A DNA stretch of 64,000 nt from Kineosporia sp. NBRC 101731 (GTDB taxonomy: Bacteria > Actinomycetota > Actinomycetes > Actinomycetales > Kineosporiaceae). The stretch is taken from contig NZ_BSTC01000004.1 of NCBI RefSeq assembly GCF_030269305.1, positions 1 to 64,000 of the forward strand. Reading direction: 5' to 3'. Of this stretch, positions 1-64,000 are shown one piece after another. The notes below the pieces were generated by a model. That model did no database searches. It was not told the origin of the DNA and was given only the letters and a program-made list of their open reading frames with translations. The position numbers and the translations under genes are program-made. The number at the start of each line of letters is the position of its first letter. The stretch's first letter is position 1.

Positions 1-724
1 CGTCGGCTCGGCGTTCTTGGTGGCTGCGGGTGTCGGGGATGCCGGCTCGGCGGAGGGCGTCGCGGTAGCTGTCGGCCAGGGCGTCGAGCATGGAGTGGAT
101 GAGCATGGCTTTGTCGGCGCGTAGTTTGACGGTCAGTCCGCCCATGCCGTCGGCCAGTGGGTAGGCGTAGACGCAGCTTTCTTTGACTGCTTCTTCGTAG
201 CGGTTGCGGGCGGCGTTGGGGTTGACTTTCTGGATCTCGCGTTGGGCGGCGTGAATGGCTTGGCGCTGGTTCTTGCCGGGTAGGTGCTGGGCCAGGGCTT
301 TCTGGACGGCTTCCCAGGCGGGGCTGCCGGGGGTGAGGCGGTTGCGCATCTGGGTGTTGACCGAGACCGCGGCGCGCCAGTCGAAGGTGCCCTGGTAGAC
401 GAGTTGCCAGATGGCGGGGAGGTCTTGGCAGATCTCTACCGCGTTGACGACCTGGTTCGTGGCGGTGGTGCGGGTGATGCTCAGGGAGAGGCAGCTTTCG
501 GCGGCGACGGCGTCGATGCCGTTGATCGGGTCGAACGTGGCCCCGGGTGGGACGGTCTGGGCCTGGGCCGCCAAGGTTGCTGCCTGGGCCAGGGATTGGG
601 CCTGGACGGCGTCGAGGTAGCGTTTGACGCGTTCGGCTGCGGTGGCCGTGCCCAGGCAGTGGTTCTCGGAAGATGAAGGCCAGGAGAAGCTTTCAACTTC
701 CTGGAAAAGGTCGAGAGGTGACAT
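1..724 (-). CDS. DUF222 (13E12-type) HNH endonuclease-family protein, C-terminus off the left edge
   Basis: The minus strand is open from an ATG at 722-724 to the window edge (about 241 codons). The protein begins MSPLDLFQEVES and contains the helical DUF222 pattern: a paired S-x-T-R-T-T-A segment near residue 86, LTPGSPAW near 135, an Arg/Glu-rich helix, and the typical ADGM-GGLTVKLRADKA block before the break. Proteins of this family usually carry a C-terminal HNH nuclease domain, which would lie outside the window and is not seen. Many copies per genome are common in actinobacteria and their cellular role is poorly known. The call rests on the overall pattern rather than a catalytic motif. 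Confidence 0.75.
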   Translation of the reverse strand, partial: MSPLDLFQEVESFSWPSSSENHCLGTATAAERVKRYLDAVQAQSLAQAATLAAQAQTVPPGATFDPINGIDAVAAESCLSLSITRTTATNQVVNAVEICQDLPAIWQLVYQGTFDWRAAVSVNTQMRNRLTPGSPAWEAVQKALAQHLPGKNQRQAIHAAQREIQKVNPNAARNRYEEAVKESCVYAYPLADGMGGLTVKLRADKAMLIHSMLDALADSYRDALRRAGIPDTRSHQERRAD

Positions 725-1132
725 GGCCGCCAGGTTGACCTGGGGCCAGGCTGATAACACGTTTTCCTGCATGACCGCGCCCCCGCACCGTCGGATCGAA
801 CAGTTGTTCGAATTCTATGCCATGTGGGCTTGTTTTCCTACTTGGGGTTGCCGGGCCGGAGGGCGAGGGTTGCACCGCCAGATGAAATGAAAATCAATGA
901 CCAGAAGCATGTCACGATGGTTCCAGGGCTGATGATGCCGTCATGGGTCGGGCGCCGACATGGGTCTGGCGCCAATCGGCTCGGCCGGTGCCATCGGCGG
1001 GACCAACTCGGCATCGTCCAGGAGATCATCATCTTCTTCGAGATCCACCGAAACTGGCCGTGCCGGTGAAAAACTGGGTACACGTGGTCCTGGCGCCCCC
1101 GAAGGCACCTGGTCGCGAAAGTGAATCCGGGC
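725..1132. other. 408-bp stretch without a recognisable gene
   Basis: This spacer lies between the DUF222 gene and the SDR relic. Reading frames on both strands lack a recognisable family, an ordered start with a ribosome-binding site, or a consistent GC3 pattern. The part around 880-1070 is less GC-rich than its surroundings and may be decayed coding sequence, but I could not identify a parent. Confidence 0.5.
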
Positions 1133-1240
1133 TCAGATGGCGGTGGTTCCGCTTTCCACGACCAGTTCCAGGCCGTTGACGTACCACGAGTCGTCGGAGG
1201 CGAGAAACAACGCGACGACCGCCGGAGTGTTTCCAGTGTC
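1133..1240 (-). pseudogene. C-terminal relic of a short-chain dehydrogenase
   Basis: The minus strand reads ALFLASDDSWYVNGLELVV followed by ESGTTAI and a stop at 1133-1135. This matches the C-terminal signature of classical SDRs (FLASDDSSYVTG-x-E-x-x-VDGG-x-x-x-I). Upstream of about 1240 the similarity ends, and no Rossmann motif or YxxxK motif follows. Only about 35 codons remain. It is one of several oxidoreductase relics in the left part of the window. Confidence 0.7.
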
Positions 1241-1249
1241 GTTCCGGCC

Positions 1250-1591
1250 TTGCTCGCCGTGCTCGCCGTGCTCGCCGTGATGGTCAAGGTCGTGCTGATC
1301 AGCATCACTCTGCTTCAGGTGACGCAGGGCCATGGCTTCGCGGGGAAATCACAGCCTCTGGCGGTCGACTGGGCCCGGCTGGTGGGACTGACCGGGCTGG
1401 TCTGCCTCGTCCTCGGCGTTCGATCGCTCGTGCGTGGCTGGGGGCGTGAGGGCCCGCAGGACGGAGCGATGCTGATGGCGCTGGCCGGTGTGGGCGGACT
1501 GGTCCTCGTGTCGGTGATCGCATCGGGTGAGATCATGGCGCTGAGCGTCGTTGCGATGTTTTATTTTTCGGCGTTGGATTCGATCCGGTAA
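1250..1591 (+). CDS. small integral membrane protein, unknown function
   Basis: An open frame of about 113 codons ends at 1591. Hydrophobic segments lie at the N-terminus (LLAVLAVLAVMVKVVLISIT), in the middle (VGLTGLVCLVLGV) and at the C-terminus (MLMALAGVGGLVLVSVIAS, then MALSVVAMFYF), so three to four membrane helices are likely. The start is uncertain: TTG 1250, GTG 1259/1268/1277 and ATG 1280 are all in frame inside a 9-bp tandem repeat (GCTCGCCGT), and none has a clear ribosome-binding site. The frame overlaps the antisense SDR relic upstream, so the gene may itself be a fragment. Confidence 0.4.
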   Translation: MLAVLAVLAVMVKVVLISITLLQVTQGHGFAGKSQPLAVDWARLVGLTGLVCLVLGVRSLVRGWGREGPQDGAMLMALAGVGGLVLVSVIASGEIMALSVVAMFYFSALDSIR

Positions 1592-1709
1592 ACGGTGCCA
1601 CCCGGAGTTCTCGGGGTGAGTCGCTTTCCGGTGATCCGGCACCGGGTCACACCGGTACCAGGCTCCTTGATCCGGCCGACGGGTCGGCCAGCTCTCGAGC
1701 GCGCCTTCT

Positions 1710-2198
1710 CTACCGGGTCAGCACGAAATGTAGCTCCGCGATCCCATCGCCAGGACCGGGTGCGTGAGGGACCTGCTCCTGGTGGAAGCCGCATTTCTCC
1801 AGGACGCGGATCGATCCGGCGTTGTGCGCGGCAACGTGAGCATGGAGCGACGGGTTCGTCACCTCGTCCACGAAAAGTCTGATTGCCTGCGTCGCCACGC
1901 CACGGCCCCAGTAACCGCGCCCGATCCAGTAGCCGATCAGCCACTGCTCCTGGTCCTGGTCCTGCCAGCAGGCAACATGCCCGGCAACGGCCCCGTCGAC
2001 GAGAACGGTCCGTAGGTGCCCCGTCGGGTTGAGACGGATCTTCGCCCAGTGTGCATCGAACTGATCGCGATCCTGCGACGCGACGGCGGCCATCGCGGCC
2101 GCCCCCGCATCGGCCTGGTACTCGAAGAACAGAGCGAGATCGCGGTCTTCGACAGTTCTCAGGCTGACCCGTTGCGGTGCGTTCACGCCTTCCATCAT
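1710..2198 (-). CDS. GNAT-family N-acetyltransferase
   Basis: A protein of about 162 aa starting MMEGVNAPQRVSLRTVEDRD. The RimJ/RimL-type acetyltransferase_3 pattern is visible: R-x-x-x-x-D-x-x-x near the N-terminus, a central IGYWIGRGYWGRGVATQAI block (acetyl-CoA pyrophosphate loop R/Q-x-x-G-x-G/A), then NAGSIRVLEKCGFHQE, the usual N-x-x-S-x-x-x-x-E-K-x-G-F. The family transfers acetyl from acetyl-CoA to amines or protein N-termini; the substrate here is unknown. Two ATGs (2196-2198 and 2193-2195) are possible starts. The gene is divergent from the NTF2-like gene. Confidence 0.85.
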   Translation of the reverse strand: MMEGVNAPQRVSLRTVEDRDLALFFEYQADAGAAAMAAVASQDRDQFDAHWAKIRLNPTGHLRTVLVDGAVAGHVACWQDQDQEQWLIGYWIGRGYWGRGVATQAIRLFVDEVTNPSLHAHVAAHNAGSIRVLEKCGFHQEQVPHAPGPGDGIAELHFVLTR

Positions 2199-2301
2199 CG
2201 CCGACCCGGAACGTCGACGGTGGTGAAGTGCTCTGATTGCTGTGCGGCAATCCCGGGAACACCGACACACCGTTGTCGCGTCGGCGTTCAAGAGTGGCTG
2301 C

Positions 2302-2700
2302 ATGACCAAGAACGCGAACCCCACGACCGCCTCCACGGCCCGGCACTCGCTCGATCTGTGGCTGACGATGTGGAACACCGACGGCGGCATTGCCCGGCAG
2401 ATCTGCGCCGACGACTTCCGCATCCGCTTCGCCGTGACCGAGCCTGATGGGTCGACCCCCGCGGACGACATCCGCACCGCCGAGGATTTCGCCCAGTATC
2501 TCGGCTGGTGGCACGGGCAGAACCCGGGCGTGGCCTTCACGGGCGTCGCCGATGCGATCGACGGGGACCACGGCCGGCTGCTGTGGGACGTCGAGGTGGG
2601 CGGCCACCGCGCGGGTGGCGTCGATGTGTTCGATTTCGCCGAGGACGGCCGGATCCGGCGGGTCTGGTCGGTCGGTGGGCAGCGGAGCATGCGCAGCTGA
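2302..2700 (+). CDS. NTF2-like / SnoaL-fold protein
   Basis: This 132-aa protein starts at ATG 2302. It has the cone-shaped alpha+beta NTF2-like layout: an N-terminal helix with LDLWLTMWNTDG, a D-D-F-R-I-R strand, a central G-x-A-x-x-x-DGDHGRLLWDVEV segment and a C-terminal VFDFAEDGRIRRVWSV strand. Family members include polyketide cyclases, steroid isomerase-like enzymes and ligand-binding proteins; no catalytic residues can be assigned here. A YafY-type regulator follows 41 bp downstream in the same direction, an arrangement often seen for regulator and target. Confidence 0.7.
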   Translation: MTKNANPTTASTARHSLDLWLTMWNTDGGIARQICADDFRIRFAVTEPDGSTPADDIRTAEDFAQYLGWWHGQNPGVAFTGVADAIDGDHGRLLWDVEVGGHRAGGVDVFDFAEDGRIRRVWSVGGQRSMRS

Positions 2701-2741
2701 CGTAGGACGCTGAAAGTGACTGTCTCTGGCAGAATTGAGGT

Positions 2742-3603
2742 ATGAAGCGAGCCGAGCGGCAGTACGCCCTCGTCGACCTGCTCCGTGGAGCCCGTCGGCC
2801 GTGGTCTGCCGCCCGGCTCGCCGCCGAGTTCGGGGTGTCCTCGCGGACGATCGAACGGGACATCGGATCGCTCCAGAGTGCCGGGGTCCCGATCTACGCC
2901 GATCACGGTGCGGCGGGCGGTTACTCGATCTTGCGGGAGTATTCGCTGCCGCCGCTGAATCTGTCCGCTGCCGAGTCGCTGGCGGTGCTCGCCGGGCTCG
3001 CGCTGTTGGAGTCCTCGCCGTACCAGGGGGCCGCCCGCCGCGCCCGCGCCAAGATCGTCGCCGTCATGGCCGAACTACAGCCGCACATCGTCCCCGCTCC
3101 GGCGCCCGTGACCGCCGACCGGCTGGACGCACTACGGGCCGAGGACGCGACCGAGGTACCACCGACAGAAACACTGGAGCGCGGTGGCCTTTTCGAGATC
3201 AGCGAGCGGACCGTCGACGGGCCGGTGGGGGTCAAGGCTGCTGATCTGCACCCCGGTCGGCCCGGCCGGACCGCGTCCGGTGATCTACCACACGCACGGT
3301 GGCGGCATGTTCAGCGGTGACCACCGCATCGTCCTCGATCCGCTGTTGGACGAGGCACAGGCCCTGGGGGCGACGCTCGTGTCGGTGGCCTACCGGCTCG
3401 CTCCCGAGCACCCCCACCCGGCGCCCCTCGACGACGTCCACGCCGGTCTGCTGTGGACCGTCGAGCACGCGGCCGAGCTGGGCATTGACCCGGACCGGAT
3501 CATCGCCGCGGGAACCAGTGCGGGGGGCGGTCTCACGGCGGCGCTCGCGCTCACCCTGCGCGACACCGGCGGCCCGCGCCTGCTGGGCACGCCGGACGAA
3601 TGA
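2742..3603 (+). pseudogene. chimeric relic: YafY-type HTH regulator fused to a frameshifted, truncated alpha/beta hydrolase (HSL/lipase family)
   Basis: From ATG 2742 the first ~115 codons are a DeoR/HTH_11 regulator (KRAERQYALVDLLRGAR, FGVSSRTIERDIGSLQSAGVP, GGYSILREYSLPPLNLS). The WYL domain expected next is missing. Instead the frame runs into the N-terminus of a fold-3 hydrolase (ERGGLFEISERTVDGPVG). Around 3225-3237 it must shift by one base to continue as LLICTPVGPAGPRPVIYHTHGGGM (oxyanion HGGG), then YRLAPEHPHPAP and AAGTSAGGG (nucleophile elbow). The hydrolase then stops at 3603 without its catalytic Asp and His. Truncation, fusion and frameshift together make a functional product unlikely, although the HTH part could still be expressed. 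Confidence 0.75.
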
Positions 3604-3651
3604 CCCCGCCAGACGAGGCGACCCCGTACCCTTCAGGAGGAGACACACCAG

Positions 3652-4632
3652 ATGAGCGGTGCACCGGAGACTGCGGACGAGCAGCGGGTGGAGAAACACG
3701 TGCGGACCCTGGCGGCCGGCCCGCGTGGGCGCCGGCACCACCCGCAGGCCCTGCAGCAGGCCATGGACTACATCGCCACCGAGCTCGACGGCTACGGATG
3801 GACGACCCGGCACGTTCCCTTCGTGATGCGCTGGGCCATCGGGGTCACGGAGAAGGGCGGCACCGCACCCTTGTGGCGCCGGGTCCGGCTGTACCGCCGG
3901 CTGGAGGGCACGAACCTGCTGGCCCACCTTCCGCAGCACGCCCCGGACGCCCCCGCCGTGCTCCTGATAGCCCACGTCGACAGCGTCGAGAACAGTCCGG
4001 GCGCCGACGACAACGCCTCGGGCGTGGCCGCGGTGCTGGAGTGCGCGCGGCTGCTGGCCACGCTGCCCGACCCGCCCGTGGTGCGGCTGGCCTTCGTGGA
4101 CATGGAGGAGCTGGGCAAGATGGGTTCGCGGGCTCTGGCCGGTGACCGTCGTTTCCGGCAGGGGCTTCGTCACGTGGTCTGCCTGGAGTCGGTCGGGACC
4201 TTCACCAGTGAGCCCGGCTCCCAGCAGGTGGGTGTGCTCAGGTGGGTCTTCCCGCAGGCCGCGGCCGAGATCGCGAGCCAGGACGGCCGGGGCGACTTCG
4301 TCCTGGCGATCTGTAAGCGTTCGTCCCGCCGGGCCGCCGACACCATCCGTGAGAGTGCCGACAGGGTACGTGTTCTGGTCGGTCAGGAACCGCGTCCGGA
4401 CGGTCTGGCCGGTCGCCTGGTGACGCAGATCGCGCGCCCCCTGAGGAACCTCGACCGCTCCGACCACGCGCCGTTCTGGGACAGGGGCGTGCCGTCCCTG
4501 ATGCTCACCTGCACCGCGTCGTTCCGCAACCACCGCTACCACCTTCCCGAAGATGTCGCGGAGGAAGTCGATTTCGGGAAAGTGGCCCAGCTGTCGACGG
4601 CGGTGGTCCGGGCTCTTGCGCGCGGGTTCTGA
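3652..4632 (+). CDS. M28-family zinc metallopeptidase (aminopeptidase-like)
   Basis: A 326-aa protein with a strong ribosome-binding site (AGGAGGAGA, about 8 bp before ATG 3652). The M28 metal-binding pattern is visible: LLIAHVDSV (His108, Asp110), SPGADDNASGVA (bridging Asp119/120), FVDMEELG (catalytic and metal Glu pair), LESVG, and the late His in FRNHRYHLPED. The motif S-D-H-A-P-F-W-D-R-G-V-P is typical of family members. No signal peptide is evident, so it is probably cytoplasmic. It likely removes N-terminal residues from peptides; specificity cannot be read from sequence. It follows the hydrolase relic by 48 bp and is probably transcribed on its own. Confidence 0.88.
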   Translation: MSGAPETADEQRVEKHVRTLAAGPRGRRHHPQALQQAMDYIATELDGYGWTTRHVPFVMRWAIGVTEKGGTAPLWRRVRLYRRLEGTNLLAHLPQHAPDAPAVLLIAHVDSVENSPGADDNASGVAAVLECARLLATLPDPPVVRLAFVDMEELGKMGSRALAGDRRFRQGLRHVVCLESVGTFTSEPGSQQVGVLRWVFPQAAAEIASQDGRGDFVLAICKRSSRRAADTIRESADRVRVLVGQEPRPDGLAGRLVTQIARPLRNLDRSDHAPFWDRGVPSLMLTCTASFRNHRYHLPEDVAEEVDFGKVAQLSTAVVRALARGF

Positions 4633-4709
4633 GGGTGGTCGGTGCAGGTCCAGGGGGTCTGGGGGCACCATCGAGTGGCGTGGGGCGCTACCTCGGGGAA
4701 GATGTCTGC

Positions 4710-4913
4710 ATGGCTGATCCGTTCCCTGCGCACGAGACATCCTCCGGCACCTGCTTCTGTGGTTACCACGTGCAGGCGAGTTCGACGGGGGTCGTGCCGC
4801 CGTGCCCCGAGTGCGGGAACGGCCCCTGGGACAAGCCGTTCCCGCGCCTCGCGGACCTGCCCCGGCAGAATCGCCAGGAGATGCGCGACCCGGGATCGCT
4901 CAGCCGAACGTGA
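4710..4913 (+). CDS. small zinc-ribbon-like protein
   Basis: A 67-aa protein from ATG 4710. It contains C-F-C-G-Y-H and, after a short loop, P-P-C-P-E-C-G-N-G-P-W, so four cysteines (CxC...CxxC) could bind one zinc. The remaining sequence is polar. No signal peptide or membrane segment is seen. I do not recognise the family beyond the rubredoxin/zinc-ribbon-like knuckle. Its end overlaps the end of the convergent reductase gene by 14 bp. Confidence 0.55.
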   Translation: MADPFPAHETSSGTCFCGYHVQASSTGVVPPCPECGNGPWDKPFPRLADLPRQNRQEMRDPGSLSRT

Positions 4914-5499
4914 CCAGATCCTTGAAGATCAGCTGACCCCAGGTGGTTCCGCTCGCCTGCACCAGCAGCCCGCCCTCCGCGAGACCGCCTAGATCGACCG
5001 GCGCGAACCCGAGAGCCTCCGCCAGCGCGCCGACCTGCGCTGCCGCACCCTCGTCGTCACTCGCCAGGAACACGACCCTCCTACCGCCCTGGACGGCCGG
5101 ATCCTGCTCGAGAACTCCGGCGACCAGATGATTGAAGCCCTTCATCAGCTTGGCCCCGGTGAAGGCCTGGGCGACGACCTGGGCGGACGACTTGTCTCCC
5201 AGTTGCTCGGGGGAGACACCGTAGGCGTTGGTCACATCGACGATGGTCTTTCCCGTCCAGGACGGCAGCGCCCGGGCGACATCCGGGTGTGATCCGAAAG
5301 GGACGGCCAGGAAGATGATGTCTGCAGTGAGGGCCTGGGCCAGATCGGTGGGGACGAGCTCGGGCCCGATCGCGGCCGCGGCGGAGGCCAGGCTTTCCGG
5401 GGCGCGGGTCGTCGCCACGGACACCTGGATGCCGCTGCGGGCGAAGGCCTTGGCCAGGGCCTGGCCGATGGTGCCGAAGCCGATGATTGCGTAGTTCAT
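4900..5499 (-). CDS. NADP-dependent F420-reductase-like / NAD(P)-binding oxidoreductase
   Basis: A 199-aa protein starting MNYAIIGFGTIGQALAKAFA, a GxGxxG nucleotide-binding motif directly at the N-terminus. It continues with FLAVPFGSHPDVARALPSW, KTIVDVTNAYG and AFTGAKLMKGFNHLVAG, then VFLASDD and LGFAPVDLGGL, the layout of the F420-dependent NADP oxidoreductase/Fno-like family. Whether it uses F420 cannot be told. It is divergent from a LysR gene (117 bp spacer) that carries a conserved operator, so LysR control is likely. A deleted paralogue lies at 47840-48301. Confidence 0.85.
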   Translation of the reverse strand: MNYAIIGFGTIGQALAKAFARSGIQVSVATTRAPESLASAAAAIGPELVPTDLAQALTADIIFLAVPFGSHPDVARALPSWTGKTIVDVTNAYGVSPEQLGDKSSAQVVAQAFTGAKLMKGFNHLVAGVLEQDPAVQGGRRVVFLASDDEGAAAQVGALAEALGFAPVDLGGLAEGGLLVQASGTTWGQLIFKDLVTFG

Positions 5500-5560
5500 G
5501 TGTTCTCCAGAAGGTTTCGGGGTGCGCAGTTGACGGTGCCACCGGCTCGATGAGGTGTCC

Positions 5561-5587
5561 AAGACCTCTTTCAGCGGCTGCGATACC
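5561..5587 (+). promoter_or_regulatory. LysR-type operator/promoter box, copy 1
   Basis: The sequence AAGACCTCTT, then 12 bases, then ATACC occurs in the spacer between the F420-reductase-like gene and the LysR gene, read in the LysR direction. The same arrangement with identical spacing is found at 30193-30219 (minus strand, also beside a LysR gene) and 49338-49364. AAGA/TCTT forms a small dyad typical of LysR recognition half-sites. Confidence 0.75.
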
Positions 5588-5616
5588 CTCAGGACATCGC
5601 CGGACCGGGAGGCTTC

Positions 5617-6495
5617 ATGGATCTGGACCTGCGCAAGCTGCGCTACTTCGTCGCCGTCGCGCAGACCCTGCACTTCGGCCGCGCCGCCGAGGAGCTGCAC
5701 ATCGCACAACCGGTGCTCAGTCGGCAGATCCGCGCACTGGAAAAAGATCTCGGCACCCCGCTGCTGATCCGGGACAGTCACGGCGTGGCACTGACCGACG
5801 CCGGCCGCCAGTTGCTGACCGACGCCGGCCCGCTGCTGGCCTCCACCCGGGCGATCCGCCGCCGGGTGACCGCGGCCGCGCGCAGCGGACAGCGGCTCAT
5901 GGTCGGCTTCCGGGCGGGCATCACGGTCACCCCGGCGATCCGCCGGTTCGCCACCGGGAACCCGGGTGTGACCGTGGACATGCAGCGGATCGAGGCGGAC
6001 GACCAGGCCGCGATGCTGCTCGACGGCCGCATCGACATCGCCTACGTTCGCCTGCCCATCGATGAGGCCGGCCTGCGCGTCATCCCGCTGTACACCGAGC
6101 CGCGGGTGGCGGTGCTGCCCGCGGGCCACCGCCTGGCCGGCAAGGAGCAGATCACCGAGGCGGACCTGTCGGGCGAGCCGCTGCTGTGGTCGGCCGACGC
6201 CGGCACGCAGCCCACCCGGCATCCCCACCCCGACGCCGGGTACCGGGTGCGCGGGGTGGACGAGACGCTCGAGCACGTCGCGGCCGGTCGCGGCATCGCG
6301 TTCCTGGCCCGTTCGGCGACGGTGTTCTACTCCCACCCACAGATCAGTTACGTGCCCGTCGTGGACCTGGCGCCCGAGGAGGTGTGTCTCGCGGTGGCGG
6401 CGTCGGGCGCCCCGTCCGGGGTCGACGACTTCCTCGCCGCGGCCCAGCACTCGGCCGAGGTCACGGCCGAGTGCGGGAACTACGAAATGTGGTAG
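5617..6495 (+). CDS. LysR-family transcriptional regulator
   Basis: A 292-aa protein, normal length for the family. The N-terminal winged HTH reads LRKLRYFVAVAQTLHFGRAA, HIAQPVLSRQIRALEKDLG and ends LTDAGRQLL. The effector domain follows from about residue 90 (LMVGFRAGITVTPAIRRFA, DGRIDIAYVRLPI, then VAAGRGIAFLARSA). It probably autoregulates and activates the divergent NAD(P)-binding reductase through the box at 5561-5587. The effector is unknown. ATG 5617 follows GGGAGG at a good distance. Confidence 0.92.
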   Translation: MDLDLRKLRYFVAVAQTLHFGRAAEELHIAQPVLSRQIRALEKDLGTPLLIRDSHGVALTDAGRQLLTDAGPLLASTRAIRRRVTAAARSGQRLMVGFRAGITVTPAIRRFATGNPGVTVDMQRIEADDQAAMLLDGRIDIAYVRLPIDEAGLRVIPLYTEPRVAVLPAGHRLAGKEQITEADLSGEPLLWSADAGTQPTRHPHPDAGYRVRGVDETLEHVAAGRGIAFLARSATVFYSHPQISYVPVVDLAPEEVCLAVAASGAPSGVDDFLAAAQHSAEVTAECGNYEMW

Positions 6496-6528
6496 CTGGG
6501 AAGCCTTTCCAGTTCCTAGGGCCTCGGT

Positions 6529-7398
6529 TCAGCGCTTGACGGTGAGCAGGTGGCTGATCTGGAACATGTCGTAGAGCTGCTGATTGAGTGCTTCCATCCG
6601 CTCGTTCTGGGGCTGGACCAGGTCGCCCAGGCCCATCCTGTCGACGACCGTGCGGAACGGCCGCTCGCCGTGCGGGAGATTGATCAGGTCGACGATGGCG
6701 TCTGCGACCAACCGGGGACTCTGGGCGGGGTTGGCCGCGAAGGTGCTCTCGAAGGCCTGCAGGAAACCGGCCGGCAGGGCGGCGACGTCGCCGTAGTCAC
6801 CGAGGCGTTCGGGCTCGCTCGGACCGCTCAGCTTGCCGATGAATTCGGTCGGCATGCCGCCCGGTTCGATGATCGCGGACTCGATACCCAGCTGCGACAA
6901 CTCGGCCCGGTACAGCTCGGCGAAGTTCTCGGCGGCGGCCTTGGAGGCGCCGTAAGGGCCCTGGAACGGAATGGCCAGACGGCTGGTGAGGCTCGAGATC
7001 AGGACCAGCAGGCCGCTGCGGCGCGCCTTCATGTGCGGGATGATCGCGCGGTTGACCCGGTGCACGCCGAACACGTTCACGTCGAAGACCTTCTGCAGAT
7101 CCTCGGTGGTGAAGCCCTCGAGCAGATCCAGGGCTCCCAGCCCGGCGTTGTTCACGACCACGTCGATGTGGCCCAGCTCAGCGATCGCCCGGGCGACGCC
7201 ACGCTGGACGCTGTCCTCGTCGGTGACGTCGAGCTCGATGACGGTGACGTCCTGGGCGGCGAGTTCGCCGGCGGCCTGCTGGTTGCGTCCGGTGACGTCA
7301 CGCATGGTCGCGGCGACGGTGTGGCCGGCGTCCAGCAGGCTCTCGACGGCCAGGCGGGCGAAACCGGTTGCTGCTCCGGTGATGAGGACGGTGGACAA
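6529..7398 (-). CDS. short-chain dehydrogenase/reductase (SDR)
   Basis: A 289-aa classical SDR with a TTG start at 7396-7398, preceded by AGGAG. It has the coenzyme motif TGAATGFAR (TGxxxGxG-like, last Gly replaced by Ala), LDVTD, NNAG, the catalytic Ser in ISSLTSRL and YGASK (YxxxK). The C-terminal region EPGGMPTEF is typical of ketoreductase-like SDRs. The substrate is unknown. It is followed on the same strand (upstream in coordinate terms) by an SDR pseudogene; the two are not close paralogues. Likely a monocistronic unit with its own promoter near 7400-7450. Confidence 0.9.
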   Translation of the reverse strand: MSTVLITGAATGFARLAVESLLDAGHTVAATMRDVTGRNQQAAGELAAQDVTVIELDVTDEDSVQRGVARAIAELGHIDVVVNNAGLGALDLLEGFTTEDLQKVFDVNVFGVHRVNRAIIPHMKARRSGLLVLISSLTSRLAIPFQGPYGASKAAAENFAELYRAELSQLGIESAIIEPGGMPTEFIGKLSGPSEPERLGDYGDVAALPAGFLQAFESTFAANPAQSPRLVADAIVDLINLPHGERPFRTVVDRMGLGDLVQPQNERMEALNQQLYDMFQISHLLTVKR

Positions 7399-7450
7399 GG
7401 TGGTGCTCCTTCGAGTCGTAAAACGTTCCGGGACAACGTGAAGCAGTCGG

Positions 7451-8025
7451 TCAGCCCAGAAGGCCGCTGGTCCAGTCCCACAGGCGGGCCGCCGTGGCTT
7501 GGTCGACCGCGTGCGGGACGACTCCGACCGGACGGGTGCCCTGCATGCGCTGCTGGTGCACCTCCTGCTCGGAGGCCAGCGGGACCAGGGGTGAGATCTC
7601 GGTGTTCTCGGCGTAGGCCCCGCCGCGTCCGCTCAGCCGGGGATCGGTGGCCAGCCAGGTCTGTGTCGAGGCGCCCTGCTGGGGGTTCTTGAGGCCGGTC
7701 TCCGGGTCGTAGAAGGGCAGGCCGTCCTGGTCGAGGGTGCCCAGGACCTGCAGATCCGCGGTGGAGGCCCAGACGGAGAGGTTGGTCTCGACGATGGTGC
7801 CGGGGTGGCAGGAGAACCCCTCAATGCCCTCATCCTCGCCGTGGGCGGTGATGCCTACCGCGTGCAGGATGTTGGCACTCTTGGACTGGCCGTACGCCAG
7901 GGTGAACTCGTAGGGGCGATGGCGGTCTTTCCGGTGAGGTCGATGCCGGCGATCACGTCATCGGCGGTGGAGGACGCCGTGAAGCCGGACCCGATGGGCT
8001 GCTGGATCTCTGACGTGGTGAGCAT
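7451..8025 (-). pseudogene. SDR pseudogene with internal deletion and frameshift
   Basis: From ATG 8023-8025 the minus strand reads SSTADDVIAGIDLTGKTAI and would next need TGxxxGxG. That segment, the NNAG motif and the catalytic Ser are absent. After a small shift in frame the sequence resumes as PYEFTLAYGQSKSANILHAV (YxxxK present), FSCHPGTIVETNLSVW, and a normal C-terminal end at 7451. About 120-140 codons appear deleted and the frames on either side do not match, so no working enzyme can be made. The divergent AraC gene at 8182 was presumably its regulator. Confidence 0.82.
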
Positions 8026-8100
8026 GGGATTCCCCTGAACAGAAGGTCGTTGGTGCTGGTGTGAAGAGAGGTCGGCCGCGTACCTCCGGGGCGCCTTTCG

Positions 8101-8146
8101 TGGTTCACGTCATCAAGCTAAACGCCCACGTCTGGTCGGTGAATCA
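8101..8146. promoter_or_regulatory. candidate AraC operator pair
   Basis: TGGTTCAC (8101-8108) and GTGAATCA (8139-8146) form an imperfect inverted repeat (7 of 8 positions) in the spacer between the SDR pseudogene and the AraC gene. The spacing of about 38 bp from repeat to repeat fits looping or paired AraC sites. This is a sequence-only inference. Confidence 0.35.
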
Positions 8147-8181
8147 CGTAGAGGCCGCAAAAGTTGCGCTAAAGTACGGAC

Positions 8182-9108
8182 ATGCCCAGGGATCCTCTGT
8201 CGGACACGCTGGCCCTGATCGATGCCCGCTGTGTCGTCTCGGGCGGGTTCACCGCCGGCGGAACGTGGGGCCTGCGGTTCTGGCCGCAGGCTCAGCTCAA
8301 ACTGGTTGCTGTGGCGAGGGGTTCGCTCTGGCTCTCGGTCGACGAAGGGCCGGAGCCCGTGCTGCTGCGCACCGGCGACGTCGCCGTGGTGAACGGCTGG
8401 CGGCAGGTGGTCCTGGCCGACGATCCGCAGAGTGAGAACGCGGATCTGACGGAGGCCTTCACCAGCAGCGAGACCGGCGTGATCAGCGTGGCCGAGGGCG
8501 AGGAGGTGGCGGTCGTCGGTGGCCACGTCGAGGTCAACCGGATGGGGGAGGAACTGCTGCTCGCCGTCCTGCCGCAGATCACCTGCATCCGGGCGGTGGC
8601 CGAGGAGGCCCACGCCATCGGCTGGCTGCTGCAGCGCATCCTGAGGGAGATGACCACGAACCCGCCCGGATCGAGCTTCGTGGCCCACCAGCATGCACAG
8701 CTGCTGCTGGCCGAGGTCTTCCGCGCCTACTTGGCGGACGTCACCTCGCTGCCGGTGGGCTGGTTGCGGGTCATCGCCGAACCCGGGCTGGGCCCTGCCC
8801 TGCGAGCCATGCACGCGGATCCGGGCCGGGACTGGTCGCTGGCCGAGCTCGCCCGCCTGGCGACGATGTCGCGTACCACTTTCATCGACCGCTTCAAGGC
8901 CACTGCGGGCGTCCCCCCGATGACCTATCTGCAGCAATGGCGGATCCGGCTGGCCGAAAGGGAACTCGGCACGTCGACCACCTCGGTCACCGACTTGGCG
9001 GCAGCGCTCGGCTACAAGTCCAACAGTGCGTTCAGCACCGCCTTCAAGGCCGCGACCGGCCTGTCACCGCGTCACTTCCGAGAAGCGCAACTGGCGCTCC
9101 GGTCGTGA
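8182..9108 (+). CDS. AraC-family regulator with cupin-type ligand domain
   Basis: A 308-aa protein, ATG 8182. Residues 1 to about 190 form an AraC-binding cupin_6 domain (FTAGGTWGLRFWPQAQLKL, VARGSLWLSV, LRTGDVAVVNGW). The C-terminal 100 residues carry two HTH motifs: WSLAELARLATMSRTTFIDRF and VTDLAAALGYKSNSAFSTAF, closing with TGLSPRHFRE. Regulators of this subtype usually sit beside SDR or oxidoreductase genes and activate them. Here the divergent target is a pseudogene, so this regulator may be orphaned. Confidence 0.9.
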   Translation: MPRDPLSDTLALIDARCVVSGGFTAGGTWGLRFWPQAQLKLVAVARGSLWLSVDEGPEPVLLRTGDVAVVNGWRQVVLADDPQSENADLTEAFTSSETGVISVAEGEEVAVVGGHVEVNRMGEELLLAVLPQITCIRAVAEEAHAIGWLLQRILREMTTNPPGSSFVAHQHAQLLLAEVFRAYLADVTSLPVGWLRVIAEPGLGPALRAMHADPGRDWSLAELARLATMSRTTFIDRFKATAGVPPMTYLQQWRIRLAERELGTSTTSVTDLAAALGYKSNSAFSTAFKAATGLSPRHFREAQLALRS

Positions 9109-9248
9109 GCTGGACGCCCGGGCAATTCCGCTGCGCACCCGCACGCCGTCCCAGGTCAGGGCCTCGACCTCGGGGAGGGCCCGGCCCCACACGGCACATC
9201 TGAGCGACTCGTCCATGCTTGCTGGACAACGCCCTCAGGGGTGCCCTG

Positions 9249-9860
9249 TCATGGCCTCTTGGGCGGGTGGCCCTGATGCTGGTCCAGGGACGCCGCGAGA
9301 CCCTGGGCGATCATCGTCAGCGCGTCGGTGAAGGGGTCCTGAGCAGAGGGAATGTCGTCGGTCTCGAGCAGGCCGAGCGCATCTGCCACGAGGCGCTGCT
9401 GCTCATGGAACGTGAAGCCGACCACGAAGTGCATGACCGCCTCGGCCGCCACCTCCGACAGCGAGTCGGGCACGCCCCGGGCGCGCCCGACGCTCAGCAA
9501 TGGGGGACGCACGGGGGAGTTCACGAGCCCGAGGGCCAGTGAGCTCGACACCAGTTCGGAGGCGTCGCGGTGGGCGAGCAGGCTCTCGTGCATCCGGGCG
9601 CCCACCACGAGCACGGCCTGCGGCACGGTCAGGTTCTCGACCGTGACCTCGCCCACGGGCGCGAGGATCCGCTCGCTGACCGCGGCCAGGAGAGCCTGCT
9701 TGTTCGGGAAGTGCCAGTACAGGGCGCTGGGCTGGACGCCGAGGGCGGTGGCCAGGTGGCGCATCGTCAGGTCGGGCAGTCCACGTTCGTCCAGCAGGTG
9801 CAGGGCCATGTCGGCCACGTCGTCCCGTGTTCTTCTGGGCGGACTTCCCGAACCTGCCAT
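9249..9860 (-). CDS. bioQ: TetR-family regulator, BioQ-like
   Basis: A 203-aa protein from ATG 9858-9860. The TetR N-terminal HTH is intact (DDVADMALHLLDERGLPDLTMRHL, LGVQPSALYWHFPNKQALLAA), and VQPSALYWHF-NKQ-LL is characteristic of actinobacterial BioQ-like repressors. It is divergent from bioY, with two 13-bp operators of the BioQ type in the shared promoter. BioQ proteins repress biotin genes in mycobacteria and corynebacteria. The assignment here rests on operator plus context; the C-terminal ligand domain is too divergent to decide alone. Confidence 0.72.
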   Translation of the reverse strand: MAGSGSPPRRTRDDVADMALHLLDERGLPDLTMRHLATALGVQPSALYWHFPNKQALLAAVSERILAPVGEVTVENLTVPQAVLVVGARMHESLLAHRDASELVSSSLALGLVNSPVRPPLLSVGRARGVPDSLSEVAAEAVMHFVVGFTFHEQQRLVADALGLLETDDIPSAQDPFTDALTMIAQGLAASLDQHQGHPPKRP

Positions 9861-9876
9861 TGGCCCATTATGGTCA

Positions 9877-9904
9877 TGAACGCTGTTCAGGTGAACACCG
9901 TTCA
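9877..9904. promoter_or_regulatory. tandem BioQ-type operators
   Basis: Two perfect TGAAC-N3-GTTCA palindromes, TGAACGCTGTTCA (9877-9889) and TGAACACCGTTCA (9892-9904), are separated by only 2 bp in the bioQ-bioY spacer. The second matches the mycobacterial BioQ consensus as I recall it. Their 15-bp centre-to-centre spacing puts them one and a half helical turns apart. They would cover the start regions of both divergent genes. Confidence 0.85.
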
Positions 9905-9917
9905 GGAGGGCGAGTCG

Positions 9918-10532
9918 ATGGCAAAAGGGCAAGGTCCGACGCTCGGACCGGTCGATGCGACGGATCTGGCGCGCGTGGCGGTCTTCGCGGCGCTGACGGC
10001 GGCGCTCGGGCTGCCGGGCAGTTTCAGCGCGTTCGGCGGGGTTCCGATCACCGCGCAGACGCTCGGGGTCATGCTGGCGGGGGCGATCCTCGGTCCCCGG
10101 CTCGGCGCCCTGTCGATGATCGTCCTGCTCGTCCTCGTTGCGGCCGGGCTCCCGCTGCTGGCCGGTGGGCGGGGCGGCATCGGGGTGTTCGCCGGGCCGT
10201 CCGCGGGTTACCTCTTCGGGTGGGTCGCCGGGGCCTTCGTCACCGGGCTGATCGTGCACGCCTCGTCGCGCAGGCCCACCCTGCTCCGGACGGCGCTCGG
10301 CCTCCTGATCGGCGGCATCCTCGTGGTCTACGCGATCGGGATCCCCGTGCAGAGCCTGGTGACCCGACTGCCGCTGGGGCGCACCCTCGTCCTCAGCCTC
10401 GCGTTCGTCCCCGGCGACCTGATCAAGGCGGTGATCGCCACCAGCACCGTCGGCACCCTCCTGCGGGCCTACCCCCGCGCGTTCCGGCGTACCTGGGCCG
10501 GGGGCTCTTCCCGCGCGGAAGCCCGACGATGA
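9918..10532 (+). CDS. bioY: BioY, substrate-binding S component of the biotin ECF transporter
   Basis: A 204-aa membrane protein starting at ATG 9918, after AGGAGG. The BioY pattern is present: ARVAVFAALTAALGLPG, VPITAQTLGVMLAGAILGPR, LVLVAAGLPLLAGGRGG, FAGPSAGYLFGWVAGAF and FVPGDLIKAVIA near the end. Six membrane helices are expected. BioY binds biotin and works with the BioM ATPase and BioN transmembrane subunit, both encoded further along the same operon. Its stop overlaps the next start (ATGA). Repression by BioQ in biotin excess is expected. Confidence 0.96.
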   Translation: MAKGQGPTLGPVDATDLARVAVFAALTAALGLPGSFSAFGGVPITAQTLGVMLAGAILGPRLGALSMIVLLVLVAAGLPLLAGGRGGIGVFAGPSAGYLFGWVAGAFVTGLIVHASSRRPTLLRTALGLLIGGILVVYAIGIPVQSLVTRLPLGRTLVLSLAFVPGDLIKAVIATSTVGTLLRAYPRAFRRTWAGGSSRAEARR

Positions 10533-11614
10533 CGTCCCGGATCGTCGTGCTGCCGGGTGCGCCCGGCGAACTGCTCGACCGGCTGCGCGAGGTGCGCCAC
10601 CGGGGAGACGTCCCGCTGGTCGGCGACGAGCGCTGGCCGGCGGCGCACTGGTCGGCGGTGCGCGACCTGGTGTCCTCCGCTGCGGTGCCCGACGATGTGG
10701 CCTGGGCGACCCTGACGTCCGGGACCAGCGGACGACCTCGCGTCGTCCTGCGCACGGCGGCGTCGTGGCAGCGATCCTTCGCCGCGATCTCGGCGATCCT
10801 CACCGACCAGGTGCTGCTCCCGGGGCCACCGGCCTCGTCCCTGACGCTGTTCTCCCTGGCCCACGCGCTCGAGGGCGGCCCCCACCCCGTGCTCGACGGT
10901 CGGGACGCCACCTCGTTCCACGGAACACCGCACGCCCTGCGCACGGTCCTCGACACCCACCCCCGGCTCCGCGTCGCCCTCGTGGGCGGTTCCCACCTCG
11001 ACCCGTCCCTGCGGGCCGCCGCCGAGGACCGGGGAATCCGGGTCGTCTCCTACTACGGCGCGGCCGAATTGTCCTTCGTCGCCCTCGACGAGGGAACGGG
11101 ACTGCGGGCGTTCCCCGGAGTGGATCTGGACGTGCGGGACGGTGAGCTGTGGGTGCGCACGCCGTACGCGGCGCTCGGCTACCTGGGCGGGGCGGGCCCG
11201 TTGCGCCGGGACGGGGCCTGGAGCACCGTCGGCGATCTCGCCTCCCTCGACCCGCTCGACCCGGGCGTGCTCACCCTGCACGGGCGGGCGGACAGCGCCA
11301 TCCTCACCGCGTCGGCCACCGTTGTCCCCGAAGAGGTGGAAGCCCAGGTGAGGACGATCGCCGGGGTCCGCGACGCGGTGGTCTTCGGCATCCCCGCACC
11401 GGGTGTCGGTGAGATCGTCGCGGCCCTGATGGAACCGGACGGCCCGGCCCTGACCGCGGGCCATCTGCGCACCACCGTGGACGCCGGGCTCGCCACCGCC
11501 CATCGTCCGCGCGTGTGGTTCACCGGGGAGATTCCGCGCACCGCCTCCGGGAAACCCGCCCGCGCCGAGGCCCGGCGCCGGGCTCTCGCCGGGGAGGTGC
11601 CCCGCCTTGCCTGA
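10529..11614 (+). CDS. short AMP-dependent acyl-CoA synthetase-like ligase (YhfT-like position)
   Basis: A 361-aa member of the ANL adenylating family, shorter than the usual ~500 aa because the N-terminal half is reduced. The P-loop TLTSGTSGRPR (A3), YYGAAELSFVA (A5), GELWVRTPYAALGY, ADSAILTASATVVPEEVE (A8 region) and the C-terminal TASGKPARAEA with the acyl-adenylate Lys are present. It should activate a carboxylate to an acyl-AMP or acyl-CoA. It sits between bioY and a thiolase, as yhfT sits between yhfU (bioY) and yhfS in Bacillus subtilis, so a biotin-precursor acyl substrate is plausible. Start by ATGA overlap with bioY. Confidence 0.85.
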   Translation: MTSRIVVLPGAPGELLDRLREVRHRGDVPLVGDERWPAAHWSAVRDLVSSAAVPDDVAWATLTSGTSGRPRVVLRTAASWQRSFAAISAILTDQVLLPGPPASSLTLFSLAHALEGGPHPVLDGRDATSFHGTPHALRTVLDTHPRLRVALVGGSHLDPSLRAAAEDRGIRVVSYYGAAELSFVALDEGTGLRAFPGVDLDVRDGELWVRTPYAALGYLGGAGPLRRDGAWSTVGDLASLDPLDPGVLTLHGRADSAILTASATVVPEEVEAQVRTIAGVRDAVVFGIPAPGVGEIVAALMEPDGPALTAGHLRTTVDAGLATAHRPRVWFTGEIPRTASGKPARAEARRRALAGEVPRLA

Positions 11615-12773
11615 CCAGCCTGACCAGCCTGACCGGCCTGACCAGGAACGGGCCGATGCGGTCATCGTCGCCGCCCGGCGCACCCCGATCACCACGCGCA
11701 GCCGTGCTTTCGCCCGGCTCGGCCTCGAAGACCTGGCCGCACCCGTCCTGCGCCACGTGCTGGGCGATGCCGGGTCCGCGACCGGTGCGCCCCTCGTCGT
11801 GGCCGACGTCGTGCTGGGAAACTGTAGGGGGCCCGGGGGTAATCCGGCCCGGATCGCCGCGCTCGCCGCCGGGCTCGGCGTGAGCGTGCCGGGTGCGACC
11901 GTCGACCGGCAGTGCGGCAGTGGTCTGGCCGCCGTCCTCGAGGCGGTCCGGGCGATCCAGGCGGGCGACGACCGTCCCCGTCTGGCCGGTGGCGTCGAGA
12001 GCGCCTCGACCGCCCCGACCCGGTCCGTCGGCGGAAAGAGCTACGCGCGAGCGCCCTTCACCCCGGCCGGCTGGCCGGACCCGGACATGCCGGCCGCGGC
12101 GCAGGCCCTGGCCGACGCCGACGGGATCACCCGCGAGCGCCAGGACGCCCACGCCGCCCGCAGTTACCGGCGAGCCCGCGCGGCCCGCGACGCCGGACGC
12201 TTCGACCACGAAATCGTCCCTCTGCAAGGAGTGTTCGCCGACGACTCGATCAGGTGGGACGAACGCCTGCTGGCCCGACTGCGTCCTCAATTCCCCGACG
12301 GCACGCTCACGGCGGGAACCTCGACGCGGATCAGCGACGGCGCGGCGGCGGTCGCCGTGATCCCCCGGCGGATGCGGGGCCGGGCACCCGGTCTCGTGGT
12401 GCGGGGACAGGCCGTGGTCGGTTGCGATCCGGCCCTTCCCGGCATCGGTGCCGCCCCGGCCGTACAGGCCGCGCTCGCGAGCGCCGGTGCGTCCGTCGCC
12501 GACGTCGCCGCCTTCGAGATCGTCGAAGCCTTTGCGGCACAGTCACTGGCCGTGCTGGCCCGGCTGGGAATGGAGGACGACGATCCCCGGGTCTGCGCCG
12601 ACGGTGGCGCTCTCGCACTGGGTCACCCCTGGGGGGCCAGCGGCGCGGTCGGCCTGGTCCGGCTGTTCAGCCGTCTGGTGCGCGCGGGTGCCCCGGCGGG
12701 GACGCTCGGGGTGGCGGCCGCGTCCGTGGGTGGCGGTATGGGGGTCGCGGCGGTCGTCGAGGTGGTCCGGTGA
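11607..12773 (+). CDS. thiolase-family protein with altered active site (YhfS-like position)
   Basis: A 388-aa thiolase fold from TTG 11607, overlapping the ligase gene by 8 bp and preceded by GGGGAGG. The acylated Cys is present (VDRQCGSG, Cys103) and so is GHPWGASGA (His340). Two otherwise conserved positions differ: the N-E-A-F motif reads EIVEAFAAQ (Val306 in place of Asn), and the late C-x-G motif reads AASVGGGMG (Ser373 in place of Cys). Those residues normally form the oxyanion hole and the second acid/base. The enzyme may therefore do a different condensation, a cleavage, or only acyl transfer. The N-terminus has a DQP/DRP repeat from a 9-bp DNA repeat. Confidence 0.85.
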   Translation: MPDQPDQPDRPDQERADAVIVAARRTPITTRSRAFARLGLEDLAAPVLRHVLGDAGSATGAPLVVADVVLGNCRGPGGNPARIAALAAGLGVSVPGATVDRQCGSGLAAVLEAVRAIQAGDDRPRLAGGVESASTAPTRSVGGKSYARAPFTPAGWPDPDMPAAAQALADADGITRERQDAHAARSYRRARAARDAGRFDHEIVPLQGVFADDSIRWDERLLARLRPQFPDGTLTAGTSTRISDGAAAVAVIPRRMRGRAPGLVVRGQAVVGCDPALPGIGAAPAVQAALASAGASVADVAAFEIVEAFAAQSLAVLARLGMEDDDPRVCADGGALALGHPWGASGAVGLVRLFSRLVRAGAPAGTLGVAAASVGGGMGVAAVVEVVR

Positions 12774-13456
12774 GCGGATTGCTTCTGGACGAGGTGAGCG
12801 TGCGTGGGGGAGACGTGGAGGTACTGCACGACGTCACCTGCGCGCTGGATGACCGCACGATCGCCGTCATCGGCGAGAACGGTTCGGGGAAGTCCACGTT
12901 GGCCCGGCTCGTCGGTGGCCTCATCACGGCGTCCAGCGGCACGGTGCGTGTGCTGGGGCTGGACCCGGCGCGGGACGCGGCCCGATTACGGCACCGGGTG
13001 GCCATGGTCTTCAGTAACCCGGACGCACAGATCATCATGCCGACCGTCGCCGAGGACGTCGCGTTCTCCCTGCGCCCGGAAAAGCTTCCACGGGAGGAGA
13101 AACGGCGTCGGGTCCAGGCCGCGCTCGAGCGGTTCGGACTGGACGGGATCGCCGACCGTTCGGCCCACGACCTCTCCGGTGGGCAGAAACAGTTGCTCGC
13201 CCTGTGCGGGGCCTTCGTGCGGGAACCCGAGCTGGTGATCGCCGACGAGCCGACCGCGTACCTGGACGCCCGCAACGCCCGCCGGGTCACCGGTCATCTC
13301 CTCGAGAAAGGCTCGCACCGGCTGCTGCTGGTGACTCACGACCTCAACCTGGCTCAGCGCTGCGACCGGGTGGTCTTCGTCAAGGACGGGACGATCGCCG
13401 CGGCCGGCGACCCCGACCAGGTGGTCACCGCCTACGAGGAGCACCTCGCGTGCTGA
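12770..13456 (+). CDS. bioM: BioM, ATPase of the biotin ECF transporter
   Basis: A 228-aa ABC ATPase with GTG start overlapping the thiolase stop (GTGA). It has Walker A GENGSGKST, a Q-loop in FSNPDAQIIMPTVAEDVAF (typical for ECF/Cbi-type ATPases), the signature LSGGQKQ, Walker B LVIADEP and the switch His in VTHDLN. It powers biotin uptake with BioN and BioY. A single ATPase is encoded here, as expected for dedicated BioMNY systems. Confidence 0.95.
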   Translation: MSGLLLDEVSVRGGDVEVLHDVTCALDDRTIAVIGENGSGKSTLARLVGGLITASSGTVRVLGLDPARDAARLRHRVAMVFSNPDAQIIMPTVAEDVAFSLRPEKLPREEKRRRVQAALERFGLDGIADRSAHDLSGGQKQLLALCGAFVREPELVIADEPTAYLDARNARRVTGHLLEKGSHRLLLVTHDLNLAQRCDRVVFVKDGTIAAAGDPDQVVTAYEEHLAC

Positions 13457-14046
13457 GCCTCTACCGGGCCGGTGACAGCCTCTGGCACCGGCTGCCGGCC
13501 GGTCCGAAAGCGTTGCTGCTCATGGTGATCGTGCTCGGGGTGGGCCTGCTGCCGGTGAGCCGGCCGGGCCCGGCGGTGGCGGCCGTCATCGCCGTCGGCT
13601 GTTATGCCGTGCCGGGGGTCGGCCTGCGGGAACTGGGCCGTCAGCTGGTGGCCGTCCGCTGGGCGATCCTGGTCACCGCGGCCGGGCAGCTCCTGTTCCT
13701 CGGACCGGAGCGGGCGGCCGCGAACACCACCCGGGTGGGCGCGGCCCTGGTGATCGGCGCCCTGATCGCCCTGACCACGCCCGTCGGGGCCCTGCTGGAC
13801 GCCCTCGAGCAAGGCCTGAAACCGCTGGACCGGATCGGCATCGACCGGCAACGCGTGGCCCTGCTGCTGATCGTGACCATCACCATGCTGCCCGTGCTCG
13901 CCCGACTCGCCCACGACGTCCGTGAGGCCCAGCGCGCTCGCGGCGCACCGCCGGGTCTGCGGCACTTCGCCCTGCCGTTCCTGGTCGTGGCGCTCAAGCA
14001 CGCCGATGCGCTGGGCGATGCGCTGAGCGCCCGGGGTGTGCGGTGA
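13450..14046 (+). CDS. bioN: BioN, transmembrane coupling (EcfT-type) subunit of the biotin transporter
   Basis: A 198-aa membrane protein with GTG start, overlapping bioM by 7 bp. The N-terminus SLYRAGDSLWHRLPAGPKAL is the usual CbiQ/EcfT opening (Y-x-P/A-G-x-S-x-x-H-x-L). Four to five membrane segments follow. Two Ala-Arg-Gly coupling motifs are visible (QRARGAPPG and LSARGVR), which contact the ATPase. It is the last gene of the bioY operon; no clear terminator was found in the 150 bp that follow. Confidence 0.93.
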   Translation: MLSLYRAGDSLWHRLPAGPKALLLMVIVLGVGLLPVSRPGPAVAAVIAVGCYAVPGVGLRELGRQLVAVRWAILVTAAGQLLFLGPERAAANTTRVGAALVIGALIALTTPVGALLDALEQGLKPLDRIGIDRQRVALLLIVTITMLPVLARLAHDVREAQRARGAPPGLRHFALPFLVVALKHADALGDALSARGVR

Positions 14047-14198
14047 CCTGTCGACGCCGTTGTGCTCCATGAACTGGCATGACCTCCCGGACGCAGCCGC
14101 CCGTCCGCCGGGGGGTAGTGCCAGTACCGGTCATGACAGGAACTCCCCAGGTCAGGGCCGGAGACGTTCACTGGTGGTGTTCCGACGAGAGGAAGACC

Positions 14199-15215
14199 AT
14201 GGAATACCGCCTTCTGGGACGCACCGGGTTGTCCGTCAGCCCGCTGTGCCTGGGCACGATGATGTTCGGCCCCTGGGGCAACGACGACCACGACGACTCG
14301 ATCCGGATCATCCACCGGGCCCTGGACGCCGGTGTCAACTTCGTCGACACCGCTGACGTGTACTCCGGCGGGGTGTCGGAGGAGATCGTCGGGAAGGCAT
14401 TGAAGGGCCGCCGCGACGAGGTGGTCCTGGCGACGAAGTTCTTCATGCCGATGGACGACGCGCCCAACCACGGTGGTGGGTCGCGGAAGTGGATCGTGCG
14501 GGAGGTCGAGAACTCCCTGCGCCGGCTGGGGACCGACTACATCGACCTCTACCAGGTGCACCGCCCCAGCGCCGTGATGGACGTCGAGGAGACCCTGGGC
14601 GCCCTGACCGACCTGGTCCGGCAGGGGAAGGTGCGCTACATCGGGTCCTCGTCGTACTCGGGTTCGCAGATCGTCGAGGCTCAGTGGGCCTCGCGGGAGC
14701 GGCATCTGGAGCGGTTCGTCAGTGAGCAGCCGCCGTACTCGATCCTGGTGCGCGGGATCGAGGAGGACGTCCTGCCGACCACACTGCGCCACGGCCTGGG
14801 CACCCTGGTCTACAGCCCGCTGGCCGGTGGCTGGCTGTCCGGTCGCTGGCGCAAGGACGCGGCCGGCCGGCCGACCTCGGCGGCCCGCCCGAACGCCCGG
14901 TTCGACATGTCCAGCCCGGCCAACCAGCGCAAGCTCGACGTCGTCGAGGAACTCGCGCTGCTGGCCGAGAAGGAGGGCATCACGCTGATCGAGCTGGCCC
15001 TGGCCTTCGCGATCAACCACCCGGGCGTGACGTCGGCGATCATCGGGCCACGGACGATGGAGCAGCTGGAGTCGCAGCTACCGGCGGCCGACCTCCAGCT
15101 CAGCGAGGCCGTGCTGGACCGGATCGACGAGCTGGTGGCCCCCGGCGTGACCCTGAACCCGGACGACAACAGCTACGGCGCGGCGGAACTCACCCCCGAG
15201 GCGCGCCGCCGCTGA
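14199..15215 (+). CDS. aldo/keto reductase
   Basis: A 338-aa TIM-barrel AKR from ATG 14199. It begins MEYRLLGRTGLSVSPLCLGT and has the catalytic tetrad pattern FVDTADVY (Asp50, Tyr55), TKFFM (Lys80) and YQVHRP (His about 121), with SAIIGPRTMEQL near the C-terminus for NADPH binding. It resembles the YajO/Kv-beta-like group that reduces aldehydes and ketones. The 152-bp gap after bioN and its own promoter-like sequence suggest it is not part of the biotin operon. Confidence 0.92.
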   Translation: MEYRLLGRTGLSVSPLCLGTMMFGPWGNDDHDDSIRIIHRALDAGVNFVDTADVYSGGVSEEIVGKALKGRRDEVVLATKFFMPMDDAPNHGGGSRKWIVREVENSLRRLGTDYIDLYQVHRPSAVMDVEETLGALTDLVRQGKVRYIGSSSYSGSQIVEAQWASRERHLERFVSEQPPYSILVRGIEEDVLPTTLRHGLGTLVYSPLAGGWLSGRWRKDAAGRPTSAARPNARFDMSSPANQRKLDVVEELALLAEKEGITLIELALAFAINHPGVTSAIIGPRTMEQLESQLPAADLQLSEAVLDRIDELVAPGVTLNPDDNSYGAAELTPEARRR

Positions 15216-15230
15216 ATCGGCGGGCAGCTC

Positions 15231-16139
15231 TCAGCGGAAGGATTCGGCCACGACGGCCTTCAGGGCCTCGCCCACGGTACGCACCGCCGGTCCGGTCCGT
15301 CCCGGCCGGTAGGCCAGGCTGACGCGGCGGACCTCCGGGGGCACCCCCACGAGGTGGGTGATGTGGATACCGTCCAGCACCTCGGCCGGAAGCTTCTCCG
15401 GCACGACGGTGATGCCGGCCCCGGCCCGCACCAGCGCCAGCTTGCTCAGCCAGTCGGCGCCCTGGTGCAGGATCCGGGGCCGGCCCGGCAGGCCGGGCCA
15501 GACGCCGAGAACCGTTTCGCCCGAGGGAGACCGGTCGACGATCCAGGCTTCGTCCCTGATCTCCTCGGGGTTCACCGACGCTCTGCCCCCGAACCGGCCG
15601 TGAAGGGGTACGGCCAGAGCCAGGGACAGGTCGGTCAACGGGGTCGACCGCAGCGGCGGTGTCTCCTGATCGAGGGCGCGATGGGGCGGACGGGAGGTGA
15701 GCACGGCCAGGTCGAGCGCGCCTGCCCGTAGCGCCCGGACCAGTGACGGTGTCGTCGCCTGCCGGGTGGACACCTCGATCGCGGCTTGCGCCCGGCTGAT
15801 CCTCGCCAGAAGGGCCGGCAGCAGAAGGGGCCCGGCAACCGGCAGGTATCCCAGACGCACCTCGGCCGTGGGGAGCGGTGCACCGGACATCTCACGTTCC
15901 GCGGCGTCCATGGCCTCCAGGGCGATGGACGACTGCCGCACCAGGACCAGTCCTGCGGCCGTGGGTCGGACCCCTCCGGTCTGACGATCGAACAGCTGCT
16001 TCTTCAGGACTTTTTCGGCGTGGGCGATCTGACGGGAGACGGCCGACTGGCTGTACCCGAGTTCGCGGGCGGCGGCAGTGAAGCTCTGGCGCTGCGCGAC
16101 CTCACGGATGATGCGCAGGGTACCGAGACTCAGGTCCAT
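15231..16139 (-). CDS. LysR-family transcriptional regulator
   Basis: A 302-aa protein starting MDLSLGTLRIIREVAQRQSF. The HTH reads FTAAARELGYSQSAVSRQIA, and the linker ends GVRPTAAGLVLV. The substrate-binding-like domain shows VRLGYLPVAGPLLLPALLAR, ALDLAVLTSR and LALVRAGAGITVVPEKL. It is divergent from a tautomerase-family gene with a 107-bp spacer carrying a CTCATGAG dyad (16179-16186), the likely binding site. The box found at the other two LysR genes in the window is not seen here. Confidence 0.92.
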   Translation of the reverse strand: MDLSLGTLRIIREVAQRQSFTAAARELGYSQSAVSRQIAHAEKVLKKQLFDRQTGGVRPTAAGLVLVRQSSIALEAMDAAEREMSGAPLPTAEVRLGYLPVAGPLLLPALLARISRAQAAIEVSTRQATTPSLVRALRAGALDLAVLTSRPPHRALDQETPPLRSTPLTDLSLALAVPLHGRFGGRASVNPEEIRDEAWIVDRSPSGETVLGVWPGLPGRPRILHQGADWLSKLALVRAGAGITVVPEKLPAEVLDGIHITHLVGVPPEVRRVSLAYRPGRTGPAVRTVGEALKAVVAESFR

Positions 16140-16246
16140 GCGAACAAAGCATAGGGGGGACGCAGGACTTGCGCTTGTCTCATGAGTAGAAGGCGACCTA
16201 GCTTCCGTAGCAAGAGAAATCGATAGAAGAACCAAGGGAGTACGCC

Positions 16247-16660
16247 ATGCCGTTGATCACCATCAATCTCCAGGCCGGGACCCGGACGCAGGACGAGCGT
16301 CTGGCCATCTCCACCGCACTGCACCAGGCGATGGTGGAGGTGCTCAACGTTCCGGCGGACGACCGCTTCCACATCTTCAACGAACTGCCCGAGGGGAACC
16401 TGCTGCACGACGACGTCGTGTTCGGGTTGCCGCGCAGCGAGCGGATGATCTTCATCGCGTTCTCGTTCAACCACCGCGACGCCGATCAGAAGAAGGCGCT
16501 CTTCGCGGCTGCGGTGCGGCTGCTGGCCGGCGCCGGGGTGCCGGAACACGAGCTGGCGATGATGATCATCGAGACCGCCCGGGAGAACTGGTGGGCAGCC
16601 GGCCGGGTGGTGAACCCCCGGACCGGTTACGACGAGCGCATGGTCGAGGTCGGGGCCTGA
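16247..16660 (+). CDS. tautomerase-superfamily protein
   Basis: A 137-aa protein starting MPLITINLQAGTRTQDERLAI. Pro after Met is the catalytic amino-terminal proline of the 4-oxalocrotonate tautomerase superfamily. The second half-repeat (ERMIFIAFSFNHRDADQKKAL) fits the longer YrdN/MSAD-like fused tautomerases, which are two beta-alpha-beta units. Such enzymes isomerise 2-oxo acids or act as dehalogenases or decarboxylases. Control by the divergent LysR protein is likely. AAGGGAG precedes the start. Confidence 0.85.
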   Translation: MPLITINLQAGTRTQDERLAISTALHQAMVEVLNVPADDRFHIFNELPEGNLLHDDVVFGLPRSERMIFIAFSFNHRDADQKKALFAAAVRLLAGAGVPEHELAMMIIETARENWWAAGRVVNPRTGYDERMVEVGA

Positions 16661-16781
16661 CGTCCGGCACGTCCGGCCGAGATCCGGATGCTCCTCCGTT
16701 TCGGGGGTTAAGGTGGTGCCGACCGCATCGGCCTCGTCCGGCCGGTGCCAAGAACTGTGGTGGAAGGGAAAAGGGCACCTC

Positions 16782-17663
16782 ATGGATCTCGGCATTCACT
16801 ACTTCACATTCACCCACCCCGAGTGGGAGACGACCCTGACCGACCGCTTCACCGAGACGGCGCGGATTGCCGACGAGGGTGGCGTGAGTCTGCTGACGGT
16901 GATGGATCACTGGTTCCAGATGCTCCACGCGGGAGGGCCTTTCGAGCCGATGCTGGAGGGGTACACCTCCCTGGGATACCTGGCCGGCGTGACGAAGAAC
17001 GTCCGGTTGAGTTTGCTGGTCACCGGGGTGACCTACCGGCACCCGGGTCTGCTGGCCAAGATCGTCTCCACGGTGGACGTCCTCTCCCGTGAGCGCGCGA
17101 TGCTCGGTCTGGGGGCGGCCTGGTACGACCGGGAGCACGCGGGGCTGGGCGTGCCGTTCCCGTCCACCGCCGAGCGGTTCGAGCGGCTGGAGGAGACGCT
17201 GCAGATCTGCCGGCAGATGTGGTCGGACAACGACGGCGCCTACCGCGGCAAGCACTACCAGCTGGAAGAGACGATCAACCTTCCGCAGCCGCGCCGGGGG
17301 AGCGTCCCGGTGATGATCGGTGGCGGCGGGGAGCAGAAGACCCTGCGGCTGGTCGCGGAGTACGGGCAGGCCTGCAACCTGTTCGGGGCGCCCGGCGCCG
17401 AGGGGCTGGAGACGATCCGGCACAAGCTCGAGGTGCTGCGCGGGCACTGCGATCGCCTGGGCACCGACTACGACGCCATCGAGAAGACGATGCTCTTTCG
17501 CGGTGAGGTCCTGGGTGACGTGGACACGTTCCTGTCCCAGATGCAGGAGTACAGGGCGCTGGGCATCAGCCTGGTCGCCCTGACACCCACCCCGTACGAG
17601 AACCCGGTTCCCTGGGCCACCGCTCTGGCCGAGAAGGTCGTCCCCCGGTTGCGGGAGATCTGA
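16782..17663 (+). CDS. LLM-class F420-dependent oxidoreductase
   Basis: A 293-aa protein beginning MDLGIHYFTFTHPEWE. It has the luciferase-like TIM-barrel pattern of F420-dependent LLM enzymes: TARIADEGGVSLLTVMDHW, LLVTGVTYRHPGLLAKIVST, RAMLGLGAAWYDREHAGLG, PVMIGGGGEQKTLRLVAEYG and CNLFGAPG. Members reduce or oxidise small molecules with the deazaflavin F420; the substrate is unknown. It lies 121 bp after the tautomerase gene and ends at a strong stem-loop. Confidence 0.92.
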   Translation: MDLGIHYFTFTHPEWETTLTDRFTETARIADEGGVSLLTVMDHWFQMLHAGGPFEPMLEGYTSLGYLAGVTKNVRLSLLVTGVTYRHPGLLAKIVSTVDVLSRERAMLGLGAAWYDREHAGLGVPFPSTAERFERLEETLQICRQMWSDNDGAYRGKHYQLEETINLPQPRRGSVPVMIGGGGEQKTLRLVAEYGQACNLFGAPGAEGLETIRHKLEVLRGHCDRLGTDYDAIEKTMLFRGEVLGDVDTFLSQMQEYRALGISLVALTPTPYENPVPWATALAEKVVPRLREI

Positions 17664-17690
17664 GGGGACCCACGACGGGTCCGGGAGCGT

Positions 17691-17731
17691 TCCGGCGTCC
17701 ACCATCGGCTGTTTGAATGGTGGACGCCGGA
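17691..17731. terminator. strong stem-loop, probable bidirectional terminator
   Basis: A perfect 15-bp inverted repeat (17691-17705 with 17717-17731, 11-nt loop) lies between the ends of the convergent LLM gene (stop 17663) and diguanylate cyclase gene (stop 17800). There is no T-run, as is common for actinobacterial terminators. Confidence 0.75.
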
Positions 17732-17799
17732 CCTGGCCCACGGGGGCGGCTCGCGGGAGAGTGTGGTCGGCGGAGCGGCCGATCCGGCCGGGAACGGTC

Positions 17800-19236
17800 T
17801 CAGGCCTGGACGACCCGGCCGCGGCCGGCGGTCTTGGCGCCGTACATCGCGGTGTCGGCGCGTTTGATCTCGGTATCGGGGTCGGAGCCCGGGGGCGCCA
17901 GGATGACGCCGATACTCGCCCCGACCCGCACCGGTGCTCCCTGGATCGTCATCGGCACCGAGACGGCCGCGACGATCCGGGCGGCGATGTCGCCCGCGTG
18001 CTCGTCGGTGGCCCCCGGCAGCATGATCGCGAACTCGTCACCGCCCAGGCGCGCGATCACGTCACCGCTGCGCACCACCTGCCGGATGCGGTCGGCCACC
18101 GTCTGCAGGACAGCGTCACCGGTCTCGTGGCCGAGTGTGTCGTTGACGGCCTTGAAGCCGTCCAGGTCCAGGTACAGCAGGGCGGTCGGGCCGGGAGCCT
18201 CGGCCAGCGACCGGCTCCACCTCGAGTAGAACAGCCGGCGGTTGGCCAGGCCGGTGAGCAGGTCGGTGTTGGCCTGGGACTGTGCGGTGTCCAGCGAGGA
18301 GGCCAGCTGCTGCACCACACCGTGCAGACGCGCCAGCACCAGCAGGTACAACCCGATCGAGCCGCCCGCGATGACCGGGGCGTCGATAGCCTCGTGACGC
18401 AGCCACTCGATGATCAGCACCAGCGGGGCCATCAGGCTGGCCACGGCCAGGGCGTACAGCCGGCGCCGGCCGATGACCCCTTCGGGGACCGGCGGAGTGG
18501 GCTGGGAGAGTTCGGGCATGGACGGGTGGAGCGCGGCGGAGGCGAACAGGATGTGCGACACCAGCCAGCCGGAATCCAGGACGCCACCGGCCTGATAGGC
18601 CCCGGCCAGCTCGAGCAGCGTGTAGATCGCGTCGGTGACCAGAAGCGTGATGACACCGCCGACCAGGAGCCGGTAGGCGACGGGTCTTCGGCCCGAGCCG
18701 ATGGCCAGCCGCAGCAGCACGGCCAGGGCCAGCAGGTCGAGAATCGGATAGGCCAGGGAGACCGTCCGGCCCAGCACCGACAGGTCACCGCTGTGGGCGG
18801 TCGGCGAGATCAGGTACAGCCAGGCCAGCATCCCGGCACCGATCGAGAGCACCGCCGCGTCCAGCAACCCGGCCCGGTCCCACTCGCGGTGACGGGCCAG
18901 GGTGAAGGCGATCAGCACCACGATCAGCAGCAGGGACGAGGGCAGGTACAGGGCATCGGCGATCGAGGGGAAGGCGTCGCGTTCGGTCGACAGGCTCTGC
19001 ACCCAGTAGGCGACCTCCGCGGCCCCGAACAGGGCGACCTTCACCGCCAGCACGTACCAGGACCAGCTGGTTCCCGGCCGGTGACGCCGGACGCCCACGA
19101 GGATCGCGACCATCGCCGTGAGATACACCAGCCCGGCGATCACTGCCTGGGCCGTCTCGGACGGGACGGCGAGATAGCCGAGCACGACCACACCGCACAC
19201 CCACGTGTACCACTGCCAGCCACGTGACCCCGGCAC
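17800..19236 (-). CDS. membrane-bound diguanylate cyclase (GGDEF)
   Basis: A 478-aa protein with GTG start at 19234-19236, preceded by GAGGGGG. About eight hydrophobic segments occupy residues 10-300. The C-terminal GGDEF domain (about 310-478) reads TDLLTGLANRRLF, LDLDGFKAVNDTLGHETGD and RLGGDEFAIML. The active-site GGDEF is intact, and R-S-G-D five residues earlier is a canonical inhibitory RxxD I-site. It should make c-di-GMP from GTP with product inhibition. The signal sensed by the membrane part is unknown. The frame is open further upstream through a 12-bp repeat, which I treat as non-coding. Confidence 0.9.
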   Translation of the reverse strand: MPGSRGWQWYTWVCGVVVLGYLAVPSETAQAVIAGLVYLTAMVAILVGVRRHRPGTSWSWYVLAVKVALFGAAEVAYWVQSLSTERDAFPSIADALYLPSSLLLIVVLIAFTLARHREWDRAGLLDAAVLSIGAGMLAWLYLISPTAHSGDLSVLGRTVSLAYPILDLLALAVLLRLAIGSGRRPVAYRLLVGGVITLLVTDAIYTLLELAGAYQAGGVLDSGWLVSHILFASAALHPSMPELSQPTPPVPEGVIGRRRLYALAVASLMAPLVLIIEWLRHEAIDAPVIAGGSIGLYLLVLARLHGVVQQLASSLDTAQSQANTDLLTGLANRRLFYSRWSRSLAEAPGPTALLYLDLDGFKAVNDTLGHETGDAVLQTVADRIRQVVRSGDVIARLGGDEFAIMLPGATDEHAGDIAARIVAAVSVPMTIQGAPVRVGASIGVILAPPGSDPDTEIKRADTAMYGAKTAGRGRVVQA

Positions 19237-19310
19237 ACCAGCCCCCTCGAACTTCCCGATGCCGAGGTCATCGACAGGTCCGGGGCCGGGGTGAAGCGGG
19301 CGGGGCGGCC

Positions 19311-19358
19311 CAGCGCCTGGCCCAGCGCCTGGCCCAGCGCCTGGCACAGCGCCTGGCA
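19311..19358. repeat. 12-bp tandem repeat, four copies
   Basis: Four head-to-tail copies of CAGCGCCTGGC(C/A) lie in the spacer between the divergent diguanylate cyclase and MazG-like genes. All frames stay open through it, which produces Ala-Trp-Pro-Ser or Gly-Ala-Gly-Pro runs that are unlikely to be real protein. It probably arose by replication slippage. Confidence 0.85.
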
Positions 19359-19396
19359 CAGTGGTGCGCTCGCAGTCGCGGCGACAGGGGGGCACG

Positions 19397-19747
19397 ATGA
19401 CGGACGATGCGGTGAGGTTCGGGGGTGGAGACCTGCGCAGCCTCACCGCTGCGCTCGAGCAGGTCTCGCAGGGCTACGCGCAGCGCTTCGGCATCGAGCG
19501 CGACCCGGCCTGGTTCCTCCTCAAACTGCAGGAGGAACTGGGGGAGCTCACCCAGGCGTACCTGGCCGTGAGCGGGCAGGGGCGCTCACGGGACCGGACC
19601 CCCGGGCAGCTGCGCGAGGATCTGGAGAACGAACTGGCGGATGTGCTGGCCCACGTGCTGATCCTGGCCCACCACCACGGGATCGATCCGGAGCTTGCCG
19701 TGCAGCGTAAGTGGTTGTCCTGGTTGGAGACTCCGAACGGGAACTGA
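19397..19747 (+). CDS. MazG-like nucleotide pyrophosphohydrolase
   Basis: A 116-aa all-alpha protein from ATG 19397. The metal-binding pattern E-E-L-G-E-L (KLQEELGELTQAYLAV) followed by E-N-E-L-A-D-V-L-A-H-V-L matches the ExxE...ExxD arrangement of the MazG/HisE/dUTPase-2 fold. Such enzymes hydrolyse nucleoside triphosphates or related pyrophosphates for house-cleaning. No partner gene is evident. It ends 9 bp before the convergent MarR gene. Confidence 0.82.
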   Translation: MTDDAVRFGGGDLRSLTAALEQVSQGYAQRFGIERDPAWFLLKLQEELGELTQAYLAVSGQGRSRDRTPGQLREDLENELADVLAHVLILAHHHGIDPELAVQRKWLSWLETPNGN

Positions 19748-19756
19748 ACCTGCACG

Positions 19757-20221
19757 TCAGCTCACCAGCACCGGCCGGCGCTCGGCGGCCCCGATCGCCT
19801 CGATCAGATGAGCCATGTCGGGGTTGGCCTCCCGGGCCTCGCACAGCGCCTTCTCCAGGGCGGCGTTGTGTTCCTGGCGGGCGCGGGTGAGCAGGTCCGC
19901 GCCCTGGGGGGTGGCCTCGCTGTAGATACCCCGCCGGTCGTCCGGGCACAGACAGCGCCGCAGCAGGCCCCGGTCTTCGAGGCGGGTGACCAGCCGGGTG
20001 GTCGCGGCCTGGCTCATCGCCATGGCGGTGGCCAGCTGGCCCATGCGCAGGTGGTGCTCTTCCTGGCGGGAGAGCAGTTCCAGCACGCCGTACTCGTTGA
20101 CGCTCAGCTCGAACTGCCCCTGCAGGACCTGCTCCAGGCGCGCCGCGATGCGGGTGTGGAGGACAGCGAGCTGGCGCCAGCCGTGGACCAGCGCCTGGAC
20201 CTTTTCGTCGGGCAGCGACAT
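19757..20221 (-). CDS. MarR-family transcriptional regulator
   Basis: A 154-aa protein starting MSLPDEKVQALVHGWRQL. The winged-helix core shows LSVNEYGVLELLSRQ, RMGQLATAMAMSQAATTRLV, RLEDRGLLRR and the wing DDRRGIYSEATPQGADLL. It lies downstream of an MFS gene on the same strand, separated by a 113-bp spacer with a long inverted repeat, and is the likely regulator of that transporter. Confidence 0.9.
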   Translation of the reverse strand: MSLPDEKVQALVHGWRQLAVLHTRIAARLEQVLQGQFELSVNEYGVLELLSRQEEHHLRMGQLATAMAMSQAATTRLVTRLEDRGLLRRCLCPDDRRGIYSEATPQGADLLTRARQEHNAALEKALCEAREANPDMAHLIEAIGAAERRPVLVS

Positions 20222-20276
20222 GGTGTGAGCCTCCTCGTCCACGGACGTCCTCGGGCGGACGCGTTGTTCTCCCACT

Positions 20277-20320
20277 GAAACTACCCGCGTCGTCAACGAA
20301 CGGACGACGCGGGTAGTTTC
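20277..20320. terminator. 17-bp perfect inverted repeat after the MFS gene
   Basis: The arms 20277-20293 and 20304-20320 are perfectly complementary with a 10-nt loop. The repeat starts 15 bp after the MFS stop and ends upstream of marR on the same strand. A terminator fits the position, and a MarR operator is the alternative. Its arms read GAAACTACCCGCGTCGT. Confidence 0.6.
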
Positions 20321-20334
20321 CGGGTGGTGTCGCC

Positions 20335-21549
20335 TCAGCCTGCGGATTCGCTCTGGCGGGCCAAGGCCGACGGCGCGTCCTCCGCCGGTGCTGCCGGTGC
20401 GGCCGTGGCCTCGCGGGGGAGTGCCGCACCGACGAGCAGGGCACCCACGCCGCCCACGGCCAGGGCGGCGCCGACCCACAGGGGCGAGGCGAGACCCAGG
20501 CCGGCGGCGATCGTCAGGCCCCCGATCCAGGCCCCGATCGCGTTGCCGATGTTGAAGGCGGCGATGTTCGCGCCGCTGGCGACCGTCGGTGCGTCCGGGG
20601 CGTAGACCATGATCCGCACCTGCAGGCCGGGGGCGGCCGACAGGCCGACCGTACCCATGAGCAGCAGGAGGACGACGGCGGCCGGCTTGCTGTCCACCAG
20701 GAGGGCGAAGACACCGAGCACCACCGTCAGGACGGCCAGGGCGGTCATCAGGGTCCGGTCCAGGTTGTGGTCCGCGGCGCGACCCCCGACGTAGTTGCCG
20801 ATGAAGGTGCCCACCCCGAAGAGCACCAGCAGCCACGGCAGGGCGGACGTCGCGAAGCCGGTCTCGTCCGTCAGGGTGAAGGCGACGTAGGTGAAGGGAC
20901 CGATGACGGCGGCGAAGGCCAGGGTGCTGACGGCGAGGGACACCCAGACCTGGGGACGTCGGAAAGCGGCCAGTTCGCGCTGCAGATGGGTGTCCTGCGG
21001 GGCCGGGGCGGAGGGGACCAGGGCCTGGATGCCGATCATCGTGACGACTCCGAGGGCGGTGATCACCCAGAAGGTGGCGCGCCAGCCCAGCTGCTGACCC
21101 AGCAGGGTGCCGAACGGGACACCGAGCACGTTCGACAGGGTCAGCCCGCCGAACATCAGGGCGATCGCCCCACCCTGACGGCTCTGCCCGACCATGTCGG
21201 CGGCGACCACGGCACCGATCCCGAAGAAGGCCCCGTGGCACAGCGCGGCCACGATCCGCCCGGCCAGCAGGATGCCGTAGCCGGGGGCCACGGCGGAGAT
21301 CAGGTTGCCCAGGATGAACAGGAGCATGAGTCCGACCAGGACCTTCTTGCGGTCCATCCGGATCACCGCGGCGCTCAGGGCGACGGCCCCGAAGGCGACG
21401 CTGAGGGCGTAGCCGGAGACCAGAAAGCCGGCGACCGATTCCGAGACTCCGGTGTCGGCAGCCACTTCCGGGAGCAGGCCGACGATCCCGAACTCCGTGA
21501 GGCCGATGCCGAACCCCCCGAGGGCCAGGGCGAAAAGGCCGATAGGCAT
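20335..21549 (-). CDS. MFS transporter, drug:H+ antiporter-1 (DHA1) type
   Basis: A 404-aa, 12-helix protein from ATG 21547-21549 (MPIGLFALALGGFGIGLTEF). The family features are F-x-x-G-x-x-E-F in helix 1, the loop 2-3 motif VIRMDRKKVLVG (motif A-like) and LAGRIVAALCHGAFFGIGA in helix 4, as in Cmx/AraJ-type exporters. It probably exports a drug-like or sugar-like compound. The C-terminal 25 residues are Ala/Pro-rich. Control by the adjacent MarR gene is likely. Confidence 0.9.
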   Translation of the reverse strand: MPIGLFALALGGFGIGLTEFGIVGLLPEVAADTGVSESVAGFLVSGYALSVAFGAVALSAAVIRMDRKKVLVGLMLLFILGNLISAVAPGYGILLAGRIVAALCHGAFFGIGAVVAADMVGQSRQGGAIALMFGGLTLSNVLGVPFGTLLGQQLGWRATFWVITALGVVTMIGIQALVPSAPAPQDTHLQRELAAFRRPQVWVSLAVSTLAFAAVIGPFTYVAFTLTDETGFATSALPWLLVLFGVGTFIGNYVGGRAADHNLDRTLMTALAVLTVVLGVFALLVDSKPAAVVLLLLMGTVGLSAAPGLQVRIMVYAPDAPTVASGANIAAFNIGNAIGAWIGGLTIAAGLGLASPLWVGAALAVGGVGALLVGAALPREATAAPAAPAEDAPSALARQSESAG

Positions 21550-21594
21550 GACGAGACCCTTCCAGGCCAAGGAAAGAATGTCTGACGTCTGAAA

Positions 21595-21840
21595 CTATTC
21601 CGCACGCGGGCTACCACTGCAAGTGGCCTTATCGCTCTTGGTTGAGAAGGGCTGACCGATCGGTGAACCGGAATGCCGGTCCATGTCCACCGAGCGGATC
21701 ACGGCGGCCGGGAGCAGGACCTTCTTGCCGAAGATCCACGGGCTGGTGTCGACCGCGATGTAGCTGCTGTCGGTGTCGTAGGTGGCCCGGGCCGGGAGGT
21801 GGTTCTCCTGGGGGGCGGGCCCCGAAAGTGCCGCCGGCAT
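21595..21840 (-). pseudogene. truncated PRC-barrel domain protein
   Basis: An 81-codon frame contains DSSYIAVDTSPWIFGKKVLL followed by PAAVIRSVDMDR, matching the PRC-barrel stress proteins that read VDTGPWIFGKKV-LPAG-I-x-x-x-D. Those proteins normally start earlier and continue with a V-x-R-T-K-D-x-I-K-x-A-P segment. Here both ends are replaced by unrelated sequence, so this is probably a relic. Confidence 0.6.
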
Positions 21841-21874
21841 CTGATCCGGCGGGCCGGGCGCAGCGGGTGGGCGC

Positions 21875-24295
21875 TCAGAGGGTGGGCGTGACCTGCCGGT
21901 CCGCGGGGGCGTTCGGCGGCAGTCGCGGCACGGTGTGAGGACCGGCCGATCCGGCCCGGGACAGGATCCACGGCCGCAGATCGGAGTACGGCATCGGCCG
22001 GGCGAAATGGAAGCCCTGCAGGACGTCGATCCCCAGGTCGCCCAGGATCGTCGCCGCCTGCGCGTCCTCGACGCCCTCGGCGACCGTGCGCAGCCCGAGG
22101 CCCTGGGCCAGCGAGGCGGTGGAGGCCACGATGGTCCGGCTGCGGGGATTGGAGGCGACGGTCGTGACGAACGACCGGTCCAGTTTGAGTTCTCCCACGG
22201 GCAGGTCGCGCAGATACGCCAGGGAGGAGAAACCGGCGCCGTAGTCGTCGATGGCGACGTCCAGTCCGTGGCTGGTGATGTCGTGGAGCGTGGCGGTGGC
22301 GCGGTCGGGGTCGGCCAGTAGTGAGTCCTCGGTGATCTCCAGGACGAGGGTGCCCGGGGCCAGTGCGGCCCGGTCGATCGCCGCGAGCAGCCGGGCGATG
22401 AGGGCCTGGTCGAGCAGCTCGGCCGGAGCGACGTTGAACGACATGCGGCAGTGGATCCCGGCCTGGAGGAGCCGTTTGATGTCGGCCAGGACCGTGTCCA
22501 GGATGATCTCGGTCATGATGGGCATCAGCCCGGACCGACGGGCCACGGGCAGGAACTGGCCGGGTGGGCGCAGTCCGGTGTCGGGGTGCTGCCAGCGGAC
22601 GAGGGCCTCGATCCCGGCCAGCTCGAACGTCCGGCTGTTCACCTGCGGCTGGTACCAGGCGTGGATCTGCCCGTCGGGCAGGCCCCGCCGCAGGTCGGCG
22701 GCGATCTCCAGGTGCTCGAGGGTGAAGTCGTCCCGGTCGGCGTGGTAGAGCAGGGTCCCGGTCTGCTGCGACTTGGCCTGGTACATGGCGACATCGGCCT
22801 GGCGCAGGAGTTCGTCACCGACAGTGGTGCCGGGGTGGCGGACCGAGACGCCGACCGAGGAGCCGAGAGCCAGTTCGTGGCCCAGGATCTGCAAGGGGCG
22901 GGCGATGACCTCGCGCAGTTGGGCGGCCTTGGCCAGGGCGTCCTGCTCGCCGAGGATCGGCAGGACCACGATGAACTCGTCCCCGCCGGGGCGACCGAGC
23001 ATCACCTCGGCGGGGGCGACCTCCCTCAGCCGGCGGGCGATCGTCCTGAGCACCTGGTCGCCGGCGGGATGGCCCAGCGTGTCATTGACGATCTTGAATT
23101 CGTCGAGGTCGGCCAGGAGCAGGCCGATCGACTCGTCCGCGGAGTCGGCGACCTGGATCCTGGCCAGGACGGCCCGTCGGTTGGGCAGGTCGGTGAGATC
23201 GTCGATCAGCGAGAGACGGTAGGCCTCGGCCGCCCCCCGGGCATCGTGCAACGCCAGAGCCATCCGGGCCATGGCCGCGGCCATCGTGACAGCGGCGGGG
23301 ACCACCAGCAACGGGGCTTCACCGATGGTCTCCACTGTGAGCACGGCCCCGGCGGCACAGGAGGCCAGAAGGGTTGCCACCATGCCGGTCCCGTCGCGTA
23401 CCCGGGTGGCGGTGTCGGACCGGGGACCGCAGGCGGACGCCGTGGCCAGGAAGAACCCGAGACCCCACAGGAGGGTGGTGGCCGGGGTGTAGATCGGCTC
23501 GGTGCCCGGGTCGACCCGCATCAGCAGCAGGTTCCCCGCGAGCAACAGCGTGAGGCCGGTGCCGAGAGCGGCGGTGTGCCCGGACCACCGTCGGCGGCCC
23601 AGCACCGTTCCGGAGACGACGGCCAGCAGCATCACCAGGGCGATGGCGGGGAACAACAGGGCCTGGTCGAGTTCATGACCGTGCAGGTGCGTGAACCACC
23701 CGGACAGCGGCGTGGTGAAGGCGAACCCGGCGAAACTTGACGCCCCGCCGCAGATGATGACCGTGTCCAGGGCCACCACCCGGGTCGGTTCCAGGGTGGT
23801 CTCCCCGTCCAGCACGATGAAGGTCGCCAGCGCGAACTGGGCGGCGAGCATCACCAGGAACGCGGTGAGGGAGACCTCCCGGGGTGCCGGGTCCACGGCA
23901 TCCACCAGGATCGCCCCGACACTCAGCAGTCCCAGGCAGGAGGCCAGCGTGACCGTGGCCCGCCGGCGTTGCGGCCAGGCGATGGCCGCCGCCACCAAGC
24001 GGCCACCCAGGAGTGCGTACATCAGCACCAGGACCGCGCCCCGGGCGGTCGGGGCCCACCCCGCACCCCGGGTCAGGCCGGTCTGCTCGAGCAGGAAGCC
24101 GGCCCCGAGGACAATCAGGAGCGCTCCCGAGGCCAGCGAGAAGACCCCTGACCAGATCGCCGCGGCGGGCTGCCCGGGGACGACGACGGAGCCGGTGTCC
24201 CTCAGCCAGGCCAGGACATCGGATCGCGAGACCCTCCGAGAGCTTTCAGGCGGCACAGCGGGTGATCGACCGACCGGCCCGCGACCTTGAACCAT
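21875..24295 (-). CDS. membrane GGDEF-EAL protein, c-di-GMP phosphodiesterase (possibly bifunctional)
   Basis: An 806-aa protein from ATG 24293-24295. Residues 40-330 hold about eight hydrophobic segments. The GGDEF domain (about 350-510) shows DDLTDLPNRRAVLARI, DLDEFKIVNDTLGHPAGD and RPGGDEFIVVL with intact GGDEF but no RxxD I-site. The EAL domain (about 530-780) shows GIEALVRW, FNVAPAELL, LEITEDSL, IDDYGAGFSSLAYLRDL, LKLDRSF, TVAEGVED and QGFHFARPM, so all the metal and catalytic residues of an active phosphodiesterase appear present. It may degrade the c-di-GMP made by cyclases such as the one at 17800. Confidence 0.93.
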   Translation of the reverse strand: MVQGRGPVGRSPAVPPESSRRVSRSDVLAWLRDTGSVVVPGQPAAAIWSGVFSLASGALLIVLGAGFLLEQTGLTRGAGWAPTARGAVLVLMYALLGGRLVAAAIAWPQRRRATVTLASCLGLLSVGAILVDAVDPAPREVSLTAFLVMLAAQFALATFIVLDGETTLEPTRVVALDTVIICGGASSFAGFAFTTPLSGWFTHLHGHELDQALLFPAIALVMLLAVVSGTVLGRRRWSGHTAALGTGLTLLLAGNLLLMRVDPGTEPIYTPATTLLWGLGFFLATASACGPRSDTATRVRDGTGMVATLLASCAAGAVLTVETIGEAPLLVVPAAVTMAAAMARMALALHDARGAAEAYRLSLIDDLTDLPNRRAVLARIQVADSADESIGLLLADLDEFKIVNDTLGHPAGDQVLRTIARRLREVAPAEVMLGRPGGDEFIVVLPILGEQDALAKAAQLREVIARPLQILGHELALGSSVGVSVRHPGTTVGDELLRQADVAMYQAKSQQTGTLLYHADRDDFTLEHLEIAADLRRGLPDGQIHAWYQPQVNSRTFELAGIEALVRWQHPDTGLRPPGQFLPVARRSGLMPIMTEIILDTVLADIKRLLQAGIHCRMSFNVAPAELLDQALIARLLAAIDRAALAPGTLVLEITEDSLLADPDRATATLHDITSHGLDVAIDDYGAGFSSLAYLRDLPVGELKLDRSFVTTVASNPRSRTIVASTASLAQGLGLRTVAEGVEDAQAATILGDLGIDVLQGFHFARPMPYSDLRPWILSRAGSAGPHTVPRLPPNAPADRQVTPTL

Positions 24296-24637
24296 GGCTG
24301 TCAAGTTACTCGTGGCCGACGGGCTCGGGACGTAGGTCCCTGGCGCCCTCGGGGCCGGGCCCCGCAGGCCCTGAGTACCGCCACCGACGGGGTGGCCGAT
24401 CTGCTGGAGGCGACCGGAACAACGTCCGAAAAGCTTTCCCTGAGGCCCTTCTGAAGGAAAGGATTTCTTGTGACCCTTTCCGTCCAGCGCCCGCGGTGTG
24501 CTGGTGCCGGGCTTGACGTATCCCTGGCCGCCGAACGTGGCCCAGGGACAGGTCAAGCCCTTGAACTGGCCGGGTCCGCCCGTGGGCTTGTTACCTGTGT
24601 GTCGCCGGTGCGGGATGATGTCACAATCACCCGATAA
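24296..24637. other. 342-bp intergenic region with an imperfect long hairpin
   Basis: No gene is seen between the divergent GGDEF-EAL and FemAB genes. The arms 24509-24527 and 24542-24560 are complementary at 16 of 19 positions (GGGCTTGAC and TCCCTGG blocks with a 3-nt bulge) around a 14-nt loop. It lies about 80-130 bp before the FemAB start and could be a leader structure or a protein-binding site. Confidence 0.45.
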
Positions 24638-25879
24638 ATGTCGCAGGCCTCCCCTGCGGCCCGACCTGGCGAGACCGCCCCGGAGGCTTCCCCCCTCATG
24701 CCTGGAACTGACGCACGCTCCGGCACGGCGCTCTGGCCGGCCCAGCATGCCGGTCTGACGGTGCTGCCCATCTCGGCCGCCGATCACGAGCGCTTCGCCG
24801 TGAAGAACGCCGCGAGCATCACCCAGACCCCGGCCTGGGGCGGGGTGAAGAAGGCCTGGCGCAACGAGAGCATCGGCTGGATCGAGGACGGGGAGGTGAT
24901 CGGCACCGCCCTGGTCCTCTACCGGCCGGTGCCCGGCACCAACCGCAGCCTCGCCTACATCCCCGAGGGACCCACCCTGCCCTGGGACCGCGTCCTCAAG
25001 GCACCGTCGTGGTGGCTCAACCCGTTCCTGAACCACCTGCGCTCGCAGCACGCGTTCGCCGTGCGCATGGGCCCGACCCAGCCCACCCGCTACTGGAGCA
25101 CGGCCACGGCCAAGCGCGGCATGTCGGCCGAGGGCGTCACTCGGTTCTCGGAGCTCGAGCCGGACGAGACCTACCCCGACGGCGCCGCGCTCCAGCAGGC
25201 CCTCAAGGCCCTGGGCTGGGTATCGCTGGAAGACGAGTCCGGGCAGTTCACCGCCGGGCAGCCGCGCCTGGGCGTGCGCGTCGACCTGCGCGACCGCACC
25301 CCCGAGCAGCTCCTGAAGAACATGAACCAGCAGTGGCGCCGCAACGTGAAGAAGTCGGCCGCGGCCGGTGTCGTCGTGCGCCAGGGCGACATGGCCGACC
25401 TGCCGATCTTCCACCGGCTCTACGTCGAGACCGGCGAGCGCGACCAGTTCACCCCGCGCCCCGCCAGCTACTTCACCACGATGTGGAAGGCCCTGAACGC
25501 CGGGCCCGAGCCGGTGCTGCGGCTGTGGATCAGCGAGTACGAGGGGGAGCCGCTGGCGGCGGCGCTGACCGTCGACGTGGACCGCACCTGCTGGTACACC
25601 TACGGTGCCTCGACCTCGCGCCACCGGGAGGTGCAGGCCCCCACGGCCATGCAGTGGACGTCGATGCGGGCGGCCCTGGGGCGCGGGAACTGGGTCTACG
25701 ACTTCCGGGGCATCGCCGACACCCTGGACGAGAACGAGCGCCTCGCCGGCCTGCTGCGGTTCAAGCTGGGTGCCGGTGGTCACGTGGTGGAAACCGTGGG
25801 CGAGTGGGAGTTCACCCTGTCGCCGCTGTGGCAGAAGGCTTTCCAGACGTACCAGAAGGTCCAGGCCGCGCGGTCCTGA
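24638..25879 (+). CDS. FemABX/GNAT-fold aminoacyl- or acyltransferase
   Basis: A 413-aa protein from ATG 24638. It shows the FemAB two-lobed GNAT pattern: ITQTPAWGGVKKAWRNESIGW, YIPEGPTLPW, then VDLRDRTPEQLLKNMNQQWRRNVKKSAA, FHRLYVETGERDQF, and YTYGASTSRHREVQAPTAMQW with DFRGIADTLDE near the end. FemABX proteins add amino acids from tRNA to lipid II or carry out related envelope acylations. Its neighbours (GT4, methyltransferase, six-hairpin protein) point to an envelope glycan or lipid. The start has no good ribosome-binding site. Confidence 0.85.
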   Translation: MSQASPAARPGETAPEASPLMPGTDARSGTALWPAQHAGLTVLPISAADHERFAVKNAASITQTPAWGGVKKAWRNESIGWIEDGEVIGTALVLYRPVPGTNRSLAYIPEGPTLPWDRVLKAPSWWLNPFLNHLRSQHAFAVRMGPTQPTRYWSTATAKRGMSAEGVTRFSELEPDETYPDGAALQQALKALGWVSLEDESGQFTAGQPRLGVRVDLRDRTPEQLLKNMNQQWRRNVKKSAAAGVVVRQGDMADLPIFHRLYVETGERDQFTPRPASYFTTMWKALNAGPEPVLRLWISEYEGEPLAAALTVDVDRTCWYTYGASTSRHREVQAPTAMQWTSMRAALGRGNWVYDFRGIADTLDENERLAGLLRFKLGAGGHVVETVGEWEFTLSPLWQKAFQTYQKVQAARS

Positions 25880-25884
25880 GAACG

Positions 25885-25922
25885 GGGATTTACACCGAAC
25901 CGGATATCGTGACCAGTTCATG
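25885..25922 (+). promoter_or_regulatory. conserved 38-bp leader/promoter, copy 1
   Basis: The region GGGATT-N4-CCGAACCGGATAT-C-GTGA-C-CAG leading into ATG 25920 is matched at 30 of 38 positions, without gaps, by 28047-28084. It holds a TATCGT hexamer 9 bp before the ATG, so transcription may start at or next to the start codon (leaderless). Confidence 0.6.
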
Positions 25923-27221
25923 AACATCGACAGGTCGCCACGGGCACTGCGCATCGCGCTGTTGTCGTACCGCAGCAAACCGCACAGCGGTGGCCAGGGC
26001 ATCTACGTGCGGAACCTGTCCCGGGAGCTGGTGGCGCTCGGGCACCACGTCGAGGTGTTCTCGAGCCCACCGCTGCCCGAGCTCGATCCGGGCGTGCGGC
26101 TCACCCACCTCCGCAACCTCGACCTGTACCGCGAGCCCGACCCGTTCCGCACCCCGGCGCTGCGCGAGTTCACCTCACCGGTCGACGTGCTGGAGTGGGG
26201 TCTGATGTGCACGGCGGCCTTCCCCGAGCCGCTGACCTTCTCCCTGCGGGCCTGGCACCACCTGCGCTCGCGGCTGAGCGAGTTCGACGTGGTGCACGAC
26301 AACCAGTCGCTGGGCTACGGGCTGCTCGGACTGCGGGCGCAGCTGCGCCGCCGGGGCGTCCCGCTGGTCGCGACCATCCACCACCCGATCACGGTCGACC
26401 GCGACCTGGAACTGGCCGCGGCCACCGACCGCCAGCGCCGCTACTCGCTGCGCCGCTGGTACGCGTTCTGCCGCATGCAGGGGCGGGTCGCCCGGCAGCT
26501 GCCCTGGCTGACCACCGTCTCGGCGGCCTCGCGCGACGAGATCGTCCGGGCCTTCGGCGTGCGCTCCGAACGCCTGCGGGTCATCGGGGTGGGGGTCGAC
26601 GAAGAAACGTTCACCCCAGCCCTCGAAACCGAAGTGAGGACGCCCGCGGTGCCCGGTCGCGTGGTCGCCGTCGCCAGCGCGGACGTTCCCCTCAAGGGGC
26701 TGGGTGACCTGATCGAGGCGGTCGCCAAGGTCGCCGTCGAGCGGCCCGTCGAACTCGTGGTCGTCGGCGCCGCCCGCCCCGGCGGCCCGGCCGACCGGGC
26801 CATCCACCGGCTCGGCCTCACCGGCATCGTGCGGTTCGTCCAGGGGATCAGCGAGGAGGCCCTGGCCGACCTCTTCCGCAGTGCCCAGGTCGCCGTGGTG
26901 CCCTCCCGCTACGAGGGTTTCTCCCTGCCCGCCGTCGAGGCGATGGCGTGCGGCGTGCCCCTGGTCGTCACCACGGCCGGGGCCCTGCCCGAGGTCGCCG
27001 GTCCCGACGGGCTCACCGCCCTGCACGTACCGGCCGGCGACAGTGAGGCCCTGGCCCACTCGATCGGCCGCCTCCTGGACGACGCCCCCCTGCGCGCCCG
27101 CCTCGGCGCCGCCGGGCGGGCCCGTGTGGTCGAGCACTTCACCTGGCAGCTCACGGCCAGCCGCACCGCCCAGTGGTACAGCGACGCCATCGACGATCTG
27201 AAAGGTGAGGGCACGTGCTGA
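25920..27221 (+). CDS. GT4-family glycosyltransferase
   Basis: A 433-aa GT-B enzyme starting MNIDRSPRALRIALLSYRSK, with HSGGQGIYVRNLSRELVALG (N-terminal glycine loop), DVVHDNQSLGYG, then the donor-binding lobe with VGVDEETF, KGLGDLIEAVAKV, RFVQGISEEALADLFRSA and PSRYEGFSLPAVEAMACGVP. The E-G-F-S-L-P-x-x-E signature is the nucleotide-sugar E(x7)E motif of retaining GT4 enzymes. It likely adds a sugar to an envelope lipid or glycan. It overlaps the next gene by 7 bp. Confidence 0.93.
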   Translation: MNIDRSPRALRIALLSYRSKPHSGGQGIYVRNLSRELVALGHHVEVFSSPPLPELDPGVRLTHLRNLDLYREPDPFRTPALREFTSPVDVLEWGLMCTAAFPEPLTFSLRAWHHLRSRLSEFDVVHDNQSLGYGLLGLRAQLRRRGVPLVATIHHPITVDRDLELAAATDRQRRYSLRRWYAFCRMQGRVARQLPWLTTVSAASRDEIVRAFGVRSERLRVIGVGVDEETFTPALETEVRTPAVPGRVVAVASADVPLKGLGDLIEAVAKVAVERPVELVVVGAARPGGPADRAIHRLGLTGIVRFVQGISEEALADLFRSAQVAVVPSRYEGFSLPAVEAMACGVPLVVTTAGALPEVAGPDGLTALHVPAGDSEALAHSIGRLLDDAPLRARLGAAGRARVVEHFTWQLTASRTAQWYSDAIDDLKGEGTC

Positions 27222-27922
27222 CGCTCGACTACGACCGCCTCGACGTACGGGCCGGGACGACTCTGCTCGACCTGGGATGCGGGGAGGGCCGGCACACCTT
27301 CGAGGCCTACCGGCGCGGGGCCGACGTCGTCTCGCTCGACCTGAGTGCGAAAGACCTGGTCACCACCCGCACCTGGACCGGCGCCATGGACCTGGCGGGG
27401 GAGCCTCCGGCCGGTGCCCGGACCGCCCCCGTCGTGGGTGACCTGCGCTCGCTGCCCCTGCCCGACGAGTCGTTCGACCGGGTGATCGCCTCGGAGGTGC
27501 TCGAGCACATCCAGGACGACGCCATCGCGATCGCCGAGATCGCCCGCGTCCTCAAACCCGGTGGCCTGGCGGCGATCACGGTGCCGCGCTGGCTGCCCGA
27601 GCGGATCTGCTGGGCCATGTCGGACGAGTACCACGCCAACGAGGGCGGGCACGTGCGCATCTACCGGGCCTCCGAGCTGGCCGCGCTCTGCCGCGACGCC
27701 GGGCTGGAGCACACCGGCACCTCTCACGCCCACGCCCTGCACAGCGTGTACTGGTGGCTGAAGTGCTTCTTCGGGATGGAAGACACCCCGATCGTGCGCG
27801 CCTACCACCGGCTGCTGGTCTGGGACATCATGAAGAAGCCCCGCACGACGAAACTGCTGGAGCGGACGCTGAACCCGCTGATCGGCAAGAGTGTCGTGCT
27901 GTACCTGCGCAAGAGCGCCTAG
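27215..27922 (+). CDS. class I SAM-dependent methyltransferase
   Basis: A 235-aa protein from GTG 27215. Motif I is TLLDLGCGEGRHTFEA. SLDLS, GDLRSLPLPDESFDRVIASE, VLEHIQDD, LKPGGLAAITVP and RIYRASELAALCRDAGL follow the UbiE/Methyltransf_11 plan. The unusual C-terminal extension (HALHSVYWWLKCFFG onward, ending LIGKSVVLYLRKS) is amphipathic and may contact the membrane. It is translationally coupled to the GT4 gene, so it probably methylates a sugar or the lipid carrier product. Confidence 0.9.
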   Translation: MLTLDYDRLDVRAGTTLLDLGCGEGRHTFEAYRRGADVVSLDLSAKDLVTTRTWTGAMDLAGEPPAGARTAPVVGDLRSLPLPDESFDRVIASEVLEHIQDDAIAIAEIARVLKPGGLAAITVPRWLPERICWAMSDEYHANEGGHVRIYRASELAALCRDAGLEHTGTSHAHALHSVYWWLKCFFGMEDTPIVRAYHRLLVWDIMKKPRTTKLLERTLNPLIGKSVVLYLRKSA

Positions 27923-27949
27923 GGCCGCGCACCCTGGCTGTACACAACG

Positions 27950-27998
27950 CAGAGGTCTCCGGCGCGACCGTCCGCACTCGTGACGGTGACCTCTGTGC
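27950..27998. terminator. weak stem-loop after the methyltransferase gene
   Basis: CGCAGAGGTC is partly complementary to GACCTCTGTGCG about 30 bp later, starting 28 bp after the methyltransferase stop. The pairing is imperfect, so this is a tentative terminator before the next promoter. Confidence 0.35.
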
Positions 27999-28046
27999 GG
28001 ACCGGGACGACATCATGGCGAGGCCGTCACGCACCACTGCGCGCCC

Positions 28047-28084
28047 GGGATTCGGGCCGAACCGGATATTGTGATCAGCTTATG
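28047..28084 (+). promoter_or_regulatory. conserved 38-bp leader/promoter, copy 2
   Basis: This matches 25885-25922 at 30 of 38 positions, including CCGAACCGGATAT and the ATG (28082). That ATG is out of frame with the protein that follows and opens a 23-codon reading frame ending at 28153. Confidence 0.6.
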
Positions 28085-28122
28085 GACACCGCTGCCGCTC
28101 GACCCCAGCCGCACGTCACCCC

Positions 28123-29187
28123 GTGCCCCCGGCCCGAGCGGCGGGCGAGTTGACGTTCCCCACCGCGGCCGAGGTGCACGCGACCGCGCTGAGCATCGCC
28201 GCAGCTCAGGAAACCTCCGGTGCGGTGCCGTGGTTTCCGGGTGGTGAGACCGACCCCTGGGACCACGTCGAATGCCTGATGGCCCTCGACGTCGCCGGGC
28301 TGCACGAGGCGGCCCGCTGCGGGTACGACTGGCTGCGGCGCACGCAACTCCCGGACGGCAGCTGGCCCGGCCGGGTCCGCGGGGAGATCGTGGTCGAGGC
28401 CACCGCCGAGACCAATCACGCCGCGTACGTCGCCGTCGGGGTGCTGCACCACTGGCTGAGCACCGGTGACGACGAGTTCCTCGCGCGCTACTGGCCGATG
28501 GTCCGCGACGCCCTGGGTTTCGTTCTCTCACTGCAGAATCCGGACGGCACCGTGGGCTGGGCCCGCTCCCCGAAGGGATCTCCCGACCCGGCCGCCCTGC
28601 TGACCGGCTGCTCCAGCATCCATCACGCGCTGCGGTGCGCGGTCACGCTCGCACAGGCCCGGGGGGACGGCAACCTCGCAGAGATGTGGGACGCGTCGGC
28701 GCACCGATTGCGCGAGGCGATCGTTCACCGGCCGGGCGCCTTCGTGGAGAAGACCCGGTTCTCGATGGACTGGTACTACCCGGTGCTGGGTGGCGCCCTG
28801 CGTGGTGACCAGGCCCAGGAACGGATCTCGGCCGCCTGGGACACGTTCGTGGTGCCGGGCCAGGGCATCCGCTGCGTGGCCGACCGCCCCTGGGTGACGG
28901 GAGCCGAGACCTGCGAACTGGCCCTGGCCCTGGCGGTGATGGGTGACACCCGGCGGGCGGCCGAGCAGGTGGCGGCCATGCAGCACCTGAGGGAGGCGGA
29001 CGGCTCCTACTGGACCGGCCTCGTCCTCACCGACGGACAACGCTGGCCGGTTGAGCAGAGCACCTGGACCGGAGCGGCCATGGTACTGGCGGTCGACCTG
29101 ATCAACGGCGGCAAGGCCACGACCCCAGCGTTCGGTACGACGGGGACGGACCTGCGGGAACTGGACCTCGACGACCTGGTGTCCTGA
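28123..29187 (+). CDS. six-hairpin (alpha/alpha-toroid) protein, prenyltransferase/glycosidase-like
   Basis: A 354-aa protein, best start GTG 28123. The body has repeated helical hairpins with aromatic and Gly motifs: AVPWFPGGETDPWDHVECLM, GYDWLRRTQLPDGSWPG, NHAAYVAVGVLHHWL, SLQNPDGTVGWA, CSSIHHALRCAV and FSMDWYYPVLGGALRG. QxxDGSW-like repeats are typical of alpha/alpha toroids (squalene-cyclase/prenyltransferase-like or GH15-like). No catalytic pair can be fixed. It sits with FemAB, GT4 and methyltransferase genes, so an envelope glycan or lipid role is likely. The conserved upstream leader predicts ATG 28082, which is in another frame, so the N-terminus may carry a frameshift. Confidence 0.75.
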   Translation: MPPARAAGELTFPTAAEVHATALSIAAAQETSGAVPWFPGGETDPWDHVECLMALDVAGLHEAARCGYDWLRRTQLPDGSWPGRVRGEIVVEATAETNHAAYVAVGVLHHWLSTGDDEFLARYWPMVRDALGFVLSLQNPDGTVGWARSPKGSPDPAALLTGCSSIHHALRCAVTLAQARGDGNLAEMWDASAHRLREAIVHRPGAFVEKTRFSMDWYYPVLGGALRGDQAQERISAAWDTFVVPGQGIRCVADRPWVTGAETCELALALAVMGDTRRAAEQVAAMQHLREADGSYWTGLVLTDGQRWPVEQSTWTGAAMVLAVDLINGGKATTPAFGTTGTDLRELDLDDLVS

Positions 29188-29257
29188 GCCGGGCGCCTTC
29201 AGGCCCCGTGACAGGAGAACTGCACCCGTCCTGTCGGTCGTCGCTCGGGTGAACCGG

Positions 29258-30184
29258 TCAGGGTTGGGGGGTGGTCGGTGTCCGCAGGCCTGCCGACGCG
29301 GCCGGAACAGGGTGGAAGGCGCCGGGTAGTCCCTCGAGGAGCGCGGTTTCGGCCACCTCTTGCACCGTGCGGACGAAGGCGGCCACCTCGGGTGAGCGCG
29401 ACCCGGTTCGCCAGGCGACGGTCAGGGTCACGGGTTCCAGGTCTTCTACCGGCCGATAGGTGATGTGCGGGCGGGGGAATCGGGCCGCGATCCATTGCGG
29501 CACGAACCACACGATGCTGCCGACCTCGACCAGGCTGAAGATCTGCGCCAGGTCCCGGGTCTGGCGGTAGCCGGGCGGGGTCTCGAGGCCACCGAGTTCG
29601 GCGGCGGTGCCGTCGGGCAGCGTGCGCCCGGCCAGGTCGCACCGGCGCAGGCTGGTGCGGGCCGCGAGCGGGTCGGCGGCCGAGAGGGCGACCAGACGGG
29701 GCCCGCTGAGCAGGTCCTCGCGTTCGAGACCGGTCTCGTCGTACGGCGTGGGCAGGAGGGCCACGTCGGCCTGGTGACTGGTCAGGGCGGTGATCTGTTC
29801 TCCGCGCCCTCCGAGCAGAAGTTCCAGCGGGACGGTGTCGAAGGCGTCGACGATCTTCGGCAGCAGCCCGCCGTCGTAGTCGGCCTTGAGGGCCAGTCGC
29901 AGGGGCCGCTCGGGCCGCCCGGCGTCCTGGACGCGGCGGGCAATGGCCTCGATCTCCCCGATCAGCCGGCGGCCCTCGGTCAGGAGCATCTCACCGGCGG
30001 GAGTGAGAGTGACCTGGCGGGTGGTCCGCACGAGCAGCTGGGACCCGAGCTGCCGCTCGAGGTCACGGATGGCCCGGGACAGAGGGGGTTGCGCGATCCC
30101 CAGCCGGACGGCGGCCCGGCTGAAGTTCTTCTCCTCGGCGACGGCCACGAAATACTTCAGCTGCCGGGTCTCCAGGTCGTTCAT
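29258..30184 (-). CDS. LysR-family transcriptional regulator
   Basis: A 308-aa protein starting MNDLETRQLKYFVAVAEEKN. The HTH is FSRAAVRLGIAQPPLSRAIR with LTPAGEMLLTEGRRL. The effector domain has LRLALKADYDGGLLPKIVDA, ADVALLPTPYDETGL and VEVGSIVWFVPQ. It is divergent from an NmrA-type gene, and the spacer holds the same AAGACCTCTT-N12-ATACC box as the LysR gene at 5617. The box starts 8 bp from this gene's start codon. Same subfamily as the regulator at 5617 by arrangement. Confidence 0.92.
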   Translation of the reverse strand: MNDLETRQLKYFVAVAEEKNFSRAAVRLGIAQPPLSRAIRDLERQLGSQLLVRTTRQVTLTPAGEMLLTEGRRLIGEIEAIARRVQDAGRPERPLRLALKADYDGGLLPKIVDAFDTVPLELLLGGRGEQITALTSHQADVALLPTPYDETGLEREDLLSGPRLVALSAADPLAARTSLRRCDLAGRTLPDGTAAELGGLETPPGYRQTRDLAQIFSLVEVGSIVWFVPQWIAARFPRPHITYRPVEDLEPVTLTVAWRTGSRSPEVAAFVRTVQEVAETALLEGLPGAFHPVPAASAGLRTPTTPQP

Positions 30185-30192
30185 ACCTCCAC

Positions 30193-30219
30193 GGTATAGG
30201 CCTAGAGGTAAGAGGTCTT
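30193..30219 (-). promoter_or_regulatory. LysR-type operator/promoter box, copy 2
   Basis: On the minus strand, AAGACCTCTT (30219-30210), 12 bases, then ATACC (30197-30193). Orientation toward the LysR gene and the 12-base spacing are the same as at 5561-5587. Confidence 0.75.
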
Positions 30220-30282
30220 TCCCTCCGGGTCGCCGACGGGCCTTCACTGAGAGGGCAAAGTCTTCTCCGGATAGGACGAACC

Positions 30283-31167
30283 ATGATTGTTGTGACGGCA
30301 CCGACCGGGAACATCGGCTCCGGCGTGGTACGTGGGTTGCTCGAGAACGACGAGCAGGTGCGCGTCGTCGTCCGTGACCCGTCCCGGCTCGATCCGCAGG
30401 TCGCCGGGCGGGTGGACGTCGTGGTCGGCTCCCACGCCGACGCGGACGTGGTCGACCGGGCGTTCGAGGGCGCGGACGCCGTGTTCTGGCTCGTCCCGGC
30501 CGATGAGGCCTCCGTGTCGATGGACGAGGCCTACTCGGGTTTCGCCCGGGCCGGCATCGAGGCCTTCACGGCCCGGCCGGTTCCGCGGGTGGTCGGGATC
30601 TCGGCGCTCGGGCGGGGGACGCCCGTGGCCGGGCAGGCCGGGCACGTGACCGCCACGCTCGCGATGGACGATCTGATCGCGGCCACCGGGGTGCCCTACC
30701 GGGCCCTGACGAACCCGTCCTTCATGGACAACTGGCTGTGGGCCGCGGGCTCGATCAAGTCCACGGGAACGTATTTCGGCCCCTACGAACCGGACCTGGC
30801 GATGCCGTCGGTCGCCACCGGGGACATCGCCGCCGTCGCCGTGGACCTGCTCCGGGACTCCTCGTGGACCGGTTTCCAGGAGCACCCGGTCCTGGGCCCG
30901 GAGAACCTGACCTTCACCGGGATGGCTCAGATCGCCTCCGATGTCCTCGGTCGCCCCGTGAGGTACCAGCAGATCCCGGGCGAGCAGTTCAAGGCCACCA
31001 TGATGAAGTTCGGCAACTCGGAGGCCATCGCCCAAGGGCTGCTCGACATGGCCCTGGCCAAGAACGAGGGCCTGGACCTGAACGTCGCCCGCACCGCCGG
31101 GAACAGCACCCCGACCACGTTCGCGCAGTGGTGCACCGACGTCCTCAAGCCGGCCGTCGACGGCTGA
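30283..31167 (+). CDS. NmrA-like NAD(P)H-binding protein
   Basis: A 294-aa atypical SDR starting MIVVTAPTGNIGSGVVRGLL (T-G-x-x-G-x-x-G). It continues with VRVVVRDPSRLD, GADAVFWLVPAD, VVGISALGRG and MDDLIAATGVPYRALTNPSFMDN, the NmrA/quinone-oxidoreductase-2-like layout in which the catalytic Tyr is absent. It may be an NADP-dependent reductase or a redox sensor. Divergent from, and likely controlled by, the LysR gene through the box at 30193-30219. Confidence 0.88.
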   Translation: MIVVTAPTGNIGSGVVRGLLENDEQVRVVVRDPSRLDPQVAGRVDVVVGSHADADVVDRAFEGADAVFWLVPADEASVSMDEAYSGFARAGIEAFTARPVPRVVGISALGRGTPVAGQAGHVTATLAMDDLIAATGVPYRALTNPSFMDNWLWAAGSIKSTGTYFGPYEPDLAMPSVATGDIAAVAVDLLRDSSWTGFQEHPVLGPENLTFTGMAQIASDVLGRPVRYQQIPGEQFKATMMKFGNSEAIAQGLLDMALAKNEGLDLNVARTAGNSTPTTFAQWCTDVLKPAVDG

Positions 31168-31186
31168 ACCACCGACCGAACCGGTG

Positions 31187-31206
31187 CTGGGAGCCCTCGC
31201 TCCCAG
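31187..31206. terminator. stem-loop between convergent genes
   Basis: CTGGGAGC (31187-31194), loop CCTC, GCTCCCAG (31199-31206). It lies 19 bp after the NmrA-like stop and 12 bp before the stop of the convergent lectin gene. Confidence 0.6.
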
Positions 31207-31217
31207 TGCCGCCGTGA

Positions 31218-31805
31218 TCAGGAGCCCGCGGTGCCGGTGGCCCATATTGCGCTGGCGACCCAGGGCTTGGTCCAGTCGGAATAGACCGACGGTTCCGCAC
31301 AGTAGATCACCAGGTTGGAGTCGGCCTGGGCGGAGAGGGCCGGATAATTGAGGCCCGTGCCGACACATTCGTCCTCGGTGTTGCTGGCCCACACGTGCCT
31401 GGCATAGTTCGCCGTGTACAGCACCAGGTTGCCGTCCCTCTGCAGGAGCAGCCGCACGGCACCGGACCCGGTGGTGTTGCTGGCCCAGATGTGCCGGGAG
31501 TAAATCTTTTTGGCGTAGTCACCCTTGGGGTACATGACCAGGTTGTTGTCGGGCTGCAACACCATGTCGACGTTGCCGAAGGACCAGTAGGGCCCGCTGC
31601 CCCAGGCCGTCGACCTGTCCAGCCAGGTGTACGCCAGGCTCAACGGGGCACGGACCTTCTGGGGCCCCTGGACATGGTTGGCAATGTAGGAGCCCGCCAC
31701 GACGGGCAGACCTTCCGGGCCGGTCGCCGCACTGGCCGAACTCGGTGCGACCAGCCCAAAAACCCCTGCGATGGCCAGAATTGGCAAGAACTTCCTGATG
31801 AACAC
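31218..31805 (-). CDS. secreted bulb-type (monocot mannose-binding) lectin-domain protein
   Basis: A 195-aa protein with GTG start at 31803-31805 and ribosome-binding site GGAGGGG. A signal peptide is clear (MFIRKFLPILAIAGVFGLVA, cleavage after about ASA-26). The B-lectin domain carries three complete QxDxNxVxY mannose-binding motifs: QPDNNLVMY (84-92), QRDGNLVLY (122-130) and QADSNLVIY (160-168). Each is followed by an HIWASN/HVWASN/IWATG strand. Cys147 and Cys169 may form a disulfide. Such exported lectins may bind mannan or act as lectin-like bacteriocins. Confidence 0.88.
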   Translation of the reverse strand: MFIRKFLPILAIAGVFGLVAPSSASAATGPEGLPVVAGSYIANHVQGPQKVRAPLSLAYTWLDRSTAWGSGPYWSFGNVDMVLQPDNNLVMYPKGDYAKKIYSRHIWASNTTGSGAVRLLLQRDGNLVLYTANYARHVWASNTEDECVGTGLNYPALSAQADSNLVIYCAEPSVYSDWTKPWVASAIWATGTAGS

Positions 31806-31890
31806 GCCATCCCCTCCGCGCTGTCCATTTCTGTGATCCCCGTGTGCTGCCAGCTTGCTACGAAAGGGTGTAAATGGGGTGCAAACGGAT

Positions 31891-32517
31891 TTAGTCGCGG
31901 CGGCGCAGGAGTCGCAGGGAGTCGGTGCCGTCCAGTTCCTCGTAGTCGCCGCTGTCCAGGGCCGTGCGGTACATCCGGTAGGGAGCCTGACCGCCGTCGG
32001 CCGGGTCGGGGAAGACGTCGTGGATGGCCAGGGTGCCGCCCGGGGCCAGGTGGGGGGCCCAGGCGCGCAGGTCACGCTGGGCCGAGTCGTCGGTGTGACT
32101 GCCGTCGATGAACAGGAACGCCAGAGGAGTGTTCCAGAGCTGGGCCAGGGTCTCGCCGCGGGCGATCACGGCCACCACCAGGTCCTCGGCGCCGGCCTGG
32201 GCGATCGTGCGGCGGAAGGCCGGCAGGGTGTCGACGAGCCCGGTGGCGGGGTCGATCAGGGTGGGGTCGTGGTACTCCCAGCCGGGCTGGTGCTCCTCCG
32301 AACCGCGGTGGTGATCGACGGTGACCACCCGCGTCCGCACTTCGGAGGCGGCCGCGGCCAGGTAGAGGGCGGACTTGCCCATCCAGCTCCCGACCTCCAG
32401 CAGGGGGCCGACCGGTGGCGCGGCCAGCGCCGCGCGGTAGAGGGCCAGGCCCTCGTGGGAGGGCATGAAGCCCGGGGCGGCCTGGGCGGCGGCGAGAAGA
32501 GCGGTGGAGTCCGGCAC
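31891..32517 (-). CDS. class I SAM-dependent methyltransferase (Methyltransf_24/CmcI-like)
   Basis: A 208-aa protein from GTG 32517, with ATG 32544 as an in-frame alternative. It has GPLLEVGSWMGKSALYLAAA (motif I, E-V-G-S-x-x-G-x-S), VVTVDHHRGSEEHQPGWEY, PLAFLFIDGSHTDDSAQRDL and LAPGGTLAIHDVFPDPADGG. The FIDGSH and H-D-V-F residues match the metal-assisted O-methyltransferase type. The substrate is unknown. It is divergent from pepN with starts within 30 bp of each other. Confidence 0.85.
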   Translation of the reverse strand: MPDSTALLAAAQAAPGFMPSHEGLALYRAALAAPPVGPLLEVGSWMGKSALYLAAAASEVRTRVVTVDHHRGSEEHQPGWEYHDPTLIDPATGLVDTLPAFRRTIAQAGAEDLVVAVIARGETLAQLWNTPLAFLFIDGSHTDDSAQRDLRAWAPHLAPGGTLAIHDVFPDPADGGQAPYRMYRTALDSGDYEELDGTDSLRLLRRRD

Positions 32518-32542
32518 GAGGGGAAAGCATAGGCTTCGCCCC

Positions 32543-35080
32543 ATGGCTGGGAACCTGACCCGAGATGAGGCTGCCGAGCGTAGCCGTCTCCTCACCGTGC
32601 ACACATATGCCGTCGAACTCGACCTCACCACCGGCCCGGACACGTTCCGGTCGGCCACGGTCGTGCGCTTCGACGCCTCCCGGCCCGGCGCCTCCACGTT
32701 CGCCGAACTGTTCGGCGCGAACGTGCTGGAGGCCAGCCTGAACGGTGCGGCGCTGCCCGCCGGGCAGAACGGTCGCATCACGCTGCCGGACCTGGCCGCC
32801 GAGAACACGCTGCGGGTCGTCGCCGACGTCGACTACTCCCACACCGGGCAGGGCCTGCACCGCTTCACCGACCCGGTGGACGGGCGCGTGTACCTGCACA
32901 GCCAGTTCGCCACGGCCGACGCCCAGCGTATGTTCGCCTGCTTCGACCAGCCCGACCTGAAGGCGCGGTACGAGTTCACCGTCACCGCCCCGGCCGACTG
33001 GGAGGTCGTCTCCAACGCGGCGCACACCTCCGTCGAGGAGGTCGCGGCCGGTCGCCGCTGGAGGTTCGCGCCGACCGACGTGCTCTCCACCTACCTGGCC
33101 GTCATCGTCGCCGGGCCGTACCACGTGGCCACGGGCGAGTACCGCAATGACCCCCTGGGCACCGGGGAGATCGTCATCCCGCTGCGCGCCCTGTGCCGTC
33201 AGTCGCTGGCGCCGCACTTCGACGCCGACGAGATTCTCGACGTCACCCGCCGCGGCTTCGACTTCTACCAGGCCGCGTTCGGCATGACTTACCCGTTCGG
33301 CAAGTACGACCAGGCCTTCGTGCCCGAGTTCAACCTCGGCGCGATGGAGAACCCCGGCTGTGTGACCTTCACCGAGACCTACGTGTTCCGCTCGCGGGTG
33401 ACCGACGCCGAGCACGAACGGCGCGCCTCGACGATCCTGCACGAGATGGCGCACATGTGGTTCGGCGACCTGGTCACCATGCAGTGGTGGGACGACCTGT
33501 GGCTCAACGAGTCGTTCGCCACCTACGCCGCGGCCCTTTCGCAGACCGGCGCCACCCGCTGGACCGACGCCTGGGGCACGTTCGCCGACAGCGCCAAGGC
33601 CCGCGCCTACCGCCAGGACCAGCTCTCCACCACGCACCCCATCGCCGCGGACATCCCCGACATCCGCTCGATGGAGGTGAACTTCGACGCGATCACCTAC
33701 CAGAAGGGCGCGTCGGTCCTGAAGCAGCTCGTGGCGACCATCGGGCAGGAGACGTTCCTGGCCGCGCTGCGCCGTTATTTCGCCCGCCACGCCTGGGGCA
33801 CCGCCACGCTCGGCGACCTGCTGGCCGCCCTCACCGACGAGACCGGCCGCGACATGAGCGGCTGGTCGGCGCAGTGGCTGGAGACCACGGGCCCCAACAC
33901 CCTGCGGGCCGACTTCACCCTCGACGAGTCCGGCGCCTTCTCCAGTTTCGCGATCGTGCAGAGCGCCCCCGAGGGGCACCCGACGCTGCGCTCGCACCGG
34001 ATCGCGATCGGGCTGTACGACGACCAGGCCGGGGAGATCGTGCGCCGCCGGCGGGTGGAGCTCGACGTGCAGGGCCCGCGGACGCAGGTGCCGGCATTGC
34101 TGGGTCAGGCCCGCGGTGATCTGGTGCTGGTGAACGACGACGACCTGACCTACGCCAAGGTACGTCTCGACGAGACGTCACTGAACACCGTGCTCAGCTC
34201 GATCGGGCGCATCAGCGACCCGCTGGCGCAGGCCGTCAGCTGGACCGTCATCTGGGACCTGGTGCGCGACGCCGAGCTGTCGCCCGCCCGGTACGCCGAG
34301 GTGGTCATGGCCGGCGTGGGCTCGGTGAGTAACGCTTCGGTGCGGCGCACGCTGCTGGCCCAGGCGGTGTTCGCGGTGAAGGCCTACGTGCCCACCGCGC
34401 AGCGCCCGGCGGCGCTGACCGAGCTGGCCGACGGTCTGCTCGGACATGCCGTGGCGGCCGAGCCCGGTTCGCACGAGCAGCTGGCCCTGGTGCGGGCGTT
34501 CGTGGCGGCCGCGTCGTCGGGCGGGCAACTGTCGGTCCTGGAGGAACTGCTGTCGGACGAGGGGACGGGTCTGCTGGTCGGCGTGGTCGTGGACGCGGAC
34601 CTGCGCTGGAGCTTGCTGCTGCGCCTGGTCGCGACCGGGCGGGCGGGGCAGGAGCGCATCGATGCCGAGCTGGCGGCCGACCCGACGGACAAGGGCCGTC
34701 AGCAGGCCGCGGCGTGCTCGGCGGCCATTCCCTCCGTGGAGGCGAAAACCGCTGCCTGGCAGGAGTTCGTGGCCGGTGAGCAGCCGCTGAACACGCTCCG
34801 GTGGGCGCTGGACGGGTTCTTCACGGCTGAGCACACGGACCTGGTCGAGGGGTGGGCGCAGGCCTACTTCGACGTGCTCACGCAGGTGGCCGACGTCTGG
34901 CCCAGCGAGCGCGTGCAGACCTTCGCCCGGGGTGCGTATCCGCCCGCCCGCTCGCAGGCCGACCTGCCCGCGCTGACCGAGCAGTACCTGGCGCAGGCCC
35001 AGCCGCCGGCCTGGCTGCGCCGTCTGGTGCTGGAGGGGCGCGATGAGGTGGTGCGGGCGCGATTGATCCTGGCGGGATAG
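32543..35080 (+). CDS. pepN: aminopeptidase N (M1 family)
   Basis: An 845-aa cytoplasmic aminopeptidase of the actinobacterial PepN length. The exopeptidase motif GAMEN begins at residue 266. The zinc site HEMAHMWFGDLVTMQWW starts at residue 300, with the third ligand in WLNESFATY. It ends with the ERAP1-like C-terminal helical domain. It releases N-terminal amino acids from peptides in protein turnover. A TAGGCT hexamer 7 bp before ATG 32543 suggests a leaderless transcript. It overlaps the 5' end of the divergent methyltransferase if that gene uses its ATG. Confidence 0.96.
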   Translation: MAGNLTRDEAAERSRLLTVHTYAVELDLTTGPDTFRSATVVRFDASRPGASTFAELFGANVLEASLNGAALPAGQNGRITLPDLAAENTLRVVADVDYSHTGQGLHRFTDPVDGRVYLHSQFATADAQRMFACFDQPDLKARYEFTVTAPADWEVVSNAAHTSVEEVAAGRRWRFAPTDVLSTYLAVIVAGPYHVATGEYRNDPLGTGEIVIPLRALCRQSLAPHFDADEILDVTRRGFDFYQAAFGMTYPFGKYDQAFVPEFNLGAMENPGCVTFTETYVFRSRVTDAEHERRASTILHEMAHMWFGDLVTMQWWDDLWLNESFATYAAALSQTGATRWTDAWGTFADSAKARAYRQDQLSTTHPIAADIPDIRSMEVNFDAITYQKGASVLKQLVATIGQETFLAALRRYFARHAWGTATLGDLLAALTDETGRDMSGWSAQWLETTGPNTLRADFTLDESGAFSSFAIVQSAPEGHPTLRSHRIAIGLYDDQAGEIVRRRRVELDVQGPRTQVPALLGQARGDLVLVNDDDLTYAKVRLDETSLNTVLSSIGRISDPLAQAVSWTVIWDLVRDAELSPARYAEVVMAGVGSVSNASVRRTLLAQAVFAVKAYVPTAQRPAALTELADGLLGHAVAAEPGSHEQLALVRAFVAAASSGGQLSVLEELLSDEGTGLLVGVVVDADLRWSLLLRLVATGRAGQERIDAELAADPTDKGRQQAAACSAAIPSVEAKTAAWQEFVAGEQPLNTLRWALDGFFTAEHTDLVEGWAQAYFDVLTQVADVWPSERVQTFARGAYPPARSQADLPALTEQYLAQAQPPAWLRRLVLEGRDEVVRARLILAG

Positions 35081-35113
35081 GCGCTTCGGCCGACGGCGCT
35101 GGAGTCGCCCGTC

Positions 35114-35198
35114 GCTGCCTGTCGTGGGGCGCTGCCTGTCGTGGGGCGCTGCCTGTCGTGGGGCGCTGCCTGTCGTGGGGCGCTGCCTGTCGTGGGGC
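35114..35198 (+). repeat. 17-bp tandem repeat, five exact copies
   Basis: Unit GCTGCCTGTCGTGGGGC repeated head to tail at 35114, 35131, 35148, 35165 and 35182, with a partial sixth (GCTG). The copies are identical, so the array is recent or actively homogenised. It starts 33 bp after the pepN stop. Confidence 0.95.
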
Positions 35199-35301
35199 GC
35201 TGTGCGCCCGCGCATCGCCGCGTCTCGACGGTCACTGCGGGCCCACGGTGACGGGGATGTCCCCAGCTCGTTGTTGGTGTCAGGTGCGGACCCGGGTGCC
35301 G

Positions 35302-35357
35302 TGCGTTGTGTACACCTGGTACATCCGGTACCGGATGTACCAGGTGTACACAACGCA
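35302..35357. repeat. 56-bp perfect palindrome
   Basis: Bases 35302-35329 are the exact reverse complement of 35330-35357 with no central spacer (centre GGTACC). The outer part TGTACACAACGCA also occurs (as GTACACAACGCA) after the methyltransferase gene at about 27940. Function unknown; options include a strong cruciform, a dimer-protein operator or a terminator. Confidence 0.95.
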
Positions 35358-35484
35358 GCCGGTCCACTCCGGACCGTTGTCCACAGGGTCTGGGAGAGTC
35401 GGCGCCCATAGGTGGTGATAACAGGCTTTCGCTTTGGTGATCAGTGACCCGTAACCCGGCTTCGCGCCGTGGGTAGTCGGCAAC

Positions 35485-35508
35485 GGCCTGTCGGCCTGTC
35501 GGCCTGTC
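35485..35508 (+). repeat. 8-bp tandem repeat, three copies
   Basis: GGCCTGTC repeated three times, about 155 bp before the amylase start. It shares the CCTGTCG core with the 17-bp array upstream. Confidence 0.8.
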
Positions 35509-35664
35509 GGGCGAGACCGGTGTGGCTCCGGGCGAGACCGAGGTGACAACGGCGTCCTCAGTCAGGTGTGTTCGGGGCCTGGCCGGGACGGTGCGCACAC
35601 CGTTACCTTGGCGTCGCAACGTGTCATGCCGGTAGGTCACTGTCGACCGATGGGGGAAACCCGT

Positions 35665-37182
35665 ATGTCCGCACGCTCGTCGTCCCTGACCGCCATCGCC
35701 GTGTTCGCGGCGATCGGCCTGCCCCTGGGCGGGATCGCGGCCCTGCAGCATTCCGACACCACGCCCCCGCTGGCCGGTCCTGGCCGCACCGACGTGATGG
35801 CCAACCTCTTCGAGTGGAACTGGGCCTCGGTGGCCTCGGAGTGCACCGATGTTCTGGGCCCGGCCGGGTATGCCGGGGTGCAGGTGTCCCAGCCGGCCGA
35901 CTCACTCAGGCGCACCGAGCTGGGCAACGGCAGCGACACCGTGCTGCACCCGTGGTGGGAGATCTACCAGCCGGTCTCGTACGGGCTGACGAGCCGGATG
36001 GGTACCGAGGCGCAGTTCCGGGCGATGGTGAAGACCTGCCGCCAGGCCGGGGTGAAGGTCTACGTCGACGCCGTGGTCAATCACATGACCGGGCAGGGGT
36101 CGGTGTCTTACGGCGGCACGACATACAGCCACTTCGCCTACCCCGGACTGTACGACGCCTCGGACTTCCATCAGAAGGGCACCGACTGTCCCTCGTCCAC
36201 CGGGGGGATCGAGGACTTCAACCATCTCCAGCAGGTGCGCACGTGTGAGCTGGTGGGTCTGGCCGACCTGCGCACCGACAAGCCGAAGGTCCAGAACGAG
36301 CTCGCCGCCTATCTGAACCGGCTCATCGGCTACGGGGTCTCGGGATTTCGGGTGGATGCCGCCAAGCACGTCGGTCAGGACGACATGATCGCGTTGCAGA
36401 AGAAGCTGAACCGCACGCTGGACGGCGACAAGCCGTACGTGGCGCTGGAAGTCTTCGGCGGGGGACCGGGAACCCTGTCACCGGAGGCCTTCACCGGGGC
36501 CGGGGCGGTGCTCGGGCTGGATGCGGACATCCAGCTGAAGAACGCCTTCAAGAGCTACCCGGCCGACGCCACCGGCAGCCTGGCCACGCTGCGGGACTTC
36601 GGTGCGGGACTGCCCCCCTCGGGCAAGACCCTGAGCTTCGTGCAGAACCACGACACCGAGCGCAACGGTGACTCCCTGAACTACAAGGACGGCGCGACGA
36701 ACCTGCTGGCCCAGCAGTTCCTGCTCGCCTACGGCTACGGAACGCCGCAGGTCTACAGCAGTTTCGCCTGGTCGACCGCGGACGCCTCGCCGCCCTCGTC
36801 CGCGGACGGCCTCATCACCGACACCGACTGCACCTCGCAGGCGTGGGTCTGCGTGCACGCCGAGAAAGCCGTGACCGGGCTGGTCTCCTTCCACAACCAC
36901 GTCGGCCGGGCACCGGTGACCAACTGGTGGGACAACGGCGGCAACGTGATCGCCTTCAGCCGGGGCAAGGCCGGCTGGGTCGCCCTCAACAATGACAAGG
37001 CGCCCCACACCGAGACGTTCGGCACCGGCCTGGCGGCCGGCACCTACTGCGACGTCACCCGCGGATCGGTCACCAAGGGTCGCTGTTCGGGCCCGACGGT
37101 CACCGTGGACGCACGGGGCCAGGCACGGGTCACGGTCCCGGCGAAGGGGGCGGTCGCCTTCACGAAGGCAGATCGGGTGTAG
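35665..37182 (+). CDS. secreted alpha-amylase, GH13 (subfamily-32-like)
   Basis: A 505-aa protein. ATG 35665 is chosen because GGGGGAA lies 7 bp upstream; ATG 35650 is an alternative. The N-terminus MSARSSSLTAIAVFAAIGLP is a signal peptide or anchor. GH13 regions are intact: DAVVNH (region I), GFRVDAAKH (nucleophile Asp231), ALEVFGG (acid/base Glu262) and FVQNHDTER (Asp330). VMANLFEWNWASVASEC is typical of actinobacterial alpha-amylases. No starch-binding domain is present. It should hydrolyse alpha-1,4-glucans outside the cell. The end overlaps the convergent reductase gene by 23 bp. Confidence 0.93.
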   Translation: MSARSSSLTAIAVFAAIGLPLGGIAALQHSDTTPPLAGPGRTDVMANLFEWNWASVASECTDVLGPAGYAGVQVSQPADSLRRTELGNGSDTVLHPWWEIYQPVSYGLTSRMGTEAQFRAMVKTCRQAGVKVYVDAVVNHMTGQGSVSYGGTTYSHFAYPGLYDASDFHQKGTDCPSSTGGIEDFNHLQQVRTCELVGLADLRTDKPKVQNELAAYLNRLIGYGVSGFRVDAAKHVGQDDMIALQKKLNRTLDGDKPYVALEVFGGGPGTLSPEAFTGAGAVLGLDADIQLKNAFKSYPADATGSLATLRDFGAGLPPSGKTLSFVQNHDTERNGDSLNYKDGATNLLAQQFLLAYGYGTPQVYSSFAWSTADASPPSSADGLITDTDCTSQAWVCVHAEKAVTGLVSFHNHVGRAPVTNWWDNGGNVIAFSRGKAGWVALNNDKAPHTETFGTGLAAGTYCDVTRGSVTKGRCSGPTVTVDARGQARVTVPAKGAVAFTKADRV

Positions 37183-37795
37183 CCGCTGGCGGCACGTCGA
37201 GTGCCGCCAGTTGCCGGTCGAGGTGGGCTGCGTAGGCCTTGATGCCCACCTCGACGTCGGAAGGGCTGCGGAAGATGTCGTACAGCCCGTAGCTCTCGAG
37301 CACGGTGTAACCGACGAAGGCGTAGCTGGTGGTGACGCCGAGCAGCAGGTCGTCCACGCTCTTACCCCCGAGCAGCACACTGTCGGCGTTGCTGAACGTG
37401 GCCGCGGGAGCGTTCCAGGTGGAGGAGACGAAGAAGCCCCGGCCGTGCAGGTGGCCTCCCGTGCCGTACTGCCGGGTCGGGTCGGAGCGGGTGCGCCCGT
37501 CGGTCTCGAGGAACTTCTTGCTGTGGAGACCGGCGTTGAAGACCTCATCGACGTAGCGCTTGTAGATCCACGGGGCGCCGAACCAGTTGACGGGGGTCTG
37601 CAGGATCACCAGCTGGGCGTCCAGGTGCCGCTGCACCTCGATCTGGGGATCGTAGGAGTCCTCGATCCGGGTCTCGGTGACCTCGTGCCCGAGGTCGAGG
37701 AGGTGTGTTCTCGCGGCCTCGACCATGGTCCGGGTGAGGGCGCCCTCCGACCAGTTCGGGTAGGTCAGGTGGGCGTTGACGATGTGTACTCGCAC
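37160..37795 (-). CDS. NAD(P)H:quinone reductase, flavodoxin-fold (MdaB/NQO-like)
   Basis: A 211-aa protein with GTG start 37793-37795 after AGGAG. It begins MRVHIVNAHLTYPNWSEGALT, then HLDAQLVILQTPVNWFGAPWIYKRYVDEVF, the signature of MdaB/WrbA-type FAD or FMN quinone reductases (P-x-x-W-x-x-x-P-x-x-x-K). It reduces quinones by two electrons for oxidative-stress protection. It is divergent from an XRE-type regulator, the usual gene order for this pair in actinobacteria. Confidence 0.88.
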   Translation of the reverse strand: MRVHIVNAHLTYPNWSEGALTRTMVEAARTHLLDLGHEVTETRIEDSYDPQIEVQRHLDAQLVILQTPVNWFGAPWIYKRYVDEVFNAGLHSKKFLETDGRTRSDPTRQYGTGGHLHGRGFFVSSTWNAPAATFSNADSVLLGGKSVDDLLLGVTTSYAFVGYTVLESYGLYDIFRSPSDVEVGIKAYAAHLDRQLAALDVPPAATPDLPS

Positions 37796-37935
37796 GGTCT
37801 GGGTGCTCCTGGAGTTCTACGGAGAATGCTGTCGCCGTTCACTCTTCGCGATCACCGCTGACCGAGGCAGTCCCCGGCTACAGGGTTCATGCTGGTGACC
37901 CCCTCGATCGCCGGGGCGGCCGTAGATTGGCGGGT

Positions 37936-38811
37936 ATGGACGGTCCGAACGAGATCCGCGAGTTCCTGATCTCGCGCCGTAACCGGCTCACCCCGGCGCA
38001 GGCCGGGCTGCCGGACTTCGGTGGGCGCCGCCGCGTGGTCGGTCTGCGTCGTGAGGAGGTCGCGCTGCTGGCCGGGATGAGCGTGGAGTACTACGTGCGT
38101 CTGGAGCGGGGCAACGCGAGCGGGGTGTCCGAGTCGATCCTGGAGGGCATCAGCCGGGCACTGCAGCTCGACGACGCCGAGCGCGATCATCTCTACGACC
38201 TGGTCCGGTACGCGAACCGTGGCGCCCGTCCCCGGAACCGGCGCGATGCCGGTCGCCTCGAGCAGGTCCGGCCGGTGGTGCAGCAGATCCTCGACCAGAT
38301 GCGTGACGTGCCGGCGCTCGTGCAGAACGGCCGCCTCGACGTCCTGGCCGTCAACGACCTGGCGGCCGCCGTGTACGCACCCCTGTACGAGCAGCCGCAG
38401 CGCCCGGCGAACTTCGGCCGGTTCATCTTCCTCGACCCCCGGGCGCAGGAGTTCCACCGCAACTGGGACGAGGCAGCGGCCCAGACGGTCGCCCTGCTGC
38501 GTGCCGAGGCCGGGAGGGTCCCCCACGACCGGCGCCTCACCGCCCTCGTCGGGGAACTCTCCACCCGCAGCGATCACTTCCGGCACCTGTGGGCCGCGCA
38601 CGACGTGCGCGAGCACCGCGCCAGTGTGAACCGCTTTCACCACCCCGTCGTCGGCGATCTGGAACTCGTCTGCGAGGGAATGGAACTCACCAACAACCGC
38701 GGACTCATCCTGATCGCCTATGCGGCCCTCGACCAGCCCTCGCAGGACGCTCTGCGCCTGCTCGGGAGCTGGTCGGCCGTGACCTCGGGCGAAGCGGCCG
38801 ACCAGCTCTGA
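37936..38811 (+). CDS. XRE-family regulator with MmyB-like ligand-binding domain
   Basis: A 291-aa protein from ATG 37936. The HTH part reads REFLISRRNRLTPAQAGLPD, RRVVGLRREEVALLAGMSVEYYVRLERG, and the MmyB-like domain follows from about residue 105 (VLAVNDLAAAVYAPLY, FIFLDPRAQEFHRNWDEAAA, DHFRHLWAAHDVREH). Such regulators repress divergent oxidoreductase genes and respond to a small lipid-like ligand. The target is probably the quinone reductase at 37160. Confidence 0.92.
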   Translation: MDGPNEIREFLISRRNRLTPAQAGLPDFGGRRRVVGLRREEVALLAGMSVEYYVRLERGNASGVSESILEGISRALQLDDAERDHLYDLVRYANRGARPRNRRDAGRLEQVRPVVQQILDQMRDVPALVQNGRLDVLAVNDLAAAVYAPLYEQPQRPANFGRFIFLDPRAQEFHRNWDEAAAQTVALLRAEAGRVPHDRRLTALVGELSTRSDHFRHLWAAHDVREHRASVNRFHHPVVGDLELVCEGMELTNNRGLILIAYAALDQPSQDALRLLGSWSAVTSGEAADQL

Positions 38812-40251
38812 CTAACCGTTCGACCGGGTGCTGGAGCTCTGGTAGTCGGTGTAGGTGTAGGGGTTGTCGAGGATCTTCGTCTCCGGCACGTCCGGGTTCA
38901 TACCCTGCTGCCAGGCCTCCTCGCCGATGGAGGCGCGCAGGTGCTCCACGGTCTGCTCGACCGCGTGCCGGGCCGCGGTCAGGTCGATCCCGACCAGGCG
39001 GCCGTCGCGCTTCACGATCCGCCCGCCGACCAGCACGGTGTGCACGTCGCCGCGCCCGGCCTGGAAGGCGATGTGGCCGTGCGGGTTCAGCAGCGGGAAG
39101 GAGACCGGCGAGTGCTCGTTCTTGACCAGCACGAGGTCGGCCTTCTTCCCCACCTCGACGCTGCCCAGGTCGTCCTGGCCCAGGGCCGCCGCGCCGCCGC
39201 GGGTGGCCCATTCGACGACCTGGTCGGCCCGTAGCGCCGTGTGGGTGACGGTCTCGCCGAGGGCGTGCGCCTCGAGGTGGGCGCGGGAGCGGTCGGCCCC
39301 GAGCGTGGTGCGCATGGCGGAGAAGAGGTCGGCGCTCCACCAGACGCTGGTGTCCATCGACAGCGACACCGGGATGCCGTGGCGGCGCAGGGCCCAGGTG
39401 GAGGGGTAGCCCTGCCCGGCGCTCTGCTCGCTCTCGGTGGAGACCGAGACCGACCCGCCGGTGGCGGCGATGCGCTGGTACGAGTCGTGCGACAGGGAAG
39501 AGCCGTGCACGTAGACGGTCTCCGGGGTCATGAAGCCGTTCTCGTACATCAGGCGGATGCTGTCGTCGCCGGTGGCGCCCCAGACGCCGGCGTGCGTGGT
39601 GACCGGCACGCCCAGCTCGCGGGCCACCTCGAACGCGGCCCTCTCGGGGAAGGCCGGGTCGCCGGTCACGTCGAAGGCCAGCTGGAAGCCGAGCATCTCG
39701 TCACCGGTGATGCGGCGCTCGACGAAGTCGCGGAACTGGGGAGTGGCGGTCCAGATGTCGGGGGAGGCCTGGATGTTGCCGTAGGCCAGCACGAAGCGGC
39801 CGGGCACGGCCTGGAGGGCGTCGACCGCGGCATCGGCGTGCCCGGGGGTCTGCAGGCCGTGGGACCAGTCGACGGTGGTGGTCACGCCCGCGTCCAGCGC
39901 CTCGATCGCGCCGAGCAGGTTGCCCGCGTGGATGTCTTCGGGGCGGAACGTCTTCCCGTGCTCCAGGTAGTACCAGACGAAGTACTGGGTGAGGGTCCAG
40001 TCGGCGCCGTAGCCGCGCATCGCGGTCTGCCACAGGTGGCGGTGGGTGTCGATCATGCCGGGCATCACGATGCCGTCACTCGCATCGATCTCGATCGTGC
40101 CGTCGGGCAGGTCCCTCAGGTCCGGCCCGATCGCGGCGATCTTTCCGTCGACCACGAGCACGTCGTGCCCGGACAGCACCCGGCGGGTCGCGTCGACGGT
40201 GAGGACGGTGCCGCCGCGGAACAGGACGGGCCGGTCGGTGGGGTTCGTCAT
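38812..40251 (-). CDS. TRZ/ATZ-type amidohydrolase (deaminase/chlorohydrolase family)
   Basis: A 479-aa protein from ATG 40249-40251. The metal-dependent amidohydrolase site is complete: MIDTHRHLWQT (HxH), PVTTHAGVWG (third His), VHGSSLS (His) and SLSMDTSVWW (catalytic Asp), plus the C-terminal composite domain (KKADLVLVK, TVLVGGRIVKRDGRLVG). It would hydrolyse an amino, chloro or alkoxy group from an aromatic or N-heterocyclic ring. It is divergent from the CoA-transferase/LigAB operon and shares a matched operator with it, so it may act first in that pathway. Confidence 0.88.
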   Translation of the reverse strand: MTNPTDRPVLFRGGTVLTVDATRRVLSGHDVLVVDGKIAAIGPDLRDLPDGTIEIDASDGIVMPGMIDTHRHLWQTAMRGYGADWTLTQYFVWYYLEHGKTFRPEDIHAGNLLGAIEALDAGVTTTVDWSHGLQTPGHADAAVDALQAVPGRFVLAYGNIQASPDIWTATPQFRDFVERRITGDEMLGFQLAFDVTGDPAFPERAAFEVARELGVPVTTHAGVWGATGDDSIRLMYENGFMTPETVYVHGSSLSHDSYQRIAATGGSVSVSTESEQSAGQGYPSTWALRRHGIPVSLSMDTSVWWSADLFSAMRTTLGADRSRAHLEAHALGETVTHTALRADQVVEWATRGGAAALGQDDLGSVEVGKKADLVLVKNEHSPVSFPLLNPHGHIAFQAGRGDVHTVLVGGRIVKRDGRLVGIDLTAARHAVEQTVEHLRASIGEEAWQQGMNPDVPETKILDNPYTYTDYQSSSTRSNG

Positions 40252-40269
40252 GGAGGGGCTCCACACTCA

Positions 40270-40285
40270 CGGACGCATGTCCGCC
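40270..40285. promoter_or_regulatory. operator-like dyad upstream of the amidohydrolase
   Basis: CGGACGCATGTCCGCC: CGGAC and GTCCG arms around a 4-bp centre. It lies 19 bp from the amidohydrolase start and matches 40379-40394. The likely ligand is the IclR protein encoded at 43676. Confidence 0.55.
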
Positions 40286-40378
40286 ATCGCGCCATTGGGA
40301 TGAGCAGCACCTTCCGCCCGATGCCGATCCGTTGTCAAGGCTTGACCCGAGCGGCCCGACCTCGCAGAATCATTCAAC

Positions 40379-40394
40379 GGACGAGTGTCCGCTG
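40379..40394. promoter_or_regulatory. operator-like dyad upstream of the CoA-transferase operon
   Basis: CGGACGAGTGTCCGCT has the same arms and spacing as 40270-40285. A third CGGAC half-site follows at 40397. It lies 24 bp before ATG 40418. Confidence 0.55.
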
Positions 40395-40417
40395 TGCGGA
40401 CGTAAGGATTTCCTGAC

Positions 40418-41572
40418 ATGCCAAGCAGCTCTGACGGACCGCTCGCGGGGATCCTGGTCGCCGATTTCTCGCGGATCCTGGCCGGCCCCTACGCCACCAT
40501 GCTGCTCGCCGATCTGGGGGCCGACGTGGTCAAGGTCGAGGGGCCCCGGGGGGACGACACGCGCACCTGGATGCCGCCGGTCCGGGAGGAGGTGTCCACC
40601 TACTACCTCGGGGTCAACCGGGGTAAACGGTCGATCGCCCTGGACCTGCGCCAGGAGGCCGACGCCCGGGTCGCCCGCGAACTGGCTCGCCGGGCCGACG
40701 TCGTCATCGAGAACTTCAAACCCGGCGGGCTGGCCAAGTACGGTCTCGACTTCGACGCGGTGCGGGCGGGGAACCCCGGGGTCGTGTACTCGTCGATCAG
40801 CGGATTCGGTTCCGGGGCGGGCAAGGACGTGCCCGGTTACGACCTGATGGTGCAGGCCGTCTCCGGGCTGATGAGCCTGACCGGTGACCCCGACGGATCA
40901 CCGTTCCGGGCCGGTATCTCGGTGTTCGACGTGATGGCGGGCAACCACGCCACCATCGGCATCCTGGCGGCTCTGCGCCACCGTGACCGCACCGGCCAGG
41001 GGCAGCACGTCGAGGTCAACCTGCTCTCCTCGGCGCTGACCGGCCTGGTCAACCACAGCTCGGCCTGGGTCGCGGGCGGCGTGGTGCCCTACCGGATGGG
41101 TAACGCGCACCCGAGCCTGTTTCCCTACGAGCCACTCCCGACGGCCGACAACGACCTGATCGTGACGGCCGGCAACGACGGCCAGTTCCGCAAGCTCTGC
41201 CAGGTGCTCGGGGTGCCCGAACTGGCCGAGGACCCACGCTTCGCCGGGAACGCCGACCGCACCCGCAACCGGGAGGAACTGCGGCCGCTGCTGGTGGCCG
41301 AGCTGGCCCGTCACGGCGCCCTGGAATGGTTCGAGCTGCTCACCGCGGCCGGAGTGCCCAGCGGCCCGATCAACACCATCGACGGCGGGTTCGCGATGGC
41401 CGAGCGGTTCGGGCTGGACCCGATCGTCGAGGTCGGCGAAGGGGAGCGGGCCGTCCCGACCACCCGTCACCCGATCCGTTTCTCCGAGACCCCGGCCCAG
41501 TACCGGCTGCCGCCGCCGGGCCTCGACGAGCACGGTGACGAACTGCGCCAGTGGCTGGAGGCCCCCGCATGA
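40418..41572 (+). CDS. class III CoA-transferase (CaiB/BaiF family)
   Basis: A 384-aa protein. It shows LAGILVADFSRILAGPYATM, LADLGADVVKVEGP, YYLGVNRGKRSIALDL, VVIENFKPG, and the catalytic Asp142 in PGYDLMVQAVSG, followed by TGQGQHVEVNLL. Family III enzymes move CoA between carboxylic acids through an aspartyl-CoA intermediate. Here it is coupled (ATGA overlap) to a citrate-synthase-like gene and precedes LigB/LigA, suggesting that a ring-cleavage product or its derivative is converted to a CoA thioester. Confidence 0.93.
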   Translation: MPSSSDGPLAGILVADFSRILAGPYATMLLADLGADVVKVEGPRGDDTRTWMPPVREEVSTYYLGVNRGKRSIALDLRQEADARVARELARRADVVIENFKPGGLAKYGLDFDAVRAGNPGVVYSSISGFGSGAGKDVPGYDLMVQAVSGLMSLTGDPDGSPFRAGISVFDVMAGNHATIGILAALRHRDRTGQGQHVEVNLLSSALTGLVNHSSAWVAGGVVPYRMGNAHPSLFPYEPLPTADNDLIVTAGNDGQFRKLCQVLGVPELAEDPRFAGNADRTRNREELRPLLVAELARHGALEWFELLTAAGVPSGPINTIDGGFAMAERFGLDPIVEVGEGERAVPTTRHPIRFSETPAQYRLPPPGLDEHGDELRQWLEAPA

Positions 41573-42390
41573 CCGGCAGGACGGGCACGAACGAGAAGTA
41601 CCGGACCGCGCTGGGCGCCTCGTCCCGGCACCACATCACCCTGCTCGGCCAGGACCTGGCGGACGACGTGATGGGCACGGTCGGCTTCGGTGAGCTGGCC
41701 TTCTGGCTGGCCACCCAGCGCCGCCCCACCCCGGGGGAGACCCGGGTCTTCGAGGCCGTGCTGGCCGCCCTGGCCGACCACGGTTTCACCCCGACCGCCA
41801 TCACCGCCCGGCTGACCTTCCTGTCCGCGCCGGACTCGGTGCAGGGCGCCCTGGCCGCCGGCCTGCTCGGCGGCGGCTCGCGGTTCCTGGGGGTGACCGA
41901 GGACTGCGGGCGGTTCCTGCACGAGGTTCTGCAGCAGGCCGAGAACCTGCCCACCACCGAAGCCGAGTGGGACGCGCTCGCCGTGACCGTCGTCCAGAAG
42001 CAACGGGCCGAGAAGAAATTCGTTCCCGGTCTGGGACATCACGTGCACAAGGACGGCGATCCCCGCACACCCCGGCTGTTCCAGATCGCAGCCGAGGAGA
42101 ACCTGTTCGGGCCGCACCTGTCACTGTTCGCCGCGATCGGCCGCGTACACCCGCAGGTACTCGGAAAGACCCTACCGCTCAACGGGGCCGGGGTCTGCGG
42201 AGCGGCCCTGGCCGACCTGGGCCTGCCGCTGGAACTGCTGCGGGGCTTCGCCCTGCTGGCCCGCACCGCCGGGCTGATCGGCCAGCTGGCCGAGGAACTG
42301 CGCCGCCCGGTGGCAGGAGACATCTTCCTCTCGGTGGACCTGAACAACCAGTCCGTCCCCCCGGAACCCTTCGAACAACCAGCCCTCTGA
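41569..42390 (+). CDS. short citrate-synthase-fold protein (citryl-CoA-lyase-like)
   Basis: A 273-aa protein, much shorter than citrate synthase (~430 aa). It keeps FVPGLGHHVHKDGDPRTPRL (GHxxH-like His of the active site) and the C-terminal LNGAGVCGAALADLGLP. The HGG(A/S) loop that holds the first catalytic His reads AAGLLGGGSRFLG here, so that His is replaced by Gly. This resembles the small lyase-type members that cleave a hydroxyacyl-CoA. With the CoA-transferase it could form an activate-and-cleave pair. The partner reaction is inferred. Confidence 0.78.
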   Translation: MTGRTGTNEKYRTALGASSRHHITLLGQDLADDVMGTVGFGELAFWLATQRRPTPGETRVFEAVLAALADHGFTPTAITARLTFLSAPDSVQGALAAGLLGGGSRFLGVTEDCGRFLHEVLQQAENLPTTEAEWDALAVTVVQKQRAEKKFVPGLGHHVHKDGDPRTPRLFQIAAEENLFGPHLSLFAAIGRVHPQVLGKTLPLNGAGVCGAALADLGLPLELLRGFALLARTAGLIGQLAEELRRPVAGDIFLSVDLNNQSVPPEPFEQPAL

Positions 42391-42408
42391 CGTCGACGGA
42401 GACCCAGC

Positions 42409-43269
42409 ATGGCGCAACTCGTGGCGGTCATCGCCTCCACCCATCACCCCTTCTACTACAAGGCCAGCCAGGCGGTCGGTGAGGACCGGCCACCCTTCGC
42501 GGACGAGTGGGTCCGCAAGATCCTGAGCTTCCGCGAGACGCTGACCGCGGCCCGGCCGGACGTGCTGGTGATGGTGGGGTCGGACCACTTCCACCAGTTC
42601 TGGCTGGACAACATGCCGCAGTTCCTGGTCGGCAAGGCCCCCGTCTACGACGCGAACTTCTACAACGAGGAGCGCGAGTTCGGCCTGCCGAAGATGGTTC
42701 TCCAGGGCCACGAGGAACTCTCGGCGCACGTGCTGCGGCAGGGCCTGGACTCCGGCTTCGACCTGGCCTTCTCCAACGAGCTGCGGATCGACCACTCGAT
42801 CACCTGCCCGATCATCACCCTGCGGCCGCAGGCGGACCTGCCGATCGTGCCGATCTACACCAACATCTTCGCCCCACCGCTGCCGCAGCCCCGGCGCTTC
42901 GTCCAGCTCGGCCGGGCGATCCGGGAGATGATCGAGTCCTGGCCCTCGGACCAGCGGGTCGCGGTGATCGGCACCGGGCACCTGTCGCTGGAGCTGGGTG
43001 GACCGCGCCAGTTCGGGCCGCACGGGCCCGATCCGGAGTTCGACCGCCGGGCGGTGGAGTGGATCGCCGGTGGGGACATCGAGAAGTGCCTGGCCGAGGT
43101 GAGTCTCGACAGCCTGCACCTGCCGGGCAACGCCACCCACGGCTTCATGGACTTCATGCTGATGATGGGTGTGGCCGGGCAGGGGAACCAGGCCGACTAC
43201 GTGGACACGTACGACCTCTTCCACACCATGGAGGCGTACTTCACCTGGTACCCCGGGGGTGTGGCGTGA
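42409..43269 (+). CDS. LigB-like catalytic subunit of a class III extradiol dioxygenase
   Basis: A 286-aa protein. The Fe-site pattern of LigB/gallate dioxygenases is seen: ASTHHPF (His12), VGSDHFHQFW (His60/His62), ELRIDHS and the catalytic GTGHLSLELGG (His191). The segment expected to give the Glu ligand reads GNATHGFMDFM (240-250), and I could not place that Glu with confidence. It would cleave a catecholic or gallate-type ring beside a hydroxyl with O2. It is paired with a LigA-like subunit that overlaps it by 4 bp. Confidence 0.85.
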   Translation: MAQLVAVIASTHHPFYYKASQAVGEDRPPFADEWVRKILSFRETLTAARPDVLVMVGSDHFHQFWLDNMPQFLVGKAPVYDANFYNEEREFGLPKMVLQGHEELSAHVLRQGLDSGFDLAFSNELRIDHSITCPIITLRPQADLPIVPIYTNIFAPPLPQPRRFVQLGRAIREMIESWPSDQRVAVIGTGHLSLELGGPRQFGPHGPDPEFDRRAVEWIAGGDIEKCLAEVSLDSLHLPGNATHGFMDFMLMMGVAGQGNQADYVDTYDLFHTMEAYFTWYPGGVA

Positions 43270-43625
43270 GCAGGTACCTGCTGAACAAGTTCCTCTACAC
43301 CGTGGACCGCGACCCGGATCTGGTGGAGCGCTACCGGGAGGACCCGCGCGCAACGGTGACGATGTGGGAGCGCGAGTACGCCAACCGGATCCTCAACTGC
43401 ACCACCGGGGAGTCGTCCACCTGGCTGGCCTTCGACGACATCGAGCGCGAGGCCCTGGGGACGCACGACTACCCGAAACTGTTCGAGCTCGGCGCGCACC
43501 CGTTCCTGACCCTCACCCTGTTCATCGCCCTGTTCGAGCGCGACCACCCGCCGATGGGCTACCAGACGGCCTATGCGCAGGCGCTGTCGCACATCACGAT
43601 GCCCTACCCGGACATCACCACCTGA
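43266..43625 (+). CDS. LigA-like small subunit of a class III extradiol dioxygenase
   Basis: A 119-aa protein, GTG start overlapping the ligB-like stop (GTGA). It is mostly helical: VSRYLLNKFLYTVDRDPDLV, ERYREDP, then LTTEE-like LAFDDIEREALGTHDYPKLFELGAHPF, as in protocatechuate 4,5-dioxygenase alpha (PF07746). This domain closes the active site of the beta subunit. Here it is separate, as in LigA/LigB, and not fused as in DesB/GalA. Confidence 0.85.
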   Translation: MSRYLLNKFLYTVDRDPDLVERYREDPRATVTMWEREYANRILNCTTGESSTWLAFDDIEREALGTHDYPKLFELGAHPFLTLTLFIALFERDHPPMGYQTAYAQALSHITMPYPDITT

Positions 43626-43675
43626 TGCCCCCGTAGGCTGGCCCGCCGATCACTACCGCCGAAGGGAGGCGTCAC

Positions 43676-44482
43676 ATGCCCCGTGAGGGAACCGGCCCGG
43701 ACTTCGTCGAGGCCCTGGCGCGCGGCCTCGAGGTGATCACCGCGTTCCGGCCCGGGACGTCGGTGATGACGCTCGCGGACATCGCGGCGGCCACCGGTCT
43801 GGCCCGCCCGACCGCCCGGCGGCTGCTGCTGACCCTGGAGGAACTGGGCTACGTGCGGGGTGCTGACCGCGGATACCGCCTGACCCCGCGGGTCCTGCAG
43901 CTGGGCGTGGCCTACGTGCAGTCGATGGGTCTGTGGGAGGTCGCCCGGCCGCACCTGGAGAAGCTGGTCGAGGGCACCGGCGAGTCCTGCTCCATCGCCC
44001 AGCTGGACGGGTCCGACATCGTCTACGTCGCCCGGGTGGCCGTGCCCAGGATCGTCTCGCTGGCCGTCCAGATCGGCACCCGTTTCCCGGCCCTGCCGAC
44101 GTCCCTGGGCAAGGTGCAGCTGGCCGCGCTCACGCCCGGCGAACTGGAACGGGTCCTCGCCGAACCCAGCCGCTCCGGTCTCGTCGCGCGCTGGCAGCCC
44201 GGACCGGCCGAACGGGACGCGGTCCTGCGGGACGTGCGGGCCCGGGGATGGGCCATGACCGACGAGGAACTCGCCCTCGGCATTCGTTCGGTCGCCGCGC
44301 CGTTGCGCGACGGGTCCGGCCGGGTGATCGCCGGCCTCAACGTCAACGCCCATGCGGCCGAGACCTCGGTGGAGCAACTGATCGAGCACCACCTTCCGTT
44401 ACTGCTGCACGCGGCGGGGGAGATCAGCGCCGACTTCGCCCGGCGCGACGAACTGCCGCTGGCCACGGTGTCAAGGTCCTGA
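43676..44482 (+). CDS. IclR-family regulator (PcaR/PobR-like)
   Basis: A 268-aa protein. The N-terminus DFVEALARGLEVITAFRPGT with TLADIAAATGLARPTARRLL, LEELGYV and YRLTPRVLQLGVAYVQS is the winged HTH typical of PcaR/PcaU/PobR regulators of protocatechuate pathways. The effector domain has CSIAQLDGSDIVYVARV, PALPTSLGKVQLAAL and VAAPLRDGSGRVIAGLNV. Placed 50 bp after the ligA-like gene, it likely controls the cluster through the dyads at 40270 and 40379. Confidence 0.92.
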   Translation: MPREGTGPDFVEALARGLEVITAFRPGTSVMTLADIAAATGLARPTARRLLLTLEELGYVRGADRGYRLTPRVLQLGVAYVQSMGLWEVARPHLEKLVEGTGESCSIAQLDGSDIVYVARVAVPRIVSLAVQIGTRFPALPTSLGKVQLAALTPGELERVLAEPSRSGLVARWQPGPAERDAVLRDVRARGWAMTDEELALGIRSVAAPLRDGSGRVIAGLNVNAHAAETSVEQLIEHHLPLLLHAAGEISADFARRDELPLATVSRS

Positions 44483-44596
44483 GCACGGGAAAGGGCCGCC
44501 CGCCGGTCCTGCCCGGCCGGGCCTGATGGCGGGTGCAAGAAGTCCCTTCCATCAGTGTTTGTCAGTATTTCTTTTTCTTATCAGTATTCTGCGCTG

Positions 44597-45781
44597 GTGA
44601 ACTTTCGTCGCAGCACCTTCCGGAAGCGCTACATCACCGGGGCCGCGGCCCTGGTGGCCTCCGTAGCCGTGGTTGCCCCGTTGGCTCCACAGATTGCGTC
44701 GGCCATGCCGATGGCGTCGAAGGCCACGAAGGCCAAGCTGTTGGTGTCGGCCACCCAGAAGGTGGCCGGAGGCGCTCCTGAGATCGATTGGCCGGGTGCC
44801 GGGCGGGCACGCCTCGAGGTGGCCGGCCTGGGCACGATCGGTCAGAAGTACAGCAGCGCTACTCAGGTGCCGATCGCCAGCGTCACGAAAGTGATGACGG
44901 CGTACACCATTCTGAAAGATCACCCGTTGGCCGCAGGGGCCAAGGGGCCGACCGTCTCGATCACCAAGAAGGATGTGACGACCTACAACCAGCTCAAGGC
45001 CGACGGTGCGTCGGTGCTCAAGGTAGAGGCGGGCGTCAACCTCACCCAGCTGCAGTTGCTGCAAGGGCTGCTCCTGGAGTCGGGTTCCAACCTGGCCGTC
45101 ACGCTGGCCCGCTGGGACTCCGGTACCGAGGCCAAGTTCGTCGCCAAGATGAACAAGAACGCCAAGGCCCTGGGGATGACCGACACTACTTTCGTGGATG
45201 CGCACGGGGTGGACAAGAAGTCGTCCAGCAGCACCGAGGACCTGCTCGACCTGGCCCCCGCGGCCATGAAGAGCGCGGCGTTCCGCAAGATCGTGAGCAC
45301 CAGGACGGTGAAGATCCCGCTGCACACGCTGACCAACACCAACAAGCTGCTCGGTGCGGACAACGTGATCGGGATCAAGACCGGCACCACCTCACCGGCC
45401 GGTGCCTGTCTGCTCTTCGCGGCCACCGACACCGTCGGCGGTAAGAAGTACACGATCTACGGTGTGCTCCTGGGGGTGAAGGGCTCGTCCGCCGACAAGG
45501 CCAAGCGTTTCCCCTACGCCAAGGCGATGGTCCAGACGGCCCAGGCCGAACTGCGCACGGTGACCCTGCTCAAGAAGGGCACAGCGCTGGTCTCGGTCAC
45601 CGGGGCCGACGGCACGGTGCGCAGGTACGGCGCGAAGAAGTCCCTGGCCGCTCCGGCCTGGGACGGCCTGTCGTACAAGCTCAGCCTGCCCGCCGGTCTG
45701 GCCGCGGGCGAGACCCCGAAGAAGATCACCGTCAAGCAGGGTTCGCACACCTACTCGGCGGCGCTCGCGCGCGTCAGCTAG
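44597..45781 (+). CDS. exported D-alanyl-D-alanine carboxypeptidase-like protein (peptidase S11)
   Basis: A 394-aa protein. GTG 44597 is chosen because a TATTCT hexamer ends 6 bp before it (leaderless pattern); GTG 44555 is possible. A signal peptide follows (YITGAAALVASVAVVAPLAP, cut near ASA). The penicillin-binding motifs are SVTK (Ser95, Lys98), ESGSNLAV in the SxN position (Ser162-Gly-Ser-Asn165, so the third residue is Ser) and KTG (Lys261). No C-terminal membrane anchor is seen. It would trim the terminal D-Ala of peptidoglycan stems; the altered second motif may affect this. Confidence 0.87.
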   Translation: MNFRRSTFRKRYITGAAALVASVAVVAPLAPQIASAMPMASKATKAKLLVSATQKVAGGAPEIDWPGAGRARLEVAGLGTIGQKYSSATQVPIASVTKVMTAYTILKDHPLAAGAKGPTVSITKKDVTTYNQLKADGASVLKVEAGVNLTQLQLLQGLLLESGSNLAVTLARWDSGTEAKFVAKMNKNAKALGMTDTTFVDAHGVDKKSSSSTEDLLDLAPAAMKSAAFRKIVSTRTVKIPLHTLTNTNKLLGADNVIGIKTGTTSPAGACLLFAATDTVGGKKYTIYGVLLGVKGSSADKAKRFPYAKAMVQTAQAELRTVTLLKKGTALVSVTGADGTVRRYGAKKSLAAPAWDGLSYKLSLPAGLAAGETPKKITVKQGSHTYSAALARVS

Positions 45782-45804
45782 CCGGCTGACGCACGCAGGA
45801 CGAG

Positions 45805-45852
45805 GTCCTCGGCCGAGGACGCAGATCCGCAGAACCTGTCCTCGGCCGAGGA
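45805..45852. repeat. pair of GTCCTCGGCCGAGGAC palindromes
   Basis: A 16-bp perfect palindrome at 45805-45820 and a second copy matching 15 bases at 45838-45852, centres 33 bp apart (about three helical turns). They lie between the carboxypeptidase stop and the ECF promoter at 45867. They could be a double operator or a terminator. Confidence 0.7.
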
Positions 45853-45866
45853 AGCTCGTTCCGAAT

Positions 45867-45893
45867 GCAACCTGGCGCCAAGCGGATTCCGTT
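45867..45893 (+). promoter_or_regulatory. ECF sigma promoter, copy 1
   Basis: GCAACC (45867-45872), 17 bp, then CGTT (45890-45893), just before ATG 45897. The same elements with the same spacing occur at 46603-46629 upstream of the sigma gene. Confidence 0.7.
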
Positions 45894-45896
45894 CAT

Positions 45897-46448
45897 ATGG
45901 GCATGACCAACACCATCGCCCGCCGCAACGTCCTGATTCCCGCGGGGATCGCCGCCGCTGTGGCCGCCGGCGCACTCGCCTTCACCCTGATGGGCTCCAG
46001 CTCGCCGGTGGTCGCCTCGCCCTCGCACTCCACCACCACCATCTCCGCCGCCCTCACCTCGTACGAGGGCAAGGCCGTCGACGGCTTCAGTATCGACAAG
46101 GTCCCGGTCGGCTGGGACACGCTGGCTGCCGACCAGGGCAAGCTCGTCCTGGCCGACAAGAAGGCCAGCAACCAGGACCCGAACGAGTTCACCGGCAAGA
46201 TCCTGGTGCACGCCGCGAACGAGGCGGAACTGTCGACGAAGTCGGACACGGGGAAGTCGGTGAAGGTCGGTGACGTCACCGGGACCCTGGACTCCTTCAC
46301 TGACGGCGACCCCCGTCTGTGGGTTCCCTCCGGCACGTACACGCTGATCTTCCAGTTCCCGGACAACCTCGACTGGGACACGGCGACGATCGTTGAGTTC
46401 GCGGCCGGTGTGCACCTGACCGGTACCCCGGAGATCGCCGCCGGCTGA
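45897..46448 (+). CDS. membrane-anchored paralogue of the anti-sigma-like partner
   Basis: A 183-aa protein with an N-terminal membrane segment (NVLIPAGIAAAVAAGALAFT) and a ~130-aa outer domain: GFSIDKVPVGWDTLAADQGK, ILVHAANEAELSTK, DGDPRLWVPSGTYTLIFQFP and TGTPEIAAG. The outer domain is nearly identical to that of the protein at 47199. It lacks the cytoplasmic N-terminal part that the 47199 protein has, so it cannot bind sigma in the same way. It probably acts as a sensor competitor, decoy or downstream effector. The family is unknown to me. Confidence 0.75.
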   Translation: MGMTNTIARRNVLIPAGIAAAVAAGALAFTLMGSSSPVVASPSHSTTTISAALTSYEGKAVDGFSIDKVPVGWDTLAADQGKLVLADKKASNQDPNEFTGKILVHAANEAELSTKSDTGKSVKVGDVTGTLDSFTDGDPRLWVPSGTYTLIFQFPDNLDWDTATIVEFAAGVHLTGTPEIAAG

Positions 46449-46460
46449 TCGGCCTTCTCC

Positions 46461-46503
46461 CCGGTGGGCCGGTGTGACTTGGACCGTCACCCCGGCCCAC
46501 CGG
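46461..46503. terminator. stem-loop terminator after the paralogue gene
   Basis: A stem of 12 plus 5 bp with one mismatch (46461-46478 with 46486-46503) and a 7-nt loop, 12 bp after the stop at 46448. Confidence 0.75.
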
Positions 46504-46602
46504 GCCCCGGCCCGGGGCTGAAATATCGGGCGCATGGGTGACAGACCGGCGTGACCGGACCGCGGGATCGGGTCAGCCGAGGGAAACTCGTTGCCGGTGA
46601 AT

Positions 46603-46629
46603 GCAACCGGCGATCCGGCGAGTTCCGTC
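46603..46629 (+). promoter_or_regulatory. ECF sigma promoter, copy 2 (autoregulatory)
   Basis: GCAACC (46603-46608), 17 bp, CGTC (46626-46629), 28 bp before the sigma start at 46658. The wider match with copy 1 includes GAATGCAACC and TTCCGT. Confidence 0.72.
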
Positions 46630-46657
46630 AAAGACGTATGAGTACTTTGGAGCCGCG

Positions 46658-47206
46658 ATGAAGACGGGCTATGACGACGAATTCCGGGCCTTCGTCCGGG
46701 AACGGCGCGCCGGTCTCCTGGGCACGGCGACCCTCCTGACGGCCGGTGACCACCACCTGGCCGAGGACCTGACCCAGACCGCGTTGACCGCGTTGTACGT
46801 GAAGTGGCCGGCCTTCCGCCTGGCCCAGCACAAGAACTCCTATGCCCGGCGCTGTCTCGTGAACGCCTTCATCGACGAGAAGCGACGTCCCTGGCAGCGC
46901 CGCGAGCGGGTCACCGACGAGATCCCCGAGCATCTGGTGCTCAGCACCCTGATGCCGATCGACCAGGGCGAGCCGAACCAGCGGACCGAGGCCCTCTACA
47001 CGGGCCTTCGGGCTCTTCCGGTGCGGATGCGAGCCGTTCTCGTGCTGCGGTACTTCCAGGAACTGAGCGTGGAAGAGACGGCGGAGGCGATGAACTGCTC
47101 GACCGGAACAGTGAAAAGTCAATCGAAACGGGCGATCGACAAGCTACGCGAACGGATGTCACCCCAATTCGCCGTCCAGGGATCCCACGGAGCTCACGAT
47201 GCATGA
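46658..47206 (+). CDS. ECF RNA polymerase sigma factor (SigE-like family)
   Basis: A 182-aa protein from ATG 46658 after GGAG. Region 2 is seen in FRAFVRERRAGLLGTATLLT, LAEDLTQTALTALYVKWPAF and NSYARRCLVNAFIDEKRR. Region 4 follows in LPVRMRAVLVLRYFQELSVEETAEAMNCSTGTVKSQSKRAI. The SigE-family style in which TVKSQSKRAI ends the HTH is common in actinobacteria. It overlaps its partner gene by 8 bp and is preceded by a promoter that it probably recognises itself. Confidence 0.92.
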   Translation: MKTGYDDEFRAFVRERRAGLLGTATLLTAGDHHLAEDLTQTALTALYVKWPAFRLAQHKNSYARRCLVNAFIDEKRRPWQRRERVTDEIPEHLVLSTLMPIDQGEPNQRTEALYTGLRALPVRMRAVLVLRYFQELSVEETAEAMNCSTGTVKSQSKRAIDKLRERMSPQFAVQGSHGAHDA

Positions 47207-47834
47207 TCTGCGCGATCTGATGAAAGAAGCGGTGGCCGGCATCGCGAGCCCTTCGGACCTGGCGGTCGAGGCTGATGTCCGCCGCGGCCGTCGCGCCCGG
47301 GCCCGCCTGGCCCGCCGGCGCACGCTGGTCCCGGTCGGTCTGGCCGCCGGGGCGGCTGCCGTGCTCGCCTTCTCCGTGGCCGACATCGGTGACGGAACCG
47401 GGAACCCGGCGCCGCCCTCGTCCACCATCTCGGTCGCCCTCACCACGTACCAGGGGAAACAGCCCAAGGGCTTCTCGCTCGACAAGGTCCCGGTCGGCTG
47501 GGACGTGCTGGCCGCCGATGCCGGCCAGCTCGTGCTGGCCGACGAGGATGCCAGTAACCGGGACCCGAACGAGTACCCCGGCAAGATTCTGGTGCACGTC
47601 GCGAACGAGGCGGAGCTCTCGACGAAGTCGGATGCCGGGAAGTCGGTGAAGGTCGGTGATGTGACGGGAACCCTGGATGCTTATAGCGATGGTGATCCCC
47701 GTCTGTGGGTTCCCTCCGGCAAGTACACCCTGATCTTCCAGTTCCCGGACAACCTCGACTGGGACACCGCGACGATCGTCGAGTTCGCGGCCGGGGTGCA
47801 CCTGACCGGTACCCCGGAGATCGCCGGCGGCTGA
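47199..47834 (+). CDS. putative anti-sigma factor with single membrane helix
   Basis: A 211-aa protein overlapping the sigma gene. Residues 1-42 are cytoplasmic and charged (MHDLRDLMKEAVAGIASPSD, DVRRGRRARARLARRR), followed by one membrane helix (LVPVGLAAGAAAVLAFSVAD) and an outer domain (GFSLDKVPVGWDVLAADAGQ, KSVKVGDVTGTLDAYSDGDP, PSGKYTLIFQFP). Position, coupling and topology fit an anti-sigma factor of the zinc-free type seen with SigE-family sigmas. No HxxxCxxC motif is present. The outer domain is duplicated in the protein at 45897. Confidence 0.72.
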   Translation: MHDLRDLMKEAVAGIASPSDLAVEADVRRGRRARARLARRRTLVPVGLAAGAAAVLAFSVADIGDGTGNPAPPSSTISVALTTYQGKQPKGFSLDKVPVGWDVLAADAGQLVLADEDASNRDPNEYPGKILVHVANEAELSTKSDAGKSVKVGDVTGTLDAYSDGDPRLWVPSGKYTLIFQFPDNLDWDTATIVEFAAGVHLTGTPEIAGG

Positions 47835-47839
47835 CCGGC

Positions 47840-48301
47840 CTACCGCGTTGTGAGGGCCAGCGCGGCGCGGACGGTTTCCTCTCCGGCCGGCTGGCCCTGC
47901 GTGTTCGAGTACGGCCCGTACGGGGTTCCCCACACCGGTGTGACCGTCGCCTGCCGCCAGCTGTCGCTCAGCCGTCCCGCGTCCACCACCCCGTACCCGA
48001 GGGATTCGATGAAGGCGGTGACCGCCGTCTTCGCCGGCACCGAGTCAGCGGCGACGGGCAGGAACGAGCGGTCGGGGGCCCCGGCCGGGCGGGGCAGCGA
48101 CAGCAGATGCTCGAAGAAGATGGTGTTGAAGGCCTTGACGATCCTGGCATCCGAAAGATATTGCAGCATTGGCTCGCTCGAAGTGGGTGAGGCGTCGTCG
48201 AGCTGTGGGACGGGCCGTCCCACCTGGTACCCGGCGTCGACGGCCAGTCGCGCGAGCGTGGTGCCGATCGCGCCGCTTCCGATGAATCCTACGGTGGTCA
48301 G
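47840..48301 (-). pseudogene. F420/NADP-reductase-like pseudogene with in-frame deletion
   Basis: The minus strand reads LTTVGFIGSGAIGTTLARLA VDAGYQVG and then jumps to RPVPQLDDASPTSSEPMLQY, ARIVKAFNTIFFEHLLSL and ending ALALTTR. Full-length relatives have about 70 residues between these parts (the rest of the Rossmann fold), so an internal deletion has occurred. No ATG, GTG or TTG start is in frame near the N-terminus (CTG 48301 is the first choice). It lies 11 bp after the epimerase gene. Confidence 0.78.
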
Positions 48302-48312
48302 GGTGATCGCCT

Positions 48313-49248
48313 TCAGCGGGAGGGGAAGTAGCGGCCGTTGTCGAGATCGCTGAGCAGGCGCGGCTGAACCGGTTCCCAGCCGAGGGTCTCGCGGGTGATG
48401 CGGTTCGAGGCCGGGTAGCTCTTCGTGACGATGTTCGCGAGGAAACCGAAGTACCCCGGCAGCATCAGTTCGTCCACGGGAATGCTCACCGCGGGCACCC
48501 CCAGACGGCTGCCGACGGCCTCGGCGATCTCGCGGAACGGGATGCCGCCGTCCTCGACCGCGTGCCAGTAGTAGCCGGCCGGTCCGCTCTCCAGCGCCCG
48601 GCGGAACACGGCGGCGGCGTCGCGAATGTGCACGGCGTTCCACAGGTTCGAGCCGTCGCCGGGGTAGCCGGCGACGCCCTTCTCCCGCGCGAGCGCGATC
48701 AGCGAGGGCAGGAACCCGGCGCGATCGGTCGGGCCGTGCACGATGTTGGCGATGCGCACGACCGAGGACCGCACGCCCTGATCGGCCAGGCGGATGACGG
48801 TGGACTCCACGACGTTGCGGGCCCGCAGGGTGCCCTTGTACTCGTCGCTGCTGGGCAGGGCCGGGTCGTCCTCGGTGGCCGGCCGGCCCAGGGCCCCGGG
48901 CGAGCCGATGCTCCCGGCCGCGACCAGCGGCTTGCCGGTTCCCGCGAGCGCCTCGCCGTACGCGAGCATGATTGGGAGCTCCGCGGCCGCCACGGCGTGG
49001 ATCCCGCCGGAGGGCAGCAGATCCTGCCGGTGGGCGACGTGGACCACGCCGTCGGAGTCCGCGGCCGCCTTCTTGAGCCCGTCGAGGTCCTCGATGTCAC
49101 CGCGGATGACCGTCGCGCCCTGCGCGGACAGTGTCGCCGCGGCCGTGTCCGACCGGGCCAGGCCGGTGACCTCGTGCCCGGCGGCGATGAGCTCGGGGAC
49201 GATGTACGAACCGGAGTGGCCGGTCCCTCCGGTGACGAGAACGCGCAC
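48313..49248 (-). CDS. extended SDR / NAD-dependent epimerase-like protein
   Basis: A 311-aa protein with GTG start after AGGAG. It starts MRVLVTGGTGHSGSYIVPEL (TGGxGxxG), then GHEVTGLARSDTAAATLSAQ, DSDGVVHVAHRQD and SSVVRIANIVHGP. The YxxxK motif reads DEYKGTLRARN, so Lys in the usual place is not certain. Members act on sugar nucleotides or small ketones. The spacer upstream contains a relic of the LysR-regulated promoter found at 5555-5607. Confidence 0.85.
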   Translation of the reverse strand: MRVLVTGGTGHSGSYIVPELIAAGHEVTGLARSDTAAATLSAQGATVIRGDIEDLDGLKKAAADSDGVVHVAHRQDLLPSGGIHAVAAAELPIMLAYGEALAGTGKPLVAAGSIGSPGALGRPATEDDPALPSSDEYKGTLRARNVVESTVIRLADQGVRSSVVRIANIVHGPTDRAGFLPSLIALAREKGVAGYPGDGSNLWNAVHIRDAAAVFRRALESGPAGYYWHAVEDGGIPFREIAEAVGSRLGVPAVSIPVDELMLPGYFGFLANIVTKSYPASNRITRETLGWEPVQPRLLSDLDNGRYFPSR

Positions 49249-49332
49249 GGTGCTTCTCCTGACGAGTCGGTGGCGCCGGGGCAGAACATGATGTGCCCCG
49301 GCCTGATTCACGGTGTCACCGGCCGCAGGTAG

Positions 49333-49385
49333 TGTCCAAGACCTCTTTCGGCCGCGGCGATACCCCGAAGACATCGCCGGACCGC
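49333..49385 (+). promoter_or_regulatory. relic LysR promoter, copy 3, without a LysR gene
   Basis: This 53-bp segment matches 5555-5607 at 47 of 53 positions, including AAGACCTCTT (49338-49347) and ATACC (49360-49364) with the 12-base spacer. At 5555-5607 it leads into a LysR start; here the similarity stops and an amidohydrolase gene follows instead. Confidence 0.8.
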
Positions 49386-49424
49386 GAAACCTGGGCGGGT
49401 AGGGGCGTCTGGTAGAACTCCGCC

Positions 49425-50711
49425 GTGCTCACGATCACCGGCGCCACCCGCATCCTCGTCGACCCGGCCACCGAGACGACCGGAGACCTGTCCGCCGTCG
49501 ACGGGCGGATCACCGATCAGGCCGTCACCGGTGGCGAGACCCTGGACGCGGCGGGTGCGGTGGTCACGCCCGGCCTGATCAATGCCCATCACCATCTGCT
49601 GCAGACCGCGTTCCGCACGCTGCCGGGCACCCGCGGGGTCCCGATGCGCGAATGGCTCGGCGTGATGGCGGCCGGGTACCGCGCGGCCGGGGTCACCCCG
49701 GAACTGACCGGGGCCGCCGCGTCCGTCGGGGTGGCCGAGGCGCTGCTGAGCGGCGTGACCACGATCGCCGACCATCACCTGACCTGGCCGGACGGGTGCG
49801 ACGACGTCGGGATGGCACAGGCCACGGCCACTGCTGCCCGGACTCTCGGCGCGCGGCTGGTGTTCGTGCGGGGCAGCGCCGGCGACGACCCGCAAGCGGC
49901 CGCCGATTCCGCCACCCGCATCGTCGAGGCCCTGCTGCCCGGGACGAGCACCGGAATCGGCGACGACGGGATGCTCCAGCTGGCGGTCGGGCCGGCCGGG
50001 GTGCACAGCGACCGGCGGGAGACCTTCGAGGCGTTCGCCGAGGTGGCGGCCCGGTTCGGACTGCGCCGCCGGACCCAGGCCAACGAGCAGGTCGACGTCG
50101 AGATCGCGGCGCAGCGGTACGGTCGCCGTCCGCTGGAACTGCTGGCGGAGTGGGGGTGGCTGGCGCCGGACGTGACCGTGGCCCACCTGTGTGACGTCAC
50201 CCCGGCCGAGATCGCGCGTCTGGCGCAGGCCGGCGTCACCGCCACGCACGCCCCTGGTTGTGACGTGCCGATGGGGTGGGGGATCGCCCCGGTCGCGGCG
50301 CTGCTGGAGGCCGGGATCCCGGTGGGTCTGGGCACGAGCGGCGGGGGCAGTAATGACGCCGGTCATCTGCTCGCGGACGCCCGCCTGGCGATGCAGGTCT
50401 CGGCCCTGGTGGGGCGGCAGCTGAGCGCCCGCGAGGTGCTGGCCTCCACCACGCACGGGTCGGCGGCCGGCCTGGCCCGCCCGGAGCTGGGGCACCTGCG
50501 GCCCGGTGCGGCGGCGGACCTGTGCGTCTGGGACGTGTCCGGGGTGGCGGACGCCGGGGTCGCCGACCCGGTGGCCGGGTTGTTGTGGGCCCGTCCGGGA
50601 CGACGCCCGCGGCACGTGGTGGTCGGTGGACGTGTGGTGGTGCGGGACTACCGGCTCGTCGGTACCGACGAGAGCGAGCTGGTCGGGCGGCTGGGTCAGG
50701 CGCTCTCCTGA
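49425..50711 (+). CDS. amidohydrolase-family protein with substituted metal ligands (8-oxoguanine-deaminase-like)
   Basis: A 428-aa protein, GTG start. GLINAHHHLLQTAFRTLPGT (HxH at 55-57), EALLSGVTTIADHH, VTVAHLCDVTP and the C-terminal DLCVWDVSG place it near 8-oxoguanine deaminase and hydroxyatrazine hydrolases. The third metal His (HTHLAE in relatives) reads RTQANE, and the catalytic Asp in G-V-D-G-S-A-S-N-D reads G-T-S-G-G-G-S-N-D. With these two changes normal zinc hydrolysis is doubtful, so it may bind a ligand, use another chemistry or be decaying. It overlaps the Nudix gene end by 16 bp. Confidence 0.75.
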   Translation: MLTITGATRILVDPATETTGDLSAVDGRITDQAVTGGETLDAAGAVVTPGLINAHHHLLQTAFRTLPGTRGVPMREWLGVMAAGYRAAGVTPELTGAAASVGVAEALLSGVTTIADHHLTWPDGCDDVGMAQATATAARTLGARLVFVRGSAGDDPQAAADSATRIVEALLPGTSTGIGDDGMLQLAVGPAGVHSDRRETFEAFAEVAARFGLRRRTQANEQVDVEIAAQRYGRRPLELLAEWGWLAPDVTVAHLCDVTPAEIARLAQAGVTATHAPGCDVPMGWGIAPVAALLEAGIPVGLGTSGGGSNDAGHLLADARLAMQVSALVGRQLSAREVLASTTHGSAAGLARPELGHLRPGAAADLCVWDVSGVADAGVADPVAGLLWARPGRRPRHVVVGGRVVVRDYRLVGTDESELVGRLGQALS

Positions 50712-51196
50712 CCGTCCTGACCTTCCTGACCGTCTTCCAGGTACACGGTCGTACCGGACTCCAGGGCTTTCAGCGCGACCACGATCTCCTGGGCGATGCG
50801 CGGGGAGGCCAGGCGTTGCACCTGCGAGGGATCGCACCAGGCCCAGGACTGCAGTTCCTCGGCCTGGAGCACGATGTCCGGCCCGTGCACGGGGGTTCCG
50901 GCGAAGACCCAGTTCAGGTTGTCGCCGCCGTCGGGGCGGGGTGCGCACCAGTCCACGACCAGCAGACGCCCCGGGGTCAGGCGCAGGCCGAGTTCCTCAT
51001 GGGTCTCGCGGGCGGCGGCCGACCGGGGTGACTCCCCGGCCTCGACGATGCCGCCCGGCAGCAGCCAGCCCTGCCGGTACGTGGGCTCGACCAGGAGCAC
51101 CCGTCCGTCCGGATCGGTGATCAGGACCCCGGCGCCCATGTGCTTGCGGGGGAGCGTGGCCAGCCAGGCCAGGTGTTCGGCATCGGTGTAGGTCAT
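50696..51196 (-). CDS. Nudix hydrolase
   Basis: A 166-aa protein from ATG 51194-51196. The Nudix box is clear: GGIVEAGESPRSAAARETHEELGL (G-x5-E-x7-REx-x-EE-x-G pattern, with T in the first REU position). It hydrolyses nucleoside diphosphate-linked compounds. The C-terminus ends in an EDGQEGQDGQ run that comes from a 9-bp DNA repeat (CCTGACCGT-like). It is convergent with the amidohydrolase gene. Confidence 0.88.
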   Translation of the reverse strand: MTYTDAEHLAWLATLPRKHMGAGVLITDPDGRVLLVEPTYRQGWLLPGGIVEAGESPRSAAARETHEELGLRLTPGRLLVVDWCAPRPDGGDNLNWVFAGTPVHGPDIVLQAEELQSWAWCDPSQVQRLASPRIAQEIVVALKALESGTTVYLEDGQEGQDGQESA

Positions 51197-51243
51197 TCCC
51201 GCGACGCTAGGGGCGCACCGCCGGGTAGGTCGCAAGGGTGCAG

Positions 51244-51813
51244 TCAGCGGGCGCCCGGGTTCTCCTTCACGATGAACAGCCGGTAGACCTCGGGCCCGCC
51301 CGTGCTCCAGCGGTGCGGTGTTCCGCCGCTCAGGTACAGCGAGTCACCGGGGCCCAGCGGCTCGATCCCGTCGGGGCCCAGGTCGACGAGGACCTTCCCG
51401 TCCGTGACGTGGATGAACTCGTCCTCGGCGTGCTGGTAGAACTCGCCCGGGTCGGTGTTGTCGCCCTCGTACAGCATCGGCTGCAGGCGCCGGTTACCGG
51501 TGGTCAGCAGGCGGGCCCGGCCCAGGCCGTAGGAGCCGGCGGTGCCTTCGCCGGCCCGGTGGACGGCGCTGACCTGTACATTTCCCTGCCCGGCCAGCAG
51601 TTCCACCTGGCTGGTGCCCAGCGCCACGGTGATCCGGTCGAGCGAGGCCATGCTCGGGCTGGCCAGTCCCCGTTCCAGCTTGCTCAGGAACCCGTGGGTC
51701 AGCCCGGCCGCGTCGGCCAGCTGGATCAGGGTCAGACCGCGGGTGCGCCGGACCTGGCGGATCCTCCTCCCCAGGGCCCGGACCGGATCGCTAGTGTCTG
51801 CCGGATGACTGAC
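51244..51813 (-). CDS. XRE-cupin regulator without a standard start codon
   Basis: The reading frame encodes an intact HTH_3 (GRRIRQVRRTRGLTLIQLAD, LTHGFLSKLERGLASPSMAS) and a C-terminal cupin_2 domain (YQHAEDEFIHVTDGKVLVDL, LGPGDSLYLSGGTPHRW). Between the in-frame stop at 51835-51837 and Met at 51651, inside the HTH, no ATG, GTG or TTG exists. AGGGAGG at 51828-51822 lies 8 bp before a GTC codon (51813) that is best explained as a mutated GTG or a sequencing error. It probably regulates the divergent operon at 51973. Confidence 0.75.
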   Translation of the reverse strand, partial: VSHPADTSDPVRALGRRIRQVRRTRGLTLIQLADAAGLTHGFLSKLERGLASPSMASLDRITVALGTSQVELLAGQGNVQVSAVHRAGEGTAGSYGLGRARLLTTGNRRLQPMLYEGDNTDPGEFYQHAEDEFIHVTDGKVLVDLGPDGIEPLGPGDSLYLSGGTPHRWSTGGPEVYRLFIVKENPGAR

Positions 51814-51892
51814 GGTGATCGCCTCCCTGAAGCTTTACAGCGTCGACGTCGTGTGTGACACGACCGAAACGACAGATGCCTAGATTCGCCGA

Positions 51893-51909
51893 TGTTCCTC
51901 ACAGGAACA
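51893..51909. promoter_or_regulatory. operator-like palindrome in front of the heterocycle operon
   Basis: TGTTCCT-CAC-AGGAACA: perfect 7-bp arms with a 3-bp centre, about 64 bp before GTG 51973 and 80 bp from the divergent XRE-cupin gene. The likely ligand is the XRE-cupin protein. Confidence 0.7.
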
Positions 51910-51972
51910 TTCGTGCACATCCTAGGCAAGGGCCGTACGGCCCGACCAGTAGTGAAGAACGACAGGAGCACC

Positions 51973-53199
51973 GTGCCGGCCCATCAGCCCCTTCCGCAGA
52001 GCCTCCGTCGGCTGATCGGCGCCACCCTGCCCGACGGGCGGGTCGTCGATGTCGAGATGGAGGACGACGTGGTCACCGCGGTCGTTCCGGCCACCCCCGG
52101 TGCGGTGGCGGCCGACGGCGAGCTCGACCTGACCGGCTACCTGTTGCTGACGGCCCCGGCCGAGCCGCACGCGCATCTGGACAAGGCGCTGTCGTGGGAC
52201 GAGATCTCGCCGCCGATGGGTGATCTCGGCCTGGCCATCGACTCCTGGCGGGCCCACAGCCGGGGTATGACGACCGAGGGCATCGCCGCCCGGGCCACCG
52301 CGGCGCTGCGGATGATGCTGCAGGCCGGCACCACGGCCGTGCGCACGCACGTCGACCTGCTGTCCGGGCCTCAGCCGCTGCGGGGCGTGCAGGCCCTGAC
52401 CGGTCTGCGCGAGGAGGTCCGGCACCTGATCGACCTCCAGATCGTGGCCCTGGCTGCCCCCGACACCCCGGACGCGACCGTCCACGCGGCCCTCGACCTG
52501 GGCGTCGACCTGATCGGTGGCGCCCCGCACCTGGCCCCCGACCCGGTGCGCGACCTGGACCGGCTGCTGACGATCGCGCAGGAGCGTGGCGTCGGGGCCG
52601 ACATCCATACCGACGAGAGCCTGCACGGCGAGCCGACTCTCACCCACTACGCGCAGACGGTGCGGGACTGGCCGGCCGACCGGGTCCGCTCCGCCGGGCA
52701 CTGTGTGCGGCAGGGCACCCAGAGCGCGGCCGACCTGGTCCCGGTGATCGAGGCCGTGCTCGCGGCCGGCATCGGTGTGATCAGCCTGCCGATCACCAAC
52801 CTCTATCTCCAGGGCTGGGAGCACCCGGCGAGCACCCCGCGGGGCCTGACCGCCCTGCGCGCCTTCCTCGACGCCGGTGTCCCGGTCGCGGGTGGCGCCG
52901 ACAACCTGCGTGACCCGTTCAACCCGGTCGGGCGCGGCGACGCCCTGGAGACCGCGTCGCTGCTGGTCACCGCCGGGCACCTGACCCTCGACGAGGCCTA
53001 CCAGGCGGTCTGCTCCAGTGCCCGCTCGGTGCTGGGTCTGCCCCCGGCCGGGGCCGAGCCCGGCCACATCGCCGACTTCCTGGCGGTGCAGGGCGCCAGC
53101 CTGGGCGAGGTGATCGCCGCGGCCCCGGCGCAGCGCCGGGTGATCCACCGCGGCGCGCTCGTCGCCCGTTCGTCCGTCGTCCACGATTCCGCATTCTGA
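51973..53199 (+). CDS. cytosine-deaminase-like amidohydrolase
   Basis: A 408-aa protein with GTG 51973 after CAGGAG. The pattern follows the CodA/AtzB group: PHAHLDKALSWDE (His66-x-His68), DIHTDESLHGEP (third His), RSAGHCV (His) and GGADNLRDPFNPVG (Asp). These are the metal ligands and catalytic Asp of CodA-type deaminases. It likely deaminates or hydrolyses a pyrimidine-, pterin- or creatinine-type ring. It heads the ABC transporter operon. Confidence 0.87.
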   Translation: MPAHQPLPQSLRRLIGATLPDGRVVDVEMEDDVVTAVVPATPGAVAADGELDLTGYLLLTAPAEPHAHLDKALSWDEISPPMGDLGLAIDSWRAHSRGMTTEGIAARATAALRMMLQAGTTAVRTHVDLLSGPQPLRGVQALTGLREEVRHLIDLQIVALAAPDTPDATVHAALDLGVDLIGGAPHLAPDPVRDLDRLLTIAQERGVGADIHTDESLHGEPTLTHYAQTVRDWPADRVRSAGHCVRQGTQSAADLVPVIEAVLAAGIGVISLPITNLYLQGWEHPASTPRGLTALRAFLDAGVPVAGGADNLRDPFNPVGRGDALETASLLVTAGHLTLDEAYQAVCSSARSVLGLPPAGAEPGHIADFLAVQGASLGEVIAAAPAQRRVIHRGALVARSSVVHDSAF

Positions 53200-53239
53200 A
53201 CCGTCAGCACCGTCAGCACCGTCAGCAAGGACAGCCATC

Positions 53240-53983
53240 ATGACCGTGGATACTTCCACCCTCCTCGACTTCCGGGACGTGTCCATGCGTTTCGGTGAGA
53301 CCGAGGCACTCACCGGCGTCGACCTGAGCGTCCGGCGGGGCGAGTTCGTCTCCGTGGTCGGGCCCTCCGGCTGCGGCAAGTCCACCCTGCTGCGTATCGC
53401 CTCGGGCCTGGAACAGGTCTCGGGCGGCACCGCGTCCGTGACCTCGCAACGCATCGGGTACGTCTTCCAGGACGCCACCCTGCTGGCCTGGCGATCGGTG
53501 CGGAGCAACGTCGAGCTGCTGGCCGAACTGCACCACGTGCCGAAGGCCGAGCGGGCGGCCCGGGCCACCGCCGCGATCGACCTGGTGGGCCTGAACGGGT
53601 TCGAGAAACACCTGCCCCGGCAGTTGTCCGGCGGTATGAGGATGCGGACCTCCCTGGCCCGTTCCCTCACCCTCGACCCCGAGCTGTTCCTGTTCGACGA
53701 GCCGTTCGGGGCCCTGGACGAGATCACCCGCGAGCGCCTGAACGACGAGCTGCTCAAGCTTTTCGTGCAGCAGAACTTCGCTGGGCTGTTCATCACCCAC
53801 TCGGTGGCCGAGGCCGTGTACCTGTCCACCCGGGTGCTGGTGATGTCGGGGCGCCCGGGCCGGATCGTGGGCTCCTTCGACGTGCCGTTCGACATGCCCC
53901 GGGATCCCGACATCCGGTTCACCCCCGAGTTCGCCGCCCTGGTGGGCCAGATCTCCCACGCCCTGCGGGAAGGACACCGATGA
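53240..53983 (+). CDS. ABC importer ATPase (SsuB/TauB-like)
   Basis: A 247-aa ATPase with Walker A GPSGCGKST, Q-loop YVFQDATLL, signature LSGGMRMRTSLARSL, Walker B LFLFDEPFGALD and switch His ITHSVAEA. The MRMR variant of the signature tail is typical of NitT/TauT-family ATPases. It forms the importer with the permease (4-bp overlap) and the lipoprotein that follow. Confidence 0.94.
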   Translation: MTVDTSTLLDFRDVSMRFGETEALTGVDLSVRRGEFVSVVGPSGCGKSTLLRIASGLEQVSGGTASVTSQRIGYVFQDATLLAWRSVRSNVELLAELHHVPKAERAARATAAIDLVGLNGFEKHLPRQLSGGMRMRTSLARSLTLDPELFLFDEPFGALDEITRERLNDELLKLFVQQNFAGLFITHSVAEAVYLSTRVLVMSGRPGRIVGSFDVPFDMPRDPDIRFTPEFAALVGQISHALREGHR

Positions 53984-54756
53984 AGCGCATTCCCTGGTGG
54001 CAGCCGAGCATCGTGTTCGGTCTGGTCGTCGCCTTCTGGTACGCGATCGCCGCGTGGTACGACAAGAGCAAGGAACTGGCGTTCGTCGTGCCCTACCCGC
54101 ACCTGGTGCTCCAGGAGGCGGTGACCGACGGCCAGTTCCGGCAGCAGCTGCTCGAGAACCTGTTCCAGACCATCGTCGTCACCGCGACCGGCCTGCTCAT
54201 CGCCACGGTGATCGGGATGGGCTGGGCGGTGCTGATGTCGCAGGCCCGGTGGCTGGAGCACTCGCTGTACCCGTACGCGGTGATCCTGCAGACCATCCCG
54301 ATCCTGGCGATCGTCCCCCTGATCGGCACCATCTTCGGCTACGAGTTCACCTCCCGGGTGATCGTGACGGTGATGATCGCGCTGTTCCCGATGGTCTCCA
54401 ACACCCTGTTCGGCCTGGCCTCGGTGGACCGCGCGCAGCGGGAACTGTTCCGGCTCAACGGTGCCGGCCGGTTCACCACCCTGACCAAGCTCCAGCTGCC
54501 GGCGGCGCTGCCGGCGATCTTCGTCGGGCTGCGCACCGCGGCCGGGCTGGCGGTCATCGGCGCGATCGTCGGTGACCAGTTCTTCCAGCGCGGCACCCCC
54601 GGCCTGGGCGTGCTGATCCAGGTGTCCAACTCGCGCCTCAACGGCCCGGGCACGTTCGCGGCCATCATCACCGCCTCGCTGCTGGGTGTCGTCGTCTTCC
54701 TGCTCTTCGGTCTGCTGGGCCGGCTGGTGACCGGCAAGTGGGCCGACCAGTCCTGA
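53980..54756 (+). CDS. ABC importer permease (NitT/TauT family)
   Basis: A 258-aa protein with six membrane helices. The EAA loop is VDRAQRELFRLNGAGRFTTLTKLQLPAALP, which docks the ATPase. The N-terminus IPWWQPSIVFGLVVAFWYAI is a first helix without signal cleavage. Confidence 0.93.
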   Translation: MKRIPWWQPSIVFGLVVAFWYAIAAWYDKSKELAFVVPYPHLVLQEAVTDGQFRQQLLENLFQTIVVTATGLLIATVIGMGWAVLMSQARWLEHSLYPYAVILQTIPILAIVPLIGTIFGYEFTSRVIVTVMIALFPMVSNTLFGLASVDRAQRELFRLNGAGRFTTLTKLQLPAALPAIFVGLRTAAGLAVIGAIVGDQFFQRGTPGLGVLIQVSNSRLNGPGTFAAIITASLLGVVVFLLFGLLGRLVTGKWADQS

Positions 54757-54803
54757 ACCCCGGAAAACCCCCGAAAACCCGAACTTTCGAAGGAAAACCA
54801 ACC

Positions 54804-55970
54804 ATGATGCGTCGTCCTCTGGCCACGGGCCTGTCCGTCGCCGCCGTGCTCGCCCTGGCCGCCTGCGGCGGTTCGTCGTCCTCGACCGTGAGCGCCGCCC
54901 CGGCCGCCGCCGGGTCGGTGGACCTCACCGCCGACTGCCCGGCCACCGTCGTACTCCAGACCGACTGGAACCCCGAGGCCGAGCACGGCCACCTGTACCA
55001 GCTGCTGGGCAAGGACTACACGGTGGACGCGGACAAGAAGTCGGTGTCCGGGCCGCTGATGTACCAGGGCAAGTCGACCGGGGTGAACGTCGAGATCCGC
55101 TCCGGCGGGCCGGCGATCGGGTACTCCACGGTGACCAGCCAGATGTACCAGGACAAGGACATCATGCTGGGCTACGTGAACACCGACGAGGCGGTGCGGA
55201 TGTCGAAGGACAACCCGATCACCGCGGTGTTCGCGCCGCTGGAGAAGAGCCCGCAGATGATCATGTGGGACCCGCAGACCTATCCCGGCGTCACCGACAT
55301 CGCCTCGCTGGGCCAGGCCCTGAAGAGCAGCGGCGGGGTGACGCGCTACTTCGGCGGCGCCGCCTACATGGAATACCTGATCAGCTCGGGCAAGCTCGAC
55401 AAGAGCGTCACCGACGGCACCTACGACGGCACTCCGGCCAAGTTCGCCGCGGCCAAGGGCAAGGACGCCCAGCAGGGCTTCGCCAGCGCCGAGCCGTACA
55501 TCTACCAGACCGAGGTGAAGGCCTGGGGCAAGGCCGTGAAGTACCAGCTGGTCCACGACGCCGGCTACCCGTTCTACTCCTCGGCGATGACGGTACGCAC
55601 CGGTGACCTGGAGAAGGACAGCCCCTGCCTGAAGAAGCTGGTGCCGGTGCTGCAGCAGGCCGAGGTCGACTACTTCGCCGACCCGGCGGCCACCAACGAG
55701 CTGGTGCTCGACCTGGTCACGCAGTTCAACAACGGCTGGGTGTACAGCCAGGGCGTGGCCGACTACTCGGTCAAGACGCTGCTGGCCGACGGGATCGTCA
55801 GCAACGGCGACAACGACTACGTGGGTGACTTCGACGCCGAGCGGATCCAGAAGATCATCGACATCGACACCCCGATCTTCACCGCGAGCAACACCGCCCC
55901 GAAAACGGGCCTGAAGGCCGCCGACCTGTTCACCAACGAGTTCCTCGACTCCTCGATCGGGCTCAAGTGA
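54804..55970 (+). CDS. ABC substrate-binding lipoprotein (NMT1/THI5-like)
   Basis: A 388-aa protein with a lipobox LALAACGG (Cys about 21) after AAGGA. The NMT1-like fold is suggested by VVLQTDWNPEAEHGHLYQLL, NVEIRSGGPAIGYS, KDIMLGYVNTDEAVR and ADLFTNEFLDSS at the C-terminus. NMT1/THI5-type proteins bind pyrimidines, thiamine precursors, riboflavin or similar rings. This supports a heterocyclic substrate for the operon. Confidence 0.88.
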   Translation: MMRRPLATGLSVAAVLALAACGGSSSSTVSAAPAAAGSVDLTADCPATVVLQTDWNPEAEHGHLYQLLGKDYTVDADKKSVSGPLMYQGKSTGVNVEIRSGGPAIGYSTVTSQMYQDKDIMLGYVNTDEAVRMSKDNPITAVFAPLEKSPQMIMWDPQTYPGVTDIASLGQALKSSGGVTRYFGGAAYMEYLISSGKLDKSVTDGTYDGTPAKFAAAKGKDAQQGFASAEPYIYQTEVKAWGKAVKYQLVHDAGYPFYSSAMTVRTGDLEKDSPCLKKLVPVLQQAEVDYFADPAATNELVLDLVTQFNNGWVYSQGVADYSVKTLLADGIVSNGDNDYVGDFDAERIQKIIDIDTPIFTASNTAPKTGLKAADLFTNEFLDSSIGLK

Positions 55971-57280
55971 GCGGCGTCGCTGCCCTCGCAGCAGAACTTC
56001 GCACCCTGCTCGGGCCGGAGAACGTCAGTGAGGACGCCGCTGCCCTGGATCGCGCGTCGGTGGACGGCGCGCGGTTGTCGCCGATCATCCTCGAGCAGCT
56101 GCCCCTGGGCCGGGCCGAGCTCGTGGCCTGGCCCACCAGCGCCGACCTGATCGCCGCGACGGTCGCGGCGGCCGTGCGGCACCAGGTCCCGATCACCCCC
56201 CGCGGCAAGGGCACCGGCAACTACGGCCAGGCCATCCCGATGTCCGGTGGCCTGGTGCTGGACACCACCCGGGCCCGCGCGATCGTCGAGTTCGGTGACG
56301 GCTACGTGGTGGTCGAGGCCGGCGTGCCGATGGCCCAGATCGAGCACGAGGCCAACGCCCGCGGCCAGCAGGTGCTGATGTATCCCTCGACCGCGAACTC
56401 CAGCATCGGGGGCTTCCTGTCGGGCGGCTCCGGCGGCACCGGATCGATCCGGCACGGCATGCTGCACCAGGACTTCGCGCTCGCGCTCGACGTGGTGCAC
56501 GCCCGCCCGGACGCGACCCTCGTGCACGTCGAGGGGGCCGAGGCCGAACCGTACATCCACAACTACGGCACGGCCGGGATCATCGCCCGGGCGAAGATCG
56601 CCCTGGAGCCGCTGCAGCCGTGGAAGGGGCTGTTCGCCAGCTTCGCCACCTTCGAGCAGGCCCTGAGCGTGATCCGGCCGTTCGCGCAGCTGGAGCCCAC
56701 CCCGCGGCTGGTCTCGGCCGACCCGGCGACCCTCGCCGGGGCCCTGCCGGCCGACGAGGGGATCCCGGCCGGGCGGGCCAGCCTGCGGGCCATCCTCGAC
56801 GCGGCCTCGCTGGAGGCCGCGATCGCGCTGGTCGAGCAGGCCGGGGGCCGGGTCGAGCTGATCCGCGAGGGCACGCAGGCCATGCTGAAGATGAGCCGGA
56901 TCTCCTACAACCACCCCATCGAGTGGCTGCAGAAGTCGTTTCCGGGCAAGTACTTCCACGTCGAGGTGGCCGGCGACGCGCTGGTCGACCGGATCGCCGA
57001 GGTGGAGCAGGTCTACCCCGGCGGCCTGCTGCACATCGAGGCGCAGAAGGGCCGCCCGATCGGCATGCTGACCGGGATCTACTCCAGTGCCCAGGAGGTG
57101 TACGAGGGGTTCGACCGGCTGACCGAGCTCGGGGTGGGCTTCCACAACTGCCATCAGTGGTTCGTGGACTACCAGCCCGAGCGCACGGCGGAACTGGCCC
57201 GCACCACCGACCCGCTCGGACTGCTCAATCCGGGAAAGCTGCAGCAGGAGCTCACCGTGCGCACCGGGCGGCAGGCATGA
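55967..57280 (+). CDS. FAD-binding oxidoreductase (PCMH/GlcD-type)
   Basis: A 437-aa protein, GTG start overlapping the lipoprotein stop. The PCMH FAD domain shows PITPRGKGTGNYGQAIPMSG, LDTTRARAIVEFGDGYVVVEAG, VLMYPSTANSSIGGFLSGGSGGTGSIRHG and YGTAGIIARAKIALEP. The C-terminal substrate lobe differs from glycolate and lactate oxidases and may be specific. Probably oxidises an alcohol, amine or hydroxy-acid intermediate of the heterocycle. Confidence 0.88.
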   Translation: MSGVAALAAELRTLLGPENVSEDAAALDRASVDGARLSPIILEQLPLGRAELVAWPTSADLIAATVAAAVRHQVPITPRGKGTGNYGQAIPMSGGLVLDTTRARAIVEFGDGYVVVEAGVPMAQIEHEANARGQQVLMYPSTANSSIGGFLSGGSGGTGSIRHGMLHQDFALALDVVHARPDATLVHVEGAEAEPYIHNYGTAGIIARAKIALEPLQPWKGLFASFATFEQALSVIRPFAQLEPTPRLVSADPATLAGALPADEGIPAGRASLRAILDAASLEAAIALVEQAGGRVELIREGTQAMLKMSRISYNHPIEWLQKSFPGKYFHVEVAGDALVDRIAEVEQVYPGGLLHIEAQKGRPIGMLTGIYSSAQEVYEGFDRLTELGVGFHNCHQWFVDYQPERTAELARTTDPLGLLNPGKLQQELTVRTGRQA

Positions 57281-58053
57281 GCGGCCGCTACCGACTCGCG
57301 GAGCTCTCCGGGCCCGCGGTCGCGACCGAGCTGACCGCCTCGTCCGTCATCGTGCTGCCGACCGGGGCGATCGAGCACCACGGCGCCCACCTGCCCCTGA
57401 TGACCGATGCCCTCATCGCCGAGAGCGTGGCGGAGGCGGCCGTGGTGGAAGGGCGCTCGCAGGGGCTGGACCTGTGGCTGCTGCCGACGCTCACCTACAC
57501 CAAGTCGGACGAGCACGCCTGGGCCCCCGGCACGATGTGGCTGTCGGCGGAGTCACTGTGGTCGACGCTGGTGGACCTGGGCCGGTCGATCGCCACGACA
57601 CCGGCGCGCACGGTCGTGTTCGTCAACGGTCACGGCGGGAACACCGCCTTGCTCGGGGTGGCGCTGCGGGAGCTGCGCCGTCAGTTCGGCCTGGCCACGT
57701 TCAGCATGCCGGCCGGGGTGCAGCGGGCCGGGCGGGGCATCGAGGGTGAGCCCGACGAGCTGGGCATGGGCATCCACGCCGGGTTCGGCGAGACCTCGCT
57801 GGTGATGCACCTGCGCCCGGACCTGGTCGACCTGGATCTGGCCGAGCGCAACGTGCCGGAGAAGATGGCCGCCCTGAAGTACGTCGGGTTCAACGGGTAC
57901 CCGGTCAGTTTCGGCTGGACCAGCGACGACTTCGGTTCGGGCGTGATCGGTGACCCGACGGGATCGACCGCGGCGGTCGGGGCGCAGCTGTTCGGGGAAT
58001 CGGTCCAGCGGGCCGTGGGGGCGCTGACCGAGATCGCCGGCTTCCGGCCGTGA
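57277..58053 (+). CDS. creatininase-family amidohydrolase
   Basis: A 258-aa protein, ATGA overlap with the previous gene. The metal site is visible in LPTGAIEHHGAHLPLMTDAL (E-x-H-x-x-H-x-P), TKSDEHAWAPGTMWL, VFVNGHGGN and HAGFGETSLV (Glu). Creatininase-type enzymes open cyclic amides such as creatinine or act on formamides and on modified peptides. Here ring opening of a lactam-like product is plausible. Confidence 0.9.
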   Translation: MSGRYRLAELSGPAVATELTASSVIVLPTGAIEHHGAHLPLMTDALIAESVAEAAVVEGRSQGLDLWLLPTLTYTKSDEHAWAPGTMWLSAESLWSTLVDLGRSIATTPARTVVFVNGHGGNTALLGVALRELRRQFGLATFSMPAGVQRAGRGIEGEPDELGMGIHAGFGETSLVMHLRPDLVDLDLAERNVPEKMAALKYVGFNGYPVSFGWTSDDFGSGVIGDPTGSTAAVGAQLFGESVQRAVGALTEIAGFRP

Positions 58054-58610
58054 GCATCGAGGGTGAGGCCTGGGAGCTGCTGTCGAGCTGGCTGCCGGTC
58101 AACGGTGACCCGCAGCGCCCGCGGATGCAGCTGGCGACCGTGACCGGGCAGGGGGTGCCCGACGTCCGTACCGTTCTGCTGAGTGAGTTCTCACCCGAGG
58201 GCTTCTGGTTCCACACCGACAGTCGTTCGCGCAAGGTCGCCGACCTGGCGGCCTCGCCCCAGGTGGCCCTGTTGCTGTTGTGGCCGGACTTCTCCCGTCA
58301 ACTCAGCGTGCAGGGCGTGGCGTCCCTGGCATCGGCGGACGAGATCGCGGCCGCCTTCGCCGCCCGCACCCCGTTCCTGCAGCAGGTGGCCTGGCAGAAC
58401 ACGGACGACCTGGCCCGGCTGCCCGACGACGAGCGGCGGGCCCGGTGGGCGGCCCACGTGGCCACCGACGAGCCGCCGGTCACCTGGACCGGCTACCTCG
58501 TGCGCCCGACCCGGCTGACGTTCTGGCGGACCCATGAGGGCACGGCCAGCCGCCGGACGGAATTCACCCGCTCGTCCTCGGGGTGGTCCCGGCAGTACCT
58601 GGCCGGATAG
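58050..58610 (+). CDS. pyridoxamine-5'-phosphate-oxidase-fold flavoprotein
   Basis: A 186-aa protein with a GTG start overlapping by 4 bp. It shows the FMN split-barrel pattern RMQLATVTGQGVPDVRTVLL, FWFHTDSRSRKVADLAASPQ, VALLLLWPDFSRQLSVQG and a C-terminal RLTFWRTHEG similar to PdxH-like proteins. It likely binds FMN and may reduce or oxidise an operon intermediate; true PdxH activity is not shown. It is the last gene of the seven-gene operon. Confidence 0.82.
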   Translation: MSIEGEAWELLSSWLPVNGDPQRPRMQLATVTGQGVPDVRTVLLSEFSPEGFWFHTDSRSRKVADLAASPQVALLLLWPDFSRQLSVQGVASLASADEIAAAFAARTPFLQQVAWQNTDDLARLPDDERRARWAAHVATDEPPVTWTGYLVRPTRLTFWRTHEGTASRRTEFTRSSSGWSRQYLAG

Positions 58611-58944
58611 CGCGGTTGCCTCCGTCATCCCCCTGTGCATGATCACGACCAGGAAGATGGTCTGCGCGGGAGGAGCGGCGTCCCGGGACGGTGACCGTGG
58701 CGCGCCTGACCGCCCGAGCGCGGCGGGCGCCCGGCTGGGTCTTAAGTCCCAGCTACATCATGGCGGGCTCGCCGGACCGTCATGGTTACCTCAAGTGGCC
58801 CCGATCGCCTTGACCGCCGGTCGCGAGGGGGACAATTCTCCGGGGTGAGCAATCCCTGAATGACCTGGTGGCGCAGTGCGGCCCGGCCCTTCCGGCCGGG
58901 CCGCACTGCGTCCGCCTCCCGTCAAGCTCACCGAGGAGTCAGCA
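58611..58944. other. 334-bp intergenic region with a long stem-loop
   Basis: No gene was recognised. The only marked structure is the hairpin at 58872-58910. The stretch 58741-58860 contains AT-richer segments that could hold the promoter of the beta-helix gene. Confidence 0.6.
58872..58910. terminator. 17-bp perfect stem-loop upstream of the beta-helix gene
   Basis: Arms 58872-58888 and 58894-58910 pair perfectly around a 5-nt loop. It lies 260 bp after the PNPOx-like gene and 34 bp before ATG 58945. A terminator of an upstream transcript or a 5'-leader hairpin of the exported protein are both possible. Confidence 0.55.
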
Positions 58945-60813
58945 ATGCCACCCCCCGTTTCCCGTCCGCGTGGTCGCAAGGTCCTGGCGATCCTGATCGG
59001 CTCGGTCCTGGCCCTGATCGCGGGGCTTTTCGCGTTCGGCCCGATGGGGCCCGCCACGGCCGCCGAGCCGGCCGCCGCCGAGCCCACCGCGACCGAGCCC
59101 GCGGCCGACGAGGCCACGCTGCCGACCTCCGACACCCCGGACTTCGGCGAGAACGTCAAGATCTACGACTCGTCCACGTCGGCCGCCACCATCCAGAAAG
59201 ACGTCGACGCCGCCTTCGACGCCCAGAACGTCAGTCCCACGGCCCAGTTCGGCGACCAGCGCTACGCCTTCCTGTTCAAGCCGGGCACCTACGACCGGGT
59301 CTGGGCCAACCTGGGCTTCTACACGTCGGTGGCCGGGCTCGGCCGCAACCCCGACGACGTGACCATCAAGGGCGCCGTCAACGTCGATTCCGGCTGGAAC
59401 TACGGCGACACCGCCAACGCGACCCAGAATTTCTGGCGCAGCGTGGAGAACATCGCGATCGACCCCGAGGGCGGCACCGATCGCTGGGCCGTCTCCCAGG
59501 CCGCACCGATGCGCCGCGTGCACATCAAGGGTGACCTGACCCTGGCCCCCTCCAACCAGGACAACGGCCAGGGGTACTCCAGCGGTGGGTACCTGGCCGA
59601 CAGCCTGGTCGACGGCAAGGTCTCGTCCGGTTCGCAGCAGCAGTGGTACACCCGCAACAGCGACATCGGCAGCTGGGAGGGCGGCGTCTGGAACATGGTC
59701 TACTCCGGCGTGAAGGGCGCTCCGGCCAACGCTTTCCCGGACAAGCCGCACACCACGCTGGCCACCACCCCGGTCACCCGGGAGAAGCCGTACCTGTACG
59801 TGGACGACGCGGGCAAGTACCAGGTGTTCGTGCCCGCGTTGCAGAAGGACTCCTCGGGCACCAGCTGGCCCGACACCGCCGGTGAGTCGATCCCGATGAG
59901 CCAGTTCTACGTGGCCAAGCCGGGTGACAGCGCCGCCCGGATCAACCAGGCCCTGGATCAGGGACTCAACCTGTTCTTCACCCCGGGCACCTATCAGGTC
60001 GACGAGACGATCGCGGTGACGCGGCCCGACACGGTCGTCACCGGGATCGGTTTCCCGACGATCGTTCCCGAGGGCGGGGTCACGGCGCTGAGTGTCGCCG
60101 ACGTGGACGGTGTGAAGGTCAGCGGCCTGACGTTCGACGCCGGCACGACCAACAGCAAGACGCTGATGAGCGTCGGTGCCGAGGGCGAGCACGCCGACCA
60201 CGCCGCCGACCCGACCAGCATCCAGGACGTGTTCTTCCGGGTCGGCAGCAGCGTGCAGGGCAAGGCCACCACGACCCTGCAGGTCGACAGCGACGACACG
60301 ATCATCGACCACATCTGGGCCTGGCGGGCCGACCACGGTGGCGCCGCCACCGGCTGGGACGTGAACACCGGTGACACCGGTCTGCTGGTCAACGGGGACG
60401 ACGTGCTGGCCACGGGGTTGTTCGTGGAGCATTACCAGAAGTACGAGGTGATCTGGAACGGCAACCGGGGTAAGACGATCTTCTTCCAGAACGAGAAGCC
60501 GTACGACGTCCCGAACCAGGCCGCCTGGATGAACGGTTCCCAGAACGGTTACGCCGCCTACAAGGTCGCGGACGCCGTCACCGATCACGAGGTGTGGGGC
60601 GGTGGCTCGTACGCGTTCTTCAACACCGACCCCTCGGTGAAGCTGGACCACAGCTTCGAGGTGCCGCAGGCGGCCGGGGTGAAGCTGCACAGCATCCTGA
60701 CCGTGTCCCTCGGCGACAAGGGCACGATCAGCAACGTCGTGAACGACACCGGTGGTGCGGTGCCGAACCCGGCCGGGAACACGACACCGCGCAACCTGGT
60801 CGCCTACCCCTGA
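58945..60813 (+). CDS. secreted right-handed beta-helix protein
   Basis: A 622-aa protein from ATG 58945. The signal or anchor is KVLAILIGSVLALIAGLFAF, followed by an Ala/Glu/Pro/Thr-rich linker. The body has beta-helix coils (YAFLFKPGTYDRVWANLGFY, GRNPDDVTIKGAVNVDSGWN, FWRSVENIAIDPEGGTDRWA, NQDNGQGYSSGGYLADS) and a second pectate-lyase-like block (GLNLFFTPGTYQVDETIAVT, VSGLTFDAGTTNSK). Streptomyces has close relatives often labelled coagulation factor 5/8-type or GH55-like. It may bind or cleave a polysaccharide; catalytic residues cannot be assigned. Confidence 0.8.
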   Translation: MPPPVSRPRGRKVLAILIGSVLALIAGLFAFGPMGPATAAEPAAAEPTATEPAADEATLPTSDTPDFGENVKIYDSSTSAATIQKDVDAAFDAQNVSPTAQFGDQRYAFLFKPGTYDRVWANLGFYTSVAGLGRNPDDVTIKGAVNVDSGWNYGDTANATQNFWRSVENIAIDPEGGTDRWAVSQAAPMRRVHIKGDLTLAPSNQDNGQGYSSGGYLADSLVDGKVSSGSQQQWYTRNSDIGSWEGGVWNMVYSGVKGAPANAFPDKPHTTLATTPVTREKPYLYVDDAGKYQVFVPALQKDSSGTSWPDTAGESIPMSQFYVAKPGDSAARINQALDQGLNLFFTPGTYQVDETIAVTRPDTVVTGIGFPTIVPEGGVTALSVADVDGVKVSGLTFDAGTTNSKTLMSVGAEGEHADHAADPTSIQDVFFRVGSSVQGKATTTLQVDSDDTIIDHIWAWRADHGGAATGWDVNTGDTGLLVNGDDVLATGLFVEHYQKYEVIWNGNRGKTIFFQNEKPYDVPNQAAWMNGSQNGYAAYKVADAVTDHEVWGGGSYAFFNTDPSVKLDHSFEVPQAAGVKLHSILTVSLGDKGTISNVVNDTGGAVPNPAGNTTPRNLVAYP

Positions 60814-60822
60814 GGTAGTCCG

Positions 60823-60863
60823 CCCATCGGCTCCGCCCGGAAGCACCGGGCGGAGCCGATGGG
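60823..60863. terminator. 18-bp perfect stem-loop terminator
   Basis: Arms 60823-60840 and 60846-60863 pair perfectly with a 5-nt loop (AAGCA), 10 bp after the beta-helix stop at 60811-60813. Confidence 0.88.
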
Positions 60864-60889
60864 GGTCAGGGGCTGATGCGCCGCCCGGT

Positions 60890-61238
60890 CACCTGCGACC
60901 GGGGGAGCCGGCCGGCCCGGGAATGCCCGCGCATCTGGTCGCTGACGGTGCCGCACCCACTGGAACGGCTCGTGTCGGCGGACACGGTGATCGTGCCGGG
61001 CCGCACCCTCAATCGCCGGTTCGCCGAGGAACTGGGCACCACCCCCAGCGGCTGGCTCACGCGCTCGCGGGTGCGCCGGGCCCAGCGACTGCTGGAGACG
61101 ACGGACTGGCCCATCGACCGTGTCGCCGCCGCGTCCGGGCTCGGCTCGGCCCAGAACCTGCGCTCGCGGTTCGGGCCCCTGGTCGGGACCAGCCCGGCGC
61201 GGTACCGGGCCGCTCTCGGCCCCTCGGTCACCGGGTGA
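60890..61238 (+). pseudogene. AraC-family DNA-binding domain fragment
   Basis: About 100 codons encode the C-terminal AraC/GlxA-type two-HTH domain: GRTLNRRFAEELGTTPSGWL, RAQRLLETTDWPIDRVAAAS and GLGSAQNLRSRFGPLVGTSPARYRA. The N-terminal DJ-1/PfpI-like ligand domain (~200 aa) is missing, and the first HTH helix region (ERLVSADTVIVPGRT) looks shortened. It is probably a relic; a small solo DNA-binding protein is less likely. Confidence 0.75.
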
Positions 61239-61536
61239 GAGGTGCGGGGGGTCCAGGTGCTGAAGGTGGCGCTGGAACTCGAGGTGGTCCTCGCCGGGCC
61301 TGAGGGGACGGTACACAGCGCGTGACCAGACACGCCGGGCCCGACGGTGGGGCGGAGGATGACCGATGCCGGCCGAGGGTCCGAGAGGTACTGACCAGTT
61401 ACGTGTTCGGCTTGTCGCACCTGTCGCAACGTCCCCTTTTTGTCCTTCGCGACACGCCGACCTCATTACACTCCTGTAATTCATTGGCTACCTAGAGTCA
61501 CTCACGCTGCAATAGGAATTCTGGGGGAGTTCACGA
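61239..61536. other. 298-bp intergenic region, AT-richer promoter zone
   Basis: No gene was seen. A dyad ATTACA-CTCC-TGTAAT (61465-61480) lies in the least GC-rich part and sits about 57 bp before the next start, together with TACCTAGAGT, a plausible promoter. GGGGGAG precedes ATG 61537. Confidence 0.5.
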
Positions 61537-64000
61537 ATGCGTGCGTGGGGTCAGTGGATCGGCGATAACAGGCCGACAGCGAAATGGTTGACGGTTGTCA
61601 CCGACCGATATCGGCTCGAGAACAGGGCCGAGGATGCCAGGCAGTCCGACCGTCCGGCCTCCGAACCGGGAGGTGGGCCGGCATCGGCCCCGGCGGGCCC
61701 GCAGCGACCGGTACGCGGCCTTCGGCCCTCACCCGACAACGCGGCCGGCCGCCTGGAGCGTCGTTCGCCGACCTGCTCGGCCACGCGCTTTCCCCGCGCC
61801 ACGCGCTTTCCCCGTGCCGTGCGGGTGACCGCGGCCCGTGGCCTCACCGGGCTCCTCGTCGCCGGTCTGATGATTCCGCTCGGCGCGCAGCCGGGTTCGG
61901 CCTTCACCGGCACGGTCATCGCCAACGCCAACGTACTCAACGGCAGCGTGACGCTGCTGGCGGCGGCAACGGTGAACATCGCCACCGTCGCCCGGTCCCA
62001 GTACCCGGGCACACCCAGTGCCCAGCTGGCGAACCTGTCGGGGCTCGGCCTCGACGCCGTCGCCTCGGCCGGGGTGGTCCAGACCGCCGCGACGGCCGAT
62101 CCGCTCTACGACACGGCGAACTCGAGCTCCGACCTGGCCAGCCTGAACGTGGCCAGCGGCCTGGTCTCGCTGGGCCCGACGCACTCGCAGTGCGTGGCCA
62201 CGGGCAGCGGGGTCACGGCCTCCTCGACCGTCACCGGACTGGTTCTGGGCGGCGGTCTGATCGGGTCGATCCCGACCGGCGCGGTGGCGCCCAACACCAC
62301 GGTGCCGCTGACCCTGAACGTGCTCGGTATCCCGACCACGGCGGGCTCGATCATCCTGAACTACCAGAGCACCGCCAACCAGGGGGCCGGTCAGTACTCG
62401 ACGAAGGTCGTCGCGGCGCGCATCGTCATCAGCGTCGCGGGTCTGGCCAACGTGAATCTCGACGTCGGTACCAGCGAGTGCGGCACGAAGGTGCCCACGC
62501 AGCCGGCCGTCTCCGGTATCTCGCCGGTCAAGGGTCCCGAGGCCGGTGGCACGTCCGTCACCGTGACCGGTTCGGGCTTCCTCGGCACGACCGACGTGAA
62601 GTTCGGCTCGACCAGCGCCACGAGCTACACGATCAACTCGCTGACGAGCATCACGGCCGTCGCGCCGGCGGGCACCAGCACCACCGACGTGCGGGTGGTC
62701 AATCCGGCCGGTACGTCCGCCAACACCGCCGCCGACGACTACACGTACGTGCCCCGGCCGGTGATCACCGCCGTGGCGCCGGTCCGCGGGCCCACCGCCG
62801 GCGGCACCACGGTCACCATCACCGGTACCAACCTCACGGCCGCCACGGCCGTCAGTTTCGGTGGCACCGCGGCCACGGGTTTCAGTGTGGACAGCGCCAC
62901 CCAGATCACCGCCGTGGCCCCGGCCGGGTCGGCCGGGCAGGTGGACGTGCGCGTCACCACCGTCGGCGGCCAGTCCACCGTGGTCACCGCCGACCAGTAC
63001 ACCTACGTCGCGGTCCCGGCCGTCACGAACATCAGCCCGTCGGTCGGCACGATCGCGGGCGGCACGAGCGTCACCATCACCGGTACGGCCCTGGACAACG
63101 CCACCGCGGTGAAGTTCGGCAGCGCCTCCGGCACCATCACGAACAACACCGGCACGAGCATCACCGTCACCAGCCCGGCGGGCAGCGCCGGCGTGGCGGA
63201 CGTCCTGGTGACCACCGCGGGTGGGACGTCGGCCGACACGGCCGCGGACAACTTCACCTACGTGAGCCAGCCGACCGTGACGAACGTCAGCCCCGGCAGT
63301 GGTGCGGCCGCCGGCGGCACCTCGGTGACCATCACCGGTACCGGGTTCGCGGGCCTGTCGGGCGCCGCGGCCGTGAAGTTCGGCGGCACCAACGCCACCA
63401 GTTACACGGTGAACTCGGCCACGAGCATCACTGCCGTCGCGCCCGCCGGATCGGCGGGCACGGTCGACGTGACCGTCACCAACCCGGCCGGCACCAGCGC
63501 CGCGAGCGCCGCCGACCAGTTCACCTACGTCGCCCTGCCGACGGTCACGAACGTCACCCCGGCGACCGGCCCGATCGCCGGTGGCAACACCGTCACGATC
63601 ACGGGTACCGGGTTCACCGGGGCCCCGACCGTCAGCTTCGGCACGGGCAACACCTCGAGCCTGGTCACGGTGGTCAGCCCGACCCAGATCACGGCGACGG
63701 TGCCCGGGGGTTCGGGTTCGGTCGACGTGCGGGTCACCACGACGGGCGGTACCTCGCCCAACACCGGCGCGGACGACTACCTGTACGCCGGGACGCCCAC
63801 GGTGACGAACGTTTCCCCGGGTGCGGGACCGGTCGCGGGCGCCACGAACGTCACGATCACCGGGACCAACCTCACCGGCGCGACCGCGGTGAGGTTCGGT
63901 GGCACCAACGCCACGAGCTTCACCGTCACCTCGGCCACGAGCATCACCGCGGTCAGCCCGGCGGGAAGTGCCGGGGCCGTGGACATCACCGTGGTCACGC
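61537..64000 (+). CDS. large IPT/TIG-repeat surface protein, C-terminus off the right edge
   Basis: Open from ATG 61537 (after GGGGGAG) to the window end, at least 821 codons. Residues 1-95 are charged and Arg/Pro-rich, followed by a membrane or signal segment (GLTGLLVAGLMIPLGAQPGS). A ~210-aa Ala/Val-rich domain follows (TVIANANVLNGSVTLLAAAT) resembling choice-of-anchor regions, with Cys pairs. From about 62510 there are IPT/TIG immunoglobulin-like repeats of about 85 aa, each with V-x-x-ISP-x-x-GP-x-AGG-x-x-VTITG and VxFGGT-A. Five full copies and part of a sixth are in the window. It is probably a cell-wall-associated adhesin or filamentous protein. The long basic N-terminal leader before the hydrophobic segment is unusual for a signal peptide. 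Confidence 0.85.
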   Translation, partial: MRAWGQWIGDNRPTAKWLTVVTDRYRLENRAEDARQSDRPASEPGGGPASAPAGPQRPVRGLRPSPDNAAGRLERRSPTCSATRFPRATRFPRAVRVTAARGLTGLLVAGLMIPLGAQPGSAFTGTVIANANVLNGSVTLLAAATVNIATVARSQYPGTPSAQLANLSGLGLDAVASAGVVQTAATADPLYDTANSSSDLASLNVASGLVSLGPTHSQCVATGSGVTASSTVTGLVLGGGLIGSIPTGAVAPNTTVPLTLNVLGIPTTAGSIILNYQSTANQGAGQYSTKVVAARIVISVAGLANVNLDVGTSECGTKVPTQPAVSGISPVKGPEAGGTSVTVTGSGFLGTTDVKFGSTSATSYTINSLTSITAVAPAGTSTTDVRVVNPAGTSANTAADDYTYVPRPVITAVAPVRGPTAGGTTVTITGTNLTAATAVSFGGTAATGFSVDSATQITAVAPAGSAGQVDVRVTTVGGQSTVVTADQYTYVAVPAVTNISPSVGTIAGGTSVTITGTALDNATAVKFGSASGTITNNTGTSITVTSPAGSAGVADVLVTTAGGTSADTAADNFTYVSQPTVTNVSPGSGAAAGGTSVTITGTGFAGLSGAAAVKFGGTNATSYTVNSATSITAVAPAGSAGTVDVTVTNPAGTSAASAADQFTYVALPTVTNVTPATGPIAGGNTVTITGTGFTGAPTVSFGTGNTSSLVTVVSPTQITATVPGGSGSVDVRVTTTGGTSPNTGADDYLYAGTPTVTNVSPGAGPVAGATNVTITGTNLTGATAVRFGGTNATSFTVTSATSITAVSPAGSAGAVDITVVT

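Follow-up and report, generated by a model that had tools for sequence, protein, structure and literature searches.

In the window, as we call the whole stretch of 64,000 nt of Kineosporia sp. NBRC 101731 DNA that was analysed, seven open reading frames form an operon at positions 51973-58610 on the + strand. They encode, in this order, an amidohydrolase, an ABC ATPase, a permease, a binding lipoprotein, an FAD oxidoreductase, a creatininase-family hydrolase and a PNPOx-fold flavoprotein. The corresponding Pfam matches are Amidohydro_3, ABC_tran, BPD_transp_1, none, FAD_binding_4, Creatininase, and PNPOx_N together with PNP_phzG_C. Of 157 confirmed relatives the best 80 were used for counting, some of them on short contigs; counts out of 80 refer throughout to these. 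The features are as follows.

49425-50711, +, COG0402-type amidohydrolase, 8-oxoguanine-deaminase type (PRK08203, PDB matches)
51244-51804, -, XRE-cupin regulator, divergent (HTH_31 and Cupin_2)
51893-51909, no strand, candidate operator TGTTCCTCACAGGAACA, a perfect inverted repeat (TGTTCCT and AGGAACA around CAC)
51973-53199, +, CodA-like amidohydrolase, candidate pterin (2-aminopteridine) deaminase (Amidohydro_3, motifs, alignment with eight proteobacterial counterparts)
53240-53983, +, ABC importer ATPase (ABC_tran; 75 of the best 80 loci)
53980-54756, +, ABC importer permease (BPD_transp_1; 76 of the best 80 loci)
54804-55970, +, substrate-binding lipoprotein, THI5/ThiY fold (AlphaFold model, PDB fold matches)
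55967-57280, +, PCMH-type FAD enzyme, relative of 6V42 (phmmer, Foldseek, motif, tree)
57277-58053, +, creatininase-superfamily amidohydrolase, candidate ring-opening amidase (Creatininase, 6.8e-60; 71 of the best 80 loci)
58050-58610, +, PNPOx-fold flavoprotein, candidate flavin reductase or dehydrogenase (PNPOx_N, PNP_phzG_C; 45 of the best 80 loci)

Overlaps of 4 bp join the ATPase and permease genes, the lipoprotein and FAD enzyme genes, the FAD enzyme and creatininase-family genes, and the creatininase-family and PNPOx genes. An earlier note on this DNA had described a seven-gene operon of these families, with a PCMH-type FAD oxidoreductase, a PNPOx-fold flavoprotein, overlaps in the last four genes, and an XRE-cupin regulator and an operator upstream. 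The open reading frames and Pfam matches bear out these gene calls, and the ATPase/permease junction adds one further overlap. The inverted repeat of the candidate operator also stands, and the pattern TGTTC-N5..9-GAACA was found upstream of the amidohydrolase gene in all three other Kineosporia loci and in none of 68 other loci. The amidohydrolase gene begins with a GTG behind AGGAG; a longer frame from 51892 exists but would cross the inverted repeat.

The cluster is larger than the stretch 51973-58610 named in the note. A homolog of the 49425-50711 product at 55% identity or more occurred in 53 of the best 80 loci, and an XRE-cupin homolog in 51. Judged by this recurrence of homologous sequences, the cluster extends to the 8-oxoguanine-deaminase-type gene and the regulator. 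The neighbour's product scored 258 bits against 8-oxoguanine deaminase (PRK08203), below the cut-off of 532, and its PDB matches were TrzN, 7ww2, 3hpa and 2paj.

The earlier reading had been made to depend on conservation of the cluster in relatives, and it withstood this check. Homologs of all genes but that for the PNPOx-fold protein were present together in 66 of the best 80 actinobacterial loci, in 21 of 23 genus-level groups and in 60 of the 64 loci longer than 15 kb, homologs being counted anywhere in a stretch of up to 21 kb and thus not always contiguous. A sample across the phylum comprised 23 genomes with a match to the lipoprotein (our own included), from which 20 loci were fetched; the weak L050-L052 were dropped, and two further weak loci and our own genome were left out of the resulting count of 17. 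The FAD enzyme was encoded in only one of these 17 loci, so the importer also occurs without this enzyme nearby.

The FAD enzyme gave the clearest link to a known protein. Its best relative in the PDB was 6V42, both by sequence (phmmer 1.1e-41; next 1.1e-12) and by fold (Foldseek 8.2e-33, TMq 0.83), the two being 28.4% identical over 429 columns. 6V42 is entitled a flavin oxygenase involved in folate catabolism; its function is known from this title alone, and no paper on it was found in the literature searched. The motif RGxGTGNYGQ, chosen after the longer PRGxGTGNYGQ with its leading P had held in only 41 of 71 sequences, was present in all 71 actinobacterial relatives, in eight of nine proteobacterial ones and in 6V42, while GNYGQ occurred in none of the 11 FAD_binding_4 proteins that the Kineosporia genome encodes besides this enzyme. 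In a phylogenetic tree the FAD enzymes of the cluster and 6V42 stood apart from these 11 paralogs (support 93/91). By sequence, fold and the GTGNYGQ flavin-loop motif, the enzyme classifies as a member of the 6V42-type flavin oxygenase family.

On a Rhizobium plasmid and in Agrobacterium, genes for FAD enzymes that share 66% and 65% identity with 6V42 are clustered with genes for creatininase-family, binding, ATPase, permease, amidohydrolase, FMN-reductase-type and Rid proteins. Among ten proteobacterial loci with the FAD enzyme, all possessed a creatininase-family gene, nine an amidohydrolase gene (not L138), nine a Rid gene (not L142) and five an FMN reductase or VanB-type reductase gene. 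The best homologs of the VanB-type reductase in the Kineosporia genome are 46-47% identical and lie on other contigs. Proteobacterial counterparts and operon proteins share 23-40% identity. No Rid gene was found in the best 80 actinobacterial loci; with seven queries a single weak match appeared among the 80. The earlier note had not recognised the set as a named pathway. A literature search by family names returned no paper on a named cluster of these genes. The operon nevertheless corresponds to a widespread cluster whose FAD enzyme is a relative of 6V42, and the set is thus not wholly unknown.

The superfamily names of the two hydrolases point elsewhere. In the amidohydrolase, HxHLDK and HxDE were conserved in 71 of 71 relatives, [GS]H[CA] in 70 and [AS]DN..D in 63; we take HxHLDK, HxDE and the related motifs to be the metal site, with ligand roles. 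The VAFPQ stretch of CodA, which holds its substrate glutamine (Q156), was absent from all 71, and the score of 178 bits fell short of the curated cytosine deaminase cut-off of 403. The creatininase-family hydrolase likewise scored below the curated cut-offs for creatininase (84 versus 235 bits) and MftE (138 versus 172). "CodA-like" and "creatininase-type", as these proteins had been called, therefore hold at the level of the superfamily only. Catabolism of creatinine, hydantoin or cytosine, which the Creatininase and CodA superfamily matches would suggest, is extremely improbable in view of the missed cut-offs and the absent CodA stretch, and these pathways were set aside. The PNPOx-fold protein reached 98 bits against a curated cut-off of 180 for PdxH; identification as a true PdxH was unsupported.

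The amidohydrolase is 29-32% identical to its eight aligned counterparts from the proteobacterial clusters. In the Comamonadaceae cluster the Rid gene belongs to the Pfam family "Endoribonuclease L-PSP", its product scoring under the RutC cut-off, and the deaminase is 52% identical to a deaminase of pADP-1 which adjoins triazine genes. The Pfam family of the Kineosporia amidohydrolase is PF07969, where pterin deaminase is also placed according to a legend in a 2026 preprint (PMC13081902). In another report, the pterin deaminase of Variovorax is placed near predicted cytosine deaminases, and its gene is followed downstream by a conserved "endoribonuclease" gene (PMC9513972). The assignment of the amidohydrolase as a candidate pterin deaminase is based on this published placement.

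The binding lipoprotein had no Pfam or NCBIfam match at E ≤ 0.001 and was not among the seven places in the genome recognised by the Pfam NMT1 profile; as an NMT1 protein by sequence alone it was unsupported. Its AlphaFold model (pLDDT 88.8) was closest in the PDB to the N-formyl-aminopyrimidine-binding protein 3ix1 (1.5e-15, TMt 0.74), the thiamin-binding 4nmy and Thi5, and the modelled structure has a THI5/ThiY-like fold. The description of the importer as "NMT1/THI5-type" thus holds for the fold and not as a sequence-family result. Nearness to FAMP- and thiamin-binding proteins could point to another bicyclic or pyrimidine substrate (lumazine, a flavin breakdown product such as lumichrome, the thiamin pyrimidine or a triazine-like ring), the more so as the neighbour 49425-50711 is nearest a triazine hydrolase in the PDB and a related deaminase occurs on pADP-1. 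However, the THI5 fold is also shared by binders of taurine-type compounds and nitrate, so that the match is common to binders of unrelated small molecules, and the folate-catabolism relative 6V42 argues against such substrates, which we consider very unlikely.

Pterins, which form the ring part of folic acid, are 2-amino-4-oxopteridines; folates and related cofactors release them. The relation of the FAD enzyme to 6V42 and the membership of the amidohydrolase in PF07969 with pterin deaminase make pterins the leading substrate. The operon probably serves to import and degrade them. The analysis shows which genes are present, how they are conserved, what surrounds them and how their products are related in fold and family, whereas the identity of the substrate, the order in which the steps occur, the part played by the PNPOx-fold protein and each reaction are inferred. 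The ABC importer would bring the pteridine into the cell, and the CodA-like amidohydrolase would remove the 2-amino group to give a lumazine. The PCMH-type FAD enzyme may then oxygenate or dehydrogenate the pyrazine part, with the PNPOx-fold flavoprotein as its putative redox partner (in five of the ten proteobacterial loci an FMN or VanB-type reductase occurs instead), and the creatininase-family hydrolase could open the oxidised (lactam) ring. Control might be exerted by the XRE-cupin protein, perhaps via the inverted repeat at 51893. The earlier outline of import, deamination, oxidation and ring opening was the right kind of reading; pterins, one entry in its list of compounds, have now moved to the front. 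Because 6V42 is just 28% identical and the proteobacterial counterparts 23-40%, the substrate may differ from that of the proteobacterial clusters and could be another, purine-like compound. Also counting against pterins are the near absence of Rid genes from the actinobacterial loci, the importer loci of the phylum sample that lack the FAD enzyme, the taurine-type compounds and nitrate bound by other proteins of the THI5 fold, and the related deaminase next to triazine genes on pADP-1.

Purine genes do recur near the operon in relatives. Uricase or allantoinase genes were nearby in 26 of the best 80 loci, and in 39 when XDH-type and XdhC-type genes were added, a figure inflated by loci with XdhC only; all three of the XDH, uricase and allantoinase types occurred in 12 of the 80. 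In the 17-locus phylum sample, eight loci had a phosphoribosyltransferase nearest to xanthine PRT, four an allantoate amidohydrolase and five XDH-type molybdenum subunits. Any purine-type gene was present in 10 of these 17 loci versus 2 of 40 stretches taken arbitrarily in nine of the sampled genomes, a contrast which is partly circular because the representatives were chosen for recurring in the loci. Together with the 8-oxoguanine-deaminase-type neighbour, these genes would fit a purine base of the 8-oxoguanine type, oxidised or otherwise modified, as substrate, the FAD enzyme and the creatininase-like hydrolase acting on the base or on urate/allantoin-side products. We regard this as rather unlikely: it leaves the relation to 6V42 unexplained, the neighbour is far under the 8-oxoguanine deaminase cut-off, and the representatives of the XDH-type and XdhC-type genes stay below their xanthine-specific cut-offs. 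Moreover, annotated uricase or allantoinase genes were found in none of the ten proteobacterial FAD-enzyme loci, for which plasmid gene tables are incomplete; L133 possessed a ureidoglycolate lyase gene, and L135 and L140 PaoABC-type genes.

Pterin degradation and the purine genes could also be connected. Ring contraction of a pteridine by a tetrahydroxypteridine cycloisomerase (EC 5.5.1.3) was reportedly found in Alcaligenes in the 1960s. Speculatively, and with a distinctly low likelihood, the operon might turn pteridines into purines: deamination of pterin, oxidation at C6/C7, opening of the 6,7-dioxo pyrazine ring by the creatininase-family hydrolase and reclosure would yield xanthine-8-carboxylate and xanthine, to be used by the XDH-type, uricase and allantoinase enzymes of the relatives. 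No description of a bacterial xanthine-8-carboxylate route was found in the literature searched, which included passages of PMC5270733. If true, this scheme would give genes to the orphan EC 5.5.1.3 step and join the breakdown of vitamin B9 and purines. According to PMC9513972, the mineralisation of folate and pterins in soil beyond the first hydrolysis and deamination is not fully understood. The conserved actinobacterial operon, which brings an importer, a regulator and a set of enzymes of its own, opens the remaining steps of the pathway to gene-by-gene tests.

Compared with known systems, the operon differs from purine catabolism islands in that XDH, uricase and allantoinase genes do not lie beside it in the 64,000-nt window; the Kineosporia uricase gene is on another contig. 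The Rut pyrimidine pathway combines a split-barrel flavoprotein with a Rid protein and likewise relies on flavin chemistry, whereas its luciferase-type RutA and isochorismatase-type RutB are missing from the operon's Pfam matches. The pterin deaminases of Variovorax sp. F1 and Arad3529, as described in PMC9513972, resemble the operon's enzyme as amidohydrolases near cytosine deaminases, a likeness of description and not of alignment; the Rid (endoribonuclease) gene downstream of the F1 deaminase gene has its parallel in nine of the ten proteobacterial clusters. The closest resemblance is to the Rhizobium-type folate/pterin cluster of 6V42, which shares with the operon a THI5-fold/NMT1 ABC importer, a CodA-like amidohydrolase, a PCMH-type FAD enzyme with GTGNYGQ, a creatininase-family hydrolase and a flavin or electron-transfer partner. 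Where that cluster has an FMN reductase and Rid, the Kineosporia operon has the PNPOx-fold protein, and Rid is practically absent in actinobacteria; the actinobacterial side in turn adds the 8-oxoguanine-deaminase-type gene, XRE-cupin control and, near some relatives, purine genes.

The seven plus-strand genes at 51973-58610 lie in the genome (8.26 Mb, 88 contigs) of a Kineosporia-like actinobacterium and encode an amidohydrolase, an ATPase, a permease, a binding lipoprotein, an FAD enzyme, a creatininase-family hydrolase and a PNPOx-fold flavoprotein. All are transcribed in one direction; four junctions overlap by 4 bp and the other two gaps are below 50 bp. Gene order, junctions, families and conservation confirm the operon as the earlier note had described it, and the outline of its reading, uptake and degradation of a nitrogenous ring compound, was right. 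The kind of pathway, which had been called unknown, is best read as pterin import and breakdown, and this is probably its function. The extent first assigned was too narrow, because a deaminase gene that recurs nearby lies outside it. The elements of the region are:

49425-50711, gene for an 8-oxoguanine-deaminase-type amidohydrolase, outside the extent first assigned
51244-51804, complement, divergent gene for the XRE-cupin regulator
51893-51909, perfect inverted repeat, candidate operator
51973-58610, plus strand, seven-gene operon

The enzymes are members of broad superfamilies, and none reached the curated cut-offs for cytosine deaminase, creatininase, MftE, PdxH or GlcD. The FAD enzyme hints at the function. 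Its top solved relative by sequence was 6V42 (1.1e-41, runner-up 1.1e-12; 28.4% identity over 429 columns), which also came first with the AlphaFold model (pLDDT 89; 8.2e-33, TMq 0.83). The PDB title of 6V42 is 'Crystal structure of the flavin oxygenase with cofactor bound involved in folate catabolism'. 6V42 carries the flavin-loop motif RGxGTGNYGQ, as do 71/71 actinobacterial relatives and 8/9 proteobacterial ones, the exception being the Klebsiella enzyme (RGSATGNYGQ); 11 further FAD_binding_4 proteins from the window's genome all lacked GNYGQ. In a tree, a branch (93/91) parted the cluster FAD enzymes and 6V42 from these 11 proteins.

The lipoprotein had no match in Pfam. The top matches of its model (pLDDT 88.8) were a formylaminopyrimidine-binding protein, a thiamin-binding protein and Thi5, which would fit a ligand containing a pyrimidine; the fold is not proof of such a ligand, since it is common to binders of taurine-type compounds and nitrate. 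Pfam NMT1 was matched by the binding proteins of two proteobacterial loci (L135 and L136) and not by that of Nitratireductor (L133).

The amidohydrolase is a candidate pterin deaminase. Arad3529, according to what Fan et al. reportedly wrote in 2013, probably begins an undescribed pterin degradation pathway. HxHLDK and HxDE were kept in 71/71 relatives of the window amidohydrolase and the VAFPQ stretch of CodA, which in that enzyme carries the substrate glutamine, in none of them. The window protein matches PF07969, under which a preprint legend lists pterin deaminase (PMC13081902). Another study (PMC9513972) describes a pterin deaminase of Variovorax sp. F1, found as an Arad3529 homolog, with folic and pteroic acid as substrates; one primer used to amplify its gene lay in the conserved 'endoribonuclease' genes downstream, and the authors position the enzyme close to predicted cytosine and creatine amidases. 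The Rid gene of the Comamonadaceae cluster belongs to Pfam 'Endoribonuclease L-PSP'. The Comamonadaceae cluster deaminase has a 52% identical relative on the atrazine plasmid pADP-1, an amidohydrolase (L152:9935-11266) that adjoins a BMP-family importer and atzD, atzG and atzE.

Scanning bacterial genomes for the binding protein yielded 157 confirmed relatives, and the following counts refer to the best 80 of these. Homologs of the first six operon genes all lay within the fetched stretch in 66/80 loci, spanning 21 of 23 genus-level groups and complete in 60 of the 64 loci longer than 15 kb; importer and enzyme genes were separated in some (e.g. L114, L121, L125, L128). The PNPOx protein had homologs in 45/80 and the XRE-cupin regulator in 51/80. 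The closest locus found was that of K. mesophila, with a 96% identical binding protein. In a phylum sample the binding protein was matched (E <= 0.001) in 23/396 genomes, the window's own included; five matches were short and weak, and the 17 strong loci from other genomes were counted. ATPase and permease were found in 17/17, the amidohydrolase and the creatininase-family gene in 8/17 each, and the FAD enzyme in only 1/17. The inverted repeat is retained in 3/3 of the other Kineosporia loci, and its pattern turned up in 0/68 of the remaining loci; the repeat could plausibly serve the XRE-cupin protein as operator.

The gene at 49425-50711 has homologs with at least 55% identity in 53 of the best 80 loci. 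The nearest solved relatives of its product are a triazine hydrolase (TrzN), followed by 7ww2, an entry with the name 8-oxoguanine deaminase / hydroxydechloroatrazine ethylaminohydrolase, a kinship that hints at where triazine hydrolases may originate. Homologs of the NUDIX gene, which lies between the 49425-50711 gene and that of the regulator, turned up in just 2/100 loci searched, both Kineosporia. A VanB-type reductase recurs in 59 of the best 80 loci; the window's contig yielded no homolog of it. Two other Kineosporia loci (L054:1872-5300, L055:3233-5148) carry a further importer immediately upstream of the 8-oxoguanine-type deaminase gene, its binding protein in L055 matching Pfam NMT1; the window has an opposite-strand ORF at this place. 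In the Agreia loci L111:208-4988 and L117:183-4900, a second binding-protein gene is accompanied by an 8-oxoguanine-deaminase-like gene and by a second gene of the creatininase family; L111 adds an isochorismatase-domain gene and a cupin gene. Herbiconiux and Agreia also have binding-protein copies that lack the operon's ATPase and permease; the neighbour is a creatininase-family gene in L080 and L082, an XRE gene in L081 and a FAD enzyme in L091. A methylenetetrahydrofolate-reductase-like gene (e.g. L059:16595-17659) lay near the operon in 27 of the best 80 loci, a possible hint of a link with one-carbon units or folates. Four of the 17 phylum-sample loci (L034, L038, L042, L049) had a gamma-glutamyltranspeptidase-family gene, which by kinship might encode an oxamate amidohydrolase.

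Among the best 80 relatives, uricase or allantoinase occurred inside the fetched flanks of 26 (9 groups), 27 with XDH-type molybdenum subunits counted and 39 (11 groups) with XdhC-type genes as well; uricase, allantoinase and XDH type were all present in 12 (4 groups). The allantoinase representative exceeded its curated cut-off (539.9 vs 357.85), whereas those of XDH (480.5 vs 780) and XdhC (95.6 vs 161.6) did not. Purine-type genes were found in 10/17 phylum-sample loci against 2/40 stretches chosen arbitrarily in nine of those genomes, a contrast that is partly circular because the representatives came from these loci. In the window's genome, uricase lies on a different contig, and for the relatives' XDH type there was a distant match only (30% at best E-value). 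We infer the purine link, as we do the reaction order and the role of the PNPOx protein.

Similar clusters exist in Proteobacteria. Of 187 plasmid records with matching proteins, 113 showed 60-80% identity to 6V42. On a Rhizobium plasmid (L135) the FAD enzyme is 66% identical to 6V42 and the order is creatininase family, LysR, binding protein, ATPase, permease, 'cytosine deaminase', FAD enzyme, FMN-reductase type and RidA; an Agrobacterium plasmid (L140; 65%) shows an identical arrangement. Ten proteobacterial loci carrying the FAD enzyme were compared: all had the creatininase-family gene, nine the amidohydrolase (not L138) and nine a Rid gene (not L142). The redox partner varied, being of FMN-reductase type in L135, L139 and L140, of VanB type in L136 and L141, and Rieske and ferredoxin in L133; L137 and L138 have other iron oxygenases. 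This suggests that the actinobacterial PNPOx-fold protein may have a flavin or electron-transfer role. Identities between the window proteins and those of the proteobacterial clusters are 29-32% for the amidohydrolase, 27-33% for the FAD enzyme, 30-40% for the creatininase family and 23-35% for the binding protein.
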